Shown: piece after piece, positions 1 through 36,648 of the stretch
Numbering within the stretch: the stretch's first letter is position 1
How the letters are laid out: every line of letters starts with the position of its first letter
Assembly: GCA_002162685.1 (NCBI GenBank)
Contig: MAAQ01000023.1
Span: forward strand, 68,259 to 104,906
Source: Flavobacteriales bacterium 33_180_T64
Lineage (GTDB): Bacteria; Bacteroidota; Bacteroidia; Flavobacteriales; Flavobacteriaceae
Direction of reading: 5' to 3'
DNA: 36,648 nucleotides
The notes under the pieces: generated by a model
What the model was told of the DNA's origin: nothing
Databases searched by the model: none
Seen by the model: only the letters and a program-made list of their open reading frames with translations
Translations under genes and position numbers: made by a program

Positions 1-1
1 T

Positions 2-253
2 GATTTTGATGCTGTTGAGGCTTTAGTAGAAGGTTATGGTGTAAAAGTTGATCAAGCTATTCATGCTGAAATTCTAGAGCGTAATAAACAATTTACATCG
101 GCAGCTTATAGTGGATTTGTTAATCCAGTATTAGTTACTGAAAAAGATGAAAATGGTGAAATCACAGCAGTTAAAGTAACACAGCCTGATACTTTTGAAG
201 GTCAAATGATGATGTACAGTAAAAATTATAGCTTCCTTCCAGAGGAAAACTAA
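2..253 (+). CDS. C-terminal end of an M49 (dipeptidyl-peptidase III family) peptidase, 5' truncated
   Basis: This is the last 83 codons of a gene that begins before the window; the frame is open from base 2 to the TAA at 251-253. The tail reads VEGYGVKVDQAIHAEIL, then YSGFVNPVLV and MMMYSKNYSFLP. From memory this resembles the C-terminus of Bacteroidota dipeptidyl-peptidase III-type zinc peptidases (family M49), in which a helix of the form 'YGVKVD..LH.EVLER' precedes 'Y.GFVNP' and a final 'YS..YS.LP'. The catalytic HExxxH and EExxxD motifs would lie upstream and cannot be seen, so activity cannot be judged. A strong terminator follows 18 bases after the stop. The family call rests only on the tail. 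Confidence 0.55.
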   Translation, partial: DFDAVEALVEGYGVKVDQAIHAEILERNKQFTSAAYSGFVNPVLVTEKDENGEITAVKVTQPDTFEGQMMMYSKNYSFLPEEN

Positions 254-271
254 AATTATAATTTTTAAACT

Positions 272-306
272 AAAAGGATGTAATGAAAATTACATCCTTT
301 TTTTTA
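272..306 (+). terminator. Rho-independent terminator of the M49 peptidase gene
   Basis: A perfect 13-bp stem (AAAAGGATGTAAT at 272-284, loop GAAA, ATTACATCCTTTT at 289-301) runs into a T-tract up to about 306. It sits just after the stop codon at 253. Confidence 0.9.
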
Positions 307-383
307 TTAGTACTAATAAATTAATAACAATAAGACAAATAATAGCATATATAATAAGCCTGTCGTGTTTGTTTATATTGGGA

Positions 384-1181
384 TTATTTAAGCCCAAATT
401 TTTCTTTATACCAATTCTCTAATCTGCTAGAAGTAATAATTTTGTAGATTTTTAAATTTTTCATTTCTTCAATTGTTTTAGGTGCTATTTCTTTATTTGA
501 ATAAAATTTTAAGTTTTTACTTGCCAATCTATTTGGGTTCAATTCAACAATAAAAGAGTGCTTTTTTGTTATTCTGCTATTATAGTTTCCATTATCCCCA
601 AAGTAGAAATTGTTATTAAAATTATGCTCTGGTACGTTTCTAGGAGCATTAGCATTAAAATCAACACTATAAAATCCAGGTGTAAGTACTTGAAATGTTG
701 TCGCGGTAAAGACCTTTCCGTTTGATGGAACATAAGGTGTAGGCATAGGTTGTAGAGGTTGCTCTCCTGTATAAAGAGGACCGTTTATAGATAATGTTGG
801 GGCTGTTGAAGATGGACTAGCAGCACTTCCTAATTCACATTCTGTTGTAGAAAATACATTGTAAATACTCGTTGCCATATCAATAACATCGCCAACTAAG
901 ACACCTTGACTTGGCGGAAATTGATTGTTAAAAAGTTCATCAGTTCTTCTATTATAGTAAAGTTCATTTAACCCTTGAATGATTTGACCTGTATTTTGGT
1001 CAATAATTGGATTGCCATTTTGATCAAATAAATCGGCAATTATAGGAATTGTCAAATCTGCCAAAGATAATAAATCACAAGGATCTGTATCACAAGATAA
1101 ATTTGTTGATACAGTAGTTATAGATAGTATTGTAATACTTATTATGCAGAATAATCGTTTGATGTTGTTTAAATATTTCAT
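384..1181 (-). CDS. Exported protein of unknown function, probable target of the neighbouring NarL-type regulator
   Basis: I do not recognise this 265-residue protein. The open frame reaches a TTG at 1190, but the ATG at 1181 (MKYLNNIKRLF) is the better start. Residues 1-29 form a signal peptide with a basic start, a hydrophobic core and the sequence TNLSC at 26-30. The cysteine could be a lipidation site, although asparagine at -3 makes a poor lipobox, so cleavage by signal peptidase I is also possible. The mature part has a DQNGNPIIDQNTG-type loop, a proline-rich middle (about 125-155) and a lysine-rich C-terminus with no sorting domain I can recognise. A 16-bp inverted repeat at 1237-1252 lies 56 bases upstream of the ATG. 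It matches a site at the same distance upstream of the lipoprotein/kinase/regulator operon, which suggests common control. Confidence 0.6.
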   Translation of the reverse strand: MKYLNNIKRLFCIISITILSITTVSTNLSCDTDPCDLLSLADLTIPIIADLFDQNGNPIIDQNTGQIIQGLNELYYNRRTDELFNNQFPPSQGVLVGDVIDMATSIYNVFSTTECELGSAASPSSTAPTLSINGPLYTGEQPLQPMPTPYVPSNGKVFTATTFQVLTPGFYSVDFNANAPRNVPEHNFNNNFYFGDNGNYNSRITKKHSFIVELNPNRLASKNLKFYSNKEIAPKTIEEMKNLKIYKIITSSRLENWYKEKFGLK

Positions 1182-1236
1182 AAGACACAAAATTTAATTA
1201 ATATCTAAACTTATTGATAATAATGATATGAGTAAA

Positions 1237-1252
1237 TACCTAGTATTAGGTA
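1237..1252 (-). promoter_or_regulatory. NarL-type operator (7-2-7 inverted repeat) upstream of the secreted-protein gene
   Basis: The plus-strand sequence is TACCTAGTATTAGGTA. It consists of two inverted heptamers, TACCTAG and TACCTAA, separated by 2 bp, which is the arrangement known for NarL (TACYYMT, 7-2-7). It matches 14 of 16 bases of the site at 5217-5232. Reading toward the gene, 23 bases separate the repeat from TAAGTTTA, a one-mismatch form of the Bacteroidota -7 element TAnnTTTG. The same 23-base spacing occurs at the other site. The centre would lie near -43, a typical position for a class II activator. The regulator assignment is inference. Confidence 0.6.
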
Positions 1253-1255
1253 AAT

Positions 1256-2038
1256 TTAGAGGGTTTCCTTGTTCTTCGCTTTCAGTTTGAAATAGAACAA
1301 GATTGTAAAAAAGATTACTATAACACCAATCGCTTGAGAATGTGAAAAGGTATTATTTATGATATAGCCTCGATTATCACCTCTAAAATATTCAATGATG
1401 ATTCTTCCTATAGCATAGTAAAAAATGTAACGTATAAATATGTCGCCATCATGAGTTTTTTTTCTGTAAATTTTATGAAGTATTATAAAAATGATTAATA
1501 AAAGTGTCACTTCATATAGTTGAGTTGGGTGAACTTTATTTGGATATGATTTGGGAAATATAATACCTAATTGTGAAGGTTTGCCATAGCAGCATCCCGC
1601 TAAAAAACAACCAATTCTGCCAAAAGCATGAAGTATTAAGGTGCTAAGGGCAATAATGTCTAGAGATTTTAATATAGGTTTCTTCTTAATTCTCAAATAA
1701 AGAATCAAACTCAAGATACACGCAATGAATGAACCATAAAATACATATCCTCCAGATATAATTTCAACAATATGTTTTGGATTGTTTATAAAATAAAGCG
1801 GTCTTTCAAAGAATAAAAATAATTTCCCACCTAAAAAGGCAGCTGCTATGATAATAAGTAAGAGTTGTATTGTAAAGAAATAATGATTGTGTTCTTTCTC
1901 CTTTTTCCGAAGGAAATAGATTGAAAAAAAGCTTCCAATAATAATACAAAGAGGATAAGAGTATATGGTAATGTGATTACTATTTAAAATTGTTCTAAGA
2001 AATTCAGGTAGCTCTATTTCGAATAATTGAGAATACAT
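1256..2038 (-). CDS. Lgt-family (prolipoprotein diacylglyceryl transferase-like) membrane protein, divergent paralogue
   Basis: This 260-residue polytopic membrane protein has about seven hydrophobic segments. Family landmarks are FGRIGCFLAGCCYG at 139-152 (matching the GRIGNF.NGE region of Lgt, keeping Arg141), HPTQLYE at 170-176 (Lgt HP[ST]QLYE) and GRIIIEYFRGD at 211-221 (the ..E.FR.P/D signature). Lgt attaches diacylglycerol to the lipobox cysteine of prelipoproteins at the inner membrane. Here the usual HGG loop is replaced by YGS at 101-103 and the conserved Asn of Lgt by Cys144, next to a CC pair at 149-150. This is therefore a paralogue of the GCFLAGCCYG type rather than the canonical enzyme, and its substrate is uncertain. 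The gene stands alone on the minus strand between two other minus-strand units, with a terminator upstream at 2081-2106. Confidence 0.75.
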   Translation of the reverse strand: MYSQLFEIELPEFLRTILNSNHITIYSYPLCIIIGSFFSIYFLRKKEKEHNHYFFTIQLLLIIIAAAFLGGKLFLFFERPLYFINNPKHIVEIISGGYVFYGSFIACILSLILYLRIKKKPILKSLDIIALSTLILHAFGRIGCFLAGCCYGKPSQLGIIFPKSYPNKVHPTQLYEVTLLLIIFIILHKIYRKKTHDGDIFIRYIFYYAIGRIIIEYFRGDNRGYIINNTFSHSQAIGVIVIFFTILFYFKLKAKNKETL

Positions 2039-2080
2039 GTGTTTTTGGTTTAATCAAATATCTAAAAGAGTTTTTAATAA

Positions 2081-2106
2081 AAAAATCCCCAATAATGGGG
2101 ATTTTT
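2081..2106 (-). terminator. Rho-independent terminator of the kinase/regulator operon
   Basis: A perfect 10-bp stem (AAAAATCCCC at 2081-2090, GGGGATTTTT at 2097-2106) encloses the 6-base loop AATAAT. On the minus strand it is followed by further T residues (TTATTAAAAA). It lies 68 bases past the regulator stop codon and separates that operon from the Lgt-like gene. Confidence 0.85.
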
Positions 2107-2173
2107 GAATCTTTCTAGATCTATTTTTTTATTCAGATATAATAGGGCTTTTACCTAATTATAATGTTAGTTT

Positions 2174-2797
2174 TTAAAATTTATATTTCTTCTCTAAAGC
2201 ATAACGCATAAGCTCACCTTTGCCATGAAGTCCTAAAATACGAGCCATATTTTTTCTATGTGTATCCACAGTATGAGTTCCAATAAAGAGTTCATCGGCA
2301 ATTTCTCTAGATGTTTTTCCTAAAGCAATGAGTTCTAAAATTTCAATTTGGCGTTTCGTTAAAAGGCCTTTCTTTTTTGTTTTGTTTTCTGAAGCTAATA
2401 CATTGGTGTTTATATTGGCATCAAAATAAGTATCTCCTTTAGCTACAGTACGAATGGCTTGTAAAACGTCATTAAGCGATGAGTTTTTTAAAATATAACC
2501 GGTTGCTCCTGCATCTAGCATTTGTTGAATTGCATCGGTTTGATCAAACATTGAAAAAGCGAGTACTCTAATTTCGGGGTTTGTTTTTTTTATGCGTTTG
2601 GTAGCTTCAATACCATCAAGTTTTGGCATTCTGATATCTGTGAGAATAACAGTTGGACGCTTTTTTTCTACAATCTCAAGTAGTGCTTCACCATCATTTG
2701 CTGTACCTATAATAGAAATATCGTCTTCGTACTCAAGAAGTAATTTAATGCCGTCAATAAGTGATTGATGATCTTCGGCAATTGCTAGTCGTATCAT
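2174..2797 (-). CDS. NarL/LuxR-family two-component response regulator
   Basis: This 207-residue protein has the complete two-domain architecture. The receiver domain (about 1-120) has the acidic pair Glu8-Asp9, the phosphoacceptor Asp54 in LTDIRMP and the conserved Lys104 in YILK. The LuxR-type helix-turn-helix (about 145-200) contains LTKRQIEILELIALGKTSRE and the recognition helix THTVDTHRKNMARILGL. Its start overlaps the end of the sensor kinase gene by 4 bases, so the two form a translationally coupled pair. Phosphorylation by the kinase should promote DNA binding. NarL-like 7-2-7 repeats upstream of its own operon (5217-5232) and of the gene at 384-1181 are the obvious candidate targets, implying autoregulation. 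Confidence 0.95.
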   Translation of the reverse strand: MIRLAIAEDHQSLIDGIKLLLEYEDDISIIGTANDGEALLEIVEKKRPTVILTDIRMPKLDGIEATKRIKKTNPEIRVLAFSMFDQTDAIQQMLDAGATGYILKNSSLNDVLQAIRTVAKGDTYFDANINTNVLASENKTKKKGLLTKRQIEILELIALGKTSREIADELFIGTHTVDTHRKNMARILGLHGKGELMRYALEKKYKF

Positions 2798-4560
2798 AAT
2801 GGGATGTCTATTATTATCGTTGAACCTTGGTTTTTTTCAGACTCAATAGTCATGTTACCATCTAAATATTCAACACGTTTATCAATACTGCTTATTCCCA
2901 TGCCTTTATTAGTTTTTGTGATTTGACTTGGGTTAAAGCCTTTACCATTATCTTCAACCATAATATTTAAACTATCATCATGATTGGTGATATGAATTGA
3001 AACCTCAGAGGCATTAGCGTGTTTAATAATATTAGTGATGAGTTCTTGTATAATTCTAAAAATAGTAAGTTCTAGGCTATTCTCTAATCTGTTTTCTAAG
3101 CCGTGATCAATAACATCAATTTGTATTTTATTTAATGCTGAAATTTTAGCAGCCATTTCATTGATAGCTTTTAATAAACCTTGTTTAGCAATAACACCCG
3201 AATTTTTAGCATGTGCTACAGAGCGTACTTTATCATATGCCTCATCGATAAGCTGATTGGTTTTAGTGTAGAGTTCAGGGGTTTGTTTTTCTTTAAGCGC
3301 ATTAAAGTGCAATTTCACAGTGGCCATCAAACCACCTAAATCATCATGTAAATCGTTGGCAATACGTTGTCGTTCTTTTTCTTGACCTTCAATCATAGCA
3401 TCAATGGCTGTGAGTTCTTGTTCTTTTAAAACTGTAGCGAGTTTTTGAGTTTCGAGTTCCTTTTCCTGCTCGGCAAGTTTTTGTTTTCGTTTGGTGTTTT
3501 TAAAGAGGAGGAAAGCAATAATACTTCCTAATACTAGGCTTCCAGCTAAACCAATGGCGATGTTTTGGTTTTGTTTTCTTTTTGCTTCGCTTTCTAAGTT
3601 GTCGGCTCTTAATTTTTCGTTGTCGTACTGTTCTTCAATGTCAGAGATTTTAGAATTTTGCTCTTTTAGATTAATAATATTTTTAATAGAATCGTATTTG
3701 TACAAGTAATCATACGCTTTTTCCCATTCATTCATGTAGTAATAAGTAGCTTCTATATTAGAATATAGTATTTTTTTACTCTTACGATTTAATTTAGGCA
3801 GGTCTATAGCTTCAGCTTTAAAGTAATATTTTAAAGCCTCAGAATATGATTTTTTCCTTCTATAAGTGTTTCCTAGATTATTTAATAAATAAAATTCTGT
3901 GTTTAAATTTTTGTAATATATAGTGTCATTGTAATAAAGTTTGAACGCTTTATTAAAGTAGTAAATAGCAGAATCGTATTTTTTGATCTTGTTAGAAAAT
4001 AAAGAACCTAAATTAAGGTAAGTATTAATTTCCATTGTAGAGCTATCTATCTCTTTTGATAATGAAAGAACTTTTGCATAATATAACTTCGATGAATCTA
4101 TTATGTTTTTTTTATGAAAACTAATACCTAAATTATTGTAATATGCTGCCATCCATTTCTTAGAATTGGTTTTTTTTGCATGTTTAAGAACGCTTTCTAA
4201 ATATTGATTTTTGTCAATTTTGATGTTATTTTGACTATCTAATAATAAATATATTTCTAAATTTATTTTAGCAATATTTTCATTGTCCTTTTGTTCTCTA
4301 TATAGTTGTAACGCTTTTTTGTAATATAATAGTGCAATTTCTTCTTTGTTTATGTTTTCATATGATTTTGCTAAAATAAAATTCACTCTAGCTGAAGATG
4401 TGTTATTTTTAGGGGACAATCTATTTAACGCTATAATAGAATCATAATTTTCAGCCTTAAATAAAGAATCCACCAACCTAAAAGTTGTTTTGTGTTTTTC
4501 TTGTCCATAACTTAATATAGACAAGAGAATAAATAAATATGTGAGATTTTTTTTATCCAC
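2794..4560 (-). CDS. TPR-repeat sensor histidine kinase (HisKA_3/HATPase_c)
   Basis: This 588-residue membrane sensor starts at GTG (4558-4560), because no ATG exists near the signal peptide; the next Met is residue 137. A signal sequence (1-19, ending SYG) is followed by several TPR-like helical repeats (about 55-290, with motifs such as YYKKALQLY and AYYNNLGISF), a coiled coil (about 295-332), one membrane span (about 333-353) and a cytoplasmic coiled coil. The HisKA_3 domain follows, with phosphoacceptor His405 in ERQRIANDLHDDLGG, then HATPase_c with the N box ELITNIIKHA (506-515), G1 VEDNGKGF (535-542) and G2 KGMGIS (552-557). The topology places the TPR part in the periplasm. The gene overlaps the lipoprotein gene by 8 bases upstream and the regulator by 4 bases downstream. 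The signal sensed is unknown. Confidence 0.93.
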   Translation of the reverse strand: MDKKNLTYLFILLSILSYGQEKHKTTFRLVDSLFKAENYDSIIALNRLSPKNNTSSARVNFILAKSYENINKEEIALLYYKKALQLYREQKDNENIAKINLEIYLLLDSQNNIKIDKNQYLESVLKHAKKTNSKKWMAAYYNNLGISFHKKNIIDSSKLYYAKVLSLSKEIDSSTMEINTYLNLGSLFSNKIKKYDSAIYYFNKAFKLYYNDTIYYKNLNTEFYLLNNLGNTYRRKKSYSEALKYYFKAEAIDLPKLNRKSKKILYSNIEATYYYMNEWEKAYDYLYKYDSIKNIINLKEQNSKISDIEEQYDNEKLRADNLESEAKRKQNQNIAIGLAGSLVLGSIIAFLLFKNTKRKQKLAEQEKELETQKLATVLKEQELTAIDAMIEGQEKERQRIANDLHDDLGGLMATVKLHFNALKEKQTPELYTKTNQLIDEAYDKVRSVAHAKNSGVIAKQGLLKAINEMAAKISALNKIQIDVIDHGLENRLENSLELTIFRIIQELITNIIKHANASEVSIHITNHDDSLNIMVEDNGKGFNPSQITKTNKGMGISSIDKRVEYLDGNMTIESEKNQGSTIIIDIPL

Positions 4561-5158
4561 CTACAATAATATCTCCTCCATCTTCATTAGGTCGTGGTGC
4601 TGATTTGTATATGCCTAAGCAGTTGTCTTTGATGTAGTCAGTCTGAGTTTTTAAGCAAGTCTTGTATTTATTTGCATGTGTTGTGAGATCTGTAGCGTTA
4701 TCATGAAGTATAATCACCTTGATTTTCTTGTGGCTTTTTAATTTAGTCGTATCAAGCTTTAAATAACTTATACTATAAGTTTTTTTAATTATTTTTACAA
4801 TTGGTTTTTCAGGTGTACTTCTGTTTACATTATTATCAATTCTTATTAGTATTGCATTAATGTTATTTGTTGAAATGTTCTTAACATCTTTAATATCCAG
4901 ATTTTTTTCTGTAACAGGAATAAATAAAGTTAATCTATCATCCTTGACTGAAAAATCACCAAAGACATCATATTTTCCTACACTCTGAAATGCTATTTTC
5001 GAGGTTTTTGGTGCGTTAGATGTATTTTCACTTTTCAATTCTTGTAGCTCTTTTTTTGTTTGCTCCAATTTTATTTCACATTCATTACAATCGTTACATC
5101 CAAAAAATGTAAAAAGAAATAATAAGAAACAGCTTAATTTTAAAATATGTGTTTTCAT
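4553..5158 (-). CDS. Lipoprotein, first gene of the two-component operon
   Basis: This 201-residue protein has a lipoprotein signal peptide with FFGC at 18-21, making Cys21 the likely lipidated residue. A cysteine-rich stretch (CNDCNEC) and a short charged coiled coil (about 28-46) follow. The rest contains a beta-rich segment (about 55-160) and a C-terminus with two further cysteines (TCLKTQ, DNCLGI) ending in glycine-rich DGGDIIVGG. I do not recognise the family. Its 3' end overlaps the kinase gene by 8 bases, so it is probably a periplasmic or membrane-anchored partner of the periplasmic TPR sensor. The operon start carries the NarL-like repeat at 5217-5232. Confidence 0.7.
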   Translation of the reverse strand: MKTHILKLSCFLLFLFTFFGCNDCNECEIKLEQTKKELQELKSENTSNAPKTSKIAFQSVGKYDVFGDFSVKDDRLTLFIPVTEKNLDIKDVKNISTNNINAILIRIDNNVNRSTPEKPIVKIIKKTYSISYLKLDTTKLKSHKKIKVIILHDNATDLTTHANKYKTCLKTQTDYIKDNCLGIYKSAPRPNEDGGDIIVGG

Positions 5159-5216
5159 AACGGTTGGATTAATTAGTTAATAGTTCAAAGATGCAAATTA
5201 AGCACACATAAAAACA

Positions 5217-5232
5217 TACCCAGTAATAGGTA
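5217..5232 (-). promoter_or_regulatory. NarL-type operator (7-2-7 inverted repeat) upstream of the lipoprotein/kinase/regulator operon
   Basis: The plus-strand sequence is TACCCAGTAATAGGTA, with heptamers TACCCAG and TACCTAT in 7-2-7 inverted arrangement; TACCTAT fits the NarL consensus TACYYMT exactly. It lies 59 bases upstream of the ATG at 5158. On the minus strand, 23 bases separate it from CATCTTTG, a one-mismatch -7 element. Sequence, spacing and distance to the start all mirror the site at 1237-1252. Autoregulation by the operon's own response regulator is the simplest reading. Confidence 0.6.
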
Positions 5233-5312
5233 TATTAAACCATTAAGTTACAAAAAAAATGAGATGTATATTATAGAGTGCTCTAATGAGAAGCGAAAAA
5301 AGAAGACTTTAG

Positions 5313-5498
5313 TTATACAAATATAAATTTGATAGCCGCAATCATTAATATAAAAGAAATAAAAGCAATAAGGACCCAAACGCTTCCTTTATAGTATTTT
5401 CTATGGAGTTTTAAATCTTTTCGGTAAGCGAATAAAATTACAATGGCAAAAACTACTGCGAATAAAATTCCGAAAATCAATTGACCATTAGTAAACAT
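5313..5498 (-). CDS. Small conserved two-span membrane protein
   Basis: This 61-residue protein (MFTNGQLIFG...) starts at the ATG at 5498; the longer frame would begin at TTG 5516. It has two hydrophobic spans (about 6-25 and 41-60) joined by a basic loop, YRKDLKLHRKYYKG. From memory, short proteins with this FAYRKDLKLH..YYKG loop recur in Flavobacteriaceae, but no function is assigned. A -7 element (TATTTTTG on the minus strand, 5514-5521) lies just upstream, giving a leader of only about ten bases. The gene stands alone. Confidence 0.65.
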   Translation of the reverse strand: MFTNGQLIFGILFAVVFAIVILFAYRKDLKLHRKYYKGSVWVLIAFISFILMIAAIKFIFV

Positions 5499-5513
5499 AT
5501 AGCTATTTTTATG

Positions 5514-5521
5514 CAAAAATA
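5514..5521 (-). promoter_or_regulatory. Bacteroidota -7 element for the small membrane protein
   Basis: TATTTTTG on the minus strand matches TAnnTTTG and lies 16 bases upstream of the ATG at 5498. I see no TTG -33 element at the usual spacing. Confidence 0.4.
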
Positions 5522-5637
5522 ATTAAACGATAAAGATATTTCTCTAAATAAAATGTGAATTTTTTATAGTATTTGTATAAATAGAAAAGAACTGTTTTAT
5601 GTATAAGAGAATGAACACACTAAGATTTTATATAATT

Positions 5638-6024
5638 ATGAAAAAAAAAATAGAAGCCGTTAAAGCATTTCATACAGCATTCAAAATTGGACATAGAGAA
5701 ACACCAAAAGCAGATTTAGGTTTAGATAAAAACATGTTACGTTATGAGTTAATGCATGAAGAAAATCAAGAATATCTAGAAGCAGCTAAAGATAATGACT
5801 TAATAGAAGTTGCAGATGCTCTAGGTGATATGCTTTATATTCTTTGCGGAACAATTATCGAACACGGACTTCAATATAAAATTGAAGAAGTCTTTGATGA
5901 AATTCAACGTAGTAATATGAGCAAATTAGGAGAGGATGGCGAGCCTATTTATAGAGACGATGGTAAAGTGCTTAAAGGGCCAAATTATTTTAAACCACAT
6001 ATTAAAGCAATACTAGAATCATAA
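5638..6024 (+). CDS. MazG-like/PRA-PH-type nucleoside triphosphate pyrophosphohydrolase family protein
   Basis: This 128-residue protein starts at ATG 5638 (MKKKIEAVKAFH); the frame extends to 5599 but the extra 13 residues are unlike the family. It is all-alpha, with the metal-binding pattern of the MazG/dUTPase-2 superfamily: EENQEYLEA followed by EVADALGDMLYI, i.e. ExxE...ExxD, about residues 42-72. The C-terminal signature DEIQRSNMSKLG...GKVLKGPNYFKP is shared by a bacterial subfamily often labelled phosphoribosyl-ATP or NTP pyrophosphohydrolase. It probably hydrolyses a nucleoside triphosphate to monophosphate and pyrophosphate, possibly in pool cleaning; the substrate is not shown by the sequence. 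It is convergent with ilvE and shares its terminator. Confidence 0.8.
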   Translation: MKKKIEAVKAFHTAFKIGHRETPKADLGLDKNMLRYELMHEENQEYLEAAKDNDLIEVADALGDMLYILCGTIIEHGLQYKIEEVFDEIQRSNMSKLGEDGEPIYRDDGKVLKGPNYFKPHIKAILES

Positions 6025-6026
6025 AT

Positions 6027-6054
6027 AAAAAAAGAGCCATTTGGCTCTTTTTTT
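6027..6054. terminator. Bidirectional terminator between the pyrophosphohydrolase gene and ilvE
   Basis: GAGCCA (6034-6039), a TT loop and TGGCTC (6042-6047) form a stem flanked by an A-run on the left and a T-run on the right. It can therefore stop transcription from both convergent genes. Confidence 0.85.
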
Positions 6055-6057
6055 TAT

Positions 6058-7131
6058 TTATTTTACTTCTTGTCTCCACAGATGCTTGTCTTCAGCAAGA
6101 TTATGCTGAATATTAAGCATTTTTTGTTTTAGGATACTAGAATAGGAATGTGCTCCAACTTCTGGAAGTTCATGAACTATGTTTTTGTATTCAAATGCTG
6201 AAATCGGACTAATAACTGCAGCAGTTCCAGCGCCAAAAATTTCTTTAAGCGTTCCGTTTTTAGAAGCTTCAACAATTTCATCCACTTTAATTGGTCTTAC
6301 TTCGCATTTTATAGTATTGTCCTCTGCTAACTGAATAAGACTTTTACGTGTTATTCCATCAAGAATTCTATCACTTATTGGAGCAGTAATCAAGGTGTCA
6401 TTTATTCTAAAAAACACATTCATAGTCCCAGCTTCCTCTAAAAATGTATGCGTATCTGCATCAGTCCAAATAATTTGTTGATACCCTTTTTCTTGGGCAA
6501 GGCTCGTTGGGTAAAATTGAGCAGCATAATTTCCTGCAGCTTTTGCATATCCAACGCCTCCATTTGCAGAACGACTAAACTGTTCAGCAATTAAAACCTT
6601 TACAGTACCTTTATAATAAGCTTTTGCTGGAGCACAAATAATCATGAAACGATAGGTTTCAGATGGTGCAGCAGCAATTGCAGGATCTATTGCAATAGCA
6701 AATGGTCTAATATATAGTGAGTTTCCTACTCCAGATTGAATCCAATCTCTATCCATATTAACAAGAGTCGTTAAACCTTCAAAAAAGTAGTCTTTAGGGA
6801 ATTCTGGCATTGCTAAACGCGCACAAGATTTATTAATACGCTTAAAATTATCTTCAGGTCTAAATAAGAATACATCACCATTGTCATCCTTGTAGGCTTT
6901 CATCCCTTCAAAAACAGCTTGTCCATAATGAAATACACGTGCAGAAGGTTCCATAGTCATGGCTTGGTATGGCATAATCTTTGGTTGTTGCCATTTCCCA
7001 TCTACAAAATCACAAATAAACATATGATCTGTAAATGTTTTTCCAAAAGCTAGACTATCAAAATCTACACCAGCTAATTTAGATTCTGCTGCTTTTTCTA
7101 CGTGTAAATCACTTGTATTTATATTTGACAT
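6058..7131 (-). CDS. ilvE: Branched-chain amino acid aminotransferase
   Basis: This 357-residue fold-type IV PLP enzyme carries out the last step of valine, leucine and isoleucine synthesis and the first step of their breakdown, transferring the amino group between the branched-chain 2-oxoacid and glutamate. Visible landmarks are FHYGQAVFEGMKAY (67-80), RPEDNFKRIN (91-100), SLYIRPF (138-144), the PLP-binding lysine Lys197 in GYAKAAGNYA, and EEAGTMNVFF, in which the Glu supports the PLP nitrogen. Length and order are those of full-length bacterial BCAT-II enzymes. It is a single gene, divergent from the DUF4920 lipoprotein gene. Confidence 0.96.
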   Translation of the reverse strand: MSNINTSDLHVEKAAESKLAGVDFDSLAFGKTFTDHMFICDFVDGKWQQPKIMPYQAMTMEPSARVFHYGQAVFEGMKAYKDDNGDVFLFRPEDNFKRINKSCARLAMPEFPKDYFFEGLTTLVNMDRDWIQSGVGNSLYIRPFAIAIDPAIAAAPSETYRFMIICAPAKAYYKGTVKVLIAEQFSRSANGGVGYAKAAGNYAAQFYPTSLAQEKGYQQIIWTDADTHTFLEEAGTMNVFFRINDTLITAPISDRILDGITRKSLIQLAEDNTIKCEVRPIKVDEIVEASKNGTLKEIFGAGTAAVISPISAFEYKNIVHELPEVGAHSYSSILKQKMLNIQHNLAEDKHLWRQEVK

Positions 7132-7207
7132 TTTTGGTTGTATTTAGTTCTGCGAAATTAGTCATTTTTGATGGGTTAAAAAACATAATATTTTCTAAAA
7201 AAATGCG

Positions 7208-7215
7208 TAACTTTG
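7208..7215 (+). promoter_or_regulatory. Bacteroidota -7 element upstream of the DUF4920 gene
   Basis: TAACTTTG is an exact TAnnTTTG match, 33 bases before the ATG at 7249. No TTG is found at the standard spacing, so the -33 element is weak or absent. Confidence 0.5.
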
Positions 7216-7248
7216 AGCTTGCTAAAATTTAAAATAACACATAAAAAA

Positions 7249-7758
7249 ATGAAACATATATTTTCAATAATACTAGTTGCCTTAGTACTAGTGTCATGTA
7301 AAAAAGAAGTTGCGCAAACAGAAGAATTGGCAATTTTAGAAGCCCAAGAAGTTACATATGCATCTTTTGGAAAAGAAATTACAGATGCAAATGCATTAAC
7401 TGCAAAGCACATGGCTGTGCAGTATTTAAAAATGACTGTTGGTGATTCTATTGATGCAAAAATGATAGCTAAAGTTGATGACGTTTGCCAAGCAAAAGGA
7501 TGTTGGATGAAGCTTGATTTGCCTAATGGAGAGCAAGTCATGGTGAAGTTTAAAGATTACGGGTTTTTTATGCCGAAAGATATTTCGGGAAAAGAAGTAA
7601 TTATTAATGGTAAAGCATTTGTGAATGAAGTTCCAGTAGACGAACAACGTCACTATGCTGAAGATGGAGGGGCAACACCTGAAGAGATAGCAAAAATTAC
7701 TGAGCCTAAGAAGACGTATTCGTTTTTAGCAGATGGTGTTTTATTGAAGACAAAATAA
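7249..7758 (+). CDS. DUF4920-type lipoprotein
   Basis: This 169-residue protein starts at ATG 7249 (MKHIFSIILV), immediately before a clear lipoprotein signal with VLVSC, giving lipidated Cys17. The mature region contains VCQAKGCWMKLDLPNGE, then MVKFKDYGFFMPKDISG and KEVIINGKAF, which I associate with the DUF4920 family of Bacteroidota lipoproteins (function unknown, compact beta domain with a conserved Cys pair). It is the first gene of a unit with mnmD, whose TTG start follows the stop by one base. A -7 element lies at 7208-7215. Confidence 0.8.
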   Translation: MKHIFSIILVALVLVSCKKEVAQTEELAILEAQEVTYASFGKEITDANALTAKHMAVQYLKMTVGDSIDAKMIAKVDDVCQAKGCWMKLDLPNGEQVMVKFKDYGFFMPKDISGKEVIINGKAFVNEVPVDEQRHYAEDGGATPEEIAKITEPKKTYSFLADGVLLKTK

Positions 7759-7759
7759 A

Positions 7760-8437
7760 TTGCAACGTAAAATAATTACCACGGCAGATGGCTCTAAAAC
7801 CATTCAAATAGAAGATTGGAATGAGCAGTACCATTCTGTTCATGGTGCCATACAAGAAGCAAATCATGTGTATATAAAACATGGTTTGCTTTTTTTTTAC
7901 TCTGAAAATAAACCAATTCCAAATCAAGAGATTTCAGTACTTGAAATAGGATTTGGTACAGGTTTAAATGCGTTGCTTACTATGCTGAAAGCAGAAACCT
8001 TAGAGCAGCCTATTAATTATGTTGGAGTAGAGGCTTTTCCTATCTCTTCGGAAGAGTTTTTACAATTAAATTATGCTTCAGAGCTTAAAGTTGATACGCG
8101 TAAATTTGAGGCGCTTTATAAGTCTTCTTGGGAGAAGCAGTGTCAAATTTCAGAAGTGTTTAAACTCACAAAACAACAGAAGTTTTTTAAAGATATTTCC
8201 GAAGAAAATACCTATGATGTTATTTATTTTGATGCGTTTGGAGCTAGAGTGCAACCAGAGCTTTGGACCGAAGCAATTTTTAGATTAATGTATAAAGCTT
8301 TGAAAAAAAATGGAGTACTTACAACTTATGCTGCTATTGGTAGTGTGCGTCGTTCTTTAAAATCTTTAGGTTTTGATGTAGAACGTCTTGAAGGTCCTCC
8401 AGGAAAGCGTCATATGCTTAGAGCTGTAAAACGTTAA
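7760..8437 (+). CDS. mnmD: tRNA U34 5-aminomethyl-2-thiouridine methyltransferase (MnmD; DUF752/MnmC N-domain homologue)
   Basis: This 225-residue SAM-dependent methyltransferase converts nm5(s2)U to mnm5(s2)U at the tRNA wobble position. It starts at TTG 7760: the upstream in-frame stop is at 7745, no ATG occurs before the conserved N-terminus RKIITTADGSKTI, and the next Met is at residue 75. Landmarks are DWNEQYHSVHGA (19-30), SAM motif I EIGFGTGLN (62-70), IYFDAFGARVQPELW (155-169) and the C-terminal GPPGKRHMLRA. Proteins of about 225 residues lack the FAD-dependent oxidoreductase domain of enterobacterial MnmC and correspond to stand-alone MnmD. It is probably co-transcribed with the upstream lipoprotein gene. 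Confidence 0.85.
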   Translation: MQRKIITTADGSKTIQIEDWNEQYHSVHGAIQEANHVYIKHGLLFFYSENKPIPNQEISVLEIGFGTGLNALLTMLKAETLEQPINYVGVEAFPISSEEFLQLNYASELKVDTRKFEALYKSSWEKQCQISEVFKLTKQQKFFKDISEENTYDVIYFDAFGARVQPELWTEAIFRLMYKALKKNGVLTTYAAIGSVRRSLKSLGFDVERLEGPPGKRHMLRAVKR

Positions 8438-8490
8438 ACCCTTATTAAAATCGTCGAGCTTGGTTTGAGATTTTAGTAAATTAGTGTGTT

Positions 8491-9399
8491 ATGGGGAACA
8501 TTCTTATTACGGGAGCAACAGGATTAATTGGTCAAGAAATTGTGAAAATTTGTCATGACCAAAATCTAATTGTTCATTACCTGACGACTTCAAAAAATAA
8601 AATTACTACTGAAGAAAATTATAAAGGCTTTTATTGGAATCCAAGTCATAACGAAATTGATGAACGCTGTTTTCACGGTGTTAGTACTATTATTAATTTA
8701 GTTGGTGCCACCATTTCGAAGCGCTGGACAACGGCTTACAAGAAAGAAATTATTTCAAGTAGAACAGAAGCGGTTAAACTATTAAGAGCGACTATTGAAA
8801 TACATAAATTCCCTGTTAAACAGTTTGTTTCTGCTAGTGCTATTGGCGTGTATCCAGACTCAATAACTAATTATTATGAAGAAAACGAAACAAAGCTATC
8901 GTATTCTTTTTTAGGAGAAGTTGTTAAGCAATGGGAAACCGCTGTCGATGCATTTTTGTCACTTGGAATTAAAGTCGCAAAAATTAGAATAGGCTTAGTG
9001 CTTTCAAAAAAAGGAGGCGCATTACCTCAAATAGCAAAGCCAATTAGATTTGGTGTAGGAGCAGCATTTGGAACTGGAGAGCAATGGCAATCATGGATTC
9101 ATGTTGATGATTTAGCAAGGTTGTTTGTATTTGTAGTTACTAAGAACCTTGATGGTGTTTATAATGCAGTATCACCAAATCCAGTGACTAATAGAGAACT
9201 TATTAAAACGGTTGCCAAAATACTTCACAAACCACTTATGTTACCTAATATCCCAAAGTTTGTTATGAAATTTGTATTAGGAGAAATGCATGTCTTGTTG
9301 TTTGAAAGCCAGCGTGTAAGTGCTGCAAAAGTTGAAAATACAGGATTCTATTTTGAATACCACCATTTAGAACCTGCACTTCTAGAGTTATTTGATTAG
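8491..9399 (+). CDS. TIGR01777-family NAD(P)-dependent epimerase/oxidoreductase (YfcH-like)
   Basis: This 302-residue short-chain dehydrogenase of the extended type has the Rossmann motif ITGATGLIGQ at 5-14, followed by the family features TTIINLVGATISKRWT, a VSASAIGVYP segment with the catalytic-region Ser/Tyr, and a GAAFGTGEQWQSWIHVDDLAR stretch. The C-terminal DUF1731-like tail includes NAVSPNPVTNREL and MLPNIPKFVMKFVLGEM. Family members (E. coli YfcH, plant SulA-like) bind NAD(P), but their physiological substrate is not established. It is 53 bases downstream of mnmD with no clear terminator between. Confidence 0.88.
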   Translation: MGNILITGATGLIGQEIVKICHDQNLIVHYLTTSKNKITTEENYKGFYWNPSHNEIDERCFHGVSTIINLVGATISKRWTTAYKKEIISSRTEAVKLLRATIEIHKFPVKQFVSASAIGVYPDSITNYYEENETKLSYSFLGEVVKQWETAVDAFLSLGIKVAKIRIGLVLSKKGGALPQIAKPIRFGVGAAFGTGEQWQSWIHVDDLARLFVFVVTKNLDGVYNAVSPNPVTNRELIKTVAKILHKPLMLPNIPKFVMKFVLGEMHVLLFESQRVSAAKVENTGFYFEYHHLEPALLELFD

Positions 9400-9474
9400 T
9401 AACATTAATGCTTATCAAACGAACCTAACTATTCAAAAATATATCATTTCCGAAGAAAATAATTTGATGACATT

Positions 9475-9506
9475 TTGACATTTTAATAATAATGGCAGTA
9501 CTTTTG
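9475..9506 (+). promoter_or_regulatory. Bacteroidota housekeeping-type promoter of grpE-dnaJ
   Basis: TTG at 9475-9477, a 21-base spacer and TACTTTTG (exact TAnnTTTG) at 9499-9506, 37 bases before the grpE ATG. The -7 element sits inside the inverted repeat ATGGCA-N7-TGCCAT (9492-9510) and overlaps a sigma-54-like element. Confidence 0.6.
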
Positions 9507-9507
9507 C
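9493..9507 (+). promoter_or_regulatory. Sigma-54-like -24/-12 element upstream of grpE
   Basis: TGGCAG-TACTT-TTGC matches the sigma-54 consensus TGGCAC-N5-TTGC at nine of ten fixed positions, with the invariant GG and GC exactly 10 bases apart. The window also encodes a sigma-54 activator (15506-16669). The same bases contain a housekeeping-type -7 element, so the site may be dual, or the match may be fortuitous. Confidence 0.4.
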
Positions 9508-9543
9508 CATCCTAAATCGAAGATTTATAATATAATCCAGAAA

Positions 9544-10089
9544 ATGAGTAAGAAAGATAAAAATCAAACTATAGAAGAACCACAAGTGCAAGGAGAGGCA
9601 GTAGATAATGCTCAAACTCCTCAAGCTGAAGAATTAACTGTAGAGGCAAAATTACAAGAAGAATTAGTAAAGGAGAAAGATAAATTCATGCGCTTGTTTG
9701 CTGAATTTGAAAACTATAAGAAGCGAACGACGAGAGAACGAATAGACTTGTTTAAAACAGCTAATGAAGAAGTGATGGTGTCAATGTTGTCTGTGCTTGA
9801 TGATTTTGAGCGTGCTTTATTGCATATTGAAGATGATAAAGAAGCTGAAGAATTACGTAAGGGCGTTTTGTTAATTTATCAAAAGCTATTGACAACTTTA
9901 GAGCAAAAAGGCTTGTCTAAAATTGAAATAACTGAAGGAGACACATTTAATGCTGATGATCATGAAGCAATAACGCAGATTCCAGCTCCAACTGAGGAGC
10001 TTAAAGGGAAAATTATTGACGTTGTTGAAAAAGGATATAAATTAGGAGATAAAGTTATACGTTTTCCTAAAGTTGTAATCGGACAATAA
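9544..10089 (+). CDS. grpE: GrpE, nucleotide exchange factor for DnaK
   Basis: This 181-residue cytoplasmic co-chaperone releases ADP from DnaK. An acidic, poorly conserved N-terminus (1-35) leads to the long dimerising helix (about 36-75, KLQEELVKEKDKFMRLFAEFENYKKRT), where FAEFENYKKR is the family signature. The C-terminal beta-wing domain follows, with DHEAITQIPAP and VVEKGYKLGDKVIRFPKVVIG matching the GrpE PROSITE-type motif. dnaJ starts seven bases downstream, giving a grpE-dnaJ operon without dnaK in this window. The promoter region carries overlapping housekeeping and sigma-54-like elements. Confidence 0.97.
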   Translation: MSKKDKNQTIEEPQVQGEAVDNAQTPQAEELTVEAKLQEELVKEKDKFMRLFAEFENYKKRTTRERIDLFKTANEEVMVSMLSVLDDFERALLHIEDDKEAEELRKGVLLIYQKLLTTLEQKGLSKIEITEGDTFNADDHEAITQIPAPTEELKGKIIDVVEKGYKLGDKVIRFPKVVIGQ

Positions 10090-10096
10090 TAAAGAT

Positions 10097-11224
10097 ATGG
10101 CAAAGAGAGATTATTACGAAATATTAGGTATTGATAAAAGTGCATCTGCTGCAGAAATCAAAAAAGCTTACCGAAAGATGGCTATTAAACATCATCCCGA
10201 TAAAAATCCTGATGATAAAGATGCTGAAGCGAAATTTAAAGAAGCTGCTGAGGCTTACGAAATATTAAGTAATGCTGATAAAAAAGCACGTTATGATCAA
10301 TTTGGTCATCAAGCATTTGATGGTGGAGGAGGCTTTAGTGGAGGTGGCATGAATATGGATGATATTTTCAGTCAGTTTGGTGATATTTTCGGTGGTGGTT
10401 TTGGAGGCGGAGGAGGTTTCTCTGGCTTTGGAGGTGGTTTTGGCGGAGGTCAAAGACGTGTTAAAGGAAGTAACCTTAGAATAAGAGTTAGCTTAACACT
10501 TGAAGAAATTGCAAATGGTGTAGAGAAGAAAATAAAGGTTAAACGTAAAGTTCAAGCTCCAGGTACTACGTACAAAACGTGTGTGACATGTAATGGTGTT
10601 GGTCAAGTAACAAGAGTTACTAATACAATACTAGGGCGAATGCAAACATCTTCAGCATGTCCAACTTGTAGTGGCGCAGGACAAAGTATTGATAAAAAAC
10701 CTTCTGACGCTGATGCTCAAGGATTAAAATTTCAAGAAGAAACCGTGTCAGTTAAAATTCCTGCAGGAGTTGTAGACTCTATGCAGCTTAAAGTTACAGG
10801 TAAAGGTAATGAAGCCCCAGGAAATGGGATTTCTGGCGACTTACTAGTTGTAATAGAGGAGAAAGAACACGAGACTTTAAAACGTGAAGGTGATAATTTA
10901 CATTATGACATGTATGTAAGCTTACCTGATGCTGTTTTAGGGACATCTAAAGAAATTGATACCGTTACTGGTAAGGTGAGAATTAAGGTTGAAACAGGAG
11001 TGCAATCAGGCAAAATACTGCGCTTAAGAGGAAAAGGAATTCCAAGTATTAATGGGTATGGAAGTGGAGATTTACTCGTACATGTTAATGTTTGGACACC
11101 TAAAACATTGAATAAACAACAAAAAGAGTTCTTTGAGAGCATGAGGGATGATGAACACTTCGCTCCGAAGCCTGAAAGTTCTGATAAATCGTTTTTTGAA
11201 AAAGTTAAAGATATGTTTTCATAA
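10097..11224 (+). CDS. dnaJ: DnaJ (Hsp40) with a reduced zinc-finger domain
   Basis: This 375-residue J-protein stimulates DnaK ATPase and delivers substrates. The J domain (1-70) has the essential HPD at 33-35. A very glycine/phenylalanine-rich linker (about 76-118, GGGFGGGGGFSGFGGG-like) follows. The zinc-finger region (about 155-200) has only two CxxCxGxG-type motifs, CVTCNGVG and CPTCSGAG, instead of four. Their spacing across TRVTNTILGRMQTSSA matches motifs II and III, i.e. zinc centre 2. The substrate-binding C-terminal domains (about 210-350, VKIPAGVVDSMQL, GDLLVVIEEKEH, LRLRGKGIPS) are intact. From memory the reduction is usual in Flavobacteria. It is co-transcribed with grpE. Confidence 0.96.
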   Translation: MAKRDYYEILGIDKSASAAEIKKAYRKMAIKHHPDKNPDDKDAEAKFKEAAEAYEILSNADKKARYDQFGHQAFDGGGGFSGGGMNMDDIFSQFGDIFGGGFGGGGGFSGFGGGFGGGQRRVKGSNLRIRVSLTLEEIANGVEKKIKVKRKVQAPGTTYKTCVTCNGVGQVTRVTNTILGRMQTSSACPTCSGAGQSIDKKPSDADAQGLKFQEETVSVKIPAGVVDSMQLKVTGKGNEAPGNGISGDLLVVIEEKEHETLKREGDNLHYDMYVSLPDAVLGTSKEIDTVTGKVRIKVETGVQSGKILRLRGKGIPSINGYGSGDLLVHVNVWTPKTLNKQQKEFFESMRDDEHFAPKPESSDKSFFEKVKDMFS

Positions 11225-11250
11225 CAATCTTCTTTTTTAATAAAAAACAC

Positions 11251-11352
11251 TATATTTGGAATATCACTAATTCTAATTAGTGGTAATTTTTCTTTTTCAT
11301 AGCAATTTTTTCCCATCCTTAATTTGTTTTAAGGGTGGGTTTTGTTTTTTTT
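11251..11352 (+). ncRNA. Possible small RNA (or structured dnaJ 3' UTR) with own -7 element and terminator
   Basis: TATATTTG at 11251-11258 is an exact TAnnTTTG element located after the dnaJ stop, with no protein gene starting until 11500. Just after it lies an 11-bp hairpin (11262-11272 pairing with 11275-11285, core CACTAATT/AATTAGTG), then a U-rich linker and a strong terminator hairpin at 11312-11339. This would give a transcript of roughly 90 nt from about 11263. No TTG -33 box is seen, and the structure could simply be the 3' UTR of dnaJ. I cannot assign it to a known RNA family. Confidence 0.35.
11312..11352 (+). terminator. Rho-independent terminator downstream of dnaJ
   Basis: CCCATCCTTAA (11312-11322), loop TTTGTT, TTAAGGGTGGG (11329-11339) give an 11-bp stem with one G-U pair. 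The T-tract TTTTGTTTTTTTT follows. Confidence 0.9.
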
Positions 11353-11499
11353 ATAGTTTCATCACTTTCAGTGAAGTAAATACATATTGTAGGTAGTGAA
11401 ACTTTTGATAACGTTAATAATTAAGTGCGATAAGCACCTATTAGATGATTAACATTTTTATCTTTACGAGAATTAAATTCAAACAATCAAACTCAATAT

Positions 11500-12426
11500 A
11501 TGAATAACCTATTAGTCGCAGATTCAGTATCTAAAAACTTTGGAGAGTTTAGAGCGTTAAACGACGTTTCTATAGCAGTTCCTAAAGGAAGTATTTTTGG
11601 ATTGTTAGGGCCAAATGGCGCAGGAAAAACTACACTAATTAGAGTTATCAATCAAATTACTATGCCAGACTCGGGTCACGTTTTATTAGATGGTGAACCT
11701 TTAAAACCTGAGCATATACAAAATATAGGTTATTTGCCAGAAGAACGTGGGCTTTATAAGTCTATGAAAGTTGGTGAACAAGTACTATATCTAGCTCAAC
11801 TTAAAGGATTAACAAAACAAGAGGCTAAAAAACGTTTAAAGTACTGGTTTGAAAAATTTGAAATTGGGGATTGGTGGAATAAAAAAATTCAAGAACTAAG
11901 TAAGGGGCAAGCACAGAAAATTCAATTTATAGTTACTGTTTTACACCAGCCTAAGTTATTGATTTTTGATGAACCTTTTTCAGGGTTTGACCCTATTAAT
12001 GCTAATTTAATTAAAGATGAAATCCTTCAACTTAGAGATGAAGGTGCTACGGTTATTTTTTCTACACATCGTATGGAATCTGTAGAAGAATTGTGTGATC
12101 ATATTGCTTTGATTCATAAGTCTAATAAGGTTTTAGATGGGAAGCTAACCGATATTAAACGTGAATATAGAACGAATACTTTTGAGGTTGGTTTACAAAC
12201 CAATCAAATAGAACGTGTTACTAACGCAATTAAAGAAAAGTTTGAAGTATTTCCAGCGACATTTAAAAACCTTAATGATGATGTAAAGCTAAATGTTAAA
12301 CTTAATGCTCAAGGATCTTCTAATGAGTTATTATCATTTTTAACCTCTAAAGCCGAGGTGCATCATTTTGTGGAAGTGATACCAAGTGCTAACGATATCT
12401 TTATTCAAACAGTAAAAAATAATTAA
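11500..12426 (+). CDS. ABC transporter ATP-binding protein (NatA-like)
   Basis: This 308-residue ATPase has Walker A GPNGAGKT at 37-44, Q-loop region around INQIT, signature LSKGQ at 133-137, Walker B LLIFDEP at 153-159 and a switch His in FSTHRME. The C-terminal extension (about 215-308) corresponds to the DUF4162 domain common in ATPases that pair with ABC-2/NatB-type permeases. The permease gene follows after one base, so the two encode one transporter. Such pairs are usually exporters (sodium, drugs, lipids or peptides); the substrate is not evident here. Confidence 0.93.
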   Translation: MNNLLVADSVSKNFGEFRALNDVSIAVPKGSIFGLLGPNGAGKTTLIRVINQITMPDSGHVLLDGEPLKPEHIQNIGYLPEERGLYKSMKVGEQVLYLAQLKGLTKQEAKKRLKYWFEKFEIGDWWNKKIQELSKGQAQKIQFIVTVLHQPKLLIFDEPFSGFDPINANLIKDEILQLRDEGATVIFSTHRMESVEELCDHIALIHKSNKVLDGKLTDIKREYRTNTFEVGLQTNQIERVTNAIKEKFEVFPATFKNLNDDVKLNVKLNAQGSSNELLSFLTSKAEVHHFVEVIPSANDIFIQTVKNN

Positions 12427-12427
12427 T

Positions 12428-13741
12428 ATGAATCATTTACCACTCATCATAAAGAGAGAATATCTAACAAAGGTTAAAAATAAATCGTTTATTATTATGA
12501 CATTTGTGAGCCCATTAATTATGGTGGCTCTTGTTGCTTTTGTTGCTTATTTGTCACAATTAAATAATGATAAAAAACGTACAATATCTGTTTTAGATGA
12601 AACTGGTGTTATGAGTGAGGTTTTTGTTAATACAGAAAATACAACTTATAATATTTTGACTGATACTAGTTTGGAGACTGCTAAAGAATTAGTCATAGCC
12701 AAAGAGGATTTTGGCTTATTGCATATTCAAAATAGTACGGATAGAAAAGAGGTAGTTTCCAAAGTGAAATTTTATTCAGATGAATCGCCTTCATTATCTA
12801 TAATGTCTAGCTTAGAAGAGAAAATAGAGAAGGAGCTTGAAGATAAAAAGCTTTTTAATGCTGGTGTTGATATAGAGAAAATTGAAGCATCAAAAACAAA
12901 TATTACTATAGCGCAAGAAACGTTTACAGGTGAGAAAACTTCTAAAATAGATAGCGTTTTAAAACTAGCATTTGGTGGAGCAGCTGGATATTTATTATTC
13001 ATGTTTATCATAATTTACGGCAATATGATAATGCGAAGTGTAATTGAAGAAAAAACAAGTAGAATTATTGAAATCATTATATCTTCAGTAAAGCCTATTC
13101 AATTAATGATGGGGAAAATTATTGGTACATCTCTTGCTGGAATTACGCAATTTGCAATTTGGACGATTTTAGGGAGTATATTAGTGTTTGCGTTATCTGC
13201 AATTTTTGGAATTGATCTGTCAGAAATGCAAACGCCACAGCAAGATCTAATTAATCAAGCTATGCAAAATCCAGAAATCGCTAGTGAAATACAATTAGGG
13301 ATGCAATCATTTTTTAATTTGCCTTTAGCCAATTTAATAATAGCATTTTTGTTTTTCTTTATAGGTGGTTACTTATTATATAGCTCATTGTATGCAGCAG
13401 TTGGAGCAGCTGTAGATAATGAAACAGATACACAACAATTTATGTTACCTATCATTATGCCTCTAGTTTTGGCTGTTTATGTTGGTATTTTTACGGTTAT
13501 TGAAGACCCTCACGGAACAGTATCAACAGTGTTTTCATTTATCCCATTTACGTCTCCAGTAGTTATGTTAATGAGAATACCATTTGGTGTGCCTATTTGG
13601 CAACAAGTATTATCATTTGCGATTTTAGCTGTGACGTTTATATTTACAGTTTGGTTTGCTGCTAAAATTTATAGAGTTGGAATTTTAATGTATGGTAAAA
13701 AGCCAAGTTATAAGGAATTATACAAATGGATAAAATACTAA
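12428..13741 (+). CDS. ABC transporter permease, NatB/ABC-2 family
   Basis: This 437-residue membrane subunit partners the preceding ATPase. One N-terminal span (about 22-44) is followed by a large extracytoplasmic domain (about 45-175) and a C-terminal bundle of about five to six spans (from residue 178). The cytoplasmic VIEEKTSRIIEIIISSVKP motif that contacts the ATPase in NatB-type permeases is at about 202-220. The translation context is tight: one base after the ATPase stop, with the MscS gene following within four bases, so this is one operon. The sequence gives no substrate information. Confidence 0.92.
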   Translation: MNHLPLIIKREYLTKVKNKSFIIMTFVSPLIMVALVAFVAYLSQLNNDKKRTISVLDETGVMSEVFVNTENTTYNILTDTSLETAKELVIAKEDFGLLHIQNSTDRKEVVSKVKFYSDESPSLSIMSSLEEKIEKELEDKKLFNAGVDIEKIEASKTNITIAQETFTGEKTSKIDSVLKLAFGGAAGYLLFMFIIIYGNMIMRSVIEEKTSRIIEIIISSVKPIQLMMGKIIGTSLAGITQFAIWTILGSILVFALSAIFGIDLSEMQTPQQDLINQAMQNPEIASEIQLGMQSFFNLPLANLIIAFLFFFIGGYLLYSSLYAAVGAAVDNETDTQQFMLPIIMPLVLAVYVGIFTVIEDPHGTVSTVFSFIPFTSPVVMLMRIPFGVPIWQQVLSFAILAVTFIFTVWFAAKIYRVGILMYGKKPSYKELYKWIKY

Positions 13742-13745
13742 GGTG

Positions 13746-14576
13746 ATGGAATCAATTAATTCTGTTTTATCTAAAGTTATTTATAATCAACATGGTATCA
13801 AAGTTACTATAGGAACAATTGTCTTTCTAATAATAACATTATTAGCCACACAGCTTATTTTGCGTATGGTAAGAATTCTAGCAACTAAACGGCTAGAAAG
13901 AGAAGATAAAAATCGTTTTAAAACTGTATTTACGTTTTTAAAATATATTATTTTTTCAGTTGTAATAGTAACCACTTTAGATGCTACCGGTGTTAAAGTG
14001 ACTGCTTTATTAGCAGCTTCTACGGCATTATTTGTTGGGATAGGTCTTGGTATGCAAAAATTATTTCAAGACATTATTTCTGGAATATTTATTTTAATTG
14101 ACAAAACAGTTACGGTTGATGACATTATTGAAATTGATAAAAAAGTAGGAAAAATAACTGAAGTGAGTTTAAGAACTACTAAGGCAATTACCAATGATGA
14201 AAAAGTATTGGTGATTCCTAATCATAAGTTTTTAAATGAAATTTTATTCAACTGGACACAAAATGATAAATTAACAAGAGAGTTTGTTGATGTAGGTGTT
14301 GCTTATGGCACAGATATTGACTTTGTAAAAGCATTATTATTAGGTATAGCAGTACAAGAAGCTGCTATTTTAAGTCATCCTGAACCTAATGTCTTTTTTG
14401 AAGATTTTGGGGATAATGCATTAAAGTTTAGATTGCATTTTTATATAGAAGATAGTTTTCATGTCCCTTTAATTAAAAGTCAACTACGCTATAAAATATA
14501 TAATACATTTCAAGAGAATAATATACAAATACCTTTTCCTCAAAGAGATGTTCATATTATTCAAAAATCCGAATAG
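13746..14576 (+). CDS. MscS-family mechanosensitive channel
   Basis: This 276-residue channel starts at ATG 13746; a GTG lies directly before it at 13743. Two to three N-terminal spans precede the pore-lining helix TALLAASTALFVGIGLGMQKLF (about 85-106), with the glycine/alanine packing of MscS TM3. The beta domain follows (DIIEIDKKVGKITEVSLRTTKAITNDEKVLVIPNHKF) with a mixed alpha-beta C-terminal domain. It would open under membrane tension to release osmolytes after osmotic downshift. The start lies four bases after the ABC permease stop, so the channel and exporter are co-transcribed, though a functional link is not shown. Confidence 0.92.
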   Translation: MESINSVLSKVIYNQHGIKVTIGTIVFLIITLLATQLILRMVRILATKRLEREDKNRFKTVFTFLKYIIFSVVIVTTLDATGVKVTALLAASTALFVGIGLGMQKLFQDIISGIFILIDKTVTVDDIIEIDKKVGKITEVSLRTTKAITNDEKVLVIPNHKFLNEILFNWTQNDKLTREFVDVGVAYGTDIDFVKALLLGIAVQEAAILSHPEPNVFFEDFGDNALKFRLHFYIEDSFHVPLIKSQLRYKIYNTFQENNIQIPFPQRDVHIIQKSE

Positions 14577-14618
14577 AGTTAATCTTTTATTTTAAATTAA
14601 TACGTTTTAAAATAGTTT

Positions 14619-15503
14619 ATGATTTGTAAGTCGTGTAACGTTTTTTTTATCATTTTTTTTTGTTGCTTATCGCATTCAATGATGGCGCAACTTACAGATT
14701 TAGCACGATTAGAATATTCATTTATACCAAAAAGTAATTCTGATGATCAATACACAAGAATTAGAGCTTTGGTTAATTACCCTATTAAAACAAAAGAAGA
14801 TTGTTATTTAGTTATAGGAGCTGAATATAATAGAATAATTCTCAACCTAGAAGATAATTATGGTTTTGATACTTCAGTTTTAGAAACCATTAATATTATT
14901 GATTTAAATATTGGTTATACATTTAAAACGGCAAAGTATTGGAGGCTAGGATTAAAAATAAACCCTAGGGTAGCCTCAACTCTTATTGAAAAAATCACGT
15001 TTGAAGATGTGTTTTTAAATGGTGGAGTATTTGCAATAAATGATAAAAGGAAAGACAAAACCTTAAAACGCCCTTATCGTTTAATTTTAGGGTTAACATA
15101 TAATACTACAACAGGTGTCCCATTTCCTTTGCCATTTGTAAGCTATTATAGGCGAATAAATGATAAATGGTCATTTTCTGCAGGAGTACCAAAGTCAAAC
15201 GTTAAATATTTTTTAACTAAGAAAAGTATGCTGCAAACCTTTGTTAGTTTAGATGGTTATTTTGCTAATTTGCAACGTCAACTAACAATAAACGGAAAAC
15301 AAATAGATAACATTTCTTTAGCTGTAGCTGTAGCAGGAATTGGGTATGAGTATTTGCTTACCCGACATTTAGTGGCTTATGCGTATACAGGTTTTACTTT
15401 TAGATTAAATAATGTGTTACGTGATGATAATAGAGATGAAGTTTTTAAATTAGACGATGTAAATGCATTTTATTTAAGAACTGGAATAAAATTTAAAATA
15501 TAA
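14619..15503 (+). CDS. Probable outer-membrane beta-barrel protein, DUF6268-like
   Basis: This 294-residue protein has an N-terminal signal peptide (about 1-23, ending MMAQ) and alternating hydrophobic/polar strands through the mature part, with repeated aromatic ends (YSFIP, LVIGAEYNRI, LNIGYTFKTAKYW, FVSYYRRINDKWSFSAGVPKSNVKYF). It ends LRTGIKFKI. The arrangement, including the GVPFPLPFVSYYRRINDKWSFSAGVP stretch, resembles DUF6268 proteins of Bacteroidota, whose role is unknown. It lies 42 bases after the MscS gene and two bases before the sigma-54 activator gene, so it is probably in the same operon. Confidence 0.65.
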   Translation: MICKSCNVFFIIFFCCLSHSMMAQLTDLARLEYSFIPKSNSDDQYTRIRALVNYPIKTKEDCYLVIGAEYNRIILNLEDNYGFDTSVLETINIIDLNIGYTFKTAKYWRLGLKINPRVASTLIEKITFEDVFLNGGVFAINDKRKDKTLKRPYRLILGLTYNTTTGVPFPLPFVSYYRRINDKWSFSAGVPKSNVKYFLTKKSMLQTFVSLDGYFANLQRQLTINGKQIDNISLAVAVAGIGYEYLLTRHLVAYAYTGFTFRLNNVLRDDNRDEVFKLDDVNAFYLRTGIKFKI

Positions 15504-15505
15504 AA

Positions 15506-16669
15506 ATGGCAAAGATTTTAGTAATAGAAGATGAAGCAGCAATTAGAAGAGTATTAGTGAAAATCCTCTCTGAGGAAAGCGATACCTATGAAGTATATGA
15601 AGCGGAAGATGGTTTGTTAGGCATAGAAAAAATTAAGAAAGATGATTTTGATTTAATACTGTGTGATATAAAAATGCCAAAAATGGATGGTGTTGAAGTT
15701 TTAGAGGCAGTGAAAAAGATAAAGCCAGAAATACCAATTGTAATGATTTCTGGACATGGAGATTTAGATACTGCTGTAAACACAATGCGTTTAGGGGCTT
15801 TTGATTATATATCAAAACCACCAGATTTAAATAGATTGCTTAATACAGTTCGTATTGCTTTAGATACAAAAACACTTGTTGTAGAAAATAAGATGCTCAA
15901 AAAGAAAGTGAGCAAAAAGTATGAAATGATTGGTGAAAGTAATGCTATTTCTCAAATCAAAGACATGATCGAAAAAGTGTCCGCAACAGATGCTAGAGTT
16001 TTAATTACAGGACCAAATGGTACTGGTAAAGAGCTTGTTGCGCATTGGTTACATGAAAAAAGTGCACGCTCTAAAGGACCGTTAATTGAGGTTAATTGTG
16101 CTGCAATTCCTGCGGAGTTAATTGAAAGTGAGTTGTTTGGTCATGTAAAAGGTGCTTTTACTAGTGCCGTAAAAGATAGAGCAGGAAAGTTTGAAGCTGC
16201 AAATGGAGGGACAATTTTCTTAGATGAAATTGGGGATATGAGCTTGTCTGCGCAAGCAAAAGTTTTACGCGCTTTACAAGAAAATAAAATACAACGTGTA
16301 GGTAATGATAAAGATATTAAAGTAGATGTTCGTGTAGTTGCTGCAACAAATAAAAACCTTAAAAAGGAAATTGAAGAAGGCCGTTTTAGAGAAGATTTGT
16401 ATCATAGACTAGCAGTAATACTTATTAAAGTGCCTGCTTTAAATGATAGACGTGGAGATATTCCATTATTGATAAATCACTTTTCAACTAAAATTTCAGG
16501 AGAACAAGGAACTGTAAAAAAAGAATTTTCAGATAAAGCGTTACAACTACTTCAAGAATATGATTGGACAGGAAATATTAGAGAATTACGAAATGTAGTT
16601 GAACGCTTAATTATTCTTGGTGAAAAGGAAGTAAGTGAAAATGATATAAAATTATTTGCTAGTAAATAA
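15506..16669 (+). CDS. Sigma-54 activator response regulator lacking a DNA-binding domain
   Basis: This 387-residue NtrC-class protein ends with the AAA+ module. The receiver domain (1-120) has Asp54 in CDIKMP and Lys104 in YISKPP. The AAA+ domain (about 142-375) has Walker A GPNGTGKE (169-176), the sigma-54-contacting loop GAFTSA (216-221; usually GAFTGA), Walker B GGTIFLDE (234-241) and the arginine-finger region REDLYHRLA (295-303). The chain stops at FASK, where other family members continue for about 60-90 residues into a Fis-type helix-turn-helix. Like Helicobacter FlgR, it probably activates sigma-54 polymerase from solution. No kinase is adjacent, and no frameshifted Fis domain is present downstream. 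Confidence 0.92.
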   Translation: MAKILVIEDEAAIRRVLVKILSEESDTYEVYEAEDGLLGIEKIKKDDFDLILCDIKMPKMDGVEVLEAVKKIKPEIPIVMISGHGDLDTAVNTMRLGAFDYISKPPDLNRLLNTVRIALDTKTLVVENKMLKKKVSKKYEMIGESNAISQIKDMIEKVSATDARVLITGPNGTGKELVAHWLHEKSARSKGPLIEVNCAAIPAELIESELFGHVKGAFTSAVKDRAGKFEAANGGTIFLDEIGDMSLSAQAKVLRALQENKIQRVGNDKDIKVDVRVVAATNKNLKKEIEEGRFREDLYHRLAVILIKVPALNDRRGDIPLLINHFSTKISGEQGTVKKEFSDKALQLLQEYDWTGNIRELRNVVERLIILGEKEVSENDIKLFASK

Positions 16670-16673
16670 GTCA

Positions 16674-17888
16674 TTATAATGAAAATGAAATACTCATTCC
16701 TGTTTGTATATCAGGATTGTTGTTAAGTGTTAGATCTTGTTGTACATAAAATGTTGTAGTTACTTTTTTTGTAAAAGAATATAAAAAGGTCCAGTAATTA
16801 TTGTTTTCATATAAATGTTGTAACCCATTTGCCCAAGTTTTTTCAGAAACACCATTTCTAACAGGAATGAGATAATTAAATTCACTTTTTTTATTATAGC
16901 TTGTTTGTAAATAGAAATCAATTCCAAATGAATGTGTGGTTTGCCTTTTGGAAATAAAATTATATTCTATAGCAGTTTCAATGTGACCTATAAATTCATT
17001 GGTTCCAAAAACTAGATTTTTAGAACTAAATTCAATACCATTTTTTTTTAAAAGACCAATGCCAACTCCTATCTGAAAATATTTTTGATCTTTTAAATGA
17101 TACTGTTTTAGTACATTTCCTGAAAATCCAATATCTATTGATGAGTTGTATTTTGAGAGGTTAAAACCTATATGAGTACCAAAATTTGAATAAATGTTTT
17201 TGTTTGGATTACTTAAAAAATTAGGATAATAATAATAACTTGTTTCTAATCCGCCAATTAAGAAGTCTCCATTTTGGATTTCTAAGGTGTTATTATTCCG
17301 GTCATTGTATAGTATTTTAGCTTTGTTAAACCCAAAAACACGTCTTGCAAACGGATCTTCTCCTCCAGCAATATAATCATGAAAGCTTTCAATAAATTGA
17401 TCTCCAGTTAAAATTGTAAAAGGTGTTTTACCTTTAGTTAGAATATAGGATCTAAACCCAATGTTTAAATCGCTTTTAGAATTAATAGGAATCGATAGTT
17501 GTCCTCTAAATCCTTTAAGAATACCATCAATAGCAATATCTATACGTTGTGCATCGATTTCATTTATATTGAATGCAAATTCTCGTTTATGCCATTCAAT
17601 ATGACTAACTTGGTCTCTTATGTCATTATCATTTGGAATATATCCAGTGACAGGAGCAGACCAAACATTTCCACTTTCAATGCTAAAACTTAATCCGGTT
17701 TTTTGAGATGCTGTTTTTTTAAAATTAGATTGAAGTCTTGTTATAAAGATTCCAAAGGGATGTGTTGAGAGAATACTTGGTTTGCTAATGCCATTTTTTA
17801 AAGTTATAGTAGTAGAATCTATAGCTTGACTCCAAGTTATATTTGTAGCCGTAAAACAAATCAAAAATATAAAAGAGCAATGTTTCAT
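16674..17888 (-). CDS. Predicted outer-membrane beta-barrel protein, possibly DUF3187-like
   Basis: This 404-residue protein has a signal peptide (about 1-21, TWSQA). The rest is rich in alternating beta-strand patterns, with many aromatic strand ends, and finishes in GMSISFSL, an end compatible with barrel insertion. Segments such as HPFGIFITRLQSNF, FRGQLSIPINSKSDLNIGFRSY and GGEDPFARRVFGFNKAK suggest the DUF3187 family, whose function is unknown, but I hold this only loosely. Its 3' end is four bases from the end of the convergent sigma-54 activator gene. It is divergent from the PPK2 gene across a 62-base AT-rich gap. Confidence 0.6.
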   Translation of the reverse strand: MKHCSFIFLICFTATNITWSQAIDSTTITLKNGISKPSILSTHPFGIFITRLQSNFKKTASQKTGLSFSIESGNVWSAPVTGYIPNDNDIRDQVSHIEWHKREFAFNINEIDAQRIDIAIDGILKGFRGQLSIPINSKSDLNIGFRSYILTKGKTPFTILTGDQFIESFHDYIAGGEDPFARRVFGFNKAKILYNDRNNNTLEIQNGDFLIGGLETSYYYYPNFLSNPNKNIYSNFGTHIGFNLSKYNSSIDIGFSGNVLKQYHLKDQKYFQIGVGIGLLKKNGIEFSSKNLVFGTNEFIGHIETAIEYNFISKRQTTHSFGIDFYLQTSYNKKSEFNYLIPVRNGVSEKTWANGLQHLYENNNYWTFLYSFTKKVTTTFYVQQDLTLNNNPDIQTGMSISFSL

Positions 17889-17950
17889 CTAAATAAATTA
17901 GTTAAGTAAAACTACAAAATCTTGATTATATTTATACTTAAATACATCAT

Positions 17951-18829
17951 ATGAAAGAAATTAACACTAATATTTTCAAAATAACACAAGACATTTCATT
18001 GTCAAAGACACCTACAACATTTGATTTAGAAACCAATAAAAAGGAAATCGAAAATGAATTAGAATCGGTAAGAGAGAAGCTAGGTGATTTTCAAAATACA
18101 ATTTATGCTCATGGTAAATATGCTGTTCTTATTTGTATTCAAGGAATGGATACCGCTGGAAAAGATAGTATGATTAGAGAAGTCTTTAAAGATTTCAATA
18201 CCAGAGGAATTGTAGTGCATAGTTTTAAGGTGCCTACTGAATTAGAGCGTAAGCATGACTATTTATGGCGTCATTATATTGCGCTTCCAGCTCGCGGAAA
18301 GTTTGGTGTTTTTAATCGTACTCATTATGAAAATGTATTGGTAACACGTGTGCATCCTGGTTACATTCTAGGCGAGTTTCTGCCAGATGTCAATTCGGTT
18401 AAAGATGTAAATGAAGCTTTTTGGAATAAACGTTTTGATCAAATTAATAATTTTGAAAAGCATATCGCTGAAAATGGAACGATTATTTTTAAGTTTTTCC
18501 TGCATATTTCAAAAGATGAACAAAAAAACAGATTACTTAGACGCTTGCATAAAGCTGAAAAAAATTGGAAATTCTCACCAGGAGACCTGAAAGAACGTAA
18601 GCTTTGGAAGAATTATCAAGACTGTTATGAAGATGCAATTAATCGCACTTCTAAAAAGCATGCACCTTGGTATACAATCCCTGCAGATGATAAACCAACA
18701 GCACGTTATATAGTCGCTCGAATTTTATATGATACATTAATTCAATATAAAGATATTGTCGAGCCAGAACTGGAGGAAGAAGTAAAAGCAAATTTGGATC
18801 TCTATATAAAAGAATTAGAACAAGAATAG
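17951..18829 (+). CDS. ppk2: Polyphosphate kinase 2 (PPK2 family)
   Basis: This 292-residue cytoplasmic enzyme transfers phosphate between polyphosphate and nucleotides. The P-loop-kinase core shows Walker A GMDTAGKDS at 65-73, a Walker B region FNRTHYENVLVTRVHP at 121-136 and a lid module around FSPGDLKERKLWKNYQDCYEDA. HAPWYTIPADDKPTARYIVARI is the family C-terminal signature. One-domain proteins of this length include class I and class III PPK2s; class III members can phosphorylate AMP and ADP. The class, and so the preferred nucleotide, cannot be fixed by eye. It appears monocistronic, with the M28 peptidase gene 75 bases downstream. Confidence 0.9.
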   Translation: MKEINTNIFKITQDISLSKTPTTFDLETNKKEIENELESVREKLGDFQNTIYAHGKYAVLICIQGMDTAGKDSMIREVFKDFNTRGIVVHSFKVPTELERKHDYLWRHYIALPARGKFGVFNRTHYENVLVTRVHPGYILGEFLPDVNSVKDVNEAFWNKRFDQINNFEKHIAENGTIIFKFFLHISKDEQKNRLLRRLHKAEKNWKFSPGDLKERKLWKNYQDCYEDAINRTSKKHAPWYTIPADDKPTARYIVARILYDTLIQYKDIVEPELEEEVKANLDLYIKELEQE

Positions 18830-18904
18830 TTTTTTTATGATTTCTTTTATTAATGCTCATTAGATTAAATAGTATATTTAAGCTTCAATTTAAAACACCA
18901 TTAT

Positions 18905-20308
18905 ATGAGGCGGTTAATTACAATTTTATCTCTTTTTATTGCATTTCAAATTTCAGCACAAACAGATGCTGAAAATCTTAAAAATATTTATACCAATTCA
19001 TTAACTAATGGAATGAGCTACCAATGGTTAGACCACTTGTCTAATCAAATTGGAGGTCGACTCTCAGGTTCATTAAATGCTGAAAAGGCAGTTGAATACA
19101 CCAAAGAAGAATTTGAAAAATTGGGGCTTGATAAAGTCTGGTTGCAACCTGTTATGGTGCCACGTTGGGTTAGAGGAGCTCCAGAGTTTTCCTATATTGA
19201 AACCTCTCCAGGAGTTACTACTAATGTTAATATTTGTGCACTTGGAGGATCGATTGCAACACCAAATGGAGGTGTGAAAACTAAAGTAGTTGAAGTAAAG
19301 AGTTTGGAAGATTTAGCAGCTTTAGGAAAGGAAAAAATAAAAGGAAAAATTGTATTTTTTAATAGACCAATGCAAGCCGATTTGATTAGTACGTTTGAAG
19401 CTTATGGAGGATGTGTAGACCAACGTTATGCTGGTGCTATGGAAGCTGGGAAATATGGAGCAGTAGGCGTAATTGTACGATCAATGAATTTAAGACTTGA
19501 TGATTATCCACATACAGGAAGTATGAGTTATGGCGACTTGCCAAATAGTAAGCGAATACCTTCAGCAGCGATTAGTACTAATGATGCCGAATTATTAAGT
19601 AGTTTACTCGCTCTTGATAAGAACTTAAATTTCTTTTTTAGTCAACATTGTAAGCAACTAGCAGATGTGCAATCTTATAATGTTATAGGTGAAATAACGG
19701 GAAGTGAATTTCCAAATGAAATTATTGTTGTTGGTGGGCATTTAGATTCTTGGGATTTAGGTGACGGTTCTCATGATGATGGCGCAGGCGTAGTGCAGTC
19801 TATGGATGTGTTGCGATTACTTAAAGAAAGTGGAATTCGTCCAAAGCGAACCATTCGAGCTGTTTTATTTATGAACGAAGAAAATGGACTTCGAGGTGGA
19901 AAAAAATACGCTGAGGTTGCAAAATCAAAAAATGAAAAGCATGTATTTGCCCTTGAAAGTGATGCTGGCGGATTTACACCACGAGGGTTTAGTTTTGATT
20001 GTAATGATGTTGTATTTGCACAAATTGAAAGCTGGAAACCTCTATTTAAACCCTATTTAATTCATTATTTCGAAAAAGGAGGTAGTGGAGCAGATATTGG
20101 TCCGTTAAAGGATAATGATATTGTTTTAGCAGGATTACGTCCAGATTCTCAACGCTATTTTGATCATCATCATGCTGCAAATGATACATTTGAGCATGTT
20201 AATAAACGTGAGTTAGAATTAGGAGCCGCGTCTATGACAGCTTTAATTTATTTAATGGATAAATATGGAACAGCAACAATTACTAATAAAGAAGCGCTAA
20301 AAGACTAA
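18905..20308 (+). CDS. Secreted M28-family zinc aminopeptidase/carboxypeptidase Q-like
   Basis: This 467-residue exported metallopeptidase has a signal peptide (1-19, FQISAQ) and a PA-like insert (about 125-235). The M28 catalytic domain has the co-catalytic zinc motifs GGHLDSWDLGDGSHDDGAG (277-295), NEENGLRGG (324-332, catalytic Glu), ESDAG (351-355) and the last histidine ligand in FDHHHAANDTFEHV (419-432). Organisation and motifs are close to carboxypeptidase Q/plasma glutamate carboxypeptidase, so it probably hydrolyses dipeptides or peptide ends in the periplasm or outside the cell. No C-terminal type IX sorting domain is present. A DinB-like gene follows 63 bases downstream. Confidence 0.92.
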   Translation: MRRLITILSLFIAFQISAQTDAENLKNIYTNSLTNGMSYQWLDHLSNQIGGRLSGSLNAEKAVEYTKEEFEKLGLDKVWLQPVMVPRWVRGAPEFSYIETSPGVTTNVNICALGGSIATPNGGVKTKVVEVKSLEDLAALGKEKIKGKIVFFNRPMQADLISTFEAYGGCVDQRYAGAMEAGKYGAVGVIVRSMNLRLDDYPHTGSMSYGDLPNSKRIPSAAISTNDAELLSSLLALDKNLNFFFSQHCKQLADVQSYNVIGEITGSEFPNEIIVVGGHLDSWDLGDGSHDDGAGVVQSMDVLRLLKESGIRPKRTIRAVLFMNEENGLRGGKKYAEVAKSKNEKHVFALESDAGGFTPRGFSFDCNDVVFAQIESWKPLFKPYLIHYFEKGGSGADIGPLKDNDIVLAGLRPDSQRYFDHHHAANDTFEHVNKRELELGAASMTALIYLMDKYGTATITNKEALKD

Positions 20309-20371
20309 ATTTCTTTTTTCATGAGTTCTATTCTGAAATTTATATATTATCAAATGCTAAAGTTTTTAAAA

Positions 20372-20950
20372 ATGAAAATCAATCTATTTGTTCTTGCATT
20401 ACTGATCTCAACGTTAACTTTTGCACAAGATGTTTCTGAAGAAAAACTTCCGTATTATGAAGTTCCCGATTATCCTGAAACTTTTACAGCAGGTACAATG
20501 GCTGCAAGAATGATTGATGGTCTTGGGTTTCGATTTTATTGGGCAAGTGAAGGTCTTTCAGAACGAGACCTTGTATTTAAGCCTGATGATGATGCACGTT
20601 CTACTTCAGAAACAATTGACCATATTCTAGATCTATCATATATCATAGTTAATTCGACACTTTTAAAAGCTAATGGAAAGAATGATAACTCTAATATGAG
20701 TTATAGTGATAAACGTAAGCAGGTGTTAATTAATCTAAAAACCGCAGCTGACATTTTAAAAAATAGTGCTGATATTTCGAAGTTTAAAATTATTTTTGGA
20801 GAAAATGAAATTCCATTTTGGAATCAAGTTAATGGTCCAATTGCTGATGCGATATGGCATTGTGGACAACTAGCATCGTTTAGGCGTTCTTCTGGAAACC
20901 CAATTAATCCTAATGTAAATCATTTTAGAGGAACCGTAAAAAAACAATAA
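20372..20950 (+). CDS. Exported DinB-like four-helix protein
   Basis: This 192-residue protein starts at ATG 20372 (MKINLFVLALLI), directly before a signal peptide ending TFAQ; the frame extends to 20321 but would add a non-signal leader. The mature chain is helical, with GLGFRFYWASEGL, a histidine in TIDHILDLSYI and another in AIWHCGQLASFRR, consistent with the DinB/YfiT-like fold that often binds a metal through histidines. DinB-fold proteins are usually cytoplasmic, so an exported member is mildly unusual. It lies between the M28 peptidase and a VOC protein and overlaps the latter by one base (TAATG), so these are co-expressed. Confidence 0.72.
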   Translation: MKINLFVLALLISTLTFAQDVSEEKLPYYEVPDYPETFTAGTMAARMIDGLGFRFYWASEGLSERDLVFKPDDDARSTSETIDHILDLSYIIVNSTLLKANGKNDNSNMSYSDKRKQVLINLKTAADILKNSADISKFKIIFGENEIPFWNQVNGPIADAIWHCGQLASFRRSSGNPINPNVNHFRGTVKKQ

Positions 20951-21339
20951 TGAGTACTGCATTTCTAAAACAAATTCATCCTGTACTTCCTGTTAGGAAT
21001 GTCATGAATTCAATACAGTATTATGTAGAAAAACTTGGATTTAATTTAGTGTTTAAAGATGCTGGAGATCATCCTAGTTATGCTGGAGTTGTTAGAGACG
21101 GAATTGAAATTCATTTGCAATGGCATGGTGAAAGTGATTGGCTTGAAGGAAGGAATGGTGTTTTACTGAAAATTTATGTAGAAGATATAGAAGACTTGTT
21201 TGAAGATTATAAAACACAATTCGTTTTTCATGAACAAACTGTATTAAGAAATACTGCTTGGGGAACTCGTGAATTTGGATTTTATGATATTGATAAAAAC
21301 GGATTAGTTTTTTATAGGAATTTTCGTTCTTTGGAATGA
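20950..21339 (+). CDS. VOC-superfamily (glyoxalase/bleomycin-resistance-like) protein
   Basis: This 129-residue cytoplasmic protein has the beta-alpha-beta-beta-beta pattern of the VOC fold: HPVLPVRNVMNSIQYYVEKLGFNLVFKD, then IEIHLQWHG, LKIYVEDIEDLFEDYK and the final WGTREFGFYDIDKNGLVFYR, which carries the usual metal-ligand region. Bleomycin-resistance-type members bind drugs and others are metal-dependent enzymes; the sequence does not decide. Its ATG overlaps the stop of the DinB-like gene. No terminator is visible before the operon starting at 21430. Confidence 0.82.
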   Translation: MSTAFLKQIHPVLPVRNVMNSIQYYVEKLGFNLVFKDAGDHPSYAGVVRDGIEIHLQWHGESDWLEGRNGVLLKIYVEDIEDLFEDYKTQFVFHEQTVLRNTAWGTREFGFYDIDKNGLVFYRNFRSLE

Positions 21340-21359
21340 TTGTTGATACAATATATTTA
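21331..21359 (+). promoter_or_regulatory. Candidate promoter of the MG2/Plug operon
   Basis: TTG at 21331-21333 (overlapping the end of the VOC gene), an 18-base spacer and TATATTTA at 21352-21359, one mismatch from TAnnTTTG. Transcription would start near 21365 and include the inverted repeat at 21373-21399 in the leader. Confidence 0.4.
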
Positions 21360-21372
21360 GATTTTTAACACT

Positions 21373-21399
21373 ATTTATGAGATTAATCAACTCATAAAT
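21373..21399. repeat. 9-bp perfect inverted repeat in the leader of the MG2/Plug operon
   Basis: ATTTATGAG (21373-21381), nine intervening bases and CTCATAAAT (21391-21399), 31 bases before the ATG at 21430. No T-tract follows, so a terminator is unlikely. It could be an operator or an mRNA hairpin. Confidence 0.5.
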
Positions 21400-21429
21400 T
21401 TAAGAATTTACTAACTAACTTATTTGTCT

Positions 21430-23838
21430 ATGAAGATATCATTATTCTTTTCAGCTTTACTGTGCTACACATTTTGCTTTTCCCAAAACCTTTCTAAACA
21501 AAAAAATAAAAGCGCTTCTTTTGAAGATTATGATCTTATTTCATCCTATGAGGATTATGCAGAAATGGAACGCGAAGTGGTCTATTTACATTTAAATAAA
21601 TCTACATTTATAAAAGGCGAAGCTATTGGTATAAAAGCTTACATCTTTGATAAAGCCAATAAGCGACTTTCTTCAGCGACTTCAAATTTGTATTGCTCAA
21701 TATTAGATAAGGATGATAAGATTGTTAAGCAGAAACTCATTATGATTAACAATGGGATAGGAATTAATGATTTTATTATTGATAGCTTATTTACATCTGG
21801 TAATTATAAAATTACAGCCTATACGAATTGGATGAAAAACTTTAATGAGAAAAATTTCTATATGCAAGACATACGGATAATCGACCCTGAAGTTGAAAAA
21901 GAAGCTAAGCAGTTAATAAGTAACGGTGATTTAGATGTTCAGTTTTTACCTGAGGGAGGTCATTTAGTTGCCGGCATTGAAACAATAATTGGAGTTACTG
22001 TTAAGGATGACTTTGGTTTTGGTATTAAAAATGTGGATTGTAAAGTTATTGATTCTAAGACTAATGAAATTACAACGTTTCAACTAAATCAATTAGGCTT
22101 AGGACGGTTTAGTTTAACAGCACAAGCTAATGAGAGTTATAAAGTAACCATGAAAATAGATGAAAAAGATTATGAATTTGATATAAAAGACAGCCAATCT
22201 CAAGGTATAGGAATAGGAGTGAAGCGTTTAAAAGATAAAACCTATGTAACGTTTAAAACCAATGAGGCAACTCATAAGCAGATTGCAAACAAAGCCTTTG
22301 TAATGGCTATTCATAATGGCGATCAATTAAAAGCCTTTAACTTTAAGTTTAACCAAAGTTTAAAAGTTGTAAAAGCCATTTCTAATACCGATTTGTTTTC
22401 AGGTATTAATATCATTACCATATTTGATGCTAATAATACACCTGTTTTAGAGCGTCAAGTATTTAATTATAGTGGTTTAAACTTTGTCACTTCAAATGAT
22501 ATAAGGGTAGAGAAGAAGAATGATTCTTTGCTTGTCTCAATTCCTTATAAGGATTTAAATACCAAACAGTTTAATAGTTTTAGTATTTCAGTATTACCAT
22601 CAAATACCAGAGCTTATAATCATCATGAAAACATTTCATCGTCTACATTATTGCAGCCTTATGTGAAAGGATACATAGAAAACGCACAATATTATTTTAA
22701 GGCAATCACTCCAAAAAAAGAATATGAATTAGATAATTTATTATTAACTCAAGGTTGGAGTAGTTATAATTGGGATACCATTTTTAATACGCCTCCAGAT
22801 TATGATTATGATTTTGAAAACGGCATAAGTTATGTTGCTAATTTTACTAATAATAATCAGCAGCAATTGGTAATATACCCAACACTAAATAGTCCGTTTG
22901 AAATTATAGATTTAAAACCAGGAGAAACAGCATTTGAGAAGCAAGGTTTTTTTCCAGTCTCAGATGAAAAAGTTGAAATAGGAGCTATTAATAAAAAAGG
23001 AAAACCTATTATGCCAAACATAGCCTTAAGGTTTAGTCCAGATGTGATACCCGATTTCAATCTTGTAAATGATTATAATATTTTAACATCTAGAGAAATA
23101 AGGTTTACTGGAGTGAATAATTATAGTGATTTTGCAAATGGTTGGAAAAAAATCGAGCAGTTAGATGAAGTGATATTGAAAGGGAAACGAAAGTATACTA
23201 GAGTAGAACGTATTAAAAACTCTACTGTTGGTAAAGTCACATTTATAGATGAAAAGATAAAAAGACATTACAAATCGGTCCTTAATTTTATAGATACGAA
23301 AGGCTTTAATGCGTATTTACATCCAGGAAGTACACCACCTGATTTTGTTATTACAAATCGAAAAAAGATTAGTTTAAATGCAAGTCAGTCTTCAATTGTT
23401 TATCTAGATGGTATGATTTTACAAGGTGAACATACTATTCTTATTGGTATGTCTTTAGATGATGTAGAGTATATTGAAACCAATTCATCTGGAATTGGAG
23501 GCGGTATGCGTGGAGGAGGAGGTATTATTAAGATTAAAACCAACCCTTTTAGTTCATTTGAAAAACCAGAAAAGAAGATAACACATAAGACATTTGAAAT
23601 TCCATTAAAATTTGATGTAGCAAAACGGTTCTATATCCCAAAATATACGTCTTATAATAGCGATTTTTTTAGAGAATATGGTTTGGTAGATTGGTTTTCA
23701 GACGTGAGTACAAATGAAGCGGGCGTTTTAAATCTTAAAGTATTCGATAATAAACAAACAAGCCTTAAGCTTTTTATTGAAGGCATGTCTAATGATGGAA
23801 CATTTATATCTGAAGTTAAAGAATTTAAAATAAAGTAA
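21430..23838 (+). CDS. Secreted MG2-domain/TonB-Plug-like protein, paralogue 1
   Basis: This 802-residue protein starts at ATG 21430; a TTG lies two codons upstream. After the signal peptide (1-19) comes a macroglobulin MG2-type domain (about 45-145) opening with EVVYLHLNKSTFIKGEAIGIKAY, followed by several beta domains. Near the end is a Plug-like segment (655-704) with SIVYLDGMIL, DDVEYIET, a glycine-rich GIGGGMRGGGG turn and IIKIKTN, which mimics the TonB-receptor plug strand-loop-strand. A final MG-like beta domain ends at FKIK. No 22-strand barrel follows, so it cannot itself be a TonB receptor. It is probably periplasmic or surface-exposed. It is followed two bases later by a close paralogue. 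Confidence 0.8.
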   Translation: MKISLFFSALLCYTFCFSQNLSKQKNKSASFEDYDLISSYEDYAEMEREVVYLHLNKSTFIKGEAIGIKAYIFDKANKRLSSATSNLYCSILDKDDKIVKQKLIMINNGIGINDFIIDSLFTSGNYKITAYTNWMKNFNEKNFYMQDIRIIDPEVEKEAKQLISNGDLDVQFLPEGGHLVAGIETIIGVTVKDDFGFGIKNVDCKVIDSKTNEITTFQLNQLGLGRFSLTAQANESYKVTMKIDEKDYEFDIKDSQSQGIGIGVKRLKDKTYVTFKTNEATHKQIANKAFVMAIHNGDQLKAFNFKFNQSLKVVKAISNTDLFSGINIITIFDANNTPVLERQVFNYSGLNFVTSNDIRVEKKNDSLLVSIPYKDLNTKQFNSFSISVLPSNTRAYNHHENISSSTLLQPYVKGYIENAQYYFKAITPKKEYELDNLLLTQGWSSYNWDTIFNTPPDYDYDFENGISYVANFTNNNQQQLVIYPTLNSPFEIIDLKPGETAFEKQGFFPVSDEKVEIGAINKKGKPIMPNIALRFSPDVIPDFNLVNDYNILTSREIRFTGVNNYSDFANGWKKIEQLDEVILKGKRKYTRVERIKNSTVGKVTFIDEKIKRHYKSVLNFIDTKGFNAYLHPGSTPPDFVITNRKKISLNASQSSIVYLDGMILQGEHTILIGMSLDDVEYIETNSSGIGGGMRGGGGIIKIKTNPFSSFEKPEKKITHKTFEIPLKFDVAKRFYIPKYTSYNSDFFREYGLVDWFSDVSTNEAGVLNLKVFDNKQTSLKLFIEGMSNDGTFISEVKEFKIK

Positions 23839-23840
23839 CC

Positions 23841-26342
23841 ATGAGAAAATTAAAACTAGTGACTAAAGTATTTTTGTTTTTTTTGATAACTCAAACAGTA
23901 ATTGCTCAAACCGAAAATGCAGATGCAGACCTTATTTCTGCTTATGAGGATTATACCGAAATGGATAGAGAAATAGTCTATGCACATCTCAACAAAACGA
24001 TATTCATAAAAGGGGAATCTATAGGAATAAAGGCCTATGTTTTTGATAAAAGCACCAAGCAATTATCTAGCCAGACGTCTAATTTATACTGTACAATTTC
24101 AGATGACACAGGGAAAATAATCAAGAAGCAATTGGTTATGGTTAATAAAGGTACAGCAGTAAGTGATTTTGAAATAGATTCGTCTTATACTTCTGGAAAT
24201 TATACCATAAAAGCTTATACCAATTGGATGAAGAATTTCTCTGAAGACAATTTATTTACAGAAAAGATAAGAATCATAGATCCAGCAGTAGAGCAACACA
24301 TGGTTTCTAATACAGAACTCTTAAAAATAGATGCTCAGTTTTTGCCAGAAGGCGGACATTTATTAGTTGACGTAGAAAACACAATTGGTGTTGTTATAAA
24401 AAATAAGGAAGGATTAGGTTTACCAAATGCCAGGGGAGAAATTGTAGACCAAGATGGTGTTGTGGTCACGAATTTTAAAGTCAATCAATTTGGAATCGGA
24501 AAATGTCTTTTAAAACCCAAAGTAAATACAATATATACTGCTGTTTTTAAATTTAATGATCAAGAGCATAGCGTTCTTATAGAAAATATAGAAACAGTGG
24601 GTGTTGGTATGACAGTTGTTGGGATACGAGATAAAGTCGCTTTAACACTAAAAACAAACCCATCAACATTACAAAATATCAAAGACGGTATTTTCAAACT
24701 AGCCATACATAATGGTCAAGAATTAAAAGAAACATTATTTAAGTTTGGTGATAAAACGGAAATAGTGAAACTCATTTCAAGTCAAGATTTATTTAATGGG
24801 ATGAATATTTTTACCCTATTCGATTCAAATAATAATCCGTTAATTGAACGTTTATACTTTAATTATGAAGGGTTTAATTTTGCAACTTCCGAAGAAGAAC
24901 GTGTAACAGTTGCAAATGATTCTGTAACTATAGTACTGCCATATAAAATAGAAGATAAGAGTTTGGCTAATAATTTTAGTGTCTCTGTTTTGCCAAGTGG
25001 AACAAATTCATTCCACCATCAAAACATTTCATCTTATATATTATTGCAACCGTATTTAAAAGGCTATGTGGAGCAAGCCAATTACTATTTCACAGATATT
25101 TCAGCAAGAAAGAAATTTGAACTCGATAACTTATTAATCACCCAAGGGTGGAGTAGTTATGATTGGAATGAGATCTTTAATAATCCACCAGAATATGCAT
25201 ATGATTTTGAGAATGGCATCAGTTACACTTTGAATTCACCACAAAAAGTTGATAAACAATTAATGATTTATCCAACATTAAATCATGCAACTAAATTTGT
25301 GAGTTTGTCTAAAGATAATAGTTCCTATACGGCTTCTAGTTTATTTCCTGTAGAGAAAGAGAATGTGAAAATTAAACAAATAGATGAAAATGGAAAAGTG
25401 TCTAAACCTAGCTTAAATATTCAATTTGATCCTTTTAAGATTCCAGAAATGGATAGTGAAATTACACCATTAGTTATACAGACATTAAATGGTTATCCTA
25501 TTACTACTGAGGTGTCTATGAATGATGTGCTAAAAACTGTAGAAGAGTTAGATGAAGTGATTATTAATAAGAAAAAAGGCTATACAAAGATAGAGAAATT
25601 ACAGAATAGAAGTTTAGGTAAAGTAGAAGCAATTGATGATGAAATAGTTAGACGTTACAGAACATTAGTGCGTTATTTAAGAGATAAAGGGTTTACAGTA
25701 GCAGATACACCAACAAAATTCGAAATTTATACAAACTCTACTAATAGTTTAAGACATCGAGCAGCATTAAATACAGAAGAATCATCAGCTTCTGCGGTAG
25801 CAGATTATAATCCAAATGGTCAAGCTGTTCATTTACAGAAATCTAGTAAATCGCTTACTCAGCATATGACATTTGATCAAGAGTCGAGCACAAGCCCTAT
25901 TGTATATTTGGATGGCATGGTATTACAACAAGACTTAACTATTTTGAAAACGTTAACCATGGATCAGATTGAATGGATTGAAGTTAATAAATCTGGAGTA
26001 GGAGGAGGAATGCGTTCTGGTGGAGCAGGTTTAATTAGAATAAAAACGAAACCTTTTGCTAAGGTTAAATTAGATACAAAGGATGTTTATGGTGTTTATG
26101 AGATTCCGCTGAAATTTGCTGTTGCAAAACAGTTTTATGTTCCAGAATATAAATCTTATGAGACCGATTTTTTTAACAAATTTGGTGTAATTGATTGGAT
26201 TCCTAATCTAAACTTAAATGAAGAGGGACAATTAGAATTTAAAATAGCAAATAAGCAATTAAAAGAATTTAAGGTTTTTGTTGAAGGTGTGGCCAGCAAC
26301 AATACTTTTATTTCTGAAGTTAAATCCATTAAATTGAATTAG
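23841..26342 (+). CDS. Secreted MG2-domain/TonB-Plug-like protein, paralogue 2
   Basis: This 833-residue protein is collinear with its upstream neighbour. The signal peptide (1-23, TVIAQ) leads into an MG2-type domain with REIVYAHLNKTIFIKGESIG. The two copies share long near-identical blocks (SYEDY.EM.RE, TSGNY.I.AYTNWMKNF, LLQPY.KGY, LDNLL.TQGWSSY). The Plug-like segment at 685-736 has SPIVYLDGMVL, IEWIEVNKSGVGGGMRSGG and LIRIKTK. Just before it this copy has about 40 extra residues, rich in Ser, Ala and Gln (about 640-683), absent from paralogue 1. The last domain, FYVPEYKSYETDFF to the end, matches copy 1. The CarboxypepD_reg-like gene follows four bases later. Confidence 0.8.
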   Translation: MRKLKLVTKVFLFFLITQTVIAQTENADADLISAYEDYTEMDREIVYAHLNKTIFIKGESIGIKAYVFDKSTKQLSSQTSNLYCTISDDTGKIIKKQLVMVNKGTAVSDFEIDSSYTSGNYTIKAYTNWMKNFSEDNLFTEKIRIIDPAVEQHMVSNTELLKIDAQFLPEGGHLLVDVENTIGVVIKNKEGLGLPNARGEIVDQDGVVVTNFKVNQFGIGKCLLKPKVNTIYTAVFKFNDQEHSVLIENIETVGVGMTVVGIRDKVALTLKTNPSTLQNIKDGIFKLAIHNGQELKETLFKFGDKTEIVKLISSQDLFNGMNIFTLFDSNNNPLIERLYFNYEGFNFATSEEERVTVANDSVTIVLPYKIEDKSLANNFSVSVLPSGTNSFHHQNISSYILLQPYLKGYVEQANYYFTDISARKKFELDNLLITQGWSSYDWNEIFNNPPEYAYDFENGISYTLNSPQKVDKQLMIYPTLNHATKFVSLSKDNSSYTASSLFPVEKENVKIKQIDENGKVSKPSLNIQFDPFKIPEMDSEITPLVIQTLNGYPITTEVSMNDVLKTVEELDEVIINKKKGYTKIEKLQNRSLGKVEAIDDEIVRRYRTLVRYLRDKGFTVADTPTKFEIYTNSTNSLRHRAALNTEESSASAVADYNPNGQAVHLQKSSKSLTQHMTFDQESSTSPIVYLDGMVLQQDLTILKTLTMDQIEWIEVNKSGVGGGMRSGGAGLIRIKTKPFAKVKLDTKDVYGVYEIPLKFAVAKQFYVPEYKSYETDFFNKFGVIDWIPNLNLNEEGQLEFKIANKQLKEFKVFVEGVASNNTFISEVKSIKLN

Positions 26343-26346
26343 AAGT

Positions 26347-27921
26347 ATGCAAAAAATCACCATTTCAATCTTTTTTCTAATCATTTCGACAACTATGAGT
26401 ACACTATTGGCTCAAAAAGTGAGCTCAGAAAACGATACTAAAGAAATCATTTGTCAGGTTTTAGACCAATCAGATAAACTTCCAGTAGTATTTGCTACTG
26501 TAAGTATTAAAGATAAAAACAATGGCGTTATAGCTGATGCAGATGGTAATTTTAGGCTTCCGTATAAATACAAAACTCAAAATAATGTATTAGTTATTTC
26601 TTCAATTGGTTATGAAACTAAAACATTAGAGGTTACAAGTTTATTGGATAATCAAAAGAATATTATCTTTTTAAAACCTAAAATAGAAGCTCTAAATGCG
26701 GTAATGATTTCTGCAAAGAAGAATACTCCCAAAAAAAACTTTGAGAATGTGAGAGAGATTGTAGGGAAAGCAATTAATAAAATGAAAGCCAATTTTCCAA
26801 CAAATCCACATTCTTATATAGGTTATTACAGAGATTATCAGCTTTTAGAAAATAGATATTTTAATCTTAATGAAGGCATAGCTGAAGTTTTTGATGCTGG
26901 ATTTCAAACCAATAAATTACTTTTTAAAGATAATCAAACAGCATTGTATAAGTTTAAGCAAAATTCAAAATTCCCAAAGGATACGTTGCTAACAATGGCT
27001 TATGATAATGAAAAATACAAATACATTAAAGATGCTACAATATCTTCAATTGGAGGTAATGAACTAAGTATTTTAAATGTGCATAATTCTATCCGCAATA
27101 ACCAATACCATTCCTTTTCATTTGTACATACCTTTAAAGATGATTTCCTCTATAATCACGAATTTAGAGTTGCTAAAAAATTATATCTTGATGATACACT
27201 AATTTATGAAATTAGATTTTTTGCCATAGAAGATGTCACAGGTGTGAAAAACACAGCAGATGGCGTGATTTATATAGCTCAAGATACTTATGCCATTCAT
27301 AAACTAGAATATTTTGGTTATGTTGTTGGTGATGCAGACCCATTTTTCTCTGTAAAGATTGAGTATGCTTCTAAAGATGATAAGATGTTTCTTAATTACA
27401 TTTCTTTTAATAATAAGTTTAAAATAAAAAGTAGAAATGACTTCGAAATTGAGGACATCTCTTATGATCAAGAAGACAATGCATTTTTTGTAAGATTTAA
27501 TAATACAGTTGATCGAACAACAATAGCTAATAGCAAGAATTTTAGATTCATATACAAAAAGCGTAGACTTAAGATAAATGCTGTTAGTTTAGATAATAGT
27601 AAAACGGTTAAAATTAGTCTAATTAATGGTGCAATTTCTTCAAATGAAGAGTTAAATGAAGAAAATATGAAAGCGCTTAAATATAAAATTAAAAATGTGA
27701 CAGATATCACAGGACGCGCTCTCAATAAAAGAACATTCATAAGAGTAAATCAATTTAGAGAGCTTTTTGTTCAAGAAGTTTTTAAGAGCAAAACGTTACC
27801 TGAAAACCTGTATTTCGTTAATAAATCTGAAAAACTGAGTGAATCATTGATAAACAAAGATGTACTAACTAATGTTTCAGACTATTGGATTAATTCTCCT
27901 TTAAAGGCTACAAAAAATTAA
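26347..27921 (+). CDS. Exported CarboxypepD_reg-like domain protein with a possible SbsA Ig-like segment
   Basis: This 524-residue protein has a signal peptide (about 1-22, TLLAQ). The CarboxypepD_reg-like beta-sandwich (about 34-115) has CQVLDQSDKLPVVFATVSIK, GVIADADGNFRLPY and VISSIGYETKTLEV, the domain usually fused to the front of SusC-type receptors. A middle region (about 130-370) with YIGYYRDYQLLENRYFNLNE and AQDTYAIHKLEYFGY resembles other Bacteroidota surface proteins of unknown role. Residues about 375-465 (VRFNNTVDRTTIANSKNFRF, INAVSLDNSKTVKISL, NVTDITGRALN) look like an SbsA-type Ig-like domain. It is the last gene of the MG2/Plug operon and ends before a bidirectional terminator. 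Its function is unknown. Confidence 0.75.
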   Translation: MQKITISIFFLIISTTMSTLLAQKVSSENDTKEIICQVLDQSDKLPVVFATVSIKDKNNGVIADADGNFRLPYKYKTQNNVLVISSIGYETKTLEVTSLLDNQKNIIFLKPKIEALNAVMISAKKNTPKKNFENVREIVGKAINKMKANFPTNPHSYIGYYRDYQLLENRYFNLNEGIAEVFDAGFQTNKLLFKDNQTALYKFKQNSKFPKDTLLTMAYDNEKYKYIKDATISSIGGNELSILNVHNSIRNNQYHSFSFVHTFKDDFLYNHEFRVAKKLYLDDTLIYEIRFFAIEDVTGVKNTADGVIYIAQDTYAIHKLEYFGYVVGDADPFFSVKIEYASKDDKMFLNYISFNNKFKIKSRNDFEIEDISYDQEDNAFFVRFNNTVDRTTIANSKNFRFIYKKRRLKINAVSLDNSKTVKISLINGAISSNEELNEENMKALKYKIKNVTDITGRALNKRTFIRVNQFRELFVQEVFKSKTLPENLYFVNKSEKLSESLINKDVLTNVSDYWINSPLKATKN

Positions 27922-27944
27922 AGCTATAGGTCAAAATATTAATA

Positions 27945-27976
27945 AAAAAGCGCAAGAGAGTAATCTTGCGCTTTTT
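27945..27976. terminator. Bidirectional terminator between the MG2/Plug operon and lysA
   Basis: A 13-bp perfect stem (AAAAAGCGCAAGA at 27945-27957 and TCTTGCGCTTTTT at 27964-27976) with a 6-base loop; A- and T-runs on either side serve both convergent units. Confidence 0.9.
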
Positions 27977-27979
27977 ATT

Positions 27980-29185
27980 TTATAACTCTACTTCAACTTG
28001 ATTCCGTAGGATATCATCAAAGATTTCACGTTTTCTAATAAGGTGTGCTTTTTTGTTATGCCATAATATTTCTGCAGGACGATAACGCGAGTTATAATTA
28101 GAAGCCATAGAATAGCAATACGCACCAGTATTTTTAAATGCGAGAATATCGTCTTCTGTAATTTCATTTATACGTCTGTTATTAGCAAATGTATCTGTTT
28201 CGCAGATGTAACCAACTACCGAGTAAAAACGCTTACGACCATTTGGATTAGAAATGTTAATGATCTCATGCTGCGAACCATAGAGCATAGGTCTAATTAA
28301 ATGATTAAATCCTGAGTCTACTTGTGCAAAAACAGTAGAGGTTGTTTGCTTTACAACATTAACCTTAGTTAAAAAATAACCTGCTTCACTTACCAAGAAT
28401 TTCCCAGGCTCAAAAGCTAAAGTAAGCTGCTTCCCATAGGTTTTACAAAACGCATTAAATCGCTGGCTAAGTTTCTCTCCTAGCTCTTCAATATTGGTTT
28501 CAATATCTCCAGCGTTATAAGGCACTTTAAATCCAGAACCAAAATCTATAAAATCTAAATTTTTAAACTTTTTTGCCGTATCAAATAAAATTTCACTAGC
28601 ATATAAAAACACATCAATATCAAGAATATCACTGCCAGTATGCATGTGAATACCATTAATAGTCATTTTTGTATTCTCAATAATTCTCAATAAATGTGGA
28701 ATTTGATGAATTGAAATCCCAAATTTACTATCAATATGACCTACGGAAATATTAGTATTTCCACCAGCCATCACATGTGGATTAATTCGTATGCAAACAG
28801 GTGTTTTAGGATGCTTAGTTCCAAACTGTTCTAATATTGAGAGGTTGTCAATATTAATTTGAACACCTAAGTTTGTTGCTTTTTCAATTTCCAAAAGTGA
28901 CACACCATTTGGTGTGAAAATAATTTGCTCTGGCTTGAAACCCGCTTTTAAACCTAATTGAACTTCTTGTATAGAAACGGTATCTAAACCAGAACCTAAT
29001 TGATTAAATAATTTTAAAACCGAAATATTAGACAATGCCTTCACAGCATAGTTTAATTTTAACTGTTTGACCTTACCAAATGCAGCTGTTAAGCGTTTAT
29101 ACTGAAACTTGATTTTTTCAGTATCATAAACATAAACAGGACTTTCATAGTCCTTGGCAATTTGTAACAAGGTGTTTTGTTTCAT
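27980..29185 (-). CDS. lysA: Diaminopimelate decarboxylase
   Basis: This 401-residue fold-type III PLP enzyme decarboxylates meso-diaminopimelate to lysine, the last step of lysine synthesis. The PLP-binding lysine is Lys49 in NYAVKAL. Other landmarks are GLDTVSIQEV (67-76), HTGSD (182-186), FGSGFKVPY (215-223), the phosphate-binding EPGKFLV, and GYICETDTFANNRRI with the active-site cysteine contributed across the dimer. Length and motifs are complete. It is divergent from an ACT-domain gene resembling the regulatory half of aspartate kinase, a fitting neighbour for the lysine pathway. A -7-like element lies at 29224-29231. Confidence 0.95.
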   Translation of the reverse strand: MKQNTLLQIAKDYESPVYVYDTEKIKFQYKRLTAAFGKVKQLKLNYAVKALSNISVLKLFNQLGSGLDTVSIQEVQLGLKAGFKPEQIIFTPNGVSLLEIEKATNLGVQINIDNLSILEQFGTKHPKTPVCIRINPHVMAGGNTNISVGHIDSKFGISIHQIPHLLRIIENTKMTINGIHMHTGSDILDIDVFLYASEILFDTAKKFKNLDFIDFGSGFKVPYNAGDIETNIEELGEKLSQRFNAFCKTYGKQLTLAFEPGKFLVSEAGYFLTKVNVVKQTTSTVFAQVDSGFNHLIRPMLYGSQHEIINISNPNGRKRFYSVVGYICETDTFANNRRINEITEDDILAFKNTGAYCYSMASNYNSRYRPAEILWHNKKAHLIRKREIFDDILRNQVEVEL

Positions 29186-29223
29186 AAGTTTTTAAATCTT
29201 AAAGTTCAATATATTTAATGAGC

Positions 29224-29231
29224 CAAAAATA
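29224..29231 (-). promoter_or_regulatory. Bacteroidota -7 element for lysA
   Basis: TATTTTTG on the minus strand matches TAnnTTTG and lies 39 bases upstream of the lysA ATG. No TTG is seen at standard distance. Confidence 0.45.
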
Positions 29232-29306
29232 AATGTATTCATTTGTAAAAACATAAAAATGAAAAAATATTACTATTTTTATACAAAATGTTAAATAATT
29301 AACAAA

Positions 29307-29963
29307 TTGAAAACAATAGCATCTTGCGTAGAAGACATAATAGTATCAAGCCCTTTTTTAGAAGAAGGGTTGTCACAACAAATCATTAATTTTTCTGCTT
29401 TAGCCATAAATCTAAATAAACCTATTTCTGAGATGTTACGGAAACCTGTGAAGAATGGCGCAATAATGATGGCTTTGCGACGTTATCAACGACCAATAAA
29501 CCTTGAAAATTCTTTTCATTTAAATAAGGTTTTTAAAAATTTAGGAGACATTACAGTACGTTCAAACTTAAGCGATTTCACATTTCAAAATTCTAATACT
29601 TTAATACATAGTCATTCACGAATTTTAGAAAAGATCGGAACTAATCATCACGTTTTTTATGCCTTTACTCGTGGTATATTTGAGAGCAATATTATTATAT
29701 CAACTTCTGAAAAAAAAAATATTTTAAAGGCCTTTGAAAATGAAACACAAATAGGATTGCAAGACGAATTATCTGCAATTAGTATTTATTTACCAAAAGG
29801 CAATTCGAAAATTGTAGGATTATACTATCAAATTTTTAAGCGTTTAGCCTGGGAGAATATTACTTTATACGAGGTGGTTTCTACAACTAATGAGTTTACA
29901 ATAGTAGTTGAAGACCATTTGATTGATAAAGCATTTTCAGTAATTAAACGCTTAAAAGACTAA
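29307..29963 (+). CDS. Stand-alone ACT-domain protein resembling the regulatory part of aspartate kinase
   Basis: This 218-residue protein starts at TTG 29307 (MKTIASCVEDII); an in-frame stop lies five codons upstream and the next Met is far inside. An N-terminal helical region (about 1-60, with PVKNGAIMMALRRY) precedes two ACT-like beta-alpha-beta units. The second (about 153-216) includes SAISIYLPKGNSKIVGLYYQIFKRLAWENITLYEVVSTTNEFTIVVED, the pattern of the second ACT domain in aspartokinases. The amino-acid kinase catalytic domain is absent. Similar small proteins in Flavobacteriaceae are, from memory, often labelled 'aspartate kinase'. Its position divergent from lysA suggests a lysine-sensing role, which is inference. 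Confidence 0.7.
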   Translation: MKTIASCVEDIIVSSPFLEEGLSQQIINFSALAINLNKPISEMLRKPVKNGAIMMALRRYQRPINLENSFHLNKVFKNLGDITVRSNLSDFTFQNSNTLIHSHSRILEKIGTNHHVFYAFTRGIFESNIIISTSEKKNILKAFENETQIGLQDELSAISIYLPKGNSKIVGLYYQIFKRLAWENITLYEVVSTTNEFTIVVEDHLIDKAFSVIKRLKD

Positions 29964-30044
29964 AGCATTTCAATGAAAATAATAGTGATGAATGGATGTT
30001 CTATTTAGAGAAACTATAAGAGTTTAAATCATTAATAAAAATTA

Positions 30045-30075
30045 TTGGTTAAAACTTTTAGTATGTTTATTTTTG
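30045..30075 (+). promoter_or_regulatory. Promoter of sucC
   Basis: TTG at 30045-30047, a 20-base spacer and TATTTTTG (exact TAnnTTTG) at 30068-30075, 59 bases before the sucC ATG. This is the best-formed housekeeping promoter in the window together with that of grpE. Confidence 0.7.
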
Positions 30076-30134
30076 TGGTCGTTAAAATGACTTCGGAAGC
30101 GTATTCGAAGACAAACCATAAATTTGAAAACCAA

Positions 30135-31325
30135 ATGAATTTACACGAATATCAAGGAAAAGAATTATTAAGCAGTTTTGGCGTACGTATTCAACGTGGT
30201 ATCGTTGCACAAAATGCTGATGAGGCAGTTGCAGCAGCTAAGAAATTAACTGAAGATACTGGTACAGATTGGCACGTTATTAAAGCACAAGTTCACGCAG
30301 GTGGTCGTGGAAAAGGTGGTGGCGTAAAATTGGCTAAAAACCTAGATGAGGTAAAAACAATTGCTGGACAAATAATAGGAATGGATTTGGTAACACCTCA
30401 AACTTCTGCTGAAGGGAAGCGTGTGCACCAAGTTTTAATTGCTGAAGATGTTTACTATCCTGGAGATTCTGAACCAGAAGAATATTACATGTCTGTTCTA
30501 TTAAATAGAGCTAATGGTCGTAATATGATTATGTATTCTACTGAAGGTGGAATGGATATTGAAACCGTTGCTGAAGAAACACCACATTTAATTTTTACGG
30601 AAGAAATTGATCCTGCTACAGGAATCTTACCTTTCCAAGCACGTAAAATTGCTTTTAACTTAGGATTATCTGGTGCAGCGTTTAAAGACATGACAAAATT
30701 TGTAACGTCTTTATACACAGCTTACGTGAAATCTGATTCTTCTTTATTTGAAATTAATCCGGTTTTAAAAACAAGTGATGCTAAAATTATGGCAGTAGAT
30801 GCTAAAGTAACTTTAGATGCTAATGCATTATATAGACATAAAGATTTAGCTGCATTACGTGATTTACGTGAAGAGAACCCTATTGAAGTTGAAGCAGGTG
30901 AATTAGGATTAAATTATGTTGATCTTGATGGTAATGTTGGATGTATGGTAAATGGTGCTGGACTGGCGATGGCAACAATGGATTTAATTAAACAAGCAGG
31001 AGGAGAACCAGCAAACTTCTTAGATGTTGGTGGTACTGCAGATGCTGCTCGTGTTGAAGCTGCATTTCAAATTATCTTAAAAGATCCAGCTGTTAAAGCT
31101 ATTTTAATTAACATTTTTGGAGGTATCGTTCGTTGTGATCGTGTTGCTCAAGGTGTTATTGATGCGTATAAAAACATGGGCACAATCAATGTGCCAATCA
31201 TTGTTCGTTTACAAGGAACAAACGCAGATATTGCTAAAGAATTAATTGATAATTCTGGTTTAGATGTCATGAGTGCTACAGAGTTTCAAGAAGCAGCTGA
31301 TAAAGTACAAGAGGTATTAGCTTAA
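30135..31325 (+). CDS. sucC: Succinyl-CoA synthetase (ADP-forming) beta subunit
   Basis: This 396-residue TCA-cycle enzyme subunit forms succinate and ATP/GTP from succinyl-CoA. The start is the ATG at 30135 (MNLHEYQGKELLSSFGV), the invariant family N-terminus; the frame extends to 30045 but that region is the promoter. The ATP-grasp domain carries KAQVHAGGRGKGGGVK, MSVLLNRANGRNMIMYSTEGGMDIE and the metal-binding LFEINPV. The C-terminal CoA-ligase domain carries GCMVNGAGLAMATMD, NFLDVGGTAD and INIFGGIVRCD with the nucleotide-specificity and subunit-contact regions. sucD is not adjacent; the gene has its own terminator at 31349-31377, so it is monocistronic here. Confidence 0.97.
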   Translation: MNLHEYQGKELLSSFGVRIQRGIVAQNADEAVAAAKKLTEDTGTDWHVIKAQVHAGGRGKGGGVKLAKNLDEVKTIAGQIIGMDLVTPQTSAEGKRVHQVLIAEDVYYPGDSEPEEYYMSVLLNRANGRNMIMYSTEGGMDIETVAEETPHLIFTEEIDPATGILPFQARKIAFNLGLSGAAFKDMTKFVTSLYTAYVKSDSSLFEINPVLKTSDAKIMAVDAKVTLDANALYRHKDLAALRDLREENPIEVEAGELGLNYVDLDGNVGCMVNGAGLAMATMDLIKQAGGEPANFLDVGGTADAARVEAAFQIILKDPAVKAILINIFGGIVRCDRVAQGVIDAYKNMGTINVPIIVRLQGTNADIAKELIDNSGLDVMSATEFQEAADKVQEVLA

Positions 31326-31348
31326 AAAATAAGCGTATTTATATATGT

Positions 31349-31377
31349 AAGGCTCCTATTTTTAGGAGCCTTTTTTT
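31349..31377 (+). terminator. Rho-independent terminator of sucC
   Basis: A perfect 10-bp stem (AAGGCTCCTA at 31349-31358, loop TTTT, TAGGAGCCTT at 31363-31372) followed by a T-run, 24 bases after the sucC stop. Confidence 0.92.
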
Positions 31378-31387
31378 GTTTTATAAC

Positions 31388-31414
31388 GCAACCTTCTTCG
31401 CCTTTTTGCATCTA
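31388..31414 (+). promoter_or_regulatory. ECF-sigma-like promoter of the lipocalin-like gene
   Basis: GCAACC at 31388-31393, 15 bases, then CATCTA at 31409-31414, 20 bases before the ATG at 31434. The AACC/TCTA pair resembles ECF-type -35/-10 boxes, and no TAnnTTTG element is present. The call is tentative. Confidence 0.3.
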
Positions 31415-31433
31415 CTAAAAAACGAAGCATACC

Positions 31434-31841
31434 ATGAAACATTTTGTATTAGTATTAATAGCCTTTTTATTTGTAATGTCTTGCTCAAATGATGATAACC
31501 CAACAGTTAACCAGCCTGAATTAGTAGGTAATTGGAAACTAATTGCTATATATTCTGATCCAGGAGATGGAAGTGGTGATTTTTTTTCAGTTGAAAGTGA
31601 TAAAATGATTCAATTTACTGCTAATGGGATGATTTCTTCAAATGCAAATCTATGTCTCTTGTTTTCGGAATCTGGAGAACCTTCAACAGGAACATATTCT
31701 GAAACAGAATCAACGATTAGTATTTTAGATTGTCAAACAATGCCTTATTCGTCTTCCTTCGAAATTATAAGCTCTAATTTAATTATTAGCTATCCTTGTA
31801 TTGAAGGATGCCAGGAGAAATACATAAAGCTATTAGAGTAG
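31434..31841 (+). CDS. Lipocalin-like lipoprotein
   Basis: This 135-residue lipoprotein has a signal peptide with VMSC, making Cys17 the lipidation site; an SNDDN acidic stretch follows, the common Bacteroidota surface-export-type context after the cysteine. The mature domain opens with LVGNWKLIAIY, the strand A signature of small lipocalin-like domains (W in GxW), and is a short beta-rich fold with DKMIQFTANGMI, GTYSETESTISILD and IKLLE. Four cysteines in the mature part (NLCLLF, LDCQT, YPCIEGC) may form disulfides. The ligand is unknown. The gene is convergent with cysH and 13 bases from its end. Confidence 0.72.
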   Translation: MKHFVLVLIAFLFVMSCSNDDNPTVNQPELVGNWKLIAIYSDPGDGSGDFFSVESDKMIQFTANGMISSNANLCLLFSESGEPSTGTYSETESTISILDCQTMPYSSSFEIISSNLIISYPCIEGCQEKYIKLLE

Positions 31842-31854
31842 CAATAATCTAATT

Positions 31855-32556
31855 TTATAAATGCAGTCCGCATTCTGTTTTCGGACTGTTATTCCAACGG
31901 CCATTACGGTCATTTCCAGGAACTGTACAATGTTTACAACCAATAGAACTATACCCTTTAGACACTAAAGGGTGAAATGGTAAATCATGTTCTTTTATAT
32001 AAACATCACGTTCTTTTTTCGTAATATCTAGTAAAGGATAAAATTTTAAAATCTCACCACGCAATTCAAAAACATCTAATGTAGAACGATGGTCACTTTG
32101 CCATTCCATTAAACCAGAAACCCAAACTTTATATTTGTTTTTGATTGTGTCTAATGGTCTTACCTTATTAATTGAACAGCAAAAATCTGGATTTTTTTTC
32201 CAGGTCTCGTCTTTGGTTGTAAATTCATGCTCTTCTTTTAAAGCACTTATAGAAGTCACATTTAGTCCGTAGCGTTTTGTAAGTGCTTCTTTATAGCGAA
32301 GTGTATCTTCAAAGTGATAGCCTGTATCAATAAAAAAAACATTTTGAGCTTTATTAACTTCAGAAAATAGCTTGAGTAAAAATGCTGAGGTTGCAGCAAA
32401 AGAGCTCGTAAGCATAACTTCTGAAACGTCAAAATCTTTATAAAGCTGTTTTATACGCTCTGTAGCAGAAAGGGGTTTGTACTTTTTGTTAAGCGCTTTT
32501 ATTTCTGCTTCTGAAATATTAGGAATAACTTTTTCTACTGAAGTTGTTTCAAACAT
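31855..32556 (-). CDS. cysH: Assimilatory adenylylsulfate (APS) reductase, iron-sulfur type
   Basis: This 233-residue enzyme of the CysH family reduces activated sulfate to sulfite in assimilation. The PP-loop adenine-nucleotide domain has LTSSFAATSAFLLKL (49-63) and FFIDTGYHFEDT (74-85). A Cys126-Cys127 pair (DFCCSINKV) and Cys207-x2-Cys210 (GCKHCTVPG) form the four ligands of a 4Fe-4S cluster, which marks thioredoxin-dependent APS reductases rather than PAPS reductases. The catalytic cysteine is Cys229 in KTECGLHL. No other sulfate-assimilation gene is in the window. The literature symbol is cysH whichever substrate is used. Confidence 0.92.
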   Translation of the reverse strand: MFETTSVEKVIPNISEAEIKALNKKYKPLSATERIKQLYKDFDVSEVMLTSSFAATSAFLLKLFSEVNKAQNVFFIDTGYHFEDTLRYKEALTKRYGLNVTSISALKEEHEFTTKDETWKKNPDFCCSINKVRPLDTIKNKYKVWVSGLMEWQSDHRSTLDVFELRGEILKFYPLLDITKKERDVYIKEHDLPFHPLVSKGYSSIGCKHCTVPGNDRNGRWNNSPKTECGLHL

Positions 32557-32637
32557 AAAATGATATTAGAGCTTTGCAAGTTACTATACAATTCTGAAAA
32601 GTATGTAACCCTTATTGATTTTTATGATATTGGTAAT

Positions 32638-32880
32638 TTAAGCTTTCCTTTTTTGTGGTTTTGGCATTGGTCCACGTAAATGAATAATCAATCCATTAAG
32701 GAAATTTCTTAAAATTTGATCACCACATTCCATATAATTAGGATGGTCCTCTCGTCTAAAGAGCGCATTGAGTTCACTTTTAGTAATTCTAAAATCTACA
32801 AGCTCAAGAATTTTTACAATATCATCGTCACGTAGTTTATGTGCGACTCTTAGTTTTTTAAATATATCGTTGTTTGTCAT
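32638..32880 (-). CDS. Single-repeat DUF1456 (YehS-like) protein
   Basis: This 80-residue helical protein contains one copy of the DUF1456 unit: NDIFKKLRVAHKLRDDDIVKILELVDFRITKSELNALFRREDHPNY, then CGDQILRNFLNGL. Proteins like E. coli YehS carry two such units in about 150-160 residues. This one corresponds best to the second unit and ends in a basic PKPQKRKA tail. The frame and ends look intact, so it is a natural one-unit form rather than a broken gene. Function is unknown in the family. It is 11 bases downstream of the esterase gene on the same strand. Confidence 0.82.
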   Translation of the reverse strand: MTNNDIFKKLRVAHKLRDDDIVKILELVDFRITKSELNALFRREDHPNYMECGDQILRNFLNGLIIHLRGPMPKPQKRKA

Positions 32881-32891
32881 TGTGTTAGTCG

Positions 32892-33707
32892 TTAATCATT
32901 ATTATTTGCAATAAGCCATTGATAAGCTTGAGGGAAGTTTGAACGCCATAGTGCTTCGTTATGTTCACCACCTTCAATTATTTTATTTTGAATATTGTCT
33001 ATTTTTAGACCTTTACTTAGTAATAAAGCTACCATTTTTTCTTGATTAGGAACCATAGTATCGCTTTCTTTTGTGCCAGCTAAAAAGAAAAATTTAGATG
33101 TACTTGCAACTTCAGAAGCACGTACTAAATCATAGATGTCGTTATTTATCCAAAATGCTGGTGAAAATATACCCGCTTTACTAAAGGTGCCAGGATATTT
33201 AATTGTAGCATAAAATGCCATTAATCCTCCTAGTGAAGAACCAAAAATACTAGTGTGCTTAGCTTCAGGTTTTGTTCTGTAAGTACTATCAATATGTGGT
33301 TTTACAGTGTTAATTATAAACTGCATGAAGGCGTCTCCTTTTCCGCCGCCATAAGTTGGGTTTGGATAAGGTGTGAGTTCTTCTATACGTTTTTCGTTAC
33401 CATGTTCAATACCTACAATAATAATGTTTTGATTTTTTAACGTATCTAAATATTCATCAACATTCCATTCTCCAACATAAGATGTTTCAGTATCAAATAA
33501 GTTTTGCGCATCAAACATATAAATAACAGGATATGTTTGTTTCGAATTATTATATGATTTAGGAGTGTAAACCCAAATGGTTTTATGCGAATTAAGTTGC
33601 GGAGCTTCAATCTTAAAAGTAGAGATTTGCTTTGAAGCTGTACTTTGAGCTTCTAAGTTAGCGATTATAAGTAGGAGTGAAAAAAGAAAAGTTAAGCTAT
33701 TTTTCAT
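32892..33707 (-). CDS. Exported alpha/beta-hydrolase esterase (esterase D/Fes-like)
   Basis: This 271-residue hydrolase has a signal peptide (1-20, ANLEA). The family elements are a KTIWVYTPKSYNNS strand, YPVIYMFDAQNLFD, VGIEHGNEKRIEELTPY and the nucleophile elbow GSSLG with Ser158; the catalytic His is His249 in GGEHNEALW, and the Asp is probably in the strand around TKESD. This set is typical of the 'putative esterase' family that includes enterochelin and acyl-CoA/feruloyl esterases. The natural ester is not evident. It is probably co-transcribed with the DUF1456 gene and divergent from the TerB-like gene. Confidence 0.85.
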   Translation of the reverse strand: MKNSLTFLFSLLLIIANLEAQSTASKQISTFKIEAPQLNSHKTIWVYTPKSYNNSKQTYPVIYMFDAQNLFDTETSYVGEWNVDEYLDTLKNQNIIIVGIEHGNEKRIEELTPYPNPTYGGGKGDAFMQFIINTVKPHIDSTYRTKPEAKHTSIFGSSLGGLMAFYATIKYPGTFSKAGIFSPAFWINNDIYDLVRASEVASTSKFFFLAGTKESDTMVPNQEKMVALLLSKGLKIDNIQNKIIEGGEHNEALWRSNFPQAYQWLIANNND

Positions 33708-33761
33708 TAATGAATCTATTAAAACGAAAGTACTGAAAATTTAGTAATTAGTTAGTATGCA

Positions 33762-33803
33762 GTTCATCGATAATAATTTTTGAAAGTCAAAAAATCGATG
33801 AAC
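33762..33803. repeat. Large interrupted inverted repeat between the esterase and TerB-like genes
   Basis: GTTCATCGAT (33762-33771) pairs perfectly with ATCGATGAAC (33794-33803). Inside, TTTTTGA (33777-33783) pairs with TCAAAAA (33787-33793) around a 3-base loop. The result is a 17-bp stem interrupted by a five-base bulge (AATAA). It overlaps the -33 region and ends three bases before the -7 element of a plus-strand promoter. The 256-base intergenic gap around it contains no gene I can see. Confidence 0.65.
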
Positions 33804-33813
33804 GGTAATTTTG
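33780..33813 (+). promoter_or_regulatory. Candidate promoter toward the TerB-like gene
   Basis: TTG at 33780-33782, a 23-base spacer and TAATTTTG (exact TAnnTTTG) at 33806-33813. It would leave a leader of about 145 bases before the ATG at 33964. The large inverted repeat overlaps its upstream half. Confidence 0.4.
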
Positions 33814-33963
33814 TTGTAATTAGTTGATTTTCAAATGTTTATGTTTATTTTTTGTATGAAAGTAGGAAAAGTACGATGAATGACACTATATTTTTCGACA
33901 AGCTACAATTAATCATGGATTATAACCTAAGCAAACTATTTAAATTTATAAAAACTAATAATC

Positions 33964-34380
33964 ATGAATCCCTCTAATATGATAAATCGTGTTGAAAAGC
34001 TTAGTTTGCTATCTGAAATGATAGCCTTTGCACAGAAAGACGAAAATATAAAATCTATTGAATATAAATTTTTAGCAAGCATTGCGAAGCAATTAGAAAT
34101 TTCAATAGAAGACTTCAATTACTTATTTGAACATCCAGTAACCTATGTGAATTTAAAATCACATAGCGAGCGTATTGTTCAGTTTCATAGACTTGTATTA
34201 TTAATGAATCTAGATAAAGATATCTCTAAGAAAGAATTAGTAAAACTTCACAACTTTGGATTGCGTATGGGATTAGGTCAAGAATCTATAAATCGTGTGC
34301 TAGATTTAATGGAAAGTTTTCCTAATAAAATTGTTCCACCAGATTTCTTAATTGATATTTTTAAAGTTCAGTATAATTAA
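33964..34380 (+). CDS. TerB-like helical protein
   Basis: This 138-residue cytoplasmic all-helical protein may start at ATG 33964 or at the second ATG five codons on (MINRVEKL). The pattern LSEMIAFAQKDENIKSIEYKFLASIAKQLEISIEDFNYLF, with an acidic helix-helix pair, followed by VQFHRLVLLMNLDKDISKKELVKLHNFGLRMGL, matches TerB/DnaJ-associated helical domains. These often bind divalent metals through acidic residues. In flavobacterial genomes similar genes beside uvrB have, from memory, been mislabelled 'excinuclease ABC subunit B'; it has no such activity signature. It is convergent with uvrB. Confidence 0.65.
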   Translation: MNPSNMINRVEKLSLLSEMIAFAQKDENIKSIEYKFLASIAKQLEISIEDFNYLFEHPVTYVNLKSHSERIVQFHRLVLLMNLDKDISKKELVKLHNFGLRMGLGQESINRVLDLMESFPNKIVPPDFLIDIFKVQYN

Positions 34381-34427
34381 TATGTAGTAGGTGATTTTGT
34401 TTGAAATAATAAAATTATTTAGCAAAC

Positions 34428-36434
34428 TTAAGACACTTTTAATTTCTCTAATTTTTCTTGATAATTTTTAATTTCATCACGCAATTGCGCAGCAATAATA
34501 AAGTCTAAGGCTTTAGCTGCTTGTTCCATGATTTTACGTTTTTCTCTAATTTTCTTTTCTAATTGATTCTTTGTTAAGTAGTCGCTTTCAGGTTCAGCAG
34601 CTCTAGCAGCTTCTAGTTCGTAGCTATAGGTACTTACCGAGTTTTTAGACAAAGCACTATTTAAGCTCTTGTTTAATGCCGTAGGTGTGATTTTATGTTT
34701 TGTATTATATGCAATTTGTTTTTGGCGTCTGTATTCGGTTTCATCCATTGTTTTTTGCATACTCTTAGTAATCTTATCAGCATACATAATAGCTTTTCCG
34801 TTAAGATGACGTGCGGCTCTCCCAACGGTTTGGGTTAGTGAACGTGCAGAACGTAAAAATCCTTCTTTATCTGCATCTAAAATGGCAACCAATGACACTT
34901 CTGGTAAGTCTAAGCCTTCACGTAGTAAGTTGACACCAACCAATACATCAAAGACACCTTTTCTTAAATCTTGCATGATTTGAACACGTTCTAAAGTATC
35001 CACATCACTATGAATGTAGCGACATCGTATTTGAATACGATCTAAGTATTTGGTGAGTTCTTCTGCCATACGTTTTGTAAGCGTTGTTACTAATGTACGT
35101 TCATCTTTTTCAATACGTTGTTGCATTTCTTCAATTAAATCATCAATCTGATTTAAACTCGGGCGTACTTCAATAATTGGGTCCAGTAATCCTGTAGGTC
35201 TAATCACTTGCTCTACATAAACACCATCTGTTTTTTGGAGCTCATAATCTGCTGGTGTTGCACTAACATAAATCACCTGATTTTGTAAGGCTTCAAACTC
35301 TTCAAATTTTAAAGGTCTATTATCCATAGCAGCAGGTAAACGAAATCCGTATTCTACTAAATTTTCTTTCCGACTTCTATCGCCTCCATACATGGCATGG
35401 ACTTGAGAAATGGTCACGTGACTTTCATCAACAACCATTAAAAAATCCTTAGGAAAATAATCTAATAAGCAAAATGGTCGTGTGCCTGGTTGTCGGCCGT
35501 CTAAATATCTAGAATAGTTTTCAATACCAGAGCAGTAGCCTAATTCACGAATCATTTCTAAATCAAATTCGGTACGTTCTTTTAAACGTTTAGCTTCTAA
35601 GTGTTTTCCTATCTCTTTGAAATAATCATGTTGTTTAACAAGGTCATCCTGAATGTCTTTTATGGCGCCTTGTAGCACATCAGGAGAGGTGACAAACATA
35701 TTAGCAGGATAGATGTTCAATCGGTCATAATGTTCAATAACTTCATTCGTTTGAATATTAAACTGCTCAATATCTTCGATTTCATCACCAAAGAAATGAA
35801 TCCGAAATGCATCATCAGCATAACTCGGGAATACATCTACTGTATCTCCCTTTATTCTGAAATTTCCATGGTTGAAATCAGCTTCTGTTCTAGAATATAG
35901 ACTCTGTACCAATTGATGTAGTAAATCGGTTCTTGAGATTTCTTGATTAACTTCTAACGAAATTACATTTTTCTGAAATTCTACAGGGTTTCCAATACCA
36001 TACAAACAAGACACTGAGGCAACAACAATCACATCACGACGACCAGAGAGTAGAGAAGACGTTGTACTTAAACGCATTTTTTCTATTTCCTCATTAATCG
36101 ATAAATCTTTTTCTATATACACACCAGAAACTGGGATATAGGCCTCAGGTTGATAGTAGTCATAATAGGATACAAAATACTCGACAGCATTTTCAGGAAA
36201 AAACTGCTTAAACTCAGAGTATAATTGTGCTGCTAGGGTTTTGTTATGTGCTAAAACTAAAGTTGGTCGTTGTACGTCTTCAATAACATTAGCTACTGTA
36301 AAGGTTTTTCCAGAACCTGTTACACCAAGTAAGGTTTGATATTTCTCATTAGAGTTTATACCATTAACCAATTGTTTGATGGCTTGTGGTTGATCTCCTG
36401 TAGGTTTAAATTCTGATTGTACTTTGAAACGCAT
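34428..36434 (-). CDS. uvrB: UvrABC system protein B (DNA damage recognition/excision helicase)
   Basis: This 668-residue nucleotide excision repair protein is loaded by UvrA, verifies the lesion and recruits UvrC. The start is ATG 36434 (MRFKVQSEFKPTGDQPQAI); the frame reaches a TTG at 36452. Walker A is GVTGSGKT at 37-44, and the DNA-inserting beta-hairpin region is YYDYYQPEAYIP. DESHV is the Walker B/motif II, and helicase motifs V and VI are seen in GVNLLREGLDLPEV and QTVGRAARHLNG. The C-terminal UVR motif (KKIREKRKIMEQAAKALDFIIAAQLRDEI) binds UvrC. All domains are present at normal length. No SOS-type operator is obvious upstream. Confidence 0.98.
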   Translation of the reverse strand: MRFKVQSEFKPTGDQPQAIKQLVNGINSNEKYQTLLGVTGSGKTFTVANVIEDVQRPTLVLAHNKTLAAQLYSEFKQFFPENAVEYFVSYYDYYQPEAYIPVSGVYIEKDLSINEEIEKMRLSTTSSLLSGRRDVIVVASVSCLYGIGNPVEFQKNVISLEVNQEISRTDLLHQLVQSLYSRTEADFNHGNFRIKGDTVDVFPSYADDAFRIHFFGDEIEDIEQFNIQTNEVIEHYDRLNIYPANMFVTSPDVLQGAIKDIQDDLVKQHDYFKEIGKHLEAKRLKERTEFDLEMIRELGYCSGIENYSRYLDGRQPGTRPFCLLDYFPKDFLMVVDESHVTISQVHAMYGGDRSRKENLVEYGFRLPAAMDNRPLKFEEFEALQNQVIYVSATPADYELQKTDGVYVEQVIRPTGLLDPIIEVRPSLNQIDDLIEEMQQRIEKDERTLVTTLTKRMAEELTKYLDRIQIRCRYIHSDVDTLERVQIMQDLRKGVFDVLVGVNLLREGLDLPEVSLVAILDADKEGFLRSARSLTQTVGRAARHLNGKAIMYADKITKSMQKTMDETEYRRQKQIAYNTKHKITPTALNKSLNSALSKNSVSTYSYELEAARAAEPESDYLTKNQLEKKIREKRKIMEQAAKALDFIIAAQLRDEIKNYQEKLEKLKVS

Positions 36435-36483
36435 TAAATTAACATTTCTCAAATGTTAAACGACGAATTGTAAAGTTAATCAT

Positions 36484-36648
36484 TTAACGTTTCAACGCAA
36501 AGTGCCCATTAAATGTTCTTCCATCAATAAGCGTGACCGTAAACCAGTAATCGTCGCTAGGTAAAGCTTGGCCATTTAATGTGCCATCCCAACCTACACT
36601 TTCATTATTAAATTGAGCTAGCAGTTTTCCGTAGCGATTAAAAATCTT
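36484..36648 (-). CDS. C-terminal end of a type IX-secreted protein with a type B sorting domain, 5' truncated
   Basis: This 54-codon 3' fragment of a minus-strand gene continues beyond the window; its stop TAA is at 36484-36486. The reading frame gives KIFNRYGKLLAQFNN, GWDGTLNGQALPSDDYWFTV and RTFNGHFALKR. This is the characteristic end of the gliding-motility-associated (CHU_C, type B) sorting domain: 'FDRYGK', 'GWDGTYNG.PLPS.DYWF', 'GHFALKR'. Such domains send large surface adhesins or enzymes through the type IX secretion system. The body of the protein is outside the window, so its function is unknown. Confidence 0.85.
   Translation of the reverse strand, partial: KIFNRYGKLLAQFNNESVGWDGTLNGQALPSDDYWFTVTLIDGRTFNGHFALKR

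Follow-up and report, generated by a model that had tools for sequence, protein, structure and literature searches.

Macroglobulins, together with complement, and TonB-dependent transport are two well-studied machines that, to our knowledge, are not known to touch. Bacterial alpha-2-macroglobulins, among them the A2M proteins of E. coli and Salmonella and MagD of P. aeruginosa, consist in part of MG domains, and these are common to the first two proteins, A and B, of a three-gene operon that we have analyzed in a 36,648-nucleotide stretch of DNA from Flavobacteriales bacterium 33_180_T64 (this whole stretch is referred to as the window). Unlike the bacterial A2M proteins, the A and B chains end before the thioester domain (TED) and carry a TonB box and a plug immediately ahead of their last MG domain. 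The type II protein MagD (PMC5764988) is thioester-less and has operon neighbors, as is the case for A and B. With the SusC/RagA TonB-dependent transporters, the third protein of the operon, C, shares the NTE, and A and B share the TonB box and plug. In contrast to those transporters, the operon has no barrel, the NTE and plug are on separate chains, and the plug is built into a macroglobulin.

Parts of the operon also resemble other described systems. As in FecA/FecR/ECF signaling, genes for an STN-NTE protein, FecR and an ECF sigma factor are found beside an MG-plug gene at three loci of relatives (L027, L028 and L128), but the STN of these relatives is on a barrel-less relative of C or on an MG-plug fusion, and the window's C has no STN. 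The predicted fold of C at about residues 131-362 is like that of the LolA/LolB/RseB/MucB family; in C, however, this domain is embedded between an NTE and an Ig domain, and a Pfam LolA match is absent. BT2172-BT2173-type operons encode a TonB-dependent transporter (TBDT) and a DUF4249 protein (PMC11003636). This arrangement is approached at nine loci of relatives encoding MG proteins of about 590 aa, where a TBDT (8/9), a DUF4249 gene (7/9) or both (6/9) lie within three genes, whereas neither is directly beside the window's operon. In the literature searched (without subscription journals and preprints), no publication that describes plugs borne by macroglobulins came up; matches on macroglobulins together with TonB-dependent and SusC proteins were judged unrelated from titles and the openings of abstracts.

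The operon and its three proteins

The window is part of a 3.75 Mb genome in 23 contigs. Genes A (21430..23838, 802 aa), B (23841..26342, 833 aa) and C (26347..27921, 524 aa) are all on the + strand with intergenic gaps of 2 bp (A-B) and 4 bp (B-C), as an earlier note on this DNA had stated. They are preceded by a DinB-like gene (20321..20950, + strand; a weak match, E 0.17), which belongs to a recurring context outside the system, and by a glyoxalase-like gene (20950..21339, + strand), and are followed by a convergent lysA gene for diaminopimelate decarboxylase (27980..29185, - strand); the latter two also recur as context. The closest named relatives of the operon proteins are from Psychroserpens, and the named genera of the relatives are ones that we take to be Flavobacteriaceae. 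A and B are tandem paralogues with 43% identity, and a third MG-plug copy of 793 aa, without C, is located on contig 16 of the same genome.

Both A and B begin with a signal-like start and possess the set of MG domains expected of a macroglobulin. In A these are joined to a TonB box, LDEVIL (residues 578-583; 23161..23178, + strand), a diverged plug and a last MG domain. Likewise, B has a TonB box, LDEVII (residues 570-575; 25548..25565, + strand), a plug segment with a disordered insertion that was placed by profile-profile comparison and alignment (about residues 590-742; 25608..26066, + strand), and a last MG domain (about residues 750-833). The earlier note's observation of two tandem exported-type proteins with MG domains and a plug-like segment is thus confirmed, as is their relation to macroglobulins. 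The plug of B gave a profile-profile match of 96.4% (E 1.1e-9), compared with no more than 0.6% for seven control regions. In both A and B the plug is strongly diverged, and a Pfam scan produced no Plug match in either.

The TonB box of B is the most conserved part of a linker that is left disordered in the structure model. Across 66 aligned rows, L570 is kept in all 66, the D in 74%, E572 in 92% and V573 in 94%, and the motif L[DNE]EV is present in 54 of the 66 close relatives and absent from 12. Among TED-less relatives, 7 of 49 have no match to a loose box motif, several of the loose matches being something other than boxes, and an HMM for receptor plugs (see below) matches only 17 of 45 MG proteins from TED-less loci. 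A comparable motif in Bt1763, VDEVVV, is needed for growth on levan (PMC7782687). Judged from their sequences, A and B carry a TonB box and a plug, two features of TonB-dependent receptors, and would be expected to bind TonB.

No transmembrane beta-barrel was found in A, B or C by a barrel-family scan of all three proteins and by structure models of B and C, with A covered through its 43% identity to B. The earlier note had described receptor parts without a barrel and had named a barrel inside each protein as evidence to the contrary; with plug, TonB box and NTE present, that description holds. A C.EQ thioester motif is absent from both A and B, whose chains stop before the thioester domain. 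Since each class is without one of its defining features here, A and B belong neither to the TBDTs nor to the alpha-2-macroglobulins. For placing the bait site, we assumed the domain borders of C3, C5 and A2M (MG6, anaphylatoxin, bait region), and we took PF00207 to start in MG6. Placed by domain order in this way, the bait-region site of A and B looks to be occupied by the TonB box and plug.

The earlier note had described C as carrying the CarboxypepD_reg-like domain that normally precedes a plug. C does have a SusC-type, CarboxypepD_reg-like NTE (residues 32-113), which follows a signal-like start and is itself followed, as in SusC, by a TonB-box-like stretch, L116..V119.I121. C is nevertheless more than such an NTE, because LolA/RseB-like and Ig-like domains and a tail come after it. 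Residue L116 and a V or I at position 119 are kept in 61/61 relatives of C. LolA, RseB and MucB are among the structural matches of the predicted fold, and residues 364-461 form an S-layer-type Ig domain. An STN domain is present in 3 of the 61 relatives.

Linkage of C to the MG-plug genes

We examined 78 C loci from named genomes, drawn from the best 80 of 191 relatives and including some on short contigs. An MG-plug gene adjoins C in 18 of them, with the MG gene upstream in 5 and C upstream in 13, and in the other 60 no MG-plug gene was found in the stretch examined. Adjacency was observed at 12 of 37 loci with the lysA/dinB/glyoxalase context, 2 of 5 with metG/ferritin, 2 of 3 with ECF and FecR genes, and 2 of 33 others. 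Taken from the side of the MG-plug genes, C is present at 2 of 33 TED-less loci from a genome search. A ranking of neighbors in which C came out on top was set aside as biased, since 18 of its loci had been drawn by C.

Among 80 genomes of the family, MG-plug matches at 1e-20 were detected in 37, a close relative of C (>390 bits) in 11, and both in 10. MG-plug genes therefore occur in 10 of 11 C-bearing genomes versus 27 of the 69 others (Fisher p 0.0015, which ignores kinship); the two genes are adjacent in 4 of the 11. A midpoint-rooted tree was built from the 49 TED-less MG-plug proteins that scored >400 bits, among them at least one identical pair of loci (L058 and L200). In this tree, the C-adjacent proteins other than that of L030 form one clade (support 0.968), which spans both gene orders and several genomic sites. 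The C-linked genes of L128 fall below the score cut and hence are outside the tree. A and B belong to two sister orthologue groups, and a Lacinutrix locus (L021) has members of both. The three-gene set thus recurs without being obligate. The earlier note had treated the three genes as one set and had named regular separation in relatives as evidence to the contrary; such separation is largely what the co-occurrence check revealed.

Split receptors and other relatives

Five loci of relatives (L131, L132, L175, L201 and L202) encode a macroglobulin of 1506-1537 aa with MG2, Plug, A2M and TED domains. When compared with the SusC profile TIGR04056, these macroglobulins align to its plug positions (e.g. 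57-207, E 1.4e-48), while the product of the preceding gene has the NTE and aligns to the SusC barrel positions (e.g. 214-980, E 2e-49) without a plug. Among 299 genomes of the family to which the window belongs, a search at 1e-150 detected a thioester macroglobulin with a plug in 11, and in 11/11 a SusC-like barrel gene lies 2-5 bp before it. Pfam scans at E<=0.01, and also one at E<=1, found no Plug in the 11 barrels. The receptor-plug HMM likewise gave values of 0.23 or worse on these barrels, versus 5.6e-7 to 3.6e-60 on seven receptors of the window's own genome, 3 of these 7 controls being included in the seven receptor-type plugs from which the HMM was built. Those plugs had been found with a first HMM made from three macroglobulin-borne plugs, which was itself weak (0.0022 to 2 on 4 of the 7 own-genome receptors).

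At A2M-TED loci without a detected plug, a plugless SusC-like barrel was found in 0 of 19; these loci were chosen mostly by rank from 46 other matching genomes, and all 19 lie in families of the class other than the window's. With the receptor-plug HMM, L193 gave the best match of the 19 (0.028 over 29 residues), and an LDEV-like motif occurs in L193 and L183. C.EQ is present within the stretch 951-1150 in 119 of 120 plug-bearing long relatives (the best 120 of 1637 relatives). Databases already list long relatives under the names "TonB-dependent receptor plug domain-containing protein" or "Alpha-2-macroglobulin domain-containing". From these sequence comparisons, the plug of the thioester-bearing relatives seems to be supplied in trans to the neighboring plugless barrel.

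The earlier note's suggestion that the operon docks on a channel encoded elsewhere gains a precedent from these 11 pairs, but no such barrel was found for the operon itself. A search of its own genome for three barrel families uncovered no plugless SusC barrel: all five SusC proteins above the family cut-off have a Pfam plug, and a plug segment is missing from one barrel only, that of a 577-aa TonB_dep_Rec gene which adjoins a 1007-aa gene and is unlinked to the operon. Nor was a plugless barrel found at the 33 TED-less MG-plug loci. In three of these, a receptor with its own plug is encoded two to three genes away, which an earlier BLAST-based barrel flag had overlooked.

Other relatives combine the same parts differently. 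In 3 of the 80 genomes, an NTE is joined to MG-plug in a total of four fusion proteins (1206-1340 aa). Pfam scans of three showed CarbopepD_reg_2 and Plug in all and MG2 at E<=0.01 in two, and the fourth (L129, 3734-7429) was identified by custom HMMs; their middle domain weakly resembles the LolA-like region of C. The STN-C and MG-plug genes of L027, L028 and L128 are preceded by genes for an ECF sigma factor and FecR, and L128 additionally encodes an STN-NTE-MG-plug fusion. An LDEV-type motif is absent from 9/9 of the MG relatives of about 590 aa, which have half a plug. The window's own genome also contains an NTE and plug within a DUF4139 protein, a plug segment within an M56 peptidase and an NTE within a 2123-aa macroglobulin.

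Possible roles of A, B and C

We give an even chance to the reading that A and B are TonB-handled macroglobulins with C as their partner. A and B would be exported, thioester-less macroglobulin-type proteins in which a TonB box and plug cassette took over the bait site. By gripping the box within its disordered linker, TonB would pull the plug, which in turn would pull on the macroglobulin, possibly a ring that moves. The macroglobulin would then be a part driven by the proton-motive force on the periplasmic side of the outer membrane. C, with its NTE, LolA-like and Ig domains and its own TonB-box-like linker, would be a sensing or cargo partner whose LolA/RseB-type fold may bind a lipid or lipoprotein ligand, and in some relatives an STN domain may connect it with FecR and an ECF sigma factor. 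The plug of the thioester-bearing sister family would belong to the plugless SusC-like barrel one gene upstream, and a barrel for A and B, if any, would be encoded elsewhere. We count in favor of TonB handling the conserved box, the plug homology, the MG domains, the split pairs, the fusions, the STN-C proteins with FecR/ECF and the single C-linked clade; we count against it the diverged plug, the partner barrel not found in the own genome, the box-less relatives, the limited reach of the receptor-plug HMM among TED-less proteins (17 of 45), the half-plugs without a box in the relatives of about 590 aa, the weak resemblance of the fusions' middle domain to C and the prevalence of C without MG-plug. 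A broader proposal, which we regard as doubtful, is that in the window's family a channel plug can be carried in trans at a macroglobulin's bait site, such that TonB would switch the macroglobulin as well as open the channel, with A, B and C being a thioester-less branch whose barrel is elsewhere.

Other readings overlap with this one in part, and their likelihoods need not sum to one. A and/or B might themselves gate an outer-membrane barrel whose gene lies elsewhere by docking their plug in it, and the macroglobulin would guard the periplasmic mouth of that barrel. The retained TonB box and the 11/11 sister-family precedent argue for this; on the other hand, the own genome offers only the unlinked 577-aa TonB_dep_Rec gene in the three families searched, and the 33 TED-less loci contain no plugless barrel, with self-plugged receptors two to three genes off in 3. 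We therefore consider it possible at best. A plug segment need not plug, given that the relatives of about 590 aa combine half a plug and no box with a complete receptor nearby. Those proteins would also suit a reading that we consider rather unlikely, in which the plug fold is a mere structural or ligand-binding domain at the bait site and A and B act independently of TonB as type II-like macroglobulins, trapping or binding proteases or exported proteins. Thioester-less MagD, which traps a protease and has operon partners (PMC5764988), fits as well, but it is hard to see why a TonB box should be kept in a disordered linker that is otherwise little conserved if TonB played no part.

The operon might also be a stress-sensing module, in which C would sense mislocalized lipid or lipoprotein, A and B would be a TonB-coupled readout, and relatives would signal from STN through FecR to the ECF sigma factor. 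The structural resemblance of C to LolA, RseB and MucB agrees with this, as do the ECF sigma and FecR genes that adjoin STN-C and MG-plug at L027, L028 and L128. However, the STN-bearing relatives of C, 3 of 61, are the proteins of those same three loci, STN is absent from C in the window, and neither FecR nor sigma genes immediately flank the operon. We consider such a role improbable. It is very improbable that C simply belongs to the DinB-glyoxalase-lysA locus and that MG-plug genes drifted in. Although 25 of the 37 loci in this context have C alone, and C is beside MG-plug in only 2 of the 33 TED-less loci from the genome search, the pair is also adjacent elsewhere (two metG/ferritin, two ECF-FecR and two other loci) and in both orders. 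The single clade apart from L030 (with L128 outside the tree) and the excess of MG-plug in C-bearing genomes (10/11 versus 27/69, p 0.0015 with kinship ignored) point the same way.

If A and B are indeed TonB-handled macroglobulins, the proton-motive force, instead of protease cleavage, could switch a macroglobulin, and a plug on another protein could gate a TonB channel. The split pairs of a plugless SusC-like barrel and a plug-bearing macroglobulin, found in 11/11 genomes, make the plug in trans directly testable. The motor behind uptake across the outer membrane may thus also power macroglobulins in bacteria.

Receptors divided between two genes

In relatives, we observed that two genes share one SusC-type receptor. 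One gene encodes the NTE and a barrel without a detectable plug, and the plug lies in the product of the other gene, a thioester macroglobulin. This split barrel/macroglobulin pair was found in all 11 of the 11 family genomes that have a thioester macroglobulin with a plug; examples lie at L131 1551-8958, L132 2700-10306, L175 5660-12944, L201 2641-10041 and L202 3284-10700.

Neighbours of MG-plug genes

Among 33 MG-plug loci lacking a thioester domain, a receptor with its own plug lies 2-3 genes away from the MG-plug genes in three (L136 1789-4029, L207 3018-5315 and L212 9066-11300), and these receptors are 71-77% identical to receptor L009 of the window's own genome. groES-groEL lies near MG-plug genes lacking the thioester domain in five genomes (L136, L205, L207, L208 and L212). 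Shorter MG proteins of about 590 aa carry half a plug, with TBDT and DUF4249 genes nearby (L133, L239-L246).

Receptor parts elsewhere in the own genome

A distant 476-aa paralogue of C, the third protein of the window operon, is encoded on contig 21 (L018 6132-7562), with no MG-plug neighbour beside it. The DUF4140/DUF4139 protein on contig 10 (L143 2880-4994) carries an inserted NTE together with an LDEVV motif and a plug, with no barrel family match. A BlaR1-type M56 peptidase on contig 6 (L142 2948-5077) includes a plug-like segment. On contig 14, a 2123-aa macroglobulin (L144 1939-8310), in which Pfam Plug was not detected, has an NTE and LEEVIVV placed between its bait-region domain and PF00207. 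The same contig encodes a 577-aa TonB_dep_Rec barrel without a plug (L195 3173-4906), immediately following a 1007-aa gene.
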